In this document: positions 1 through 53,066 of the stretch, piece by piece
Position numbering within the stretch: the first letter of the stretch is position 1
How the letters are laid out: each line of letters opens with the position of its first letter
Assembly (NCBI GenBank): GCA_023954855.1
Contig: JAGSGY010000034.1
Span: 1-53,066 of the forward strand
DNA: 53,066 nt
From: Pseudomonadota bacterium
GTDB taxonomy: Bacteria; Myxococcota_A; UBA796; GCA-2862545
Reading direction: 5' to 3'
The notes under the pieces: model-generated
What the model saw: only the letters and a program-made list of their open reading frames with translations
Databases searched by the model: none
What the model was told of the DNA's origin: nothing
Program-made: the position numbers and the translations under genes

Positions 1-1154
1 TACCGGGGCACGCGCAGGGTCGGGCGGTAGCTCACGAGCCCAAGGCCATCCTCGAAGAGCACCACGACGTTGATCATGCAGTAGGTGATCAAGAAGAACA
101 TCGTCACGAGCGGCGCAATCGCGTTGAGATCCCGCACCATGATGCAGAGCACGGTGAGCACACCCGTCACCATCATCGCGTTGCGCGGCTCACCATCACT
201 GGTTTCGGCCATTTGCTTACTGAACGGCACGATGCGGTTCTCGCCCATGGCCATCAAGATTCGCGGTCCACCCACGAGCCCCGCGAGCGCAGAAGATGCG
301 GTAGCACCGAGCAGACCCGCGAGCACGAGTCCGGGTGACCAGGCTTTGTCGATCAGTACGTTGTAGTTCGACGCCAGCTCCTCGGCAGTGCCCAGGCGCG
401 AGACCCAGATGGCGACGAGGAAGTAGACGACGGCTGAGACGGCGATGGCAGCGAGCGTGCCCACGGGAATCGCCCGACGCGGGTCCTTGAGGTCGCCGCT
501 CATGTTGGCACCCGCCAGAATGCCGGTCGTCGCCGGGAAGAACACCGCGAACACGCCCCAGAAGTTGGTGCCCTCAAAACCGCGCTCGGGGGCGCCCGGA
601 TACTCGCCAATCCACGGCACCGACGAGCTCGCGCCGACCGCCGCGGGGCTCGCAAAAATGGAGACCAGCGACAGCGCAATCACGCCCATGATGACGTACT
701 GGGCCTTAAACGCGAGGTCCGCGCTCTTGTACGCCAAGGCAAACAGCAGGCCGAAGATGATGAAGTCGGTGACAAGAGCAGGGGCGCCGGGGACGACCCA
801 CTGCACGCCCTCGCGAAAGCCGAACACGTACATCGCCACGCCGAGCGGGCGCGTCAGGTAGAGCGGGATGCCGATGGCGCCGCCCACTTCGAGTCCGAGC
901 GAGCGATTCATGATGGCGTACGGTCCGCCGGCCCCGATGCGCGTGTTCGTCGCGATGGAAGACAGCGACAGGCCCGTACACGCGGTGATCAACAGCCCGA
1001 GACCCATGATCGCCATCGCGCCGGCAACGCCGGCATTGCCGACCACCCAGCCAATGCGGACGTACATGATGACGCCGAGAATGGTCAGCAGAGTCGGTGT
1101 GAACACCCCGGTGAAGGTGCCGAACTTGGGGGCGACCTGCTGTGACTCAGACAT
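1..1154 (-). CDS. SLC12-like amino acid / cation-chloride permease (C-terminal part outside window)
   Basis: Multi-pass inner-membrane transporter of the APC superfamily; 384 codons are visible and the gene runs off the left edge. The N-terminus reads MSESQQVAPKFGTFTGVF followed by TPTLLTILGVIMYVRIGWVV, and later GAGGPYAIMNRSLGLEVGG. These are the TM1 and TM3 signatures of the SLC12 (Na/K/Cl and K/Cl cotransporter) branch and its bacterial relatives. Hydrophobic helices recur about every 30 residues. The ATG at 1152-1154 is preceded by a GGAA about 5 nt upstream. The substrate (ion pair or amino acid) cannot be told from this part. It stands alone, with a histidine kinase gene starting upstream on the same strand. 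Confidence 0.85.
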   Translation of the reverse strand, partial: MSESQQVAPKFGTFTGVFTPTLLTILGVIMYVRIGWVVGNAGVAGAMAIMGLGLLITACTGLSLSSIATNTRIGAGGPYAIMNRSLGLEVGGAIGIPLYLTRPLGVAMYVFGFREGVQWVVPGAPALVTDFIIFGLLFALAYKSADLAFKAQYVIMGVIALSLVSIFASPAAVGASSSVPWIGEYPGAPERGFEGTNFWGVFAVFFPATTGILAGANMSGDLKDPRRAIPVGTLAAIAVSAVVYFLVAIWVSRLGTAEELASNYNVLIDKAWSPGLVLAGLLGATASSALAGLVGGPRILMAMGENRIVPFSKQMAETSDGEPRNAMMVTGVLTVLCIMVRDLNAIAPLVTMFFLITYCMINVVVLFEDGLGLVSYRPTLRVPR

Positions 1155-1229
1155 TGAATTCCAGGTGCAATGGACCAGAGCACATCAGCCGAGGACCGAC
1201 GCCACCCACAGTGTAGCGCTGCCCCCCGG

Positions 1230-2972
<1,743 letters not shown>

Positions 2973-3073
2973 GTCCGCCAGACTGACACGCGCAGACCCA
3001 CAATTGCCAGAGGCACATCGGCCCACCACGCGTGTCCCCCAGAGTTAGCCTCTCAGCGAACCAAAGGAGTCAC

Positions 3074-3880
3074 GTGGCCGCCCACGCTTCAACATCCGAC
3101 CTCGCGCAGTGGGTCCACGGCCTTGCGAAAGACAAGGGCCGTCCCACCATCCTCGGGGTCAGCGGCGCGCAGGGGTCCGGAAAGTCGACGCTGTGCCGGA
3201 TGCTAGGCGAAGAGTTGAAGTGCCGCTACGGTTGGGACGTCGCGACGATCAGCATCGACGACCTGTACCGCACCAGGGCCGAACGCCAGGAACTCGCCCG
3301 CTCGGTACACCCCCTGTGCGCGATTCGCGGGCTGCCAGGGACCCACGATGTCGCGCTCGGACACGCACTGCTCGACGCCCTAGGGACGGCTACCGCCTCG
3401 ACAACCACGCGCATTCCCCGCTTCGACAAGGCGACGGATGACCGCGTTCCCGAGCACGCCTTCGACACCGTGAAGGGCCGCCCTGACCTGGTGCTCTTCG
3501 AAGGTTGGTGCGTCGGCGCGCCGCCCGCACCGGCGTGGACCGGGCCCATCAATCCCCGCGAGGCCCGCGACGACCCCGATGGCGTCTGGATGCGGTGGAG
3601 CGAGCGGCAGCTCGTGCACGACTACCTCGACCTGTGGGCGCGGCTCGATGCCCTTCTGATGATTGAGGTCGCATCCTTCGAAGCCGTCGTCGAGGGGCGA
3701 TGGCGCCAGGAGCAGGGCCTTGCCGCGCGCGCTGGCACCGATGCGGTGGGCGTGATGAGCCGAGAGGAGGTCGAGGCGTACGTGGCTTTGTTCGAGCGCA
3801 AGACACGACAGCTGCTTCGCGAGTTGCCCTCCATCGCGGACCGCGTCGTGCCTGCGTGGACACCCAAGGCCGCACCGTGA
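3074..3880 (+). CDS. D-glycerate 3-kinase-like P-loop kinase
   Basis: 268 residues. The Walker A motif GVSGAQGSGKST lies near the N-terminus, followed by ISIDDLYRTRAERQELA and then VHPLCAIRGLPGTHDVAL. This combination is typical of the YggC/Tda10/plant GLYK family of ATP-dependent kinases, whose plant member phosphorylates D-glycerate at C3. VLFEGWCVGAP is the second conserved block. I prefer the GTG at 3074 because AAAGGAG lies 4-5 nt before it; a longer in-frame start exists at 3032. The stop overlaps the start of the hydrolase gene in GTGA, so the two are probably translationally coupled. Cytoplasmic. Whether glycerate is the true substrate is inference from the family. Confidence 0.82.
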   Translation: MAAHASTSDLAQWVHGLAKDKGRPTILGVSGAQGSGKSTLCRMLGEELKCRYGWDVATISIDDLYRTRAERQELARSVHPLCAIRGLPGTHDVALGHALLDALGTATASTTTRIPRFDKATDDRVPEHAFDTVKGRPDLVLFEGWCVGAPPAPAWTGPINPREARDDPDGVWMRWSERQLVHDYLDLWARLDALLMIEVASFEAVVEGRWRQEQGLAARAGTDAVGVMSREEVEAYVALFERKTRQLLRELPSIADRVVPAWTPKAAP

Positions 3881-4629
3881 CCCCGGTCGTGTTCCTGCAT
3901 GGTTGGCTTGGCTGCGCCGCCGACTTCGAGGCGGTCTCTGCACACGAGGCCCTGGCCGGTCGTCCCCGAGAGTTCATCGACCTTCCCGGGCATGGGTCCT
4001 CAGCCCTCGCTCCCACCACCATCAAAGATGCCGTCGAGCAGCTGCTCAGCGCCATGCCCCACAAGGCCCACGTCGTCGGCTACTCGATGGGTGGGCGTCT
4101 CGCACTCGCACTCGCCGCGGCTCACCCGGAGCGCGTTGCCAGTCTGGTGCTGATCGGCGCGCACCCCGGCTTGAAGACCGACGATGAACGTGCACAGCGC
4201 GCTGCCGTCGACCTGGCACGCGCGACTTCACTTCGCGAGAACCCCTCCGCCTTTCTACGCCGATGGGGTGCACTCGATCTGTTCGGGCCCCGCACCAGCG
4301 CCGCGTGGACGGGAGTGCAGCAGCGACGGCTCGCGAGCTGTGCCGAGATGACGCACGGTTGGGCCGCCGCGCTTCAAGCCTTCTCTGTGGCCAAGCAAGA
4401 GGACCTCTGGCCCCAGCTCGGCCGCACGCCCACGCTCTACGTCGCCGGCGCCTTGGACCAGAAGTACCGAGACGTCGCGCGCAGGCTCGACGGTCGATCC
4501 GGAGTCCGGGTCGCGCTCATCCCCGACGCGCACCACAGCCCGCACCTCGACCAGCCCGAGCGGACGGCCCGTGCCATCGCCACCCTGCTGGACGACCCGC
4601 CGACGCCCTCTGTGGCATCGTCCCACTGA
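3877..4629 (+). CDS. MenH-like alpha/beta hydrolase
   Basis: 250 residues, a typical single-domain alpha/beta hydrolase. It shows the oxyanion-hole motif FLHGWLG, the nucleophile elbow GYSMGGR (Ser), a likely acid in AGALDQKY (Asp) and the catalytic His in DAHHSPHLDQP. FIDLPGHGSS is the conserved strand-4 block. GYSMGGRLAL resembles MenH (SHCHC synthase) and related C-C hydrolases, but no menaquinone genes are near, so the substrate is unknown. The GTG start overlaps the kinase stop by 4 nt, and a longer upstream reading of the frame lies inside the kinase gene and was not used. It precedes egtB by about 96 bp and may share its transcript. Confidence 0.82.
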   Translation: MTPVVFLHGWLGCAADFEAVSAHEALAGRPREFIDLPGHGSSALAPTTIKDAVEQLLSAMPHKAHVVGYSMGGRLALALAAAHPERVASLVLIGAHPGLKTDDERAQRAAVDLARATSLRENPSAFLRRWGALDLFGPRTSAAWTGVQQRRLASCAEMTHGWAAALQAFSVAKQEDLWPQLGRTPTLYVAGALDQKYRDVARRLDGRSGVRVALIPDAHHSPHLDQPERTARAIATLLDDPPTPSVASSH

Positions 4630-4725
4630 CACGAAACGTCAGCAGTTCCCGTGCGACAGAAGCCCCTACGCGCGTCGCCGGGTAGGGCTGTTGGGTCGCG
4701 GCGGCGACTCTCGAGGATCCGAGTC

Positions 4726-5892
4726 ATGCAGGACAGCTACCAGCGCGTACGAGCCCACACCGACGCACTCTGCGCCGGGCTCTCGCCAGAGGACCAGTGC
4801 ATTCAGAGCATGCCGGATGCCAGTCCGATCAAGTGGCATCGCGCCCACACCAGCTGGTTCTTCGAGACCTTTGTCCTGGTCGAGGCCTTGGGGCTTCCGC
4901 GGGTGTCGCCAGAGTCTTGGTCGGTGCTGTTCAACAGCTACTACCAGACCGTCGGTGCGCAGTTCTCGCGACCCCACCGGGGCCTGCTCAGTCGGCCGGG
5001 AACCGATGAGGTGACCGCCTACCGCGAGGCCGTCGACGCGGCGATGCTCCATGCCATCGACCAAGGACTGACCACCGAGGTGCTCGAGCTCATCGGTCTC
5101 GGACTTCAGCACGAGCAACAGCACCAGGAGCTGATGCACACGGACCTGCTGCACATGCTGTCGCTGCACCCCCTCGAGCCGAACGCCGAGATCGACGCCG
5201 ATCCTGCCCCCGCAGACCGCGAGGGGGCGTGGATTTCGCACCCCGGCGGCATCGCCGCCATCGGACACAACGGCGAGGGCTTCGCGTACGACAACGAGGG
5301 GCCGCGCCACGACACCCTGTTGCAGCCGCATGCCCTGAACGACCGGCTCGTCACCAACCGCGCCTTCCTGGCGTTCATCGAGGCCGGTGGCTACCGCGAC
5401 CCACGCTGGTGGATGTCCCTTGGCTGGCAGCAGGTACAGGAGCACGGCTGGACGGCGCCGGCCTACTGGCGCGAAACCGAGGCGGGCTGGCATCGCTTCA
5501 CGCTCGCCGGACCCAAAGCGCTCGACCTCGACGCCCCCGTCACCCACGTCTCTTGGTTCGAGGCCGACGCGTTCGCCCGCTGGTCAGGAGCCCGCCTGCC
5601 GACCGAGGCCGAATGGGAAGTCGCAGCCCCAGAGCCAGAGGCCAACGACGGTGACTTCTACGGTCGGGTTTGGCAGTGGACGGCATCGGCCCACGCCCCC
5701 TACCCCGGCTACAAGCCGCCCCCAGGCGCAGTCGGCGAATACAACGGCAAGTTCATGTGCAACCAGTACGTGCTTCGCGGCAGCAGCGTAGCCACGTCGG
5801 AAGGACACGCCCGCCGCAGCTATCGCAACTTCTTTCCCCCCGAGGCCCGCTGGCAGTTCACCGGCTTCCGCCTCGCAAAGGACGCGACATGA
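4726..5892 (+). CDS. egtB: Ergothioneine biosynthesis non-haem iron enzyme EgtB
   Basis: 388 residues. EgtB is the iron(II) sulfoxide synthase that joins a thiol (gamma-glutamylcysteine or cysteine, depending on type) to N-alpha-trimethylhistidine using oxygen. An N-terminal DinB-like domain carries the iron triad: His41 in the WHRAHTSWF block, and His129 and His133 in LQHEQQHQELMHTD. The C-terminal FGE-sulfatase-like domain shows PVTHVSWFEADAFARWSGARL, WQWTASAHAPYPGY, GEYNGKFMCNQYVLRGSS and SYRNFFPPEARWQFTGFRLA. ATG 4726 fits the family N-terminus, with GAGG about 10 nt upstream. It overlaps egtD by ATGA. No egtA, egtC or egtE follows, which suggests the shorter pathway type; that last point is inference. 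Confidence 0.93.
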   Translation: MQDSYQRVRAHTDALCAGLSPEDQCIQSMPDASPIKWHRAHTSWFFETFVLVEALGLPRVSPESWSVLFNSYYQTVGAQFSRPHRGLLSRPGTDEVTAYREAVDAAMLHAIDQGLTTEVLELIGLGLQHEQQHQELMHTDLLHMLSLHPLEPNAEIDADPAPADREGAWISHPGGIAAIGHNGEGFAYDNEGPRHDTLLQPHALNDRLVTNRAFLAFIEAGGYRDPRWWMSLGWQQVQEHGWTAPAYWRETEAGWHRFTLAGPKALDLDAPVTHVSWFEADAFARWSGARLPTEAEWEVAAPEPEANDGDFYGRVWQWTASAHAPYPGYKPPPGAVGEYNGKFMCNQYVLRGSSVATSEGHARRSYRNFFPPEARWQFTGFRLAKDAT

Positions 5893-6824
5893 GGCTCATC
5901 GACCTCGAGCCCAAGACCGAGGCCTTTCTCGCAGATGCCGAGACGTCGCTGGCCGAGAGCCCGCCGCGGCTCCACAGCAAGCACCTCTACGATGAGGCTG
6001 GCTCCGACCTCTTCGACGCGATCACGCGCGTGCCCGAGTACTACCTCACGCGGGTCGAGCGCTCGATCTTCGAGACCTACCTGCCCGAGATGGCCGACGC
6101 CGTAGGGGCCGGCGCGCGAGTCGTGGAGTTCGGGGCCGGACTCGGTGACAAGACGCGACACCTCATCGAAGCGCTGCACGACCCCGCCGAGGTGGTGCTC
6201 ATCGACATCTCGAAAGAGGCACTGATCCGCGGCGCCACGGGTCTCGAGAGCACCTTCGAGGGTCTGGATGTCACCGCGATCTGCGCCGACTACGACGAGC
6301 AGATCACGCTCGACGCCAGTGCGCATCGCAGTGTGGTCTTCTTTCCCGGAAGCACGCTCGGGAACTTCACACAGTCCGCAGCCATCGAGTTTCTGGGCCG
6401 ACAGGCGCGTCTCGCAGGTCCCGGCGGCGGCCTGATCTTGGGCGTCGACCTGGTCAAAGACCTGCCGACCCTGATCGCGGCCTACGACGACGCTGCTGGC
6501 GTGACCGCCGCGTTCAACCTGAACCTGCTCACCCGGCTTGTCGAGGCCGGCGGACAGGCCGAGCCGACGCACTTCAAGCACGAGTCTCGGTGGAACCCCG
6601 TACACGATCGTATCGAGATGCACTTGGTCGCAACAGAGCCGACAAGCCTCAAAGTGGGTGCCACGACGCTGCAGCTCGAGGCCGGTGACAGCCTGCTCAC
6701 CGAGCACTGCCACAAGTACACTCCGGCCCGACTCGACGCGATCTTGACCCAGGCTGGATGGACCCGAGCGCGCACTTGGACCGACGCCGACGCCAAGTTC
6801 GCCGTGATCTGGGCGACCGCCTAG
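5889..6824 (+). CDS. egtD: L-histidine N-alpha-methyltransferase EgtD
   Basis: 311 residues, the family length. EgtD uses three S-adenosylmethionine to make hercynine (N-alpha-trimethylhistidine), the substrate of EgtB. Key blocks seen are PPRLHSKHLYDEAGSDLFD and ITRVPEYYLTRVER at the N-terminus, the SAM-binding VVEFGAGLGDKTRHL, FFPGSTLGNF, and GLILGVDLVKD. HFKHESRWNPVHDRIEMHL and a C-terminal SLLTEHCHKYTP follow. The start ATG overlaps the egtB stop (ATGA), so the two are coupled. A longer in-frame extension back to 5670 lies inside egtB and is not real. The gene ends 37 bp before the metalloprotease gene. Confidence 0.95.
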   Translation: MRLIDLEPKTEAFLADAETSLAESPPRLHSKHLYDEAGSDLFDAITRVPEYYLTRVERSIFETYLPEMADAVGAGARVVEFGAGLGDKTRHLIEALHDPAEVVLIDISKEALIRGATGLESTFEGLDVTAICADYDEQITLDASAHRSVVFFPGSTLGNFTQSAAIEFLGRQARLAGPGGGLILGVDLVKDLPTLIAAYDDAAGVTAAFNLNLLTRLVEAGGQAEPTHFKHESRWNPVHDRIEMHLVATEPTSLKVGATTLQLEAGDSLLTEHCHKYTPARLDAILTQAGWTRARTWTDADAKFAVIWATA

Positions 6825-6861
6825 GGTTCGGTGTAGGGTGCGGCCCCGCCCTGGAGCCCAC

Positions 6862-9489
6862 ATGCGCCTGTCGACCCTGTCCCTCGCCCTGTCTCTCGCG
6901 CTCGCTCTGCCAGCGACCGCCACAGCAGAAGGACCGGCCGCGGCCGAGCAGTCCAAGAAGAAGAAAAAGAAGAAGAAGAAGAAGGGCGAAGAGGAGCCGG
7001 CCGCACCCGAGAGCGACCTCCCGGCATTCGCCGAGGTCACCGCCGACCTCGAGAAGGTCGAGGGCCTGTTCACGTTCTACCGGGACCTCGACAAGGGCAA
7101 GCTCCTGATCGCGGTCAAGGCCGACCAACTCGACAAGGACTACCTCTTCTCGTCCAAGGTGGACAAGGCGATCGGCGAGCGCGGCCTGTATGGCTCGATG
7201 ATGCTCGACAGCTTCGTGTTCCAGTGGCGCACCTTCGACCGCCGCGTGCAGCTCGTGCAGCGCAACATGAGCTTCCGTGCCGATGAGGGTTCCCCGGAGT
7301 CACGCGCCATCGCCCACTCATTTTCCGAGTCCGTCGTCGGCTCGGGCGCCGTCGCATCCACCCCGTCCGAGGACGGCACCGTACTCGTCGACCTCGGCGC
7401 CATACTCCTCGGCGGCGACTTTCACGGCATGGCCAAGGCCATTGGCGAGCGCTACGACGGCGGCTTTGCACCGGACCCCGAGAACAGCGGCGTCACGATG
7501 GTGAAGTCATTCCCGAAGAACTCGGAGCTCGGTGTCACCGCCCGTTTCGTTGGCGAGGGCGAGGCGAGCTCGGTGACCCTTCCGGATGCGCGCACCATGC
7601 AGATTGCGTTCCGCTACAGCCTGCTCGAGCTCCCCGAGAACGGCTACGTGCCTCGTTATGCCGACGACCGGGTGGGCTACTTCCCCCAGGTCTTCTTGGA
7701 CTACAGCCAGGCCGGTGGCGACAACCCCTACGTCCGCTACATCAACCGTTGGAATCTCGAGAAGAAGGACCCGACCGCCGAGCTCTCGGAGCCGGTCGAG
7801 CCCATCGTGTACTGGCTCGAGAACACGGTCCCCGACCGCTACCGCAAGGCGATGTCCGAGGGCGTGCTGCTCTGGAACAAGTCCTTCGAGACCGCTGGCT
7901 TCAAGAACGCCATCGTCGTCAAGCAGCAGCCCGACGACGCCGACTGGGACCCGGCAGATGTGCGCTACAACACCATCCGGTGGTTCATCGGCTACGACGC
8001 GAGCTTTGCCATTGGCCCCTCACACGCCGACCCGCGCACAGGACAGCTCCTCGACGCCGACATCGGCTTCGCCGACGGCATTGTCCGCTACGGAGCCGTC
8101 GGCCGACACAAGTACTGGGTTGACCCCGTCGGCGAGGCCCAGGCCATGTTCGAGCGCATGAGTGCGAACCCGGGCGCCGATCGCTGCCACTACGGGGACG
8201 AGATCGCCGCCGAGGCCTCGTTCGCGTACGAAACGCTCGCGGCCCGCCCCGACTGGTCGAGCGAAGACGAGGCCGAGTTCACGGCCCAGTTCCTGCGCGA
8301 AGTCACCGCCCACGAGGTCGGACACACGCTCGGACTACGCCACAACTTCATCGCTTCGACCGACTACAGCCTCGACGAGCTCTTCGCCTGGGAAGGCGAG
8401 GCCGGCGACACCGCGACCTCGGTGATGGACTACAACCCGCCGATCGTCGCACCGAAGGGCAAGGTGCAGCCGCCGTTCTTCCCCCAAGAGGTTGGCGACT
8501 ACGACGACTGGGCGATTCGCTACGGCTACGCCATCTACCCCGACGTGAAGACGCCCGACGACGAGCTCGAAGCCCTCGCGAAGTTGGCCTCCGAGACGGC
8601 CGCCCACCCCTACAACACAGACGAAGATGCGGGCATGGGTCCAGGCAGCATCGATCCGGACTCCACCCGCTTCGACTTCAGCTCAGACCCCCTCGCCTAC
8701 GCCGAGTACGGCTTCGACATGGCCGAGACCCTCGTCGACAGCCTGCCCGACAGCATCGTCGAAGAGGGCGAGAGCTACACGCGACTGCGCCGGGCCTTCG
8801 ACTACCAGTGGCGACCGTTCGCATCCGGCGCCATGCTCGCCACCAAGTTCGTTGGCGGCGTGCGCCATCGGCGCCATCACTTCGGCGATCCCGACGCTTC
8901 GCTGCCCTACGAGCCCGTCTCGCTGGACGAGCAGCGCCGCGCCCTGACGCTGCTGAGTGAACGCATCTGGTCCGCCGAGGCCTTTGTGTACGAGCCCGAG
9001 CTGATCCAGCGCCTGCAGCGCGAACGTCAGGTCGACCTCGAGGGAAGCCTCTGGAAGGGCGACCGCATCGATTATCCCGTTCACGACGTCGTTCGCGAGG
9101 TGCAGGCCGCACCCCTGCGCAGCCTGCTCGCCACGCCGCGCCTGGCGCGCTTGGTCGACCTCGCCGAGGTCTCGGATGACGCGCTGACCGTCGACGAGCT
9201 CTTCGCCACGCTGCACAAGTCACTCTGGTCGGAGCTTCGTGCCGGCAGCACGATCACCGCCCAGCGACGCGCACTTCAGGACGCCCACCTCGATGAACTC
9301 ATCGACATCGCACTCGACAAGCGCGGTGCCCCGGTTGACGCCGTGTCGCTGGCACGCCTCGAGCTGACGAGCCTTCGATCCGAGTCGATTCGCGCCCAAG
9401 CACGGATGCGCGACCGCACCAGCCGAGCCCACCTCGCCCGCGTGCAGGCCGAGGTCGAGGCCGCCCTCGACGCGAAGCGCTCTCGCTAA
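6862..9489 (+). CDS. Secreted zinc metalloprotease (DUF5117/DUF4953 type) with poly-lysine N-terminus
   Basis: 875 residues. A signal peptide (MRLSTLSLALSLALALPATA, cut near TATA-EG) is followed in the mature N-terminus by a run of ten lysines and then acidic residues. The catalytic site is metzincin-like, with H484, H488 and H494 in TAHEVGHTLGLRHNF and a downstream Met in SVMDYNPP that may be the Met-turn. An N-terminal domain with YLFSSKVDKAIG and a C-terminal alpha-helical part fit the large DUF5117/DUF4953 metalloprotease group. It probably acts in the periplasm or outside the cell; substrates are unknown. ATG 6862 has CTGGAG 6 nt upstream. Its stop overlaps the convergent histidine kinase stop by 4 bp. 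Confidence 0.88.
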   Translation: MRLSTLSLALSLALALPATATAEGPAAAEQSKKKKKKKKKKGEEEPAAPESDLPAFAEVTADLEKVEGLFTFYRDLDKGKLLIAVKADQLDKDYLFSSKVDKAIGERGLYGSMMLDSFVFQWRTFDRRVQLVQRNMSFRADEGSPESRAIAHSFSESVVGSGAVASTPSEDGTVLVDLGAILLGGDFHGMAKAIGERYDGGFAPDPENSGVTMVKSFPKNSELGVTARFVGEGEASSVTLPDARTMQIAFRYSLLELPENGYVPRYADDRVGYFPQVFLDYSQAGGDNPYVRYINRWNLEKKDPTAELSEPVEPIVYWLENTVPDRYRKAMSEGVLLWNKSFETAGFKNAIVVKQQPDDADWDPADVRYNTIRWFIGYDASFAIGPSHADPRTGQLLDADIGFADGIVRYGAVGRHKYWVDPVGEAQAMFERMSANPGADRCHYGDEIAAEASFAYETLAARPDWSSEDEAEFTAQFLREVTAHEVGHTLGLRHNFIASTDYSLDELFAWEGEAGDTATSVMDYNPPIVAPKGKVQPPFFPQEVGDYDDWAIRYGYAIYPDVKTPDDELEALAKLASETAAHPYNTDEDAGMGPGSIDPDSTRFDFSSDPLAYAEYGFDMAETLVDSLPDSIVEEGESYTRLRRAFDYQWRPFASGAMLATKFVGGVRHRRHHFGDPDASLPYEPVSLDEQRRALTLLSERIWSAEAFVYEPELIQRLQRERQVDLEGSLWKGDRIDYPVHDVVREVQAAPLRSLLATPRLARLVDLAEVSDDALTVDELFATLHKSLWSELRAGSTITAQRRALQDAHLDELIDIALDKRGAPVDAVSLARLELTSLRSESIRAQARMRDRTSRAHLARVQAEVEAALDAKRSR

Positions 9490-11405
9490 GACGAGCCGTT
9501 CAGCACGCGGTCGACGGTGTCGAGCAGCTCCTGGCGCTGAAAGGGCTTCTCGACGAGTGCACCGTTCTGAATCGGTGCGTCGTCGAACCGCGGGGCGTAG
9601 CCGGTGACATACACCACCTTGAGCTCCGGCTGTTCCGCCAACAGGTCCGCGGCCAGCTGGGCCCCGTTGCCATCGGGAAGAAGCAGGTCGGTGACGAGCA
9701 GGCGAAACGGTCCCTGCCCGGCAAACGCCGCACGGCCGTCGGTGATGCTGTCTGCGGAAGTGACGCTGTAGCCGGCGTCCTCGAGGAAGCGACAGAGAAT
9801 GCGAAGCACTCCAGGGTCATCATCGACCACCAGCACCGAGCCCTGGGCTGCCGCGCGGGTCGACTGGCGCACACTCGGGGACGGCGACTCACCCGCAACC
9901 CAAGGAAAGCAGAGGCGTACCTTGGTGCCCAAGCCGACCGTGGACTCGATGCCGGCCTGTCCGCCGAAGCGCTTGACGATGCCGAGCACCGTCGAGAGTC
10001 CGAGGCCGGTGCCGACCCCCGCTGGCTTGGTGGTGAAGAAGGGATCGAACACGTGCTCCAGCGTCTCGGAGTCGATGCCCACGCCCTGATCGGTCACCTC
10101 GATCAGAACCTCATCGTCCACGACGGCTGTTCGAATGCGCACCGTGCCGCCCTCCGGCATGGCATCCCGTGCGTTGACCACGAGATTCAGGAGCACCTGG
10201 TCGAGCTGGGTCTGATCCCCGAGGATCCCGCAGCGCTCCGCAGAGAGCTCGAGCCGCACGTCGACGTCAACGCCGGCGACGCGACGCAGCAGGGCGGCGG
10301 TCTTGTCAGCCACCGCGTTGACGTCAATCCACTCGGTATTCAGTGGCGAGTGCCGCGAGAACGCGAGCAGCTGCGATGACAGATTGGCTGCGGTCTCGCC
10401 CGCTTGGATGATCTCGTTGACCTCGGATGACGGCGAGAAGCGCGCCAGCAGTCCCGCGTTGCCCAAGATCACGGTGAGCAGGTTGTTGAAGTCGTGAGCC
10501 ACGCCACCGGCGAGCCGGCCGAGCGCATCCATCTTCTGGGCCTGGAGAAACCGACGCTCGAGCAACACGCGCTCGGTGACGTCCATCACCGTGCCGTGAA
10601 GGCGGTCGAGTTCTCCATCCTCGTACTTGGCTTCGGTGATCATCACGACGTGGATCTCGCCGCCACTCGGCCGCTCGATACGGTGGGAAACGACCTGCGC
10701 CTCACCCGTCGCGACGGCCTGTTCCTTGAAGTCGCGAATCGTCGAGCGCTCGGCCTTTGGCACCATCTCGAGGAAGCCCTTCACCGACGAAGGGTGGTCC
10801 AGGGCCACGCCCAGAAGCTCCTTCAGCTCCTCGGACCACTCCATGTGCTCGGTGGACGCATCCCAGGTCCAGTAGCCCATCTTCCCCAGTGAATAGGCGT
10901 TGCGAAGCGCCTCTGCAGACTGAACGAGCTGCTGCTCACGCGCCGTGGCTTCGGTGATGTCATGCATCGTGCCGACGATGCGAAGCACGTTGCCTTCGTC
11001 GTCGCGAACCACTGTGCCATCGAGCTGAACGACCAGCTCTGTGCCATCGCCATGGACCACGCGAACCACCCGGGTGTCCGGATCGGGGTCGGTGGCCATG
11101 CGCATCGACGACTCGCGCACGCCGGCACGGTCGTCGGCATGGATGGCGGCGAAGAACAGGTCGATGGACGGCTCGACCGAACCCGGAGCATGACCAAGAA
11201 TCCGGTACAGCTCGTCTGACCAGGCAATCCGGCTGGAGGGCACATCCCAGACCCAGCTACCGAGGTGCACGACCCCCTCAGCCTCGGCGAGAAGCGCCTC
11301 TCGAGCCGCGAGCGGCTTGAGTTCGTCCGCGCGCCGTGCCAGCTCGGCGTCGAGCTCGGCCACCCGCGAACGCAGCATCGCGACTTCCGACAGGTCCGCG
11401 GCCAT
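9486..11405 (-). CDS. PAS-PAS hybrid histidine kinase with C-terminal receiver
   Basis: 639 residues and no membrane segment, so a cytoplasmic sensor. A short N-terminal coiled coil precedes two PAS_3-like domains (about 50-165 and 170-285) with [11 protein letters not shown] and [12 protein letters not shown], each ending in a PAC block ([16 protein letters not shown]). The kinase core has [17 protein letters not shown] (NtrB-like HDFNN acceptor), [21 protein letters not shown] and [11 protein letters not shown]. The C-terminal receiver shows [20 protein letters not shown] and VEKPF. The architecture suits intramolecular phosphotransfer followed by handoff to an unlinked HPt or regulator. 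No partner gene is adjacent. Confidence 0.92.
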
Positions 11406-11506
11406 GCAACTTCTCCGCCCTCTCTCAAGACAATCGAGGAGAGACGACTTCAGTCTACCGGAAGCGCACCGCAGATCCGACTGTCAAAACGACACGCGCG
11501 TGCCGC

Positions 11507-12619
11507 CTAGGCCTTGGCCTCGCGGAGCATCGAGCGCTTGCCGACAGCGACGTCCAGCGTCTTCTTGAGACGGCGCCACACGCTCTGCTGAACATAGGGC
11601 AAACCGTGCTTCTCACAGATCGCCTTCACCTCGGGCTGAATCCGCTGGTACTGCCGCATCGGCAGGTCGGGAAACAGGTGGTGCTCGATCTGGTAGTTGA
11701 GCCAGCCGTGGAGAAAGTCGTTGAGGTCGCCGCCGGTTGGAAAGTTGGTCGAGCCCAACACCTGACGCCGATAGAACTCAGCCTTGTCGGCCATCGGCTC
11801 ATCGAAGGCGTACAGATCGTCGCCCGCATGGTTGGTGACCACGATCGCAAAAGTGTGCGCGTTGCTCATGACCTCCGCAAGGAGTGAGTTGGACCACACG
11901 CTGAACGCCGCCCACGGCCCGAGAGGCAGAAAGCCGGCGGGAATCGCGGCGAAGTGCACGACGCCGTAGGGCAACAGACACCGCTGCCAGAGTTCCCGCG
12001 TCGCGAACATCTGAAGCAAGGACCGCTTGCGCCAGGGCGTACCCGCCTTGCGCCCCTCTTCGACCAGCAGGGCCTGCAGCGTGTTCGGTGCGTAATAGGT
12101 CCACTTCCAGGTGCCGAAGAACAGCGCCATGATGCCGTAGCGCACCGACTGGGGCAGGTCCGAGTCGCGCAGCCAGTCGAGATTGGCTTCGACCAGATCG
12201 GGATCTGCCGTCTCGCCAAGCCGGTAGTGGTGAAGCAGGTCGTGCTCGTGGTGCCACGCCTCGGGATCGATCCAGTCGAGCCAGTCGACCATGCGACGCC
12301 AGCCCTTCGCGAAGCGCTTGCTCGTCTTGTTCGGCGGTACGCCAGGGACGCGGTCGTAGCCGCGATGCGAGGTGTGGTGACCGATCATCGTCCACCGCGT
12401 GACCCGGCCCTGTGAGATCAGCGCGGCGCTGAACAGATTTGGGCCAAGCCACGCCGTGCCGTAGCCGAGCCCAGAGCACAGTCGGCCCCAGCGCTCGATC
12501 TTGTCCCGGTGAGCGAGGTCTTCTTCGCCAAGCTCACTCTTGACCCTTGCTCGCAGGGCATCGAGGTCCGCAGCAAAGGCTTGAGCATCGAAGAACTGTG
12601 TAGATGAATGGGCGTTCAT
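11507..12619 (-). CDS. Front-end type membrane fatty-acid desaturase
   Basis: 370 residues. Di-iron desaturase with three His boxes: HHTSHRGYD (about 81-89), WHHEHDLLHHYRLGE (about 122-136, HxxxHH) and a third box NYQIEHHLFP. The Gln in place of the first His of box 3 (QxxHH) is characteristic of front-end (delta-5/delta-6) desaturases and related bacterial acyl-lipid or linoleoyl-CoA desaturases. The cytochrome b5 domain often fused to eukaryotic front-end enzymes is absent, so the electron donor must be separate. Hydrophobic helices lie between the boxes. A role in unsaturated or polyunsaturated membrane lipids is inferred. The start at 12619 has no strong ribosome-binding site. Confidence 0.9.
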   Translation of the reverse strand: MNAHSSTQFFDAQAFAADLDALRARVKSELGEEDLAHRDKIERWGRLCSGLGYGTAWLGPNLFSAALISQGRVTRWTMIGHHTSHRGYDRVPGVPPNKTSKRFAKGWRRMVDWLDWIDPEAWHHEHDLLHHYRLGETADPDLVEANLDWLRDSDLPQSVRYGIMALFFGTWKWTYYAPNTLQALLVEEGRKAGTPWRKRSLLQMFATRELWQRCLLPYGVVHFAAIPAGFLPLGPWAAFSVWSNSLLAEVMSNAHTFAIVVTNHAGDDLYAFDEPMADKAEFYRRQVLGSTNFPTGGDLNDFLHGWLNYQIEHHLFPDLPMRQYQRIQPEVKAICEKHGLPYVQQSVWRRLKKTLDVAVGKRSMLREAKA

Positions 12620-12708
12620 ACGCCGTTCATAAGGGCTGCCATCACGCCTTCAAGGGGGTGCGTCATCGTGACACAGACTCGATGCGGGACCGCCTCCGAC
12701 CTGTAGGC

Positions 12709-14181
12709 TTAAGGCTGAGCTGCGGGGAGCTCCATCGTGAAGGTCGCCCCCTCGCCGAGCGTGCTCTTCACCGTGATGTCGCCACCCATGAGCCGCGCCA
12801 GCTTGCGACTGACCGCAAGACCGAGGCCCGTGCCGCCGAACTGTCGTGTGGTCGACGAGTCGGCTTGGCTGAACTCCTGGAACAGACGTCCCATCTGCTC
12901 GTCGGTGAGGCCAATGCCGGTATCGCTCACCTCAAAGCGCAGACGCCCATCTTCGCGGCGCACCCGGAGCTCTGCGCTGCCGTCTTCGGTGAACTTGGCC
13001 GCATTACTCAACAGGTTGAGCAAGCACTGGCGGACGCGCGTGACATCCACCTCGACGACGGCAAGGGGCTCATCCATGTCGACGGAAAGCGCGTTTCGAT
13101 TCACCTCGAAGAGCGGCGCACAGGAGTCGACGACGTCGCCGATCAGCACCGACAGGTCCATCTCCTCGTAGAACAGCTCCATCTTCCCGGACTCGATCTT
13201 CGACAGGTCGAGGATGTCGTTGATCAGCCGGAGCAAGTGCCGTCCAGCACCCATAATGCGCTTCAGGTCCTCGACATAGGACTCGAAGTCGCCTTCGTCA
13301 CCCTCTTCGACGAGCATCTCGCTGTATCCGAGGATGGCATTGAGCGGCGTGCGCAGCTCATGGCTCATGTTCGCCAAGAACCTCGACTTCGCGGCGGATG
13401 CTTCGAGCGCTCGAAACTCTGCAGCCCGCGCAAGCGAACGCTCGGCATCGACCTCGTCGACCTGCCGGGCAATGCGGTCGGCCATCTCGGACATCACGGC
13501 GGTGAGCAAGGCCGCTTCGTCCCGGCGACTCTTGGCCTGATCGGGGGTGCTCAGTGCCGTGACGGGCGTGGTGCCATCCGCCACACCCTGGGCCTTCTCG
13601 GCGAGGCGGCGAAGGGGCGCCACAAACAGCGTTCCGAGGGCAAAGCTCGCCACAAAGCCAAGCACGAAGATCAGGATTGCGCCGAGGGCGGCCGTGGTGA
13701 GGTTTCGAGTCTTTTCGCGCTCGAATCGCTCCAGCGAAAAGCCGATCTCGAGCGTGCCCTTCGCGCTCTTACGGTCGATCGTCTGGGTCACAAACAGCCG
13801 GCTACCCTCAATTCGCACGGCGTCGACGGCTCCGAACGTCCGCTTCTGCTCGGTGAGGGAATCCGCCGGAGGCCACACCGCCACCGCGGTGCCATCTTCA
13901 CGGTACACAGTCGCGTCGATCGCTTCCGGGACCTGCTCGAGCCTCTCGAGCTCGTTGTTCAAGAAGCGCGCATCGTTGAAGGCCAGGCCGGTCGCACACG
14001 AGCTGCTCAGCAAGATGGCGACGCTGCGCGCACGATCCTCGAGGGCACGCTCTGCCAGCTCATCCATCCGAGCGGGCACCCAAGCAAGGAACGCGAGACT
14101 CGCCACCAAGAACACGACCGAGAAGGTCAACGTCAGCTTGAGGCGAAGTGGAAGGTCCAGCAGCAGCTTGGAGTTCGGCAC
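12709..14181 (-). CDS. HAMP sensor histidine kinase with periplasmic sensor
   Basis: 490 residues. TM1 (about 14-34), a periplasmic domain of about 130 residues (CHASE8-like, with [13 protein letters not shown]), TM2 (about 180-205), HAMP, a short helix, HisKA with [18 protein letters not shown], and HATPase_c with [20 protein letters not shown] and [12 protein letters not shown]. There is no receiver. The start is GTG at 14179-14181, with GGGAG 5 nt upstream. It is a lone gene between the desaturase and a LysR-linked small gene, and no response regulator is next to it. Confidence 0.9.
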
Positions 14182-14357
14182 TCGTCTCCCAGGGTGTGCG
14201 CGTCCTCCACCCTAGGTCGGATCGGCTCTGAAACAAAGCCAGCATCCGCGAGTGCCCCACGCTCCCACGCTCAGCCTTGCACGACCCACAAGAGAGAGAC
14301 CTCCAACGCGAGCAGTTCGACAGAGCCGTTGGGACCACCCACGTTCGCCCCCGGGCG

Positions 14358-14567
14358 CTAGGCGAGGATCTCGTCGGGTCGCTGTCCGAACACACTCTCG
14401 ACCACCAAGTCTTCACTCTTGAACCAGCCGATTCGCCCCTGGTCATCGCAGACACAGACCCCTGCCCTTCGATTCCTCTTCACGCTGCCCTCATCCTTCA
14501 TCGCGAAGCCGGCCCCAAGAACCACGAAGCGCTCTCCCGTCTCAACATGCCGAACCACCGTAGCCAT
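14358..14567 (-). CDS. Small conserved-looking hypothetical protein downstream of LysR
   Basis: 69 residues, family not recognised. It begins MATVVRHVETGERFVVLGAG and contains a mix of beta-rich, charged sequence with CVCDDQGRIGWFKSEDLVV near the end. The shape suggests a small SH3-like barrel, but that is a guess. ATG at 14565-14567 is favoured because GGAGG lies about 9 nt upstream; the open frame continues further upstream but overlaps the LysR gene. It follows the LysR gene by only about 29 bp on the same strand, so the two are probably cotranscribed. Confidence 0.6.
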   Translation of the reverse strand: MATVVRHVETGERFVVLGAGFAMKDEGSVKRNRRAGVCVCDDQGRIGWFKSEDLVVESVFGQRPDEILA

Positions 14568-14596
14568 GAACTCAACCTCCGCAGGGAGGCTAAACA

Positions 14597-15457
14597 CTAG
14601 TCCAAGCCCCGCAAGTGGCGGAGGAAGAGCTCCGCGCCGCGCCCGAGCGGAAGGTCCGCACGCCGAACGATCTGCGGCTGATAGGTCCACAACGTCCGTC
14701 CGGGATCCGGAACGACGACCAGCCGCCCTCCATCGAGGTCATCGCGCACCAGATGCTCGGGCATCCAGCCAAAACCCACGCCTTCTAGGAGTGCCGTGCG
14801 CTTGGTGTGGAAGTCGCTCACCCAGGCCACATCCCTCGCGCCCGAGAACGAGGGCCTGTCCCGATCCGCACCGGGACGCGAGTCGCGAACCGAGAGCTCC
14901 AGCCCAGCGTGGAGAGAAGGCTCGTAGCTGGGAGATGCGACCAGCCGCAGCTCAAGGGGCGCCATGGGTTCGAGCGTGTACCCGCTGGTGTCCTCATCCG
15001 CGTCGAAGCCGATCACCAACATGAGCTGCGCGTCGTCGCTCTGAAATCGATGCACGACCCCTTCCTTGTACTCGACATCGAGACGAAGCTGCGTCGGTAC
15101 ATCGGGGTCGGCAAAGTCCTGAAGACCGCGAAGCACAGGGCCGAGCGGCAGCGCGCCGTCCACCACCACGTGCAGCTCTGATTCCCAGCCCGACCGCATC
15201 TGGTCAGTGAGCCGGTCGAGACGGTCCGAAGCCTCGAGCATCACCCGCGCTTCGCTCAACAGACGCCTGCCCTTCGCTGTGAACACGGCGGTCCGGGCTC
15301 TCCGGTCGAACACGGCAAAGCCCACGGAGACCTCGACCTTGCGGATGGCGTAGCTCACCGCCGAAGGCACGCGATGAAGGGACGCAGCCGCCCTGGCGAA
15401 GGTACCGAGTCGATCGATGGCATCGAGAACACGAATCTGGTCAAGAGTGAGCGCCAT
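14597..15457 (-). CDS. LysR-family transcriptional regulator
   Basis: 286 residues, typical for the family. The N-terminal winged helix-turn-helix reads ALTLDQIRVLDAIDRLGTFA, then AAASLHRVPSAVSYAIRKVE and LFDRR-like VFDRRARTAVFTAKGRRLL. The rest is a periplasmic-binding-protein-like effector domain. I chose ATG 15455-15457, which gives the standard LysR N-terminus; a longer start at 15529 would add 24 unrelated residues. It is divergent from a lipoprotein gene across 86 bp, the usual arrangement for an autoregulated LysR controlling its neighbour, and is followed by a small gene. Confidence 0.9.
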   Translation of the reverse strand: MALTLDQIRVLDAIDRLGTFARAAASLHRVPSAVSYAIRKVEVSVGFAVFDRRARTAVFTAKGRRLLSEARVMLEASDRLDRLTDQMRSGWESELHVVVDGALPLGPVLRGLQDFADPDVPTQLRLDVEYKEGVVHRFQSDDAQLMLVIGFDADEDTSGYTLEPMAPLELRLVASPSYEPSLHAGLELSVRDSRPGADRDRPSFSGARDVAWVSDFHTKRTALLEGVGFGWMPEHLVRDDLDGGRLVVVPDPGRTLWTYQPQIVRRADLPLGRGAELFLRHLRGLD

Positions 15458-15460
15458 TGA

Positions 15461-15475
15461 TTCAAGTTCCTTGAA
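15461..15475. promoter_or_regulatory. Palindrome TTCAAG-N3-CTTGAA at the LysR 5' end
   Basis: Perfect 6-bp inverted repeat with a 3-bp spacer in the AT-richer gap between the LysR gene and the divergent lipoprotein gene. A third TTCAA half-site (in TTCTTCAAATAG) lies about 12 bp further out. It overlaps the probable ribosome-binding site of LysR, so it could be an autoregulatory operator. LysR sites usually follow T-N11-A, which this does not match well, so the call is tentative. Confidence 0.35.
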
Positions 15476-15543
15476 TAGTTTCTTCAAATAGTATCGCTTT
15501 TTCTGCTCCGAAAGTCCCGGTAAAACCACTCATCGGAGAGTCC

Positions 15544-16440
15544 ATGCGCCCCATCCTGCTCGTCGCCGTCGCCTTGTTCACACTCGCCTGCCAGCAGGAC
15601 ATCACCGTCGTCGACCTCGACGATGGCGTGGGCGGCCCGACCGACGACCCCACCGACCCCGTGGTGACCGACGACCCGACCGAGCCCACCGACCCGGTCA
15701 CCGATCCAATGGACGACCCGCCGCCGGGCGATGACTGCGACCACACCTCGGACCTGATCTACGTCATCGACCGCGGCGAAGAGGCGATCTACACCTTCGA
15801 TCCCGGCACCCAACAGTTCGCTTTTGTCGGCGACCTCGACTGCGGCAGCTTCGAGGGAAGCCCTGCCTCAATGGCCATCGGACGCGATGGCAACGCCTAC
15901 GTCCGCTACTCCTCGAACAGCTTGTTCGCCGTCGACCTCGACACGATGGCCTGCTCTGCCACCGACTACGGCACGAGCTTCGGCAGCTTCGGCATGGGCT
16001 ACGCCACCCAGAACGACGAGACCTGGCGCGACGACCTGTACGTGGCGAACGCCGGCTCACTGGCTCGCGTGAATCTTCAGTCCTACGCCCTCGAAAACGT
16101 CGGCTCGCTACCCTCCCAGTCGGAGCTGACTGGCAACGCCGCGGGTGAGCTGTGGGCCTTCTTGCCGCTCGAGAGCCCGGCATTGTTGGTACGCCTCGAC
16201 AAAACAAATGCCGAAGTGGTGCAGAGCCACAGTCTGCCTGCTTTCAGCCTTGTCGACCTCGACACCTTTGCCTTCGCGAACTGGGGTGGCGAATTCTTCT
16301 TGTTCGTGCGCTACTACGGCATGGGCAACAGCACCGACATCTACAAGGTCAGCCGAAGCGGACAGATGAGCCGAGTGGCCTCCGATACCGGCATGGACGT
16401 GGTGGGCGCCGGTGTCTCGACATGTGCACCCACTGAATGA
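15544..16440 (+). CDS. Lipoprotein with Asp/Pro linker and beta-propeller-like domain
   Basis: 298 residues. Type II signal peptide MRPILLVAVALFTLAC, with Cys16 the likely lipidated residue, then a linker rich in Asp, Pro and Thr (TDDPTDPVVTDDPTEPTDP) that should span the envelope. The rest (from about 75) has repeating short blocks such as DLIYVIDRGEEAIYTFDPGT, ASMAIGRDGNAYVRYSS and NLFAVDLDT-like strands, resembling blades of a YncE/NHL-type beta-propeller. No enzyme motif is seen. It is divergent from LysR and overlaps the next small gene by ATGA. Confidence 0.8.
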   Translation: MRPILLVAVALFTLACQQDITVVDLDDGVGGPTDDPTDPVVTDDPTEPTDPVTDPMDDPPPGDDCDHTSDLIYVIDRGEEAIYTFDPGTQQFAFVGDLDCGSFEGSPASMAIGRDGNAYVRYSSNSLFAVDLDTMACSATDYGTSFGSFGMGYATQNDETWRDDLYVANAGSLARVNLQSYALENVGSLPSQSELTGNAAGELWAFLPLESPALLVRLDKTNAEVVQSHSLPAFSLVDLDTFAFANWGGEFFLFVRYYGMGNSTDIYKVSRSGQMSRVASDTGMDVVGAGVSTCAPTE

Positions 16441-16628
16441 GCCGGTTCACCGCCCTCTGGCAGAAGATCACCGGCCGCAGCCCCGACCTGCAGCCGCAAC
16501 AAGACGAGCTGAAGACCGAGGCCGATGACAAGCCGACGACCTTTACCGAGGCATTCGGCTTCGGAGATACGTCCGAGCCCGCCCAGCGCCGCTCCGTACG
16601 GCCTCCACATCGGCCTGGCCACGAGTAG
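16437..16628 (+). CDS. Small hypothetical protein
   Basis: 63 residues, not recognised. It is polar with an amphipathic start (MSRFTALWQKITGRSPDLQP) and an Arg/Pro/His-rich end. The only support is translational coupling: its ATG overlaps the stop of the lipoprotein gene as ATGA. It ends just before the convergent gene. Confidence 0.4.
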   Translation: MSRFTALWQKITGRSPDLQPQQDELKTEADDKPTTFTEAFGFGDTSEPAQRRSVRPPHRPGHE

Positions 16629-16634
16629 TTCTGC

Positions 16635-17765
16635 CTACAGCGGCCCGGCAGGAAGCTGTAGCGCGAGCAACGACGCCACTTGATCCGGCGCATACGGAGG
16701 GCGCAGCAAGACCGGGGTCTGTTGACGGCTGCGGAACACGTCGACGATGAAGTCCATGCGCTCGGTCAGGTCAGCCCAATCCGCCGCCGCGGTGCCGTCG
16801 AGCGTGCCGGGGCTCTGGTCGACAATCGCCTCGACCATGAGTGCCGCCGGGCTGACGAGCTCACGCAGATCGGCGGGGAACACTGTCGTGCGGGCGTCGA
16901 GGTCACGTCCAAGCGGCAACGACTGATGCGGCAAGTCGAAGGTCATCACATGGCGCGTCAAGCGGCGTCGGACCCGCACGGTCACCACCTCGACCAAGGG
17001 GGAGAGCAGCTTTGCGACCGCGCGCTCCGCCATCGCTTCGAGCCAGCCGTCATCGCTGTCGTCATCGAGTGCGTCGAGAACCCGTATGACCGTGTCGACG
17101 GGCGCGGACAGGGCGGCCTCGATCTGCGCCTGAATGCGAATCTGCTCGTGCAGACCAATGAGCGCATTGAAGGCGTAGATCCGCTCCGCCCTGGCCTTTC
17201 CGGACAGATCACGTGCCGCGAGCAGATGCGTGAAGCCCTCGTGCAAGAAGGCCTGGCCCCCCACACTGGCGTGTCCCGGCCGAAGTTGTTCCGCGAAGAC
17301 CGCGAAGTCTCGGTCGCCATCCAACACTTCATTCATCTCGAGAAAGAGCGGCCCGAGCTCGGCCCAGATGCGCTGATTCCCCAACGCGAGCTGAGCCGCC
17401 ACGTCCCCGGTAATGGCCTGCACCAGGTCCCGAGGTGCGTGATGCAAGCGTGGCCGCAGCATCGACGGAAGGCGGTCGGTGACCCGGTCGATGCCGTCGG
17501 CCAGTCCATCGACCAAGTCATCGACGATGGCGGGAAGCCCCTCCTCGCGAATGAAGCGGCCGGCAGTCTGGCTCGCCCACACGCCAAAGGCGGGCCACGG
17601 AACATTGTCTTCGCCCAACCTCGCCGTCAGTCCGAGGGCGAGCTGGTGGTAGCCCCACGTGATCTGGAGGTTGCGAAGCACCGGGTCGGGCTGTTCGGCG
17701 ATCTGAATCGCCAGTGCACGGTCGAGACTCGCCAAGGTCAACTCCCCCCCAACAGACGACGCCAT
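16635..17765 (-). CDS. Hypothetical alpha-helical protein
   Basis: 376 residues, family not recognised. It is soluble and almost entirely alpha-helical by composition. Blocks include ITWGYHQLALGLTARLGED, NVPWPAFGVWASQTAGRFIR, a Leu/Arg-rich middle, and a C-terminal RPPYAPDQVASLLALQLPAG. There is no signal peptide or membrane segment. The pattern of W and H in the N-terminal helix, together with the FxWA segment, could suggest a ferritin-like or DinB-like bundle, but no metal motif is clear. The start overlaps the stop of the upstream membrane-protein gene by 28 bp, so the two likely act together. Confidence 0.7.
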   Translation of the reverse strand: MASSVGGELTLASLDRALAIQIAEQPDPVLRNLQITWGYHQLALGLTARLGEDNVPWPAFGVWASQTAGRFIREEGLPAIVDDLVDGLADGIDRVTDRLPSMLRPRLHHAPRDLVQAITGDVAAQLALGNQRIWAELGPLFLEMNEVLDGDRDFAVFAEQLRPGHASVGGQAFLHEGFTHLLAARDLSGKARAERIYAFNALIGLHEQIRIQAQIEAALSAPVDTVIRVLDALDDDSDDGWLEAMAERAVAKLLSPLVEVVTVRVRRRLTRHVMTFDLPHQSLPLGRDLDARTTVFPADLRELVSPAALMVEAIVDQSPGTLDGTAAADWADLTERMDFIVDVFRSRQQTPVLLRPPYAPDQVASLLALQLPAGPL

Positions 17766-19129
17766 AGCGGCTTCGGCTTGTCCAACTCGAGCGACTCCCG
17801 ACCGATGGCCTGAAGCTCGGCCGGCGAGATCTCGCGCTGCTGCGCGCCCACGAGAAGCCCCACTTCGGCGACAACGCCCGGCATCAGCCAGTCGAGGGCG
17901 ATCGCCGCAAGGCCCACCACACCCATGGCGGTCTCTCCGTCGGGGGTCACCGCGAAGCCCACCAACAGGGGCAAGGCGAGCACAATGAGCACGATGCGAA
18001 TGGCGAAGCGGCCATGCTCTCTCGCCTCTTCACCGCGGGCAATCTCGACAAAGCGCGCCAACCCGACCAGCAGACCCTTCCGCTCGTCGACCTGAACAGG
18101 CCATCGTTCCGCGGCGCGCTCCCAGTGCTCGGACACCGCAGCCTCGAGATCGTCCACGTCTCTCGAGTCATAGGTGTCGCCGAAGACCACCGATCCGAGT
18201 CCACCGCCGACCACGGTCTCGATGATCGTGTCGCTGAACAGGCTCTGAAGCACCACACGAGGCTTCTTGGGCCCATCGCGCATCGACAGGTGGGCGGCAA
18301 GCGTCCCCTCGGCGACCAAGGTGGTGACATCGTAGACTTGGACCCGGCCAAACCGTCCCCGACGCCGAACCTGGGCCTGTTCGGCTGGCTCGAAGCCCAG
18401 GTCCTCGAGTCGTCGAGCGAGACTCGGCTCAGCCCGGCGCTTCTGCTTCGCGCCTTGCTCATCGCTCGCCAACGCCCGCAATCCTTCTCGATCGAGAAGC
18501 CCCCTCGGAACCAACACCCGTCCAAGACTGAGCCCGGGCGCGATGCCGAGCTGGTACTCGGCCCATCCCAGAAAAGGCACAACCACGATTCCGAGCACGA
18601 CGCCGACCGTGAAAGCCCATCCACTGACCGGACTCATGGCTACGCCGACGCCCAGCAACACGATGGAGCTGATCGAGAGCGCGACCACGCCGACAAGTGC
18701 CGCCGCAGGCCCGCGGCTCTGCAGCCGATCGCGATAGGGGCCGAGTCCAGCGTGCAGGTCTCGATCGTCGAGCGAGAGGAGCTTCTCCCCTTCGACATGC
18801 TCCTGATGCGCAGCCCACAGCGCCGAGACCGACTCGTTCGCCCCCGCGTGGTCAATTCCCGGCCCCAACGCCGTGCGCGGCGCCACCACCTCTCCCGTCT
18901 CGAGGAGCTGTCCGTCCTCGGCAACCGACCAAAAGCGCAACCTCACCGGCCCCTGCGCCGCCAGCTCAACGACGGTGTGCCGACCATCACAGAGGTAGAG
19001 CAACGGCCCCGTCGCGGTGTCGAAGCGAGCCGTCGCTGTCGGCTTGAAGCCAAGGCGATCCAACTCCCGCACGGGCGCCTGGGGAAGCGAGCGCTGTGCG
19101 GCTCCGACATCCATTCGCTCCTGACTCAT
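17738..19129 (-). CDS. Membrane protein made of two similar halves
   Basis: About 463 residues, family not recognised. Each half carries a soluble alpha/beta segment followed by a pair of transmembrane helices. The first begins ELDRLGFKPTATARFDTATG and the second RLEDLGFEPAEQAQVRRRG. The membrane pairs lie around ALVGVVALSISSIVLLGVGV and IRIVLIVLALPLLVGFAV. The middle has VVFGDTYDSRDVDDLEAAVS. I suggest an internal duplication. The start is uncertain: MSQERMDVG at 19127-19129 is used here, and in-frame ATGs at 19177 and 19189 are possible. It is divergent from the acyltransferase-like gene and coupled to the hypothetical gene downstream. Confidence 0.7.
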   Translation of the reverse strand: MSQERMDVGAAQRSLPQAPVRELDRLGFKPTATARFDTATGPLLYLCDGRHTVVELAAQGPVRLRFWSVAEDGQLLETGEVVAPRTALGPGIDHAGANESVSALWAAHQEHVEGEKLLSLDDRDLHAGLGPYRDRLQSRGPAAALVGVVALSISSIVLLGVGVAMSPVSGWAFTVGVVLGIVVVPFLGWAEYQLGIAPGLSLGRVLVPRGLLDREGLRALASDEQGAKQKRRAEPSLARRLEDLGFEPAEQAQVRRRGRFGRVQVYDVTTLVAEGTLAAHLSMRDGPKKPRVVLQSLFSDTIIETVVGGGLGSVVFGDTYDSRDVDDLEAAVSEHWERAAERWPVQVDERKGLLVGLARFVEIARGEEAREHGRFAIRIVLIVLALPLLVGFAVTPDGETAMGVVGLAAIALDWLMPGVVAEVGLLVGAQQREISPAELQAIGRESLELDKPKPLWRRLLGGS

Positions 19130-19211
19130 CTGGACCCCGCTGACCCGGTGTGCCACACCGCCCATCCACGCGGCCATCCGCGCTAGCATGGAGCCTAGTC
19201 TAGGAGGCAGC

Positions 19212-20150
19212 GTGCCGTTTACTGCATGGCTTGGAATCGGACTGCTGGTGCTTCTGTTCTTTGCGGCAGAGGCAAAGACCTCGCGCCCAGACGGCACCCT
19301 GATCAAGGTGCACCCGTACCGCCGCATGCTCGGCGTAATCATGCCGGGGCGGAACGAGGCGGTGGTCTACTTCGACGATGTCGTCGATGTACACGAACTC
19401 GAGCGCTACATCGAGGCCGCTCACCCCGCATTCGGGGCGCACATCACCCACTGCGTGATCGCAGCCTCGTCGATCGGCATGGCCGAGAATCCGGCGATGA
19501 ACCGCTTCATGAGCAACGGTAGGCTCTATGCGCGCAAGGGCCGCTGGATGAGCTTCTCGATGAAGCGTCAGAAGATGAACAAGAAGGCCAAGCTCGCCGC
19601 GGTGAAGATGGAGGTCACCGATGACATGAGCTTCCGCGATTTCTGCGACAAGGTGAACGAGCGCATCAACTTCCAGCGCTCGGGCAAGAAGACCAAGGAC
19701 GACAAGGAGTTCAGCCTGCTCGCGCTGCTTCCGGGCTGGGTGCTGAACGTCGCCATCAGCTTCCTAAAGTGGGCCGACCGCCACAACTTGCTGCCCGACG
19801 TCTACATCCGCGGCGATGGCATGTTCACCTCGCTGTTCGTCGCCAACCTAGGCAGCCTGAAGATGGGGCCCGGCTACCACCACCTGTTCGAGTGGGGCAC
19901 CTGCCCGCTGTTCATGATGGTGGGCCAGGTCGAAGAGCGTGTCGTCGTCCGCGATGGCAAGCCCACCGTTCGCCGCGTGCTGCCACTGCGCTTCAGCTAC
20001 GACGAACGCATCGACGACGGCCTGACCGCCCGCTTCGGCATCGACGCGTTCCGTCGGGTTCTCGAGAACCCCTTTGAGGAACTCGGCTGTCTCGCCGAAG
20101 ATGGCTCCGATATCTGCCTACTCGGCCCCCACCGGGAGAAGGGAGAATGA
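19212..20150 (+). CDS. 2-oxoacid dehydrogenase E2/CAT-fold acyltransferase-like protein, catalytic His replaced
   Basis: 312 residues. A hydrophobic N-terminal anchor (WLGIGLLVLLFFAAEA) is followed by a domain resembling the catalytic part of 2-oxoacid dehydrogenase E2 and chloramphenicol acetyltransferases. Similar blocks are VKMEVTDDMSFRDFCDKVNE, FTSLFVANLGSLKMGPGYHH, and near the end LPLRFSYDERIDDGLTARFG. In active enzymes the last block reads DHRxxDG or HHxxxDG. Here the catalytic His position is Glu265, while Asp269-Gly270 remain. It lacks lipoyl and E1-binding domains. GTG 19212 is chosen because AGGAGG lies 4 nt upstream; an ATG at 19188 has no such site. It overlaps the DUF3604 gene by ATGA. 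Confidence 0.78.
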   Translation: MPFTAWLGIGLLVLLFFAAEAKTSRPDGTLIKVHPYRRMLGVIMPGRNEAVVYFDDVVDVHELERYIEAAHPAFGAHITHCVIAASSIGMAENPAMNRFMSNGRLYARKGRWMSFSMKRQKMNKKAKLAAVKMEVTDDMSFRDFCDKVNERINFQRSGKKTKDDKEFSLLALLPGWVLNVAISFLKWADRHNLLPDVYIRGDGMFTSLFVANLGSLKMGPGYHHLFEWGTCPLFMMVGQVEERVVVRDGKPTVRRVLPLRFSYDERIDDGLTARFGIDAFRRVLENPFEELGCLAEDGSDICLLGPHREKGE

Positions 20151-22423
20151 ACCGCCTGAGCTTCGTCGCTTCGCTGCTGCTTCTGTCACCCGCGTGCGTA
20201 TTCATGAGCCGCTACGACACGCCCATGCCTCTGTCCGAGACGCCGGCCGACCAACAGGGCACAGCCACCTCCCAGACGACCGATTGGCTGCTTCGCGACC
20301 AGGCCAAGGCCGAGGACCTGCACATCGACTTCAGCTACGAGGCCGGTGAGGCAGGCATCGTCGAGGGGGGCGCGCTCAAGGTGCACCTCGGGCACGTACT
20401 TCCGACCGACCAGGTCATGTACACGCCGTTCTCGCTTTCTGGCCCGAGCATGTACTTCTTCAAGATCAACCTGCTCGACCAGGTCACCGCGACCTCGAGC
20501 AACCCCGATGTGAAGCTCAAGGTGCGCGAGCCCAGGCCCTTCCGCGCTCTCAAGAAGCAGTTTCGCTACATCAAGTACAAGCGCAGCAAAGAGGGTCAGG
20601 CCTCCAAGGACAACCTGCTGCGTCAGGCCGACAACGAGAACGCCATCGTGATCGAGGTCGTGAAGGGCTCCCTTCAACCGGGCGACACGGTGAGCGTGCG
20701 CATTGGCGACGAAGACGGTCTTCCCGGCCCCACCCGCGAGGCCCGCTACCAGATCATCGTGCGCGTCGACGCCGATGCGGACGGCACCTTCGGGCTGCTG
20801 CCAGAGCTTCCGTCCTTCGACACCTACTCGGCAAGGGTGCACGCCGTGGACCTCGTGGCGCCCACCACCCTGCCCGTGGGCCAGACCTCGTCAATGACCC
20901 TGAGGGTCGAAGACGACTACTACCTGCCGAATCTCGCTCGCTTCGAGACAGGAAGCATTGCGTTCGAGCCGGTCGAGGGTCTGAGCTTCGAGCCCACCCT
21001 GACCCTCGACGGCAGCCTAGAGTCGTGGGACGCCTGTGTCACCGCGCTCGACCTCACCGCCGACAGCCCCGGCACCTACCGAATCGAGGGTGTCGCGACC
21101 ATCGACGGCATCGAGTTCCCGATCCGCAGCAACCCCATCGTGGTGACCGAGGCCGGCGCAGACCAGATCTACTTCGGCGACACGCACCTGCACTCGATCC
21201 TCTCCTACGATGCCGACCGGCCGCCCGCCTACGTCTACTGGCGCATGCGAAACCAAGAGCGCTACGACTTCGCCTTTCTCTCGGACCACGACATGATCGG
21301 CGGCGTGCCCTTCGCACCCAAGACCGGCATCCTCGGACGCGACGAGAGCGAGTGGGCCTACACCCGGCAACTCGCCGACGAGAACTACGTCCCCGGCGAG
21401 TTCGTGACCTTGTACGCCTACGAGTGGACCTCGTACTTCTACGGCCATCGCAACATCTACTGGGCGCCCGACGAGTCCGACCCGCCGCTCGTGCATCACA
21501 ATCACGAGAGCACCTACGAGGACAAGCCAGACGAGCACCATCCCGCCGAGCTCGTCGCAAAGCTCGAGGGCCGTGACTACATCGCCATCCCCCACTCTAC
21601 CGCCTGGCCGACCGGCGATGTGAACTACCACTGGGGACCTGGCGAGGGCCGCTACGGCGACCCCGAGAGCTGGCCCGAAGAGAAGCTCATCGAGTTCTAC
21701 AGCAGTCACGGAACCAGTGAGCACCACGACAACGAGTACGCCGTGGACCAGGGTCGCCCGGAGGCGCCCACCGAGTCGAACTTCGTGAAGAACCTGCTGT
21801 CCTACAACATCCAGCAGGCCCCCGAGGACAGTGGAAACTTCGTGCAGGACGCGCTCGCCGCCGGATGGCGCTTCGGCTTCATTGGGTCGAGCGACATGCA
21901 CTACCTCTCGCACATCGACCAGGCCTACAAGCACGGAAGCGCCGCCGTCATCGCACCACAGCTCACGCGTGAGGCCATCTGGGACGGCATGCAGAACCGA
22001 CGCAGCTACGCAGTCACCGGCGTTCGCATCGCCCTCGACCTCGACGTCGATGGCTGGCCGATGGGAAGCATCCTCACTCGGCCCGGGCCCTCCGAGATGA
22101 AGTGGGCCGCCACCATCGACGGCACCGCACCCATCGAGTTTGTGCAGCTCGTGAAGTGGGACGGCAGCGCCTACATCGTCGCCGACGAACACCGCCCCGC
22201 CGAGGGCACTGAGCACGTGGACTGGCAGTTCACCGACCCGGCCGTCGAGCCCGGCCAGTTCGCGTATCTCAAGGTGCGGCAGGTCGACGGGAACTACGCC
22301 TGGTCAAGTCCTGTGTGGGTCGAAGAAGGACCGAGGGTCGAGCCGCAAGCGCCGCCGAGCCCAGAAGAGGCTGAGGAAGCGCCCACCGACGACGTGGAGG
22401 GAACAGACGCGCCCGAGCCCTGA
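20147..22423 (+). CDS. DUF3604 lipoprotein (PHP-like metal-binding domain)
   Basis: 758 residues. Lipoprotein signal MNRLSFVASLLLLSPAC with Cys17 as the likely anchor. The first ~330 residues are beta-rich. The rest is a DUF3604 domain, starting with the metal-site motif YFGDTHLHSILSYD (HxH near residue 345), then FLSDHDMIGG, YAYEWTS, HRNIYW, IPHSTAWP and FIGSSDMHYLSH. These are PHP-type phosphoesterase-like ligands; the catalytic activity of this family is not settled. It ends with an acidic Pro/Glu tail. It is translationally coupled to the preceding acyltransferase-like gene, suggesting a joint envelope role. Two hairpins follow its stop. Confidence 0.88.
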   Translation: MNRLSFVASLLLLSPACVFMSRYDTPMPLSETPADQQGTATSQTTDWLLRDQAKAEDLHIDFSYEAGEAGIVEGGALKVHLGHVLPTDQVMYTPFSLSGPSMYFFKINLLDQVTATSSNPDVKLKVREPRPFRALKKQFRYIKYKRSKEGQASKDNLLRQADNENAIVIEVVKGSLQPGDTVSVRIGDEDGLPGPTREARYQIIVRVDADADGTFGLLPELPSFDTYSARVHAVDLVAPTTLPVGQTSSMTLRVEDDYYLPNLARFETGSIAFEPVEGLSFEPTLTLDGSLESWDACVTALDLTADSPGTYRIEGVATIDGIEFPIRSNPIVVTEAGADQIYFGDTHLHSILSYDADRPPAYVYWRMRNQERYDFAFLSDHDMIGGVPFAPKTGILGRDESEWAYTRQLADENYVPGEFVTLYAYEWTSYFYGHRNIYWAPDESDPPLVHHNHESTYEDKPDEHHPAELVAKLEGRDYIAIPHSTAWPTGDVNYHWGPGEGRYGDPESWPEEKLIEFYSSHGTSEHHDNEYAVDQGRPEAPTESNFVKNLLSYNIQQAPEDSGNFVQDALAAGWRFGFIGSSDMHYLSHIDQAYKHGSAAVIAPQLTREAIWDGMQNRRSYAVTGVRIALDLDVDGWPMGSILTRPGPSEMKWAATIDGTAPIEFVQLVKWDGSAYIVADEHRPAEGTEHVDWQFTDPAVEPGQFAYLKVRQVDGNYAWSSPVWVEEGPRVEPQAPPSPEEAEEAPTDDVEGTDAPEP

Positions 22424-22447
22424 TCGGAGTCGGGATCCTGTGTGAAA

Positions 22448-22487
22448 GCACCCACCGGTTGTGGGTGCATCGGCCCTCCAGGCCGAT
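22448..22487 (+). terminator. Tandem hairpins after the DUF3604 gene
   Basis: Two adjacent perfect stems. GCACCCAC-CGGTT-GTGGGTGC (22448-22468) is followed directly by ATCGGCC-CTCCA-GGCCGAT (22469-22487). They lie 24 bp after the stop codon and before the efflux genes. Neither has a long T tract, so they may be a factor-assisted terminator or an RNA-stabilising structure. Confidence 0.55.
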
Positions 22488-22568
22488 TCGGGGCTGGAAG
22501 ACCGCGGCCGGCCGCCGTCGTCGTCTGGCATACATGGTGCATGTGCATGAGCTGAAGGCGGGCCACAG

Positions 22569-23774
22569 ATGACAGATACCCAAGACGTACGCGCCACCCT
22601 CGGAGTCGACGCACCCAAGCGAGGGCGATGGATCGGTCTTGCCGTCCTCGTGGTCATCCTTGTAGGCGCGGGTGCGCTGTGGATGAGCCAGGGTCGCGCG
22701 GGATCGGGCCGCTACGTGTACACCACCGCCCCCGTCGAGCTCGGCAGTCTCGAGGTCAAGGTCACCGCCGTGGGCTCGCTCGAGCCGTCCAATGCCGTGG
22801 CCGTCAGCTCGGAGCTGTCCGGCATCGTGGCCCGGGTCTACGTGGACGAGAACGACGAGGTCACCGAGGGGCAGCTGCTCGCGGAGCTCGACACCGAGCT
22901 GCTGCAAGCCCAGGCCCGCCAGAGCCGCGCCACCGTCCGGGCTTCCGAGGCCAGCGTGGCTCAAGCCCTTGCGACGGTTGAAGGGGCGGCCTCCACCCTG
23001 AAGCGAAGCGAGAGCCTGTGGGACTCGGGCGGCGTGAGTGATGCCGAGGTCGAGCGGTCCCGCACGGCACATCGGCAAGCTGTCGCCGGATACGCGCTGG
23101 CCGAAGCCCAGCTCCAGCAGGCGCGCGCATCCTCGCAGGCCGCACAGACCAACCTCGACAAGGCCAAGGTCATCTCCCCGATTACCGGCGTGGTACTCGA
23201 GCGCACCGTCGAGGAGGGCCAAGCCGTCGTCTCGTCACTGCAGGCTGCGACCCTGTTTCGCCTGGCCGAAGACCTTCGAAAGATGACCGTGGATGTCGAG
23301 GTCGACGAGGCCGATGTCGGCCGCATCGAAGCCGGGCAGCCCGCCGACTTCACCGTCGCCGCCTACCCAGATCGCGTCTTCGACGCCGAAGTCACCAAGG
23401 TGAACCTCGCTCCGAAGGGCAACTCCGAGGTCGTCACCTACGTGGCCACCCTGTCCCTCGACAACCCGGACATGAAGCTGCTGCCGGGCATGACTGCCAC
23501 CGCCTCGATCACCGCCGAGGTCGTCGAGAACGCCCTGCTGGTGCCCAATGCGGCGCTTCGGTTCTCACCGCCCGACCAAGACCTCGCCCCACCCGACCCC
23601 GTCGAAGGTCGCCGCCGTGTCCGCCTATGGACGCTCGACGGTGACCCCATCCCCGTCGTCGTCTTTCCCGGCGCGAGCGACGGACGGCGCACAGTCATCG
23701 AGGGTGAGCTCTACGAGGGCCAAGAGCTGGTGCTGTCCGCAGAAAAGGCACGTCGCGGCGAGGCCAAGCCGTGA
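22569..23774 (+). CDS. MacA-like periplasmic adaptor (HlyD/RND membrane fusion protein)
   Basis: 401 residues. One N-terminal membrane anchor (IGLAVLVVILVGAGALWM), then the biotinyl-lipoyl half motif LEPSNAVAVSSELSGIVARV, a long alpha-hairpin rich in Ala, Gln and Glu (about 110-200), the second lipoyl half (VISPITGVVLERTVEEGQAV), and beta-barrel and membrane-proximal domains (LLPGMTATASITAEVVENAL). It should connect the inner-membrane ABC transporter to an outer-membrane TolC-like channel, which is not encoded here. ATG 22569 directly precedes the cytoplasmic tail. It overlaps the ATPase gene by 4 nt (GTGA). Confidence 0.92.
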   Translation: MTDTQDVRATLGVDAPKRGRWIGLAVLVVILVGAGALWMSQGRAGSGRYVYTTAPVELGSLEVKVTAVGSLEPSNAVAVSSELSGIVARVYVDENDEVTEGQLLAELDTELLQAQARQSRATVRASEASVAQALATVEGAASTLKRSESLWDSGGVSDAEVERSRTAHRQAVAGYALAEAQLQQARASSQAAQTNLDKAKVISPITGVVLERTVEEGQAVVSSLQAATLFRLAEDLRKMTVDVEVDEADVGRIEAGQPADFTVAAYPDRVFDAEVTKVNLAPKGNSEVVTYVATLSLDNPDMKLLPGMTATASITAEVVENALLVPNAALRFSPPDQDLAPPDPVEGRRRVRLWTLDGDPIPVVVFPGASDGRRTVIEGELYEGQELVLSAEKARRGEAKP

Positions 23775-24466
23775 GCAAAGATCCGCTCTTCGAGCTGTCC
23801 GGAGTCACGCGTGTCTACGGCGAGGGCGAGGCCATGGTTCGCGCGCTCGATGGCGTGGACCTCCAGGTCTTCGAAGGCGACTTCCTCGCGTTGATGGGTC
23901 CCAGTGGCAGCGGCAAGAGCACTTGCCTGAACGTCATCGGGTGCCTGGATGAGCCCACCGACGGCTCCTACCTATTCCAGGGTGTCGAGGTCTCGGAGCT
24001 GAGCAGCAACCAGCTCGCCCTGCTGCGCCGCAACTACCTGGGCTTCGTCTTTCAGGGCTACAACCTGCTTGCGAGGACCACCGCACTCGAGAACGTCGAG
24101 CTACCGCTGATCTACCGGGGGATGGGCGCCGCCGAGCGTCGCAAACGAGCCTTGGCAAGCCTTGCCGAAGTCGGACTCGCAGACCGCGCGAATCACGCCC
24201 CAAACGAGCTCTCCGGCGGCCAGCAGCAACGCGTCGCCATCGCTCGGGCACTCGTCAGCGACCCTCGACTGCTGCTCGCCGACGAGCCCACTGGAAACCT
24301 CGACTCGAAGATGAGCCACGAGATCATGCGGCTGCTCGCCACCCTGAACAAGGATCGTGGCATCACCATCTTGATGGTCACCCACGAGCCCGAGATGGCC
24401 GAGTACTGCGATGCGACGGTCCGCTTCCTTGACGGACGCGTGATCAACAGCGGCGGGTTGTCCTGA
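23771..24466 (+). CDS. MacB/LolD-type ABC transporter ATPase
   Basis: 231 residues. Walker A GPSGSGKST, Q loop FVFQGYNLL, signature LSGGQQQRVAIARAL, Walker B LLLADEPTGNLD and H-loop VTHEPEM are all intact. The subgroup-specific DGSYLFQGVEVSELS and ALENVELPLIYRGM fit the MacB/LolD clade. It uses ATP to drive the permease encoded next. The start is GTG, overlapping the adaptor stop, and its own stop shares a base with the permease ATG, so the three genes form one coupled operon. Confidence 0.95.
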   Translation: MSKDPLFELSGVTRVYGEGEAMVRALDGVDLQVFEGDFLALMGPSGSGKSTCLNVIGCLDEPTDGSYLFQGVEVSELSSNQLALLRRNYLGFVFQGYNLLARTTALENVELPLIYRGMGAAERRKRALASLAEVGLADRANHAPNELSGGQQQRVAIARALVSDPRLLLADEPTGNLDSKMSHEIMRLLATLNKDRGITILMVTHEPEMAEYCDATVRFLDGRVINSGGLS

Positions 24467-25671
24467 TGCTGTGGACCACCTTCCTGCTCGCCGTTCGTCA
24501 GCTCGCTCGCAACAAGACGCGCACCGCTCTCACCGCTCTGGGCGTGATGATTGGTGTGGCAGCGGTCATCTCGATGGTGGGGATCGGCCGCGGCGCGACC
24601 CAAGCGGTGAACGAAGATCTGGAGTCCATCGGCCAGAACCTGATCTTCGTCGTGCCGGGCAACGCCCATGGACCAGGACGAGGCGGCGGGTCGAGTCCAT
24701 TCCGCGATGCCGACGTAGAGGCCATTCGCGACCAGCTCCAGGGCATCAACGTCGTCGCACCGGTCGGAAGCCGGTCGACGGTGGCCGCATGGGGCGAGGA
24801 GACGCTGCGCACGGCGGTGACCGGGTCGACCAACGAATACCTCAGTGCGAGCCGCTGGGAAATCGCCCGCGGCAGGCCCTTCGACGAAGGTGAGCTCCGC
24901 GCCGGCGCAGAGGTCTGTTTGCTCGGCCAGACGGTCACGGAAGGGCTGTTCGGTGGGGCAGACCCGCTCGAGGCCACGCTACGCGCTGACGACTTCACGT
25001 GCCGGGTCATTGGTCTGCTCGAGCCGAAGGGCCAGAACAGCTTCGGGCAAGACCAGGACGACTTCATTCTGATTCCGCTGCGCACCTTCCAGCGCCGGAT
25101 TCAAGGCAATCGGGACATCTCCACCATCTTCGTGTCAACCCGCGAGGACGTGGACACCCAGAGGGTCAAAGAGGACCTCGAGGCGCTGTTCATGCAGCGT
25201 CGCCACATCCGCGAGGGCGCCGAGCCGGACTTCACCGTGCGGGACATGGCCGAGATCACCGCGATGCTCGACAACGTCAGCACCATCCTCACCAGCTTCC
25301 TCGCGGCCATCGCGGCGGTCAGCCTGTTGGTCGGCGGCATCGGCATCATGAACATCATGATGGTCTCGGTCACCGAGCGCACCCGCGAGATCGGCATTCG
25401 CCTAGCCGTGGGCGCCCTGGCTCGGGACGTTCTCCTTCAGTTCTTGGTCGAGGCCGTGGTGCTCTCGGGTCTCGGTGGGCTGTGTGGCATCGCGCTCGGC
25501 GTGCTGATCAGCTGGGGCGCCTCTGCCGCTCTGGACATTCCCCTGGTCGTCGACCCGTTCATCGTGCTGCTCTCTTTCGGCGTGTCCGCGTTCATCGGCG
25601 TGGTGTTCGGCTTCTTCCCGGCCCGACGCGCGGCGAACATGAAGCCCATCGACGCGCTGCGTCACGAGTAA
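24466..25671 (+). CDS. MacB-like ABC transporter permease (FtsX family)
   Basis: 401 residues. N-terminal TM (after ARNKTRTALTALGVMIGVAA), a large periplasmic MacB_PCD domain (about 50-270), then three TM helices with the FtsX signature GGIGIMNIMMVSVTERTREI (about 285-305) and ending in FFPARRAANMKPIDALRHE. The expected function is a mechanotransmission exporter of peptides, lipopeptides or macrolides with the adaptor and ATPase upstream. Substrate is not predictable. It is convergent with the Ser/Thr kinase gene, 3 bp apart. Confidence 0.93.
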   Translation: MLWTTFLLAVRQLARNKTRTALTALGVMIGVAAVISMVGIGRGATQAVNEDLESIGQNLIFVVPGNAHGPGRGGGSSPFRDADVEAIRDQLQGINVVAPVGSRSTVAAWGEETLRTAVTGSTNEYLSASRWEIARGRPFDEGELRAGAEVCLLGQTVTEGLFGGADPLEATLRADDFTCRVIGLLEPKGQNSFGQDQDDFILIPLRTFQRRIQGNRDISTIFVSTREDVDTQRVKEDLEALFMQRRHIREGAEPDFTVRDMAEITAMLDNVSTILTSFLAAIAAVSLLVGGIGIMNIMMVSVTERTREIGIRLAVGALARDVLLQFLVEAVVLSGLGGLCGIALGVLISWGASAALDIPLVVDPFIVLLSFGVSAFIGVVFGFFPARRAANMKPIDALRHE

Positions 25672-25674
25672 GCG

Positions 25675-28600
25675 CTAGCCCGGCCATCCCTCGATCACCG
25701 CTACGGCTGCGAGCAAGCGCTCCGCGAGCTCTCGGTCCTTCGCCATACCCGGCCCATAGATCGCCTCGGCTTTCTTCAGAAGCGCACGCCCGTCGGCCTG
25801 TTCCCCCGTGTGCCCGGCCACTTCGGCCTGAGCGAGCAGCGCCGCCACGTGACTCGTGCGGTGACGTCCGTCCAAGGCGGGCACGGCGACCTCGAGCAGC
25901 GATGAAGCGTCCTCAAAGCGCTTCTGACGAATGCGCAGTCGGGCAAGGGTCGTCCGAAAGGTCCCCGCCACCACGGGCCAGGACTGGTCGCCGAGCTCGA
26001 TGGCTCGGACCAGCGCCTCTTCGGCCCGCTCGGTCTTCTGGGCCTCCATCAGGCTCTCACCCATGTTTCCGAGTGCGATGGCCTCATGGCCGACACTGCC
26101 CGCTCGCCGGGCAATTTCGGCACCCCTCTCGAAGGACGCAATGGCCTTGTCGAGCTTGCCAAGCTGGTGGAGTCGAACGCCGAGGTTGGCAAGAACCCGT
26201 CCCTCTTGCACCCGGTCACCCATGCGGCGCGAGGCCTGGAGCGCGAGCATCTCGTAGGCGGTTGCCTCATCGGCCTTGCCCTGGTGCGCGAGCAGCGAGC
26301 CGAGGTGGATGTGACAGAGCGGAATGTCGATGACCACACCATTGTCCTCGGCGAGCTTGAGTGCCTCGAGGATGTTCGCCTCGGCCTCGTCGAGCTTTCC
26401 GAGGTGCTGGTTCACGGCGCAGAGCTGGCGAAGCACGAGCGACCGACGCCATGGGGTGCCCGTGTCTTGGAGTAGATCCAGTGCCTGCTCGAAGCGCAGC
26501 ACCGCACCGGTCGGGTCGCCACCGTGATGGATGAGCATGCCGAGCCAGGTGAGCGCCCCCGCCTGAAGCTCGGTGTCCCCAGCTAGACCGCCGAGTACCC
26601 GTGCCATCTCAAAGGCTTTGCGCGCCTCGGCAGACTGGTTGCTGTCCTTGAGCAGATGCCCACGCACCACCTGAAGCCGGGCCAGGTCCCGCTTCGAGTC
26701 ATGAGAAATCGCGATGGCAGCGCGCACGCGGTCGAGCCCCGCCGCTGGGGGTCCCAAGCGCCCCAGTGCCTCGCCGATGGCCGTGGCACAGTCGGCGGCT
26801 ATGGCCCCCTCGCCCAGACGAATGGAGGTATCGAGTGCCGTTGCCACGTTCTCGATGTCGCGAAGGAGCGCACGAATGGCCTCGGCCCCGGCCGGCCCCC
26901 GGCGATGGAGCACCCCCTCGTCCGAGCCCAGACGCGCGAACCACACCGCATGGGCACGCTCCGCCTCGGCACGCTCTGACGTCGGCATCTCGTTGAGCAC
27001 AAAGGTCCGGACGGCTTCGTAGGGATGAAGGCGGCTGCGGGTCTGTCCGAGAAAGCGCACCTGAATCAGGCTGTGCGCGACCAGTCCGTGCACGACATGC
27101 ATCGCATCGGGTGCCTCGGGCCACGGCGAGAGGTCGATCAACGCCTCGGCCGCCTCCATGGTCAGTCCACCGCGAAACACCGCGCAGCGCCCCAGGGCGT
27201 ACTGGTCCCATGGCTCGAGCAGACGCCACGACCAGCGCAGGGCCACCTGCATCGCACGCTCTTGATTGCGTGCCCCCGAGCGAAGCTCCTGTAGCAGCGC
27301 CTCGCCCGAAGTCTGCACCGCGCGGGCGGCGGCCAGCTCGATGGCCAATGGATTGCCCTCGAGACGCTGCACCAGCTCTTGCACGGTCCCGGGCTCGATC
27401 TCTGCGAAGCGAAGGTTTGGCCGCCGGCGGCGCGCACGGTCCAAGAACAACGCACGACCGGCATGCACGTCGAGGGGGCCCACCTCGATGACCGACTCTC
27501 CAGGAACGCCCAGAGCACGACGGCTCGAGATGAGGAAGCGGGCGTCTGGAGCTTGCTCGAGAAGACGCGGCAGCAGTTCGGAGAGCGGCCCGGCGACCTG
27601 CTCGGCATTGTCGAGCACCACGGTCGTGGGCCCATGTCCAGCGATGGCACGCGCTACACGAAGCGCGGGGTCGGCCCCTTGTACCGGAACCGCCAGGCCC
27701 GCTGAGATGGCCACAAGCAGGGTCTCCAGCGTCCGGGCCTCGGCGAGGTAGCACTGAATCCAGCCCCGCCCAGAGGCGGCGAGCGATGCGGCGACTTGAA
27801 TCGCGAGGTGAGTCTTTCCGATGCCCGGGGCGCCTCGCAAGGTGACCACGCGGTGCTCACCGAGCGCATCCCGAGCGCGCGAAATCTCGCGTTGTCGACC
27901 AAAGGACACCGCCAGCGACGCGTCGGTCTGGTCCGGAAGCAGCGCATTGACCTCGGTGATGTCGTCGGCCCTGTGCGTGTCGGTCGGCACCGGCGGGTCG
28001 AGGTTCACCCAGTCCGGCAGGGCAATGTCCCCGTCCCAGGCACCTCGAAACGCCGCCATGTTCTGCGGTCGGCGGCGGGCTGTGGGGTCGAGCGCCCAAT
28101 GAATCGCCTGCGCCCAGGTCTCGCGAACCTCAGGTGCCACCAGGGCTACGGGCGTGAAGGCGCCATCCATCGCCCGGCGTAGAACCTCCATCCGCGAGCC
28201 GCCGCTGAACGGCCGCTTGCCCGTGACCATCCAGTACAACACCGTGCCGAGGCCAAAGACATCGGCGCGCTCATCGACCACATCGTTGCCCAAGAACTGT
28301 TCGGGGGCCATGTGCCCCGCCGTGCCCATCGCGAAGCCTCGCTCGGCGAGCATGTCGTCGGCCCCGAGCGGAGCGGCCTCGACCGCGATGCCAAAGTCCG
28401 TGATCTTCGCGAGATAGCCGTCGTCGACCCAGGTCAACAGCACGTTTCCGGGCTTGAGGTCGCGATGCACGAGGCCGTGTTCGTGGGCGGCCTCGACCGC
28501 ATCGAACAGCTGGTGCGCGAGGTGGTCAATCTGGTTCAGCGTGGGTCGGCCCTTGCCGAGCAGCTGCCGTAGCGAGAGCCCGTCGACCAGCTCCGACAGG

Positions 28601-28848
28601 ATGACGGGAATGCCTTCGACCAGCTGAAAGTCGAGCATTTTGACGATGTGGGGATGGTCCACCGTGCCCTGAAGGCGGGCTTCACGCATGGCCCGCAACA
28701 CCGCGTGCGGGTCGGCACTGTCGAGCACCTTGATGGCAATCAGCTCACCATCGTCGCGACGACCGCTCCACACCTCGCCCTGACCGCCGGAGCCAAGCTT
28801 GTGCTCCAACGTGATCTCAGCGATGCGGGTTCCCGGCTCAAGGCGCAT
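25675..28848 (-). CDS. Ser/Thr protein kinase fused to STAND-type ATPase and TPR repeats
   Basis: 1,057 residues. An N-terminal eukaryotic-like kinase (about 5-270) with a Gly-rich loop LGSGGQGEVWSGR, a catalytic VHRDLKPGN, ITDFGIA, and GTAGHMAPEQ is intact. A linker leads to a P-loop ATPase with RGAPGIGKTHLA and VVLDNAEQ (about 320-600), then about 400 residues of TPR helices such as AGALTWLGMLIHHGGDPTGA and GHEAIALGNMGESLMEAQKT. The layout resembles PknK/MalT-like STAND signal proteins in which TPRs sense a ligand and the kinase is the output. The ATG at 28848 is preferred; a TTG at 28863 is too close to its upstream GGAG. It lies 42 bp downstream of the selenoprotein candidate gene on the same strand and may be cotranscribed with it. 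Confidence 0.92.
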   Translation of the reverse strand: MRLEPGTRIAEITLEHKLGSGGQGEVWSGRRDDGELIAIKVLDSADPHAVLRAMREARLQGTVDHPHIVKMLDFQLVEGIPVILSELVDGLSLRQLLGKGRPTLNQIDHLAHQLFDAVEAAHEHGLVHRDLKPGNVLLTWVDDGYLAKITDFGIAVEAAPLGADDMLAERGFAMGTAGHMAPEQFLGNDVVDERADVFGLGTVLYWMVTGKRPFSGGSRMEVLRRAMDGAFTPVALVAPEVRETWAQAIHWALDPTARRRPQNMAAFRGAWDGDIALPDWVNLDPPVPTDTHRADDITEVNALLPDQTDASLAVSFGRQREISRARDALGEHRVVTLRGAPGIGKTHLAIQVAASLAASGRGWIQCYLAEARTLETLLVAISAGLAVPVQGADPALRVARAIAGHGPTTVVLDNAEQVAGPLSELLPRLLEQAPDARFLISSRRALGVPGESVIEVGPLDVHAGRALFLDRARRRRPNLRFAEIEPGTVQELVQRLEGNPLAIELAAARAVQTSGEALLQELRSGARNQERAMQVALRWSWRLLEPWDQYALGRCAVFRGGLTMEAAEALIDLSPWPEAPDAMHVVHGLVAHSLIQVRFLGQTRSRLHPYEAVRTFVLNEMPTSERAEAERAHAVWFARLGSDEGVLHRRGPAGAEAIRALLRDIENVATALDTSIRLGEGAIAADCATAIGEALGRLGPPAAGLDRVRAAIAISHDSKRDLARLQVVRGHLLKDSNQSAEARKAFEMARVLGGLAGDTELQAGALTWLGMLIHHGGDPTGAVLRFEQALDLLQDTGTPWRRSLVLRQLCAVNQHLGKLDEAEANILEALKLAEDNGVVIDIPLCHIHLGSLLAHQGKADEATAYEMLALQASRRMGDRVQEGRVLANLGVRLHQLGKLDKAIASFERGAEIARRAGSVGHEAIALGNMGESLMEAQKTERAEEALVRAIELGDQSWPVVAGTFRTTLARLRIRQKRFEDASSLLEVAVPALDGRHRTSHVAALLAQAEVAGHTGEQADGRALLKKAEAIYGPGMAKDRELAERLLAAVAVIEGWPG

Positions 28849-28890
28849 GCGAGAGCCTACCAAACTCCAGGGGGCGAGCGCAGCCGAGAC

Positions 28891-29646
28891 CTAAGGCGTG
28901 GCCGCAGCCGTGAAGAGCCCCTTGAGCTCGTCGTAGTTCGTCTGCTCGGCGAGATTGCTCACGGTGAGGTTGTAGACCCCCACCACGTTGTTGTCCCCAT
29001 CGACGATGTAGACATCGCGGTAGGCCACGCCCCACGCAGTCCACACGTTCACAGCAGCAGTGTCTTGCAGCAGACCGATGTCGCGGCCCGTGGTGAAGGT
29101 CACCACGCCACTCTCGTGCCCGGCCTGATTGACGCCGAAGATCGTGACATCGAGGCCCGCGGTCGTGAGCTCGTCCTGCATGGTGTCGAGGTAGCCAAAC
29201 TGGCTACTGCAGTAGCTTCACGTGGCGTGAGTGAAGTACCAGCCACTCACCTTCTGCAGGTAGTCGCGGGGCGACACGGCCTCCCCGGCGGTGGGTGAGG
29301 TCGTCGACACGTCGATGAGCGACCAGTCGGAGAGCGGCCCCGGATCGGTGTCGGTGTCTGCATCTGCGTCCGTGTCTGCGTCCGCATCGGTGTCCGCGTC
29401 CGCATCGGTGTCCGCGTCCGCGTCGGTGTCTGCGTCCGCATCGGTGTCCGCGTCCGCATCGGTGTCCGCGTCCGCGTCGGTGTCCGCATCCGCGTCGGTA
29501 TCGGCGTCCGCGTCCGTGTCGGCATCCGCGTCGGTGTCTGTATCCGCGTCGGTCTCGGTACCCGAGTCGACATCGTCCGGTTCAACCGGGCCACAGGCGG
29601 CGAGCAGTAGGAGCAGGAAGCTGGCGGGAGGTCTCATGGCGCGCAT
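28891..29646 (-). CDS. Candidate selenoprotein: lipoprotein with thioredoxin-like UxxC domain (in-frame UGA)
   Basis: 251 residues if the UGA at 29218-29220 is read as selenocysteine. Lipobox LLLLLAAC with Cys18; then about 70 residues of Asp/Thr/Ala repeats; then a thioredoxin-like domain from about 105. The strand [11 protein letters not shown] leads into U143-S-Y-C146, then helix [14 protein letters not shown], strand [12 protein letters not shown] and [17 protein letters not shown]. The frame is fully open on both sides of this one UGA, which falls at the first position of a CxxC motif. A hairpin fitting a bacterial SECIS lies 10 nt further on. ATG 29646 has AGGTGG 7 nt upstream. Expected role: envelope thiol-disulfide or peroxide reductase anchored in a membrane. 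The alternative is a nonsense-mutated pseudogene. No sel genes are in the window. Confidence 0.75.
29191..29207 (-). promoter_or_regulatory. Candidate bacterial SECIS hairpin downstream of the UGA codon
   Basis: In the mRNA sense, counting U of UGA as 1, bases 14-19 (GUAGCC) pair perfectly with 25-30 (GGCUAC), leaving the loop AGUUU at 20-24. The loop starts 16 nt after the UGA and has G as its second base. As I recall the published bacterial SECIS model, that spacing and a G in the first two loop positions are its main requirements. A competing palindrome, GCUAC-UGCA-GUAGC at 5-18, overlaps it and could be a switch or noise. Confidence 0.6.
29347..29560 (-). repeat. 18-bp tandem repeat coding Asp/Thr/Ala linker
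   Basis: About eleven imperfect copies of TCCGCGTCCGCATCGGTG (plus-strand reading), coding for TDADAD units on the minus strand inside the selenoprotein candidate. Variation is mostly synonymous (CGC/CGT, GCA/GCG). Such linkers are common between lipid anchor and domain in myxobacterial-type lipoproteins. Copy number can change by slippage. Confidence 0.9.
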
Positions 29647-29749
29647 TCTAGCACCACCTGGCGCCTGTGGCTGCCGTCTCTCGTTGCACCCTCGCTTGGC
29701 TCGCACCATCGTTCGCGCTCGCCAGCAGAGGCGGATAGAGGCGGTGTGC

Positions 29750-29826
29750 GCTCCCGTAGCTCAGTCGGATAGAGCACCGGCCTTCTAAGCCGATGGTCGC
29801 AGGTTCGAATCCTGCCGGGGGCACCA
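29750..29826 (+). tRNA. tRNA-Arg (anticodon UCU)
   Basis: 77 nt with an encoded CCA end. Acceptor GCTCCCG pairs with CGGGGGC (one G-T pair), D arm GCTC...GAGC, anticodon loop CTTCTAA (TCT), T arm with GGTTCGAATCC in a CGCAG... CTGCC context, and discriminator A. The bottom pair of the anticodon stem is a C-A mismatch. It reads AGA codons. Its 3' half is repeated in direct orientation at 52297. Confidence 0.95.
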
Positions 29827-29875
29827 TTTAGACCCGTGTTTCAGCGACTCTGAGAGCGCGCTGCTTGGGCCCAGG
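29782..29875 (+). repeat. Left attachment-like direct repeat (tRNA 3' half plus downstream DNA)
   Basis: Bases 29782-29834 are identical to 52297-52349; after two mismatches 29837-29847 matches 52352-52362; then 29848-29875 matches 52476-52503 with one mismatch. The first block spans anticodon loop, T arm, acceptor 3' strand, CCA and 8 bp beyond. Confidence 0.9.
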
Positions 29876-29942
29876 GGTGCACGAACGGACCCGGCGGGGC
29901 TCGTGGGGGAGCTGATCGGTCTCGGAGTAGACATACACGGCC

Positions 29943-30467
29943 CTACTGCTGCTTGCGGTAGACTCGGCGGGTTGTTGCGGTCTGTCCATCTGGCGTGGTC
30001 AGCTTGAGGTCGACAGTCATCACATCTCCAAGGGCTGACAATGACCTGCGCTCGGTCAGGACAGCAGTCCGCCCATCGGCGTCCACCGGTCCGGTGGCCA
30101 CGAGCACCGTGCCGTCGTGGGTCCAGGTCGTGCTCAGGGTGGTGGGCAGGCCAGCGGGATTGACCGTCAGATGGGGCTGACCGTTGAAGAGCAGCACCTG
30201 GTTGTGCACGCCACGGAAGTTGTCGAAGGTCACGGACAGCCGATCTGAGGACTGGGTGATGCTCGCCGTTGCATCGAACCCTGCAGAGACCTTGCGAAGC
30301 AGCCAGGGGACACCCTGCAACTCCAGAAGGGGGTCCATCGGAAGCGAGAGCTGATGGTCAAGCTGCCAGCCACCGGTGAAGTCGACCAGAGGGGCAGGCT
30401 GTGCCAAAGAGCGTGCCGGAAACATGACTAGAAAGACTGCCACAATCCAGCTCTGAAGTGTCTTCAT
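29943..30467 (-). CDS. Secreted hypothetical protein
   Basis: 174 residues, not recognised. Sec signal peptide MKTLQSWIVAVFLVMFPARS followed by LAQPAP (cleavage near SLA-QP). The mature part is beta-rich: FTGGWQLDHQ, ITQSSDRLSVTFDNF, STTWTHDGTVLVATGP, and VMTVDLKLTTPDGQTATTRR. The pattern resembles lipocalin-like or DUF-type stress proteins that start with G-x-W, but no specific family is claimed. ATG 30465-30467 has AGGAG 8 nt upstream. It is the first gene after the tRNA, transcribed towards it, and diverges from the oxidoreductase gene. Confidence 0.7.
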   Translation of the reverse strand: MKTLQSWIVAVFLVMFPARSLAQPAPLVDFTGGWQLDHQLSLPMDPLLELQGVPWLLRKVSAGFDATASITQSSDRLSVTFDNFRGVHNQVLLFNGQPHLTVNPAGLPTTLSTTWTHDGTVLVATGPVDADGRTAVLTERRSLSALGDVMTVDLKLTTPDGQTATTRRVYRKQQ

Positions 30468-30660
30468 GTGCCAGCTCCTGGCGTCGGTATACAACGGACG
30501 AACGGCAAAGGATGTCGTACGGCATGTCGAATTGTAACGACAGGGGGCGTCGAACAGCGGATGCGTGTCGATGCCTTTCTACACGGAATTCTACAGAGGG
30601 TCGACCCACCGGAGGAGTACATCTAAGACACCTCTGGAACCCGATACGAGGAGTTGAGCG

Positions 30661-32970
30661 ATGTCCACGACCGTGCAGTCTGTCTGTGTTCTCTGCAGCC
30701 ACAACTGCGGTGTGAACCTTGAGGTCGAGGACAACCAGATCGTCAAGGTCGCCGCTGACGCCGACAATGTGTTCACCAACGGCTACACCTGCAACAAGGT
30801 CTACCGGATCGCCCATTACGTGGATCACAAACAGCGGGTGAAGGCGCCTCAGAAGCGACAGCCCGATGGCAGCTACGCCACCATCTCCTGGGAGCAAGCG
30901 ACCCAAGAGATCGGCGAGAAGCTAAAGGCACTCACGGGGTCGCATGGACCAGACACCCTGGCCTTCGTCGGCATTGGTGGGCAAGGGAATCACCTCAGCA
31001 CCCTGTATGCGTTGGCATTTCTCACCGGTGTGGGCTCGAGGTGGTGGTTCAACGCCCTGGCTCAGGAGAAGACCCAGCGGGCGCTGGTAGATGGCTGGAT
31101 GCTCAAGGCACCCGTCGGTGCCATGATGGTCGGACACGCCGAAGAAGCCGACGTGTGCATCATCTTTGGCAGCAACCCTGCGCTCAGCCAGCGTGGCGTC
31201 GAGCCCCATCGCATGCTGCGCGCCTTCAAGAAGGACCCGGAGCGCACCCTCATTGTCGTGGACCCGCGCTACACCGAAACGGCGCGGCTGGCCGATCAGC
31301 ACCTGCCCGTCCAGGTTGGAACCGACACCTACCTCCTGCTTGCCATGGCCGGCGTCATTGTGCAGGAAGCCCTGTACAACGAGGCCTTTGTCGCGGACCG
31401 TACCACCGGCTTTGACGTGATTTCCCCGGTGCTGGCCGACATCAATGTGGTCGAGATGGCCGGTCGGTGTGGCCTGGAAGCGGCCAGTATTCGCGAAGTC
31501 GCACGAAGCTTTGCCGCAGCGAAGCGCGGCTGTATTGAGCTGGACCTCGGCCTAGAACAGAGTCGATTCAACACCCTGACCGCCTACCTCATCCGGCTTC
31601 TCTTGGTGATGACCGACAACCTGGGCCGAGAGGGCGGTGCGGTGTTCGTGAGTGTATTTGGCCCAAAGCTCCCCGCCCCAAACAGGTCCCCGAAGGCGGC
31701 TCCCGTGTCCGGCATTCCCGGCATCGCCATCATGGCTCCGGTGCCAATGTTTTCACCGGCTCTGTTTGCCGAAGAGGTGCTCAACGAGCGCCCCAATCGC
31801 ATTCGCGCGGTGATCGTGGAGGGAAGCAATCCGATGTTGACGTACCCCGAGACCCCCCGCGTCCGAGAGGCCTTCGAGCAGCTCGAGCTGAGTGTGGTGA
31901 TTGATCCTGCCTTCAACGAAACGGCGTGGATGGCGGACTATGTGCTCCCCGCACCGGTCAACTATGAGAAGTGGGAGATGGCGGCCTTTCCTAAGCCCTT
32001 TCCGCTGCTTGGCATCCAAGTGCGGGTACCCGCGCTGAAGGGACCGGCGGAGGCCCTCTCCGAGCCTGAGATCTATCACCGCATCGCAACGAAGATGGGG
32101 CTGATCCGGCCAGCCCCCCGAGTGCTTCATTGGCTGGCTCGGCGGGCGCACAGACCGCTCTGGGGGGTGGTCTATCTGCTCACGCTCGCCCCCATTGCTC
32201 TTCTGGCTGCTCGAAGCCTCAAGCGCTCCATAGCGATGGCAATGTTCTGGCTGTACGAGTCTCTCGGGCCGACCTTGCAGGCTCCCCAGCTCGCGTCCGT
32301 TTGGGCCCAATGCCTTGGCGCCGCGCTGACCCGACGGGCGGATGTGGTGCGTCAGTTCCCAGAGTTGGCAAAGACCCGAAACCCAGTGGCCATTACCCAA
32401 TGGCTGTTCAAACAAGTGATGGCTCACCCGGAGGGCGCCATCCTCGGCCGGCTCGACGTTGAGCATCACCTTCAGGACCACATCGGCTACGCAGACGGTC
32501 GCATTCGACTCGCCCCCGAGCCCATGCTCGCTGAGCTTGAGCGTGCCTTGAACGACGAACTGCCGGCCGACCATGACTATCCATTCGTTCTCAACGGTGG
32601 CATGCGCACGCACTGGACCGCGAATACGAACTTCCGCGATCCTGCATGGCGCAAGGGCTCGGGTCCGCACTGTGCGCTGCGGATGAACACCGACGAGGCC
32701 ACGCGATTGGGTTTCAAGAAGGGTGACTCGGTTCGGGTGTTCACCAGGACTGGCACGGTCACCTTGCCCCTGCTGCCTGAGAAACACGTCCAAGTCGGAC
32801 ATGTTCACATCCCAAACGGCTTCGGAAACTGCTATCCCGATCCGGAGAGCGGCAAGATCAAGACCTCTGGGGTCAACATCAACGAATTGACCGATGCGAC
32901 CCATCGGGACCCGTTCACAGGCTGCCCGCACCACAAATTCGTCCGCTGTCAGGTCGAAGGGGCGTGCTGA
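30661..32970 (+). CDS. Molybdopterin-dependent oxidoreductase (bis-MGD, 4Fe-4S type)
   Basis: 769 residues. An N-terminal [4Fe-4S] domain has Cys9-x2-Cys12-x3-Cys16-x27-Cys44. The molybdopterin core follows with GIGGQGNHLSTLYALAF, WFNALAQEKTQRALVDGW, VCIIFGSNPALSQRG, VVDPRYTETARLADQHLPV and VEGSNPMLTYPE. The C-terminal molydop-binding domain starts near VLNGGMRTHWTANTNFRDP. No Tat signal is visible, so it is probably cytoplasmic. No Fe-S or NAD-binding partner subunit is adjacent. An extra segment of about 100 residues between domains III and IV contains a hydrophobic stretch (VVYLLTLAPIALLAAR). Substrate unknown; the NALAQEKT group is broadly annotated as formate dehydrogenase or acetylene-hydratase-like. 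Strong start: GAGGAG 7 nt before ATG. Confidence 0.9.
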   Translation: MSTTVQSVCVLCSHNCGVNLEVEDNQIVKVAADADNVFTNGYTCNKVYRIAHYVDHKQRVKAPQKRQPDGSYATISWEQATQEIGEKLKALTGSHGPDTLAFVGIGGQGNHLSTLYALAFLTGVGSRWWFNALAQEKTQRALVDGWMLKAPVGAMMVGHAEEADVCIIFGSNPALSQRGVEPHRMLRAFKKDPERTLIVVDPRYTETARLADQHLPVQVGTDTYLLLAMAGVIVQEALYNEAFVADRTTGFDVISPVLADINVVEMAGRCGLEAASIREVARSFAAAKRGCIELDLGLEQSRFNTLTAYLIRLLLVMTDNLGREGGAVFVSVFGPKLPAPNRSPKAAPVSGIPGIAIMAPVPMFSPALFAEEVLNERPNRIRAVIVEGSNPMLTYPETPRVREAFEQLELSVVIDPAFNETAWMADYVLPAPVNYEKWEMAAFPKPFPLLGIQVRVPALKGPAEALSEPEIYHRIATKMGLIRPAPRVLHWLARRAHRPLWGVVYLLTLAPIALLAARSLKRSIAMAMFWLYESLGPTLQAPQLASVWAQCLGAALTRRADVVRQFPELAKTRNPVAITQWLFKQVMAHPEGAILGRLDVEHHLQDHIGYADGRIRLAPEPMLAELERALNDELPADHDYPFVLNGGMRTHWTANTNFRDPAWRKGSGPHCALRMNTDEATRLGFKKGDSVRVFTRTGTVTLPLLPEKHVQVGHVHIPNGFGNCYPDPESGKIKTSGVNINELTDATHRDPFTGCPHHKFVRCQVEGAC

Positions 32971-33048
32971 CGGCACCAAATCCATCCGTACAACTACCCC
33001 AAACGCCATTCCATTCGCCTCATAGTAGGCTCCGCGCCGGAGAGTACC

Positions 33049-34485
33049 CTGGCCACATCCGCCCGCATTCTGGTCGTCGATGACAACCCGGACAATATCC
33101 GTGTGGCTGTCGCCCATCTCGAGTCCCACGGCTTCGATATGCGCGCCGCTCGTGATGGAAAGACAGCGTTGAAGCGGGTCGCGACGGCCCCCGTCGACCT
33201 CATCTTGTTGGACGTCGAGATGCCGGGACTGGACGGGTACGAAACCTGCCGTCGCTTGAAGGCCGCCCCAGCTTCCGCACACATTCCCGTGGTGTTCATG
33301 ACTTCACACACCGATGTGCAGAGCAAGGTCACGGCCTTGTCTGTGGGTGCGGTCGACTACATCACCAAACCGTTCGAGCCCCTAGAGTTGTTGGCCCGCG
33401 TGCGCACGCATCTGAGAATTGGGGAGCTGCAGGAGACCTTGGCGAGCCGCAACCTCGAGCTCGAGGCACTGACTGCAAGCCTCGCGCAGCGAGTCGCGGA
33501 GCAGGTTCAGACACTCGTAGAGCGCAACGAAGAGGTGGAGCGCCTCAACCGGCACTTAAGAACTCAAGTTCAGGACCGCTCATCCGCGCTCTCACACGCA
33601 TTGAGAAGGCTCTCCGAGGGTCGGGATGACGACGAGTCGCTCGATGGTCGGGTGCTGGATGGCCGATACGAGGTGCAGGCACCGCTGGCCAAGGGCGGCA
33701 TGGGAGCTGTGTACACAGGCCTGGATCGGCAGTCGGGCCAGGCGGTCGCCATCAAGGTGATACGCGGCGATGGCGTACACCCCGAGCAGATTGCGCGGTT
33801 TCTGCGCGAAGCGAAGATGGCCGCCAAGGTCGACCATCCTGCCGTCGTCCGGATGCTGCACATCGACATTCACGACGACGGACTGCTGTACCAAGTTCAA
33901 GAGTTGGTACCGGGCGCCACGCTGTTGGCGGTCCTGGAACAGCACGGGCACTTGCCGGCCGGTCAGGCCGCACGTCTGCTTTCCGTGCTTGCGGGCGCCT
34001 TGGCAGCCGCCCATGCGGTGGGGGTCGTTCATCGCGATCTAAAGCCGAGCAACATCATCCTGACCGACACTTCCCCAGGGTTGAAGCTCGTAGACTTTGG
34101 GATCTCGAAGGGAGGGGCGGACCATCCTGAGGACAACTCCACCCAGGATGGCTTCGCGATGGAGTCCAACATCACCCAAGTCGGACAGGCGGTCGGCACG
34201 CCCGGATTTATGAGTCCTGAACAGCGCTTTGGGCTCTCCGAGGGACCGGCGTCGGACGTGTTCGCGTTTGGAATTCTGGCTCACTTGGTGTTTACGGGAG
34301 CTCGCTCCAAAGACGGGGTCGCCACGAAGATGCCTCCATCAATTGGCAACCTCATCGGGTTGTGTGGCAACTACGAACCGGATTCTCGGCCGCAAGCCCA
34401 AGCCATAGCTGTTGAGTTGAGTGCGTTCGCGGATGCAGCCGGCGTACCACCGCTCCATGTGTTGGGGATAAGCACCGTCGACTAG
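33049..34485 (+). CDS. Receiver domain fused to Ser/Thr protein kinase, likely CTG start
   Basis: 478 residues from CTG 33049. An N-terminal receiver (RILVVDDNPDNIRVAVAHLE; phospho-acceptor Asp55 in LILLDVEMPG; Lys in ITKPF) is followed by a coiled coil (about 125-180) and a full kinase domain with LAKGGMGAVYTG, AIKVIRG, VVHRDLKPSN, KLVDFGISKGG and GTPGFMSPEQ. The nearest standard start (GTG 33103) would delete the first strand and the DD pair of the receiver. Between the previous in-frame stop and 33103 the only well-placed initiation codon is CTG 33049, with GGAG 6 nt upstream. It probably couples a two-component input to Ser/Thr phosphorylation. It stands 86 bp upstream of the trifunctional kinase gene on the same strand. 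Confidence 0.85.
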   Translation: MATSARILVVDDNPDNIRVAVAHLESHGFDMRAARDGKTALKRVATAPVDLILLDVEMPGLDGYETCRRLKAAPASAHIPVVFMTSHTDVQSKVTALSVGAVDYITKPFEPLELLARVRTHLRIGELQETLASRNLELEALTASLAQRVAEQVQTLVERNEEVERLNRHLRTQVQDRSSALSHALRRLSEGRDDDESLDGRVLDGRYEVQAPLAKGGMGAVYTGLDRQSGQAVAIKVIRGDGVHPEQIARFLREAKMAAKVDHPAVVRMLHIDIHDDGLLYQVQELVPGATLLAVLEQHGHLPAGQAARLLSVLAGALAAAHAVGVVHRDLKPSNIILTDTSPGLKLVDFGISKGGADHPEDNSTQDGFAMESNITQVGQAVGTPGFMSPEQRFGLSEGPASDVFAFGILAHLVFTGARSKDGVATKMPPSIGNLIGLCGNYEPDSRPQAQAIAVELSAFADAAGVPPLHVLGISTVD

Positions 34486-34571
34486 AGCGCGGTTTGGTGT
34501 CGTTGTCTTTCTACAGGTCGTTCGACACACTTCTTCCCCGCCAACCAGTACCATCGGTCTGACGGGGAACA

Positions 34572-37500
34572 ATGAAGATCACGGGTTTCAGAAATCTTGC
34601 GCGCTTGCATGATGGCGGACAGGCCATCGTCTACCGAGCGACACGCGCGGCAGATGGTCGCCCGGTGGTGCTCAAGATGCTTCGGGGGCCGTACCCGACG
34701 CCTGCGCAACAGGCGCGCTTTCGAAAAGAGTACGACCTGACCCAGCACCTTGCTGGTAGCGGAGTTGTGGTCGTCGAGGGGTGGGTGAACGCCTCTGGGC
34801 TACCCATCATCGTTCTCGAGGATTTCGGTGCTGAGTCGTTGGAGCGGGTGTGGCCCAAGAGCGCACCCCCAGTCGCCGATGGGATCAGGGTCGCCATCGC
34901 GATTGTTGAGGCGCTTCAGCGGGTGCATGACGCGCGGGTTCTTCACCTCGATGTGAACCCCTCCAACATCATCTATTGCGAGGCCACAGGCGTCGTGAAG
35001 CTCATCGACTTCGGGCTGTCCACGGACCTCCCCAGGCAGTCAGCCTCTCTGCGTGCAGACCTTGTCATGCAGGGCACGCTGCGTTTTGTGGCGCCGGAGC
35101 AGACCGGGCGAATGAATCGTAGTGTTGACTACCGAAGTGACTTCTACTCTTTGGGCGCAACACTCTACTGGTTATTCACCGGGCAAGCACCGTTTTCGTC
35201 CGACGACCCACTCGAGCTGGTCCACGCCCACATCGCCCGAAAGCCTGCTCCCCTTCCCGGCGTGCCGGCGGCGCTATCTCGGGTCGTTTTGAAGCTGCTT
35301 TGCAAGAACGCGGAAGACCGCTATCAGAGCACGTTTGGCATTCTGGCTGATCTGCGACAATGCGCCGCAATGATCGCGGGTGAGGTCGACGGCGAAGGCT
35401 TCTACCCAGGCAGTGAAGACCGGCCCTCCAACTTTCGTATTCCAGAGAGACTGTACGGACGCGAAGGCGAGCTCACATCACTTCTTGACGCCTTCGACCG
35501 CGTCGCGAGTGGAGGTCGCGAGGTCGTGCTGGTGCAGGGGCGCTCAGGGATGGGCAAGACCGCGCTGGTTCTTGAACTGCAGCGGTCGCTCGTCGCGCGC
35601 CGGGGTGTGTTTGTTGCGGGCAAATTCGAACAGTTCAAGCGCGGGGTGCCCTATGCAAGTCTGGCGACGGCACTGCGCCAGTTCGTTCGGCAGCTGCTCA
35701 CCGGTCGAGAGGGAGACGTCCTGCGGTGGGGCGAGCGCCTAACCGCCGCGGTCTCTCCGAATGGGCGCCTGCTGATCCAGATGATTCCAGAGCTCCAGCA
35801 CTTCCTGGGCGAGCAGCCCGCTCTGCCGGCACTCCCACCGCTCGAGGCGGAGGCGCGGCTACATCGCACCGTGCGTCTATTCATGCGGGAGCTCGCGACC
35901 GCCGAACACCCGCTGGTGTTGTTCATGGACGACTTGCAGTGGGCCGATCTGCCCAGCATTTCGCTCCTAAAGGTATTGGCCACGGATGCAGGCGGCAGCC
36001 ACGTATTGATTCTCGGTGCATACCGGGACAAGGAGGTGTCAGCCGGGCACCCACTACACGGGCTTCTGCAGGATCTCGAAACGGAACAGGTGCCTGTTTC
36101 CACCGTTGTACTGGGACCTTTGACCCACGGTGACGTGCAACGCCTGATGTCCGACACACTGCACCTACCCATCGATGAAGTGGCGGATCTGGCGCATTGG
36201 TGTCGAGACAAGACAGCGGGCAACCCGTTTTTCTTGCATCGCTTTCTACAATCGCTCTCGCCTGGGGGCCTGCTGCGCTTCGACACAGAGGCCGGTGGTT
36301 GGACCTGGGATCTGGAACGCATCCGAGCCCTGCAGGTGACGGACAATGTGGTCTCGTTCCTGACCGACTCCTTGAGCCGTTTCTCGCCGGGTGAGCAACG
36401 ACAGCTTCAAGCGGCTTCGATTCTCGGCGCGGACTTCGGTGTGGCCGAGCTCTCGGCTGCGAGCGGCCTATCGGTCGAAGAGGTCTTGGAGGAACTGGCA
36501 AGGCCACTGCACGAAGGGCTCATCGAGGAGATTTCCGCTGGCGGAGATGGCACCGACGTCCACTTCCGTTTCCTTCACGACCGCATTCAGCAGGCAGCCT
36601 ACGAAGCGGCGACGCTCGACACCCGGCAGCGACTCCATCAGCAGTTTGGCGAACGATTGTTGCTGCGGACCGAAGAAGCGGAACTCAGCGATGAACTCTT
36701 CGACATTGTGAACCACCTCAACTTGGGGCTTGTTGCGCCAGAGCAGTCCTATCGACTGGCGAGCTTGAACGTCGCTGCAGGTCGCCGGGCTCTCACCTCG
36801 TCCGCGTACGAGCCTGCCGACCATTACCTACGGGCCGCCCGGGAAATACTGGGAGATTCCGCGTGGGTTGACCAACCTGAACGGATGCGCGAAGTCACTC
36901 TGATTGCAGCTCGAACGGCGTATCTGAGGTCGGACTACGGGCAGATGGACTCGCTCATTGCTGACGCCACCCTTCACGCGCGAGATGATCTCGATCGCAT
37001 TCGGGCCCTGCGTATTCGGATCGACGCACTGATCGTGCGAAACAAGAATGCGAAGGCCCTTGATGTGGGTCTGAGGGCGCTCAAGTTGCTGGACATCGAG
37101 CTGCCCTCCACACCCACAGAGGCGGACATCGGCGCTGGTCTCGGCGCGACATTTGCCCGCCTGGAAGACGTGGACCTGGATGGCATTCCCGATCAGACGC
37201 CTCCCGAGGATCCCGCAAGTCTGCTGGCGATGGAGATGCTGTGCGTGTTGGCGCCGCCGGCCTACTACGTCAACCAGGCGTTGCTTCCGCTCTTGGGGGT
37301 TGAGTTGGTGCGACTCACTCTGGAGCACGGGCCAACGCCAGAATCCTCCTACGGGTTTGCCCTGCTGGGCCTCGTGCTGTGTGACGTCGGGCACATTGAT
37401 CAGGGCTACGAATTCGGCCGCCTGTCTTGGCGGTTGGCTTGTCGATTCGACAACAAGCGCATGCGCGTTCGCTCAGGCCACGTCTTCAACGGCTTTTCTC

Positions 37501-39980
37501 GTCACTGGAAGGAGCCAGCACCCGACTACCTTTCCGAGTACGACGAGCTGTACGAGCTCGCGGTGGACATCGGCGACTTTGAGTATGCGTCCTACGCCGG
37601 CATGATGCACACGATCTGCGGCTTCTACGTGTCGTCGGATCTGCGTTCGTTGGCGCCGACTGCGCAGCGGTATGCCGAAATGATGCAGGAGGCCAATCAG
37701 GTCAACGGTCTCGCTGTACACGGCATGATGTACCAAGCCATGCTCAACCTGATGCGGGGCGCAGATGACCCTGTGGTGCTGACGGGAGCGGTCTTCAACG
37801 AGCCGGAGATGCTCGGGGTGTTCTTAGAGCTAAACGACCCGACCTGCCTGTTCGTCTTCCATTGCGTGAAGTGTGTTCTCGCGGGCTACCACGGAGAGTG
37901 GGACCAGGCACTGGACTTAGCAGGTGTCGCCCGCACATACATGCACGGCGCGGCGGCAACGCCTCACAAGGTCGCCCTTGAACAGTGGGAAGGGCTAGCC
38001 GCCGCTACCCTCGCGGCGACGACCGAGGATACAAGCAAACGCGAGGCCCTGCTGCAGCGAGCGGAGGACAGGCTAGCGCTTCTAGATCTATGGGCATCCC
38101 ACAACTCCATGGCTCATGGGCATCGCCCAGCACTGATTCGTGCGGCTATCGACAGCGCGCGCGGCGGTCCACATGCCCTCCTTGCCCTACAAGAAGCGGC
38201 GGATCAGGCGCGCGAACGAGGGCGTACCGTCGATGAAGCGGCCGCGCTGAGGTGTGCTGGAGAGCTGTGCCAGCGCACGGGCCTGCGGACTGCCGCCAAG
38301 GCGTATCTCATCGAGGCGAAGTTCGCGTTTGAGCGGTGGGGCGGCCAGAGCGTGGTGGCCGCGCTCGAGGGACGCTACCCCAGTTTGTTGGGCAATATCG
38401 CTGCTCGAGGCGAACATCGCTCTACCGCGTCATCCATCGCGGGAACGGGTGCTCTCGACGTCGACGTGTCTGCAGTTGTTCGCGCGTCGCAGGCCGTGGC
38501 GAAGGAGCTCGACCTAGACAAGTTGGTCGAGACCATTGTCAGACTCTCCGTCGAGACGAGTGGGGCGACGCGTTGCCTCGTGGTGAGCCCCCTAGAAGCA
38601 GGTCTGACGATTACATCGATGGGGGTCACCGAGCCTTTGGTGTCCGTCACTCACTGCAGCACGCCGCTAGCGGGATCTGGCGACGGGCCCGAGGGCATCA
38701 TCCAGTTTGTGGCCCGCACGCGCGAAGAGCTGGTACTGCACGACGCCCGAGTCTCCGAGCTCGGGGCCTCGGATTCCTACATCCGGGCCTCGGGGGTTCG
38801 CAGTGTGCTCTGCCTACCTATCGAGAGTCACGGTCACCTGCTAGCCGTGCTTTGCCTGGAGCACCGAGGGCTCGTGGGGGCGTTTACCCAAGACCGCGTC
38901 GCTCTGCTGCGGGTGCTGCTGGCTCAAGCGGCCATCTCGGTCGAGAACGCCAACCTGGTCGATACGCTTGAAGAGAAGGTGCGGGCACGAACTCAGCAAC
39001 TTGCGGCCGCGAATGAGGCCAAGAGCGACTTCTTACGTTCGATGAGCCACGAGCTGCGTACACCTCTGAACGGAATCTTGGGCTACTCCCGCCTCCTATT
39101 GGACCAAGGGCAACTGCAGCCCGGCCAGCTAGATGCCGTCGGCACGATTGAGCGTAGCGGCCGCCATCTTCTTTCGCTCATCAACGACATCCTCGACATG
39201 AACAAGATCGAGGCCGGCAAGCTCGACCTTGATCTCCACCCCATGCGCCTGACTGGGTTCGCTGCTGGCGTCACCAAGATCTTCCGCCCGGAAGCGGAGC
39301 GCAAGGGGCTGGCCATGGCCGTAATGAGCGGCCCAGATCTGCCAGAATGGATTGAGGCCGACGCGCGCAGGCTCCGTCAGATTCTGTTGAACCTAGTGGG
39401 CAACGCCGTGAAGTTCACGGGCGAAGGAGAGGTCGCCGTGACCATCGCCTCGGCGGGGCAACAACGAGCACACTTTGTCGTTCGCGACACCGGTCCAGGG
39501 ATCCCATCGGATCGGCTGGAGGGCATCTTCGACCCGTTCGAGCAGGCCGGTGGTTTTGAGCAGCGGGCCAAAGGGACTGGCTTGGGTCTGACGATTTCCC
39601 GTCAGATCGCGCGTCAAATGGGTGGCGACCTGACGGTCGAGAGTGAACTTGGCAAGGGCAGCGTGTTCACCCTGGAGATTCCTGTGAAGCCTTGCGCGGC
39701 ATTGAGTGACGCGAGTCTACTGCCCACGCCAGAGTCTGCTCCAGGAGATGCCTCCGCCAACTACTCGGAGGAGAAAGCGCCCACCGAATCCGAGTTGGGA
39801 ACCTTGATGGAGCTGCTAGCGGAGGGAGCTCTATCCGCCATCCAACAACGTGTACTGGACCTAGCAGCCGTCGATTCTGAACTCAAGCCCTTTGCGGACC
39901 GACTGTCTGCTTTGGCAAGAGACTTCGACGACGAGGGTATCGAGCGAGCGCTAGCGGCAGCGATGGAAGCTGGCGCGTGA
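34572..39980 (+). CDS. Ser/Thr kinase-ATPase-TPR-GAF-histidine kinase multidomain sensor
   Basis: 1,802 residues. Domain order: a kinase-like domain (1-265) with HDGGQAIVYRA, HLDVNPSN (His125, Asp127, Asn129 where Lys is usual) and LIDFGLST; an AAA/STAND ATPase (about 290-600) with GRSGMGKTALV and LVLFMDDLQWADLPSISLLK; a long helical TPR-like region (700-1260); GAF (about 1300-1470); HisKA (His1493 in [15 protein letters not shown]); HATPase_c with LLNLVGNAVKFTGEG, VRDTGPGIP and GTGLGLTISRQI; and a helical tail ending in ARDFDDEGIERAL. The family occurs in cyanobacteria, myxobacteria and others; HxDxNPSN in place of HRDxKxxN seems normal in it. No receiver is fused. Its start has GGGGAA just upstream. 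Confidence 0.93.
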   Translation: MKITGFRNLARLHDGGQAIVYRATRAADGRPVVLKMLRGPYPTPAQQARFRKEYDLTQHLAGSGVVVVEGWVNASGLPIIVLEDFGAESLERVWPKSAPPVADGIRVAIAIVEALQRVHDARVLHLDVNPSNIIYCEATGVVKLIDFGLSTDLPRQSASLRADLVMQGTLRFVAPEQTGRMNRSVDYRSDFYSLGATLYWLFTGQAPFSSDDPLELVHAHIARKPAPLPGVPAALSRVVLKLLCKNAEDRYQSTFGILADLRQCAAMIAGEVDGEGFYPGSEDRPSNFRIPERLYGREGELTSLLDAFDRVASGGREVVLVQGRSGMGKTALVLELQRSLVARRGVFVAGKFEQFKRGVPYASLATALRQFVRQLLTGREGDVLRWGERLTAAVSPNGRLLIQMIPELQHFLGEQPALPALPPLEAEARLHRTVRLFMRELATAEHPLVLFMDDLQWADLPSISLLKVLATDAGGSHVLILGAYRDKEVSAGHPLHGLLQDLETEQVPVSTVVLGPLTHGDVQRLMSDTLHLPIDEVADLAHWCRDKTAGNPFFLHRFLQSLSPGGLLRFDTEAGGWTWDLERIRALQVTDNVVSFLTDSLSRFSPGEQRQLQAASILGADFGVAELSAASGLSVEEVLEELARPLHEGLIEEISAGGDGTDVHFRFLHDRIQQAAYEAATLDTRQRLHQQFGERLLLRTEEAELSDELFDIVNHLNLGLVAPEQSYRLASLNVAAGRRALTSSAYEPADHYLRAAREILGDSAWVDQPERMREVTLIAARTAYLRSDYGQMDSLIADATLHARDDLDRIRALRIRIDALIVRNKNAKALDVGLRALKLLDIELPSTPTEADIGAGLGATFARLEDVDLDGIPDQTPPEDPASLLAMEMLCVLAPPAYYVNQALLPLLGVELVRLTLEHGPTPESSYGFALLGLVLCDVGHIDQGYEFGRLSWRLACRFDNKRMRVRSGHVFNGFSRHWKEPAPDYLSEYDELYELAVDIGDFEYASYAGMMHTICGFYVSSDLRSLAPTAQRYAEMMQEANQVNGLAVHGMMYQAMLNLMRGADDPVVLTGAVFNEPEMLGVFLELNDPTCLFVFHCVKCVLAGYHGEWDQALDLAGVARTYMHGAAATPHKVALEQWEGLAAATLAATTEDTSKREALLQRAEDRLALLDLWASHNSMAHGHRPALIRAAIDSARGGPHALLALQEAADQARERGRTVDEAAALRCAGELCQRTGLRTAAKAYLIEAKFAFERWGGQSVVAALEGRYPSLLGNIAARGEHRSTASSIAGTGALDVDVSAVVRASQAVAKELDLDKLVETIVRLSVETSGATRCLVVSPLEAGLTITSMGVTEPLVSVTHCSTPLAGSGDGPEGIIQFVARTREELVLHDARVSELGASDSYIRASGVRSVLCLPIESHGHLLAVLCLEHRGLVGAFTQDRVALLRVLLAQAAISVENANLVDTLEEKVRARTQQLAAANEAKSDFLRSMSHELRTPLNGILGYSRLLLDQGQLQPGQLDAVGTIERSGRHLLSLINDILDMNKIEAGKLDLDLHPMRLTGFAAGVTKIFRPEAERKGLAMAVMSGPDLPEWIEADARRLRQILLNLVGNAVKFTGEGEVAVTIASAGQQRAHFVVRDTGPGIPSDRLEGIFDPFEQAGGFEQRAKGTGLGLTISRQIARQMGGDLTVESELGKGSVFTLEIPVKPCAALSDASLLPTPESAPGDASANYSEEKAPTESELGTLMELLAEGALSAIQQRVLDLAAVDSELKPFADRLSALARDFDDEGIERALAAAMEAGA

Positions 39981-40140
39981 CGGACCGCACATACTGCTCG
40001 GCCTTGAAGGCAGCGATCCGAAGATGCCGATTCGCAGGGGCATCGTGAACGTATCGAACTGAAGAGCCAGGTCGGCCTGGGAACCCGTTCCAGCGCGACT
40101 ACTCACCGTGGGGAACCCGGCCAAGTCGCTTGCGGCAAGG

Positions 40141-43119
40141 CTAGCTCGCGGCTTCCTCGACGGCTGCCAGTGCCACCAGTGCCTCGTCAAAGGCAAAGGC
40201 GTCCACGCACTCTCGCAGCACGGCGACGTGGTCCCCGTCGGAGAGCTCGGCGAGCTGCCCCCAAAGTCCGTCCATGTGCTTGAGTGCCTTTGTGTCTCCG
40301 ACTTCAAGCATTCGGCGAAGCTCGCAGAGTCGCTCGGTCAGTTCTCCGGCGTCGACCGGCGGGCCCGCGGGCGCCTCGGGCAGTGGTGCAAGAGCGGCTA
40401 GCTCGTCGAGTACGGGCGCTAGGCTCGCATAGAAGCGCTCAAGCTCTGGGCCAGCAGAGCCGCCGCGAAGCGCCGTCTCGAGGTCGCTGCTGGCGCGGTA
40501 CAATTCGAGTGCGCCGATGTTTCCTGCGGCGCCGCGCACTGCGTGAACCCTGTCTCGAGCTGCCAGATAGTTCTCGGCTGCCACGTCCGCGCGAACCTTG
40601 GCTTCAAGGTCCATCTGCTCGCGTCCGAATCCCAGCAAGATCTTGCGGTAGAGGGCATGGTTGCCCCGAAGCCTCCTTAGACCATCTGCCACATCGATGT
40701 GAGTAAGACCGAGGTCGGCGGGCAGGTCCTCCACCCTTGGCGCTATCGGAGCGGGACCCGCGACTGGAGCTACCCCCGGTTCTAGGCGGCCGATGGCTGT
40801 CAGCAGTCTCACGGTAACGTCGACTAGACGGTCCGGATCGAGGGGTTTGGTAATCACATCGTCCATGCCAGCTTCGATGCACATACGATGCTCGTCGGAG
40901 CTTGCATGTGCCGTCAACGCCATGATGGGAAGGACGTTCTTGCTGAACCGTTTGCGAAGTTGACGGGTTGCTTCGCGTCCGTCCATGCGCGGCATCTGGA
41001 TGTCCATCCACACAACATCGAACTCGGCCCGCTCTCCTGTGAAGGCATCGACTGCAGCTTGGCCGTCGTTCACCATGGTGATTTCCGCGTCGGCGTCCTC
41101 GAGCAGCTGGGAGATTAGAAGCTGGTTGGTTTGATTATCCTCGGCCACCAAGATGCGGGCTCCGGCCAGGTTCGCGCCGAGTGGTCCAGGTGCGGCGGCC
41201 TCGGGAATGCGAGAAGCGGAGACGTCCATCAACGCGTCGTGCAGCCGCGAGGGACTCACTGGCTTCTCTAGGACGTGCCGGACCACAGGATGTCTTGCGG
41301 CCAACAAGGCGTCCGCGTGGGCGGTCACCAAGACCACCGGAAGCGAATCCAGACGGTTGTCGGCGCGAATGGCTGCGGTGGCCTCGACACCGTCCATACC
41401 CGGCATCTTCCAATCCATGAGCACAAGGTCGAACCCCGCGCCGGCGGGAGTGTCATGCACCGCGTCGAGTGCGGCCTCTCCGCTGGACACTACGACGGCA
41501 TCGACCCCAAAGGAGGACAGCATGCCGCTCATGACTTCCCTGGCAACCTCGTTGTCGTCAACGACGAGCACGCGCATTCCATCGAGCATCACCCCATGAG
41601 GCTGAAGCTCGCCGGGCGCGGCCAATGAGATGTCGAACCGGAATGTGCTACCGACGCCGGGCTTGCTGCGGACATCAATGGAGCCGTCCATCAGCTCAAC
41701 CAGCCCCCGACAGATGGAGAGTCCCAGCCCGGAACCGCCGTAGCGACGCGTCGTGGAGTCGTCCGCCTGCACGAACGGAGAGAACAGGCGAGAGGCCTGC
41801 TCTTCGGTCAAACCGATGCCAGTGTCCTCCACTGAGAACTGGACCCTGTACCGGTCGTCGGCCGACTGGAGCAGTGCGACACCGACGATGATCTCGCCCG
41901 ACTCGGTGAACTTCAGCGCATTGTCGACCAGGTTGGCGAGCACTTGCCGGAGCCGAACAGGGTCGCCGCGAAAGCGCATCGGCATGCTCACGGTGTGGAA
42001 GAGAAGCTCAAGACCCTTGTCGCCGGCGCGGGTCCCGTAGAGCACCCCGAGCTCGCGCAGCACCTCCTCGACGTCGAAGTCCACATCCTCAAGCACCACG
42101 CGCCCCGCCTCGATCTTCGACACGTCAAGAACTTCATCAATGAGTATGAGAAGCGCCTTCGCAGAGGACTGTGCTTGTTCGAGATAGCGACGTTGACGTG
42201 CGGTCAAATCGGTTCGTAGGGCCAGATAGATCATGCCGAGTGCGCCATTCATCGGTGTTCGGATCTCATGACTCATGGTCGCCAAAAAGCGCGTCTTTGC
42301 CTCACTTGCAGCCTCGGCAGCCACGATCGCGTCACGCAGCTCAGCGGTGCGGTCGGCGACCGTCTGCTCGAGGTCGTCCTTGTGCTGCTCCAGGTCGTCG
42401 CGGGCGCGCTTGGTCTCCTTGGTTCGCGCAGCGATGATCTCGAGCATTTGGTTGAACTCGCGGGACAGCACGCCGAGTTCGTCGTCGCGATCGACCGTCA
42501 CCCGCTCACCGAGGACCTCACTTGTCTGCACGTGCTTCACGGCGTTGATCAAGCGCAGCACGGGCCCTGAGATTGTGCTTTCTAGCAGCAGCGCTAGGCC
42601 GATGGCTAAGGTCAGCCCGACGATCAGCATGAGCACAAAGCCCACCATCGCGTCGCGAGTGGCTTCCTGGCGCGGTTTGGGACTCGCGCGAAGGATGAGC
42701 ACGCCCATAGACTCCCCGTCTTGGACCACCGGATAGACGAACTGGGCACGACCGTCGGAATGGTGCAGGACACCGGGGGGCGCCTCACGGTCCAGGGGTT
42801 CGTCCGGCACGCCCTCAACGCGATAGATCGCGAAGATCTGTCCCGAGGCGTCTCGTAGCTCTGCGAGCTCCACGAGAGGCTCGGTAGAGAGGGTGCCAAG
42901 CACCGCTGTCGCCGCGTCGGGATCCAGGAATTCCAGAGCGGAGAGGCTATTGGCACCAACAAGGTGGGCGCTGGTCTCGAGCTGCCGGTCGACCCGGACG
43001 TTGGCGTTCTCAAGTTGCTGGTAGAGCGCAAGCCCTGTGAGTAGGGTCAGAACCACGAATGCGATGGTGGCCTGAAGTAGGACCAGCTTGGCACGCAAAG
43101 GTAGATTTCGGAACGTCAT
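40141..43119 (-). CDS. Hybrid sensor histidine kinase with two receivers and HPt
   Basis: 992 residues. TM1 (about 10-30), a periplasmic domain (about 35-160, CHASE8-like), TM2 (about 165-190), HAMP, a coiled coil, HisKA (MSHEIRTPMNGALGMIYL), HATPase_c with LANLVDNALKFTESG, VEDTGIGLT and GSGLGLSICRGL. The first receiver has VLVVDDNEVAREVMSGM and LVLMDWKMPGMDG; the second ILVAEDNQTNQLLISQLL and VVWMDIQMPRMDG. The HPt domain (about 820-920) has VHAVRGAAGNIG as the acceptor. A helical tail ends in DAFAFDEALVAL. It can run a complete His-Asp-His relay. It is the last gene of a six-gene reverse operon and overlaps the YfiR-like gene by ATGA. Confidence 0.94.
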   Translation of the reverse strand: MTFRNLPLRAKLVLLQATIAFVVLTLLTGLALYQQLENANVRVDRQLETSAHLVGANSLSALEFLDPDAATAVLGTLSTEPLVELAELRDASGQIFAIYRVEGVPDEPLDREAPPGVLHHSDGRAQFVYPVVQDGESMGVLILRASPKPRQEATRDAMVGFVLMLIVGLTLAIGLALLLESTISGPVLRLINAVKHVQTSEVLGERVTVDRDDELGVLSREFNQMLEIIAARTKETKRARDDLEQHKDDLEQTVADRTAELRDAIVAAEAASEAKTRFLATMSHEIRTPMNGALGMIYLALRTDLTARQRRYLEQAQSSAKALLILIDEVLDVSKIEAGRVVLEDVDFDVEEVLRELGVLYGTRAGDKGLELLFHTVSMPMRFRGDPVRLRQVLANLVDNALKFTESGEIIVGVALLQSADDRYRVQFSVEDTGIGLTEEQASRLFSPFVQADDSTTRRYGGSGLGLSICRGLVELMDGSIDVRSKPGVGSTFRFDISLAAPGELQPHGVMLDGMRVLVVDDNEVAREVMSGMLSSFGVDAVVVSSGEAALDAVHDTPAGAGFDLVLMDWKMPGMDGVEATAAIRADNRLDSLPVVLVTAHADALLAARHPVVRHVLEKPVSPSRLHDALMDVSASRIPEAAAPGPLGANLAGARILVAEDNQTNQLLISQLLEDADAEITMVNDGQAAVDAFTGERAEFDVVWMDIQMPRMDGREATRQLRKRFSKNVLPIMALTAHASSDEHRMCIEAGMDDVITKPLDPDRLVDVTVRLLTAIGRLEPGVAPVAGPAPIAPRVEDLPADLGLTHIDVADGLRRLRGNHALYRKILLGFGREQMDLEAKVRADVAAENYLAARDRVHAVRGAAGNIGALELYRASSDLETALRGGSAGPELERFYASLAPVLDELAALAPLPEAPAGPPVDAGELTERLCELRRMLEVGDTKALKHMDGLWGQLAELSDGDHVAVLRECVDAFAFDEALVALAAVEEAAS

Positions 43120-43643
43120 TGCCCGGTTCTCCGCGCCAGCTTGAGCAGCTGTGATGATGCCTTGAGGGACGCGAGGTCGAGGGCATCCGTGTCGATCTCG
43201 AAGCGGACACGACCCCCGTCCATCACGAAGCGGATGGCGGCCCCGGCCCCGATGCTCTCGTCGCTATCGGCGACCAGGAGAGTAGGACGTCCATCAAAGA
43301 CCTCGGAAACCTCGCTCACCGAAAAGCCGCTTTCCGCACCTAGGTAGACCAGTTCGCAGTCCGTGGTCGAATTTACGGAATCGAGGGCGTCTACCTCGAA
43401 CTCACGACCCTCAAGACCCCCCCGACCAGCGATCGCCTCGAGCGTGCTCTGGACCTCAGGCGCATTGAGCGTGCAGTAGCGGAATGGCTCGGAGGTCTCG
43501 TCCTCGGGCCAGCTGACGTAGTGGGTAAAGCGGATCAAGAACAGTGCCTTCACTTCCTCCGCGGAGGGATTTGCAAACACAGGCGGAGCCACGCCGAGCA
43601 TCAGCCCGGCAACAGCGCCTGCAAGCCAGCGGCGCGACTTCAT
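43116..43643 (-). CDS. YfiR-like periplasmic protein (DUF4154)
   Basis: 175 residues, the family length. Signal peptide MKSRRWLAGAVAGLMLGVAP, cut near VFA-NPS. The mature part has the DUF4154 signature VKALFLIRFTHYVSWPED, then RYCTLNAPEVQSTL, CELVYLGAESGFSVSEV and RPTLLVADSDESIGAGAAI, ending with RVRFEIDTDALDLASLKASS and LLKLARRTG. YfiR-type proteins are periplasmic inhibitors of membrane signalling proteins; here the target is most likely the hybrid kinase encoded directly downstream. The ATG overlaps the TonB receptor stop by one base (TAATG). Confidence 0.92.
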   Translation of the reverse strand: MKSRRWLAGAVAGLMLGVAPPVFANPSAEEVKALFLIRFTHYVSWPEDETSEPFRYCTLNAPEVQSTLEAIAGRGGLEGREFEVDALDSVNSTTDCELVYLGAESGFSVSEVSEVFDGRPTLLVADSDESIGAGAAIRFVMDGGRVRFEIDTDALDLASLKASSQLLKLARRTGQ

Positions 43644-45937
43644 TAGAGCTCGAACTGCAACTTAAAGTGAAACTCGCGGCCGGGCTGCGGGTGATAAGCC
43701 GGGATGAAACCAGAAGGGTTCGCGACTGCTCCTTGGTCGACAGGTCGCACGCCCGAGCCGGATTGCCTCCCGGCCGTCATCCACCGTGTACCGAGCACAT
43801 TGTTTACCGCCAGCTGTGGCCGTAGTTGAGTTCGACCGGCGTATAGATTCTTGCCAGTAAGGGCCAGGTTCACGATGGCATGACCCGGCACATGCCCATC
43901 CGCTTCCCCGTCGCGTACGTAGTCGTAGTTGTCCGCGATAAACGTCGAGTCGGCCGGGTGCCAGTACCGATTCGAGTCGGGTGCCAGGGCAGGCGAGGCA
44001 AGATTGAGCCGAACGTTCGCGTCGAGTTTGTCGAGTACGTCGACGGTGACTCCGGCGTTGACTTGATGGGCTGGCACGTTGGGTATCTCGCTGAAGCCGT
44101 CACCCAGCGTCACCACATAGTTTGTGCTGACGCGTACGCGGTCCGCGACCTGGACGTCGACGATGCCAGTGGCCCCGAAGAAGCTCGCGGTGCCCTCGTT
44201 CTGGTAGTAGTCCGAGAGTTGTCCCAACGGGCCAATCGGAACGGCAGCTGTGTCTCGGTTCGGCAGCACCTGAATGAGATTGACCGCCCAGCTCTGAGAG
44301 ACCGAGCCTGTCAGGGCTAAACTCTCGCCGACTCTCGCTCGTGACCACAGCTCGGCGGTTCGAATCTTCTGCGGCAGCAAGTGAGTGTTGCCGCGCCACT
44401 CGTCGTACAACTCGAAGATGGTGGGCGCCTTGTAGGCCTCGCCATAGAGCAGCTTCACGACCACTCCGTCGCCGGGTCGCAACACAAGCGCTGCCCGGGG
44501 ATTGAACGAGGTTGGGTACAGCGAGTCCGCGTCGACACGGGCGCCAACGGTCAGGGTGTGCCTACCGAGCTGCTGCTCGTCTTGCAGGAACACGCCCGCG
44601 TTCGCGGAGAAGAACACGGGCTGCACCGAGGCACCGCCATCTGGGAAGGTCGATGGGTTGATGGTCGAGCCGGCCTCAAGCCCCGGTCCGACGCCGATGG
44701 CGAAGTACTGGCGGGTCTGATGCTGTAGCTGGAAGCCCGCCGTCAGCCGGTTTGAGAACGTCTCGTGCTCGGATAGCGAGACGTCAACTTGCTGGTCCAA
44801 GCCGGTCAATAGACCCTCGCCAAGGTAGTTCTTGCGGACCGGTATGTCGCGTCCGCCTGCAGGCCGGTACTGGTACGTGTAGTAGAAGGCGGTGCCGGGC
44901 AGCACGCGTGTCGAGCGGTGCAGCAAGGTGGTCTCAGCCTGCACGCGCTCTGAGATTGGCATTCGCGAACGAGCAAATGCGCTGTACCCCTGATGGTGGG
45001 CTTGGAACTCACGGTCAGGGTCGTTCGCGAAGTATTCATAGCCCACGACTTCGCTGCCGAGGCCCTCTCGGCGGTCCCAGAACTGCAGCCCGATCTCGAA
45101 GTTGTCTGCCGTCACTCGTGCGCGCAGAGAGAGATCCTCGATACTCGTGTCGAAGCCTTCGGGGAGCGCCTCCCCAGCCGGTCCCGGGCTGGCAGCCTCA
45201 GTCCCATCCACCAATGCGGTATCTGGATGTACGTTGTCGGTGAAGTAGTTGCCGGGGTCGGCGCGTCCGATACCGCCATCGCCCCGGGATCTGTACACCC
45301 GGCCCGCGAGTTGCACGGCAACCTTGTCGGTGATGCGCGCTGCGACGAGCAGCTCAGGGGCAATCGTTCCCCAGCTGCCAACGCCCATCCGGGCATCGAC
45401 GTGGACCGACTCGCCTTGTTCCAACAGGTCTTCGGGTCGGCTGGTGATCACGTGGATGACGCCGGCGTAGGCGTTGGCTCCATACAGGGCCGAGCCCGGT
45501 CCGCTGATGATCTCCACACGCTCAACGTCGATGAGGTGGTGTTCGAAGCCGAGGTGCCGCGACCAGCCGTTTGAGACATCGTTGACCACGACCCCATCGA
45601 CCATCACAAGCACCTTGGTCTGTCCAACGTCGCCCTGACCGCGGAACAGGAAGTGTGTGGGGTACTCGCCAGCCGGCTGACCCGAGCCAACCACATAGCC
45701 GGGAACATCCATGAGCAGCTCGTGAAGCGTGCGGTACCCGCGGCGATCGATCATCTCTTTGGTCACGACCACGACATTGGCGGGGGCCTCCTCAAGAGGC
45801 TGCGCCCGACGCGCTGCGGTCACGACGTCGATCTGCATCAACTGCTCAAGGTCGTATGAGAGAAGGTCGTCGAGGTCGGTGTCTCCGGCGGACGCCTGCG
45901 GGATGAGGCCGAGGATTGAGAGCGCACCCCACATCAT
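43643..45937 (-). CDS. TonB-dependent outer-membrane receptor
   Basis: 764 residues. A short signal peptide (ends IPQASA), then a plug domain with QIDVVTAARRAQPLEEAPAN, VVVVTKEMIDRRGYRTLHEL, LFRGQGDVGQTKVLVMVDGV and VERVEIISGPGSALYGANAY. The rest is a beta-barrel of alternating residues, with late blocks KLLYGEAYKAPTIFELYDEW and LRPQLAVNNVLGTR and a C-terminal Phe-x-Leu (HFKLQFEL) as outer-membrane barrels end. Its place between a receiver gene and a YfiR/hybrid-kinase pair, with base-level overlaps on both sides, suggests a signal receptor rather than nutrient uptake alone. No N-terminal signalling (STN) domain is visible. Confidence 0.94.
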   Translation of the reverse strand: MMWGALSILGLIPQASAGDTDLDDLLSYDLEQLMQIDVVTAARRAQPLEEAPANVVVVTKEMIDRRGYRTLHELLMDVPGYVVGSGQPAGEYPTHFLFRGQGDVGQTKVLVMVDGVVVNDVSNGWSRHLGFEHHLIDVERVEIISGPGSALYGANAYAGVIHVITSRPEDLLEQGESVHVDARMGVGSWGTIAPELLVAARITDKVAVQLAGRVYRSRGDGGIGRADPGNYFTDNVHPDTALVDGTEAASPGPAGEALPEGFDTSIEDLSLRARVTADNFEIGLQFWDRREGLGSEVVGYEYFANDPDREFQAHHQGYSAFARSRMPISERVQAETTLLHRSTRVLPGTAFYYTYQYRPAGGRDIPVRKNYLGEGLLTGLDQQVDVSLSEHETFSNRLTAGFQLQHQTRQYFAIGVGPGLEAGSTINPSTFPDGGASVQPVFFSANAGVFLQDEQQLGRHTLTVGARVDADSLYPTSFNPRAALVLRPGDGVVVKLLYGEAYKAPTIFELYDEWRGNTHLLPQKIRTAELWSRARVGESLALTGSVSQSWAVNLIQVLPNRDTAAVPIGPLGQLSDYYQNEGTASFFGATGIVDVQVADRVRVSTNYVVTLGDGFSEIPNVPAHQVNAGVTVDVLDKLDANVRLNLASPALAPDSNRYWHPADSTFIADNYDYVRDGEADGHVPGHAIVNLALTGKNLYAGRTQLRPQLAVNNVLGTRWMTAGRQSGSGVRPVDQGAVANPSGFIPAYHPQPGREFHFKLQFEL

Positions 45938-46827
45938 GGCACCAGCTCGCCGCCGTCAGTGGTGGTCTGGTCTGGTTTGGTGCCCGTCGACGCGAGTGCT
46001 GCTTGAGTCGCCGGGCTCATGAGAACATCGCCCTGCGATCGTCGCGCGAGGGCTGCGGCAATCTCGACGGGGCCGTCCGACAAACTCAGTGCCCAATAGG
46101 TTGAGTCGCCGAGCACGCCAAAGGTGACGTCTGCGGTGTGTAGGCCAAGACCGGGGGTCTGGTCGAAGATGGACTTCGAGATGGCCAGAGCAGCTTCTTG
46201 GGCGTTTGATGCTGGGCCTGGGAACACCGCGACAGATCGGTCGCTGTCGAATCGATGGACGAAACCATGGTGGGATCGAACGATGGGTCCGACGACTGCG
46301 TGGTGGCGGTTTGCGGCGTCCAACGAAGTGCCCGCATCGTTGCGGGAGTGGGTCACCAAGACCGTCATCGTTCCAGTCGCTCGATCACCAATCTTGAGAT
46401 CGGCAACGGACTGGTCTCCAAAGATAGTGCGTATGGCCTGTGGAACGAACCTGGCGGCCTTGTGAATGCCAACGTGGCCGTTCACCCGTGCGAGCAACAC
46501 GTCGGGGTCGAAAGGCTTGCGAAGGTAGTCGACGGCACCCACCTTGAGCCCTCGCGCCTCCTCTTCAGGTGCGGCCATTCCGCTCAGAAAGATAATCGGA
46601 ATGCTGGCTGTCGTTGGGTCTGCCTTGAGCTGCGCGCACACCTCGAATCCGTTCATGACCGGCATCCGAATGTCCAGTAGGATGAGGTCTGGCGGCGCCT
46701 GACTCCGTACGATGCGAAGGGCACGAGCCCCCGAGGTCGCCACCAAAATCCGATAGTCATCCTCGAGGATCTGAGTCACGAGAGCGAGATTCGTGGGCGT
46801 ATCGTCAACGACGAGGATGGTCTTCAT
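45934..46827 (-). CDS. Receiver fused to degenerate class III cyclase domain
   Basis: 297 residues. The receiver is intact (ILVVDDTPTNLALVTQIL; Asp52 in LILLDIRMPV; Lys in LRKPF). The C-terminal part aligns with the cyclase encoded at 49721: FVPQAIRTIFGDQSVADLKI, IGDRATGTMTVLVTHSRND, HGFVHRFDSDRSVAVFPG and VTFGVLGDSTYWA. The first metal Asp of the FSDIR motif is His160, the VNxAAR motif is replaced by VEIAAAL, and only the second Asp (196) is kept. It is probably catalytically dead, so a likely regulator or ligand-binding pseudo-cyclase. Its stop overlaps the TonB receptor start (ATGA). Confidence 0.82.
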   Translation of the reverse strand: MKTILVVDDTPTNLALVTQILEDDYRILVATSGARALRIVRSQAPPDLILLDIRMPVMNGFEVCAQLKADPTTASIPIIFLSGMAAPEEEARGLKVGAVDYLRKPFDPDVLLARVNGHVGIHKAARFVPQAIRTIFGDQSVADLKIGDRATGTMTVLVTHSRNDAGTSLDAANRHHAVVGPIVRSHHGFVHRFDSDRSVAVFPGPASNAQEAALAISKSIFDQTPGLGLHTADVTFGVLGDSTYWALSLSDGPVEIAAALARRSQGDVLMSPATQAALASTGTKPDQTTTDGGELVP

Positions 46828-46883
46828 GGTGGCTGATTCTATCGATGGGGGCGTGTAGAGGAGGTGTAGAAAAGGGACGACGG

Positions 46884-47816
46884 CTACATCGGGTGGTGAA
46901 AGGCAAGTCGCACCAATGCGGGCACATCGGCAACGTCGAGTTTTTCGAGCACGCGCAACCGATACGTGCTCACGGTGGTCGGTGCCAAGCTCAAGGCGCC
47001 TGCGATCTCCTTGTTGCTCTTCCCATCGATGAGCAGCTGAAAGACCTGATGCTCCCTCGTGCTTAGGCGTAGAAACGGGCTCTCCGCTTCAGGATCAGGT
47101 GTCACGAGCCGACCCTCCACATCGCCACTCGTCTGAAGTGCGGGCCCTAGCAGCTCCAGCGCGCGATCGAGTCGCTCTTTGAGCTGTCCTGTAGTGTCGG
47201 CACGGGCTGTGAGCAGTTCATTGCGCACCATCTCCAGTCGCTCGGAAAGCTGGCGCCGCATGACTTCGGCAAGATCTCGGTCGCGGTTAGAACGACGCTC
47301 CATCCAATGCTGGGTCAGTGCTCGCACCTGGTCGCCCTGTAGGCGCACCATGTCGAGAAGTCGGTCGCGGTCGGCCGTCGCTTGGGCGATTCGGAGCTCA
47401 AGTCGCTCGGCTTCGCCGGCCAGGAGCTTTCGCTGCGTGGTCAAGGTGAGGTGCGTACGCACGCGAGCGAGTAGCTCTGAGGCCTCAAAAGGCTTGGTGA
47501 TGTAGTCGACGCCGCCGAGCTCGAAAGCTCGCAGCTTGTCATCCGAGCCTGAGTAGGCCGTCATGTACAGAACGGGAATATCGATGGTGTCTGGGTGCGC
47601 CTTGAGGCGCCGACAGGTCTCGAAGCCGTCGATTCCCGGCATGTCGATGTCGAGAAGAATCAAGTCGGGACGGGCGTAGTGGGCTCGTTTTACGCCAGAC
47701 AGACCGTCGCGTGCAGTCAGCACTGTGTATGCGTACTGTTTTAGGTGCGCAGAGGCGACCTCGAGGTTGGCTGCGCTGTCATCGATGATCAGGATCTTAG
47801 GCGTCTCAGTCTGCAT
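46884..47816 (-). CDS. Response regulator: receiver, coiled coil, LuxR-type HTH
   Basis: 310 residues. Receiver with ILIIDDSAANLEVASAHL, Asp56 in LILLDIDMPGIDGFETCRRL and ITKPFEASELL. A long coiled coil (about 130-230) separates it from a C-terminal GerE/LuxR helix-turn-helix with LSTREHQVFQLLIDGKSNKE and IAGALSLAPTTVSTYRLRVL. The coiled coil, unusual in NarL-type regulators of about 210 residues, should mediate dimerisation. It overlaps the upstream histidine kinase gene by 11 bp and is its most likely phospho-target. The next gene begins 56 bp downstream. Confidence 0.93.
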   Translation of the reverse strand: MQTETPKILIIDDSAANLEVASAHLKQYAYTVLTARDGLSGVKRAHYARPDLILLDIDMPGIDGFETCRRLKAHPDTIDIPVLYMTAYSGSDDKLRAFELGGVDYITKPFEASELLARVRTHLTLTTQRKLLAGEAERLELRIAQATADRDRLLDMVRLQGDQVRALTQHWMERRSNRDRDLAEVMRRQLSERLEMVRNELLTARADTTGQLKERLDRALELLGPALQTSGDVEGRLVTPDPEAESPFLRLSTREHQVFQLLIDGKSNKEIAGALSLAPTTVSTYRLRVLEKLDVADVPALVRLAFHHPM

Positions 47817-49488
47817 TGCGTGCCCTCTGACCAGCCGCGATGAGCATCATCATCCCGTGATCGTCAAAGTCCTGCGTCAACACTCTGAGTTGGGTCGCGA
47901 ACGGAACTAGGTGGGAGATCTGCGCGAGCTGTTCTGCAGCCTCGCGTACGGCTCCCAGGTCGCCTTGCATCGTGAGGTCCTCCAGCCGATCGAGCACCTC
48001 CGAGTCAGGATAGACGAGCGGCGCGAGCCCCAGTGTACTCTTCGAGTCGATGACGTCGTCCTGAAGCTCCGCATCCACCAGCGGCACGGTCACTCGCACG
48101 GAGGTTCCCACACCGAGTGTGCTCTCAAGGCGGATCTGCCCGTCCATGGCCTCCACCAAAGCGCCAGCGATCGACAACCCCAGTCCGGTCCCGCGACGGC
48201 GTTCTTCGGCTGTTCCCGATTGGACATAAGGTCGGAAGACGGCTTCTTGGTCCGATGGAGCGATTCCTGTTCCGCTGTCTCTCACCTCGAACCACCAGGA
48301 CGAGTCGCCCCGACCCAGCCCGATCTGGATGCTTCCTTCGTGGGTGTGCTTCACAGCATTTGAGACCAGGTTGGTGAGGATTTGCTTCAGCCTCTTGGGG
48401 TCGGCCTGAACCCAGCGGGGGAGAGCGTCGGAGACCGTGGCCGTGAGTTCCACTCCGGCAGAGTGTGCCTTCAGTGCGTAGGTATCCACCACATCATTGG
48501 CGAATGTGAGCAGATGTACGGGTCTGGCGACGAGCTCGACGCGTCCCGATTCGATGAGCGCGGAGTCCACGCTGTCCGCCACCAGATCAGCGAGGTGCCA
48601 GCCGTTCTTTAGGATGACCGAAGCCTGCTCGCGTGCGGCGGGGTCAGGGCTGTCCTTGAGTAGCTGCGCGTAGCCGATGACCGCGTTGAGAGGGTTGAGC
48701 AGTTCGTGGCCAAGCTGGGCAAGGAATTGGGTCTTCGCTTGACTGGTCGATTCGGCTGCCGCTCGACGCGCATCAAGCAGCAAGCGCGCACGCTCGTCGG
48801 CCTCGTGTTTGGACTGCTCTTCGAGAAGCTGGAACACCAGCTGCCGGAAAGCCGTCGCGACGAGGCCTGTCATGAGGCCCACTACCAGGAACATGCCGAT
48901 GCGGCGGACAGCCGGCCCTGGTCCCGAGAGAACCTCCATCAGGCCGGGCTCGGCCTGCACCTGGACCAGGTAGGGTCGTGCGAGCCCGAAGACGACCGCG
49001 TACTGCAGGCCGCACCAGGCGCCGATCGCGTAGGACGTGCGCGGACTCAGCAACGTCACGCTTAGGCAGATGGTCGAGGCCCACATGAGAGGTGGCAGGT
49101 CATGGATGAACTCTGCCAATTGGGGCCCATCGTGCCAGGCCAGGCCGAGCGCGAGCACAGACGGCAGACTGGCCGTCACCCACCAGGCACCTCTGGCCGC
49201 CGCTGGCGTAAGCTCGTCTTGCCAAGCGCGAACCGCAAGCCAGCCGCCCATGGTGACACCGAACACCACGATCGTGAGCCCCGAGCCGCGAGGCAAGGCG
49301 AGGCCCTGGATTCCCACGAATGAGGCCAACCAGCCTGGTATGACAAGCCCCATGGAGAGAACGGCCATGACAGCCCCGGCAATTCCGATCGGTACTCGGG
49401 AATACCGCCGCAGGGCATCGTTTAGACTGGAATCCGGTGGCGCTGACGAGGGCATTCGTTGGCGTTTTAGCACGCCAGCCTCGGCCAA
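47806..49488 (-). CDS. Membrane histidine kinase with atypical H box
   Basis: 560 residues. The N-terminal half has about six hydrophobic helices (VPIGIAGAVMAVLSMGLVIP, SGLTIVVFGVTMGGWLAV and more), a membrane-embedded sensor. The HisKA motif reads LGHELLNPLNAVIGYAQLL, where SHELRTPLN is usual. HATPase_c has LTNLVSNAVKHTHEG, VRDSGTGIAP and GTGLGLSIAGAL. A helical tail (about 490-550) resembles that of the 1,802-residue kinase, with TQLRVLTQDFDDHGMMML. It is the first gene of the reverse operon. The start is TTG at 49488 or ATG at 49455; neither has a clear ribosome-binding site. Confidence 0.88.
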   Translation of the reverse strand: MAEAGVLKRQRMPSSAPPDSSLNDALRRYSRVPIGIAGAVMAVLSMGLVIPGWLASFVGIQGLALPRGSGLTIVVFGVTMGGWLAVRAWQDELTPAAARGAWWVTASLPSVLALGLAWHDGPQLAEFIHDLPPLMWASTICLSVTLLSPRTSYAIGAWCGLQYAVVFGLARPYLVQVQAEPGLMEVLSGPGPAVRRIGMFLVVGLMTGLVATAFRQLVFQLLEEQSKHEADERARLLLDARRAAAESTSQAKTQFLAQLGHELLNPLNAVIGYAQLLKDSPDPAAREQASVILKNGWHLADLVADSVDSALIESGRVELVARPVHLLTFANDVVDTYALKAHSAGVELTATVSDALPRWVQADPKRLKQILTNLVSNAVKHTHEGSIQIGLGRGDSSWWFEVRDSGTGIAPSDQEAVFRPYVQSGTAEERRRGTGLGLSIAGALVEAMDGQIRLESTLGVGTSVRVTVPLVDAELQDDVIDSKSTLGLAPLVYPDSEVLDRLEDLTMQGDLGAVREAAEQLAQISHLVPFATQLRVLTQDFDDHGMMMLIAAGQRARNAD

Positions 49489-49720
49489 AGACGCGTTGAC
49501 TCAAGTCGGCCCAGCTCACGAGGCGCCTGAAGACTCGGCCGTGGTTCCGCCGCTGTTCCTTCGTGTTCCACGACGGTCGCAACAAACTCGACGTGGCCTT
49601 CCACGCGACAGCCTCCCGAGACGATTGGAGACAACGGCGCACCAGTCTCCCGGCAAGACGCACCGCCGCCGAGAAACCGATGCTGTCAGTTAAAAAGGAT
49701 CGAAACCAAGGTAGGATCAG

Positions 49721-51055
49721 GTGCACAGTAGACAGCCACGTATCCTGCCCTGCCTCCGAGGCCTCTTGGACCCCATCCCCGTTATTCTGGTCATCGACGA
49801 TGACCGCAACAACCTGCGTGTGGCGTCCGACTTGCTCGACACCGCTGGATTCGCGGTCCGCGCGGCGCGCGATGGGGCGACGGGGATCAAGCGCGCAAAA
49901 GCCTCGCCCCCGGACTTGATCCTGCTCGACGTTCAAATGCCGGGAATCGACGGCTTCGAGACCTGCAGACGCTTGGTTGGCGACCCCGAAACGGCCGAAA
50001 TCCCCGTGGTCTTCATGACCGCACTCACTGGCACAGAGGACAAGGTTCGCGCTTTCGAGGCCGGGGCGGTCGATTACGTGTCCAAGCCCTTTGAGTTTGC
50101 AGAGCTGAGAGCCCGCATTCAGACGCAACTCAACCTCGCACGGTTGCAGAGACAGCTTCGGGCCTCCAATGTGTTGCTTGAGGAGCGAGTCCGCGAGCGT
50201 ACGGCTGCTCTGGCCGAGGCCAACGAAGCCATGGCCCGGTTCGTTCCACAAGAATTCTTGGCGTCGCTGGGCCATGCCGAGGTGCGCACGACCCGTCTAG
50301 GTGACCGCATCCATGGCGACTTCACCGTCATGTTCTCGGACATTCGAAGCTACACACCGCTCGCCGAGTCTCTCGGACCCGAGCAGACCTTCGCGTTGCT
50401 CGGCGATTACTACCAACGCATCGGCCCTATCGTCCACGCTCACGGCGGCTACGTTTGCCAGTACCTTGGCGACGGTTTCATGGCGAGCTTCCCGGACCCC
50501 GTGCAGGCGGTCCGGTCCGCGATAGCCCAGCAACAAGCGCTCGATACGATGAACGCGGAGCGCACCGCGGAGGGGCAGCCACCGATTCGGACGGGCATCG
50601 GCCTCAACACAGGTCCGGTCACCTTGGGCATCATCGGAGACGAGCAACGCTTCAACACGTCCATCGTTGGAGACACCGTCAACTTGGCCGCCCGGATGGA
50701 GGGATTGTCCAAGTTCTACGGGGTGCGGATCACCATCAGCGGGTCGACCCGCGATGCCTTGGGCGACCGATTTGCTCTGCGGTTCCTAGAGCGAACCCAG
50801 GCACGGGGCAAGGTCTCTGAGACCTCCATCTATGAAGTGCTGGATGCCGACCCGTCAGATCTCCGAGCGCTCAAGCTTCAGGCTGAGCCTGACTTCACTT
50901 CTGGCCAGCAAGCCGTGAGGGAAGGAGACCTCCCCAACGCGGTATCGGCCTTTGCCCGCGTGCTGAAAACACTACCCAATGACCGAACGACGCGGCACTG
51001 GCTGGAGACAGCCGCTCGTCGTTTGTTAGTAAGTGAGACCGGCGGCCACCCATGA
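49721..51055 (+). CDS. Receiver fused to class III adenylate/guanylate cyclase
   Basis: 444 residues. Receiver with VILVIDDDRNNLRVASDLL, Asp70 in LILLDVQMPGIDGFETCRRL, and VSKPFEFAEL. A helical linker leads to the cyclase domain (about 190-385) with both metal aspartates (Asp207 in MFSDIRSYTPL, Asp251 in YLGDGFMASFP), RTGIGLNTGPVTLGIIGDE, and TSIVGDTVNLAARMEG with the transition-state Asn and Arg. This makes cAMP or cGMP; the form is not clear from sequence. The tail has a TPR-like helical pair. GTG 49721 has AGGA just upstream; TTG 49766 with GAGG 4-5 nt before is an alternative that starts directly at the receiver. It is divergent from the six-gene operon. Confidence 0.93.
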   Translation: MHSRQPRILPCLRGLLDPIPVILVIDDDRNNLRVASDLLDTAGFAVRAARDGATGIKRAKASPPDLILLDVQMPGIDGFETCRRLVGDPETAEIPVVFMTALTGTEDKVRAFEAGAVDYVSKPFEFAELRARIQTQLNLARLQRQLRASNVLLEERVRERTAALAEANEAMARFVPQEFLASLGHAEVRTTRLGDRIHGDFTVMFSDIRSYTPLAESLGPEQTFALLGDYYQRIGPIVHAHGGYVCQYLGDGFMASFPDPVQAVRSAIAQQQALDTMNAERTAEGQPPIRTGIGLNTGPVTLGIIGDEQRFNTSIVGDTVNLAARMEGLSKFYGVRITISGSTRDALGDRFALRFLERTQARGKVSETSIYEVLDADPSDLRALKLQAEPDFTSGQQAVREGDLPNAVSAFARVLKTLPNDRTTRHWLETAARRLLVSETGGHP

Positions 51056-51066
51056 GCCGGCCTAGT

Positions 51067-51123
51067 GCCTCATCCTGAGGCCGGGTCACCGTTCAGCCCA
51101 TCCTGGCTGAGGCCCCGCCTCAG
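51067..51123. terminator. Hairpin cluster between convergent cyclase and cNMP-binding genes
   Basis: Three short perfect stems: GCCTCA-TCC-TGAGGC (51067-51081), TCAGCC-CATCCT-GGCTGA (51093-51110), and CTGAGGC-CCC-GCCTCAG (51107-51123). The last covers the stop of the minus-strand gene. They lie exactly in the convergent gap, so a bidirectional terminator is likely, though there is no T tract. Confidence 0.55.
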
Positions 51124-51578
51124 GCCGGGCTGTGCGCCATGGCGCCGTCGAGCAGGTCGCGCACCGCTCGGTTGTCCTTCGCCAACTGATGCGCGAGCAC
51201 CTGCATCAATCGCACATACACGGCAGGCTCGTCCGCCCTGAGTGCCTCGAAGTCCGCCTTGCTAAGAACCCCGAGTAGGGTGCGATCGGTCGCGGTGCAC
51301 GTCGCGGTCCGTAGTCCGTCACCGAGGAGCGCGATCACGCCGAACAGCTGGCCATCAATCAGGTGTCGCCGCACAGACCACTCGCTGGCCGACTTGCGCT
51401 TGCGCACCTCGACGTTGCCATCTAGGACCAAGTACAACTCGTCGCCGCGCTTGCCCTCCTTGATGATCGCGCCGCCAGCGCGCACCCGTCGGGTGGTGAA
51501 CAGGCGCTCGAGCACCCGCACGCCAGCATCGTCGACCTGATCAAACAACTCGAAGCGGCGCAGCTGTCCCTGAATCAT
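51120..51578 (-). CDS. Cyclic-nucleotide-binding domain protein (second of pair)
   Basis: 152 residues, one CRP-like cNMP-binding beta-roll. Blocks: RRFELFDQVDDAGVRVLERL, AGGAIIKEGKRGDELYLVLD, GNVEVRKRK, GQLFGVIALLGDGLRTATCT, then ATDRTLLGVLSKADFEAL. The phosphate-binding cassette reads FGVIALLGDGLRTAT, where FGExALL..xxRxAT is usual, so the conserved Glu is Val here but Arg is present. No DNA-binding or other effector domain. The start overlaps the stop of the upstream paralogue by ATGA. It probably acts as a partner subunit or sensor of the nearby cyclase product. Confidence 0.85.
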   Translation of the reverse strand: MIQGQLRRFELFDQVDDAGVRVLERLFTTRRVRAGGAIIKEGKRGDELYLVLDGNVEVRKRKSASEWSVRRHLIDGQLFGVIALLGDGLRTATCTATDRTLLGVLSKADFEALRADEPAVYVRLMQVLAHQLAKDNRAVRDLLDGAMAHSPA

Positions 51579-52033
51579 TGCGCCCCCATCAGGCGGGCCA
51601 GCGCCCGTCGGAGCATGGGCCTCTTTGCGTGTGCCGATCGCAGCGTGAAGCGGCCCGCACCGAGCGACTCGACCGTGCCCTTGGTCGCCTCGACGAGGCG
51701 TTCCGACAGTGTTGAGGCCACCTGGCTGATCAGCGTGTCGGCCATGTGCGGATGTGTCGCCACCAGCTCGTTGAAGCCGTCTCGGTCGATCTGTACGACA
51801 TGGCAGTCGGTCACGCACAGCAGTGTGGCCGTCGCAGGACCCGCGTCCGCAAAGCCGATCTCGCCGAGCCATCCGGGCTGGTCAAGGCGAGCGAGCTCAC
51901 TCTCTCCGGCGCGAATAGAAATCATGCCGAAGAGCAGTCCCGTTAGTACACCGTGAGGCTCGCCCTCTGTGGCCAGGGCGGTACCGGCTGGAAGCATGGA
52001 CGTAGGCAGGTACTGGAGCAGCTCGTCGGTCAT
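51575..52033 (-). CDS. Cyclic-nucleotide-binding domain protein (first of pair)
   Basis: 152 residues, the same domain type as the gene downstream. Blocks: LLQYLPTSMLPAGTALATEG, VLTGLLFGMISIRAG, PGWLGEIGFADAGPATATLL, and CVTDCHVVQIDRDGFNELVA. The cassette (LGEIGFADAGPATAT) keeps Gly-Glu but lacks the Arg that contacts the cyclic phosphate, so ligand binding is uncertain. The C-terminal part is helical and basic (SAHAKRPMLRRALARL), which could bind nucleic acid or membrane, but no HTH is recognised. It is the last complete gene before the right-hand attachment-like repeat. Confidence 0.82.
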   Translation of the reverse strand: MTDELLQYLPTSMLPAGTALATEGEPHGVLTGLLFGMISIRAGESELARLDQPGWLGEIGFADAGPATATLLCVTDCHVVQIDRDGFNELVATHPHMADTLISQVASTLSERLVEATKGTVESLGAGRFTLRSAHAKRPMLRRALARLMGAQ

Positions 52034-52296
52034 GGGCCTGCCTAATGGAGCCTGGCTGCAATCGCCACTCGCGATTCTCGATCTAGCGACGAACGGCCAT
52101 ATCAGGGCTGCAAGGCGCGTCGATCACCTCAACCGAGGTGTAGTTTCAGAGGCGAAAGTCAGGTTCGAATCCGTTAGGGTCGGGCACGAAGGCGCCAAGA
52201 ATTGGTTGCCAAAACCGCATGTACGTACAATGTCCGTACACCGCAAACCCGGCCCACCACCGCCCTCAACCACCCCATCCGCACCGCAAGCCCCGT

Positions 52297-52503
52297 CTTC
52301 TAAGCCGATGGTCGCAGGTTCGAATCCTGCCGGGGGCACCATTTAGACCGATGTTTCAGCGAGAGCCCCCTCTTGGCGGAGTAGTCACGCAAGCGAGAGG
52401 CTCGAAGAGATCCAGCTCTTCTTTAAGGGCGAGTCGCTGACCTACGAACTGCCTGAATCTCCAAGGCGGTCCTCCCTCTGAGAACGCGCTGCTTGGGCCC
52501 AGG
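52297..52503 (+). repeat. Right attachment-like direct repeat (tRNA-Arg 3' fragment)
   Basis: Copy of the tRNA-Arg from anticodon loop to CCA (52297-52341) plus downstream bases, identical over 53 bp to the left copy; the tRNA 5' half is absent, so it is not a functional tRNA. The second part of the repeat (52476-52503) is separated by 113 bp not present in the left copy. Confidence 0.9.
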
Positions 52504-52510
52504 ATGACCC

Positions 52511-52580
52511 GCCCTATCGTGTCGCCGGCGGCTCCCCGTTGCCGAACTGGGGAGGGGAAACGAGGAGACAACGATAGGGC
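52511..52580. repeat. 70-bp imperfect palindromic element
   Basis: Outer arms GCCCTATCGT (52511-52520) and ACGATAGGGC (52571-52580) are perfect complements, extended by GTC/GAC with one bulged base. Inner arms CTCCCC and GGGGAG enclose GTTGCCGAACT. It could form a long hairpin or cruciform, lies right after the island boundary repeat, and has no T tract. It may be a REP/MITE-like element. Confidence 0.6.
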
Positions 52581-52787
52581 ACGCACAGACAACTAGTGGC
52601 GCCCAACCGTCGTTATGCAGTCGACTAGGCGATTCAGCCCATCGCAACCCCGAGCCCAATGTCTCCGAGCCCACACTGCTTCTGCGCCGTCGGACAGACA
52701 GAGCATCGTTTGCCGCGTCGTCGCGGTGGCCGGTTCTAGCCCGTGGATCGCGCGATCGGACCCAGGCTTTCTGCCGTCGCCGTGCGC

Positions 52788-53066
52788 GTGCTACCGTTCC
52801 CAGACGTGCCGTCGCGCTTTCCCATCCTCCTGCTCGTCGCGTTCGTGCTGTTGGGCGTGCTCGCCGACACGGCTCAAGCGGGGCCGGTTGCACTGCGTAA
52901 GCTAGCCGTCGATGACGGTCTGTCTCAGAACCACGTCTCGGCTGTCATCCAGGGCCCGGACGGGTACGTCTGGTTCGCCACCGCCGAGGGCTTGGACCGC
53001 ACGGACGGGTACGACATCGAGCGCTTCGCGGTCGATCCCGACGGGGATCAAGGGACCGGGGGGGAA
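52788..53066 (+). CDS. Secreted two-component-type beta-propeller protein (N-terminal part)
   Basis: Runs off the right edge. A hydrophobic signal sequence (RFPILLLVAFVLLGVLADTA, cut near AQA-GP) is followed by the first Reg_prop blade: LRKLAVDDGLSQNHVSAVIQ, then GPDGYVWFATAEGLDRTDGY. This is the typical start of a periplasmic ligand-sensing propeller found at the N-terminus of hybrid histidine kinases, diguanylate cyclases and related sensors; the output domain lies outside the window. The start is uncertain: GTG at 52788 is used, and GTG at 52782 and 52806 are also in frame. Confidence 0.8.
   Translation, partial: MLPFPDVPSRFPILLLVAFVLLGVLADTAQAGPVALRKLAVDDGLSQNHVSAVIQGPDGYVWFATAEGLDRTDGYDIERFAVDPDGDQGTGGE

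Follow-up and report, generated by a model that had tools for sequence, protein, structure and literature searches.

Gene Organization and Protein Architecture

The window, that is, the whole analyzed stretch of 53,066 nucleotides, carries on its minus strand a single frame that encodes 251 amino acids if TGA is translated as selenocysteine (Sec) and that ends with TAG (Table 1). The lipoprotein frame has a sole in-frame TGA, located in the context THAT-U-SYC. The initial annotation had described this gene as consisting of a lipobox, an acidic linker and a thioredoxin-like domain with a lone UGA. On retranslation, its coordinates and sequence and all of these parts proved correct.

Table 1. 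Features of the predicted selenoprotein gene and its product. Positions refer to the window.
Feature	Position	Strand	Basis
Predicted selenoprotein gene	28891..29646	-	Translation; NF053656, 197 bits
Start codon ATG, preceded by AGGTGG; another in-frame ATG lies at 29637	29646	-	
Signal sequence and lipobox LLLLLAAC	29593..29646	-	Judged by eye
Asp-rich low-complexity linker	29332..29592	-	Sequence, repeat analysis
ResA/TlpA-like thioredoxin-fold redoxin domain (residues 106-251, 146 aa)	28894..29331	-	Profile, alignment, structure
UGA, predicted selenocysteine (residue 143)	29218..29220	-	U/C/A at the codon across 70 homologues
Putative resolving Cys146 of UxxC	29209..29211	-	C in 69/70 homologues
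Predicted SECIS hairpin GUAGCC-AGUUU-GGCUAC	29191..29207	-	Comparative test, published model
Arg210 at the Trx/ResA cis-Pro position, a Prx-type feature	29017..29019	-	ResA alignment, family counts; PMC2757866

A lipobox-like Cys following a hydrophobic N-terminus was also found by pattern matching in most of the homologues. The protein is presumably lipidated and located outside the cytoplasm, in the periplasm or at the cell surface. The linker is formed by an 18-bp tandem repeat present in 11.3 copies (29350-29553) and varies freely between homologues. The contig search using the whole protein produced three matches, all of them confined to the Asp-rich linker. The family members L029, L031, L034 and L080 carry additional long stretches, containing repeats of domain-like segments, that separate the N-terminus from the redoxin domain.

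Relation to Known Redoxin Families

The domain matches the NCBIfam model NF053656 (redoxin_TUGYCR, "TUGYCR motif thioredoxin fold (seleno)protein") with a score of 197 bits at a cut-off of 100 (E 1.3e-58). The match runs from residue 106 to 247 (positions 2-145 of the 146 in the profile) and includes sequence before and after the TGA; the T-U/C-x-x-C active site of the family is present as T142-U143-S-Y-C146. Besides matching over the full length of the domain with a score twice the curated cut-off, the protein shares with the family the position of U and the partner Cys. The motif differs in being T-U-S-Y-C-S instead of T-U-G-Y-C-R, and variation of this kind is common within the family. Among 379 sampled genomes of the phylum, 55 had an NF053656 match above the cut-off, and in most cases the match contained one TGA. 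The initial annotation had considered the protein a probable new selenoprotein. This claim of novelty fails, since the family is already modeled in NCBIfam as a (seleno)protein and about 50 of the 379 phylum genomes carry it with TGA; the protein is real, and its kind has already been catalogued.

The literature search revealed no paper describing TUGYCR or NF053656, though one may have been published. The search for selenoproteins in Myxococcota or myxobacteria returned nothing relevant as judged on title and abstract. The NF053656 accession is absent from the 119-family table of PMC13188914, in which the generic entry "Redoxin family protein, UxxC" could be the same family. Two entries in Table 1 of that work resemble the window protein. 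Prx-like thiol:disulfide oxidoreductase selenoproteins (PF00578, UxxC/UxxU, WP_010940744.1) share with it UxxC in an AhpC-TSA-like domain, and the redoxin family selenoprotein (PF08534, UxxC, HEU0032618.1), which might belong to the same family, shares UxxC in a redoxin domain. By contrast, the best Pfam matches of the window protein, AhpC-TSA PF00578 (19.7 bits, gathering threshold 26) and Redoxin PF08534 (18 bits, threshold 26.6), are both sub-threshold; the comparison with these two groups was made via Pfam scores and descriptions.

Selenocysteine and Cysteine Forms of the Family

Seventy homologous domains were extracted and aligned, and a tree was built from them. The residue at the TGA codon is encoded by TGA in 57 of the 70, is Cys in 12 and Ala in one, and the partner Cys in the column of Cys146 is retained in 69 of them. 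Such conservation, together with the profile match on either side of the TGA, goes far beyond what chance would produce. The UGA had earlier been placed at the redox Cys of a UxxC site, and this placement agrees with the Sec/Cys pairing at the codon and the conserved partner, the Cys homologues at position 143 being those that the initial annotation had suggested looking for. The Ala copy (L080:2841-3284) has lost both Sec/Cys and the partner Cys (ASATASVQ) and is possibly a non-redox paralogue; its genome (G113) also has a TGA copy, L069.

The Sec/Cys labels on the tree require four changes. The Cys pair L049/L055 groups with a TGA member within the main TGA clade with support of 97/84, the bootstrap there being rough. 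This placement in the sequence tree suggests at least one change from Sec to Cys in the family. Some Cys copies appear to arise within the Sec clade, in genomes still possessing selA.

SECIS Hairpin

The predicted SECIS hairpin begins 10 nt past the UGA and has a 6-bp stem, the spacing from UGA to the loop being 16 nt. All six base pairs form in 51 of the 57 TGA genes, as against 1.7 expected for the same proteins with random synonymous codons; these counts include related sequences more than once, and 23 distinct hairpin sequences are present. None of the 12 Cys homologues has the complete six-pair hairpin. Compensatory pairs were found at pair 2 (U-A/C-G), pair 3 (A-U/G-C) and pair 4 (G-C/C-G), and some of the covarying pairs accompany an amino-acid change (SSQFGY, SGQFGH, RAQFGR, RSQFGF). 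The standard six-pair hairpin is missing from L082, L083 and L084 (CCACCCAGGTCGTGCAC), three TGA members that may use a shifted SECIS.

The published bSECIS model includes G in the first two loop bases, a loop located 16-37 nt from UGA, a stem of 4-16 bp and a minimum free energy of <= -7.5 kcal/mol (PMC13188914). The window hairpin conforms to it with the loop AGUUU, the distance of 16 nt and the stem of 6 bp, and the 48-nt stretch including the hairpin folds at -14.4 kcal/mol. Folding a single 71-nt sequence gave a z of only -2.2; the comparative synonymous-codon test is the stronger evidence. The Rfam search over the gene found no cis-element. When reuse of the SECIS sequence elsewhere in the genome was searched for, a single match with two mismatches was found in C168 outside any redoxin frame; it is taken as chance because the reversed control pattern matches too.

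Selenocysteine Machinery and Decoding of UGA

All four components named in the initial annotation as worth checking are present in the genome: selA (506 bits), selB (301 bits) and selD (253 bits), each over its cut-off, and tRNA-Sec (62 bits) with the anticodon TCA (UCA). The selD region (L019:7-2556; G000:C50, around 21277-22173) occupies the C-terminal portion of an open frame of 849 aa, whose N-terminal portion resembles a pyridine-nucleotide-disulfide oxidoreductase. The SelD active site reads CGGCAAK, and SelD itself thus uses Cys. In the 379-genome phylum sample, selA exceeded its cut-off in 48 of the 51 TGA-bearing genomes versus 190 of the 328 others (Fisher p 9e-8, a value that overstates the independence of cases because the genomes are related). 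The three TGA-bearing genomes without selA over the cut-off are incomplete assemblies with completeness of 78-83%.

One explanation of the TGA is that a redoxin gene of the Cys type has acquired a random nonsense mutation or contains a sequencing error. Cys homologues do exist, and the assembly is a draft of 178 contigs. This explanation is nevertheless scarcely credible, since TGA occupies the same codon in 57 of the 70 aligned members, which represent many genera and families, and the covarying SECIS is confined to TGA members; the earlier opinion that a random mutation is unlikely agrees with this. The UGA could also be read otherwise, through reassignment of the codon to Trp, Gly or Cys or through near-cognate read-through, and the open frame alone cannot separate these decoding routes. 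The full set of selA, selB, selD and tRNA-Sec, the agreement of the hairpin with the published model and the pairing of UGA among homologues with Cys rather than Trp or Gly make such decoding very improbable. Judging from the sequence comparisons, the in-frame UGA of the lipoprotein gene is with high probability read as selenocysteine. The initial claim of a selenoprotein is thus borne out by the TGA/Cys homologues, the covarying SECIS and the complete Sec machinery. Ordinary gene calling would break this conserved protein at the UGA into two pieces. The family represents a natural experiment, in which the Sec members have SECIS and the Cys members lack it.

Fold and Active Site

The AlphaFold2 model based on the family alignment had a pLDDT of 97.5. 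Among solved structures, it best matches ResA variants (Z 17.2-17.4, 130 residues aligned, 2.0 A), followed by Bcp4 (Z 16.0), PrxQ (about 15.4) and other redoxins. The protein resembles the membrane-anchored thiol-disulfide oxidoreductases ResA/TlpA/DsbE in its fold (Z 17.4 at best), the position of the Cys pair and the probable membrane anchoring. Unlike these proteins, with which it has 18-20% identity, it has Sec for the first Cys and Arg for cis-Pro. In the profile alignment, Y-R-D-V-V-V-L-D of the family stands opposite L-P-T-T-F-L-I-N of ResA, which places Arg210 at the cis-Pro position. This residue is Arg in 56 of the 57 TGA members, a state typical of peroxiredoxins (PMC2757866). Of the ResA/TlpA features, the Trx fold and UxxC are thus present, and cis-Pro is replaced.

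The peroxiredoxins (PrxQ/Bcp, AhpC) are similar to the window protein both in fold and in Arg at the cis-Pro position. They differ from the family in that most of its members lack the -3 threonine, and in that its second Cys lies at +3 from the attacking residue. The PxxxTxxC motif of Prx is absent: the -3 position is occupied by His in the window protein and in 50 of the 57 TGA members, so the canonical Prx site is not present. No description of the combination of a ResA-type UxxC with a Prx-type Arg at cis-Pro was found.

Proposed Mechanism and Substrate

SelB with Sec-tRNA(UCA) would bind the SECIS hairpin and insert selenocysteine as residue 143. The mature protein would have a lipid anchor and a flexible acidic linker bearing the redoxin domain of the ResA/TlpA fold. 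Sec143 could act as the attacking selenolate aided by Arg210 at the Prx-type position, and Cys146 could resolve it as an intramolecular selenylsulfide, which would subsequently be reduced by a thiol partner. Such a Sec143/Cys146 selenylsulfide cycle is suggested by the arrangement of the active site.

The substrate of this cycle has an approximately even chance of being a peroxide or another small oxidant, and a somewhat lower one of being a protein disulfide; reduction of the former is slightly favored over protein disulfide exchange. The window protein is perhaps a peroxidase. The family may represent a seleno-peroxidase tethered at the surface or in the periplasm, with a hybrid site combining ResA-type UxxC and Prx-type Arg at cis-Pro, a reading that falls short of being probable. 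That the selenoprotein acts on protein disulfides in the manner of ResA/TlpA-type thiol:disulfide oxidoreductases, and not as a peroxidase, is a possibility of comparable weight. The closest solved folds belong to ResA, TlpA-like and DsbE/DsbF proteins, several of which are membrane-anchored, and the Sec/Cys spacing matches CxxC. Against this, nearly all TGA members have Arg instead of the cis-Pro, a residue believed to contribute to the Trx/ResA substrate site, and the best Pfam matches are AhpC-TSA and Redoxin, albeit sub-threshold. The name "thiol oxidoreductase" given in the initial annotation fits the kind of enzyme; given the Prx-type Arg, however, a peroxidase is at least as likely. With its partly Prx-like and partly ResA-like active site, the family offers a testable case of why selenium is employed outside the cytoplasm. 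What deserves to be kept from this analysis is the hybrid active site, together with the covariation of the SECIS.

Genomic Neighborhood

No second copy of the family was found in the genome itself, and the tblastn search for plasmid and phage copies gave no match. The all-against-all comparison of flanking ORFs revealed no shared neighbor beyond a kinase-bearing flank (four loci) and close relatives. The neighborhood is not conserved and thus gives no hint of partners. The molybdopterin oxidoreductase of 769 aa (PF00384) encoded at 30661-32970 (+) of the window is formate-dehydrogenase-like, scores well under the Fdh-alpha cut-off and has no in-frame TGA. Ser/Thr kinases and hybrid histidine kinases are densely clustered around the gene, at 25675-28863 (-), 33103-34485 (+), 34572-39980 (+) and 40141-43119 (-).
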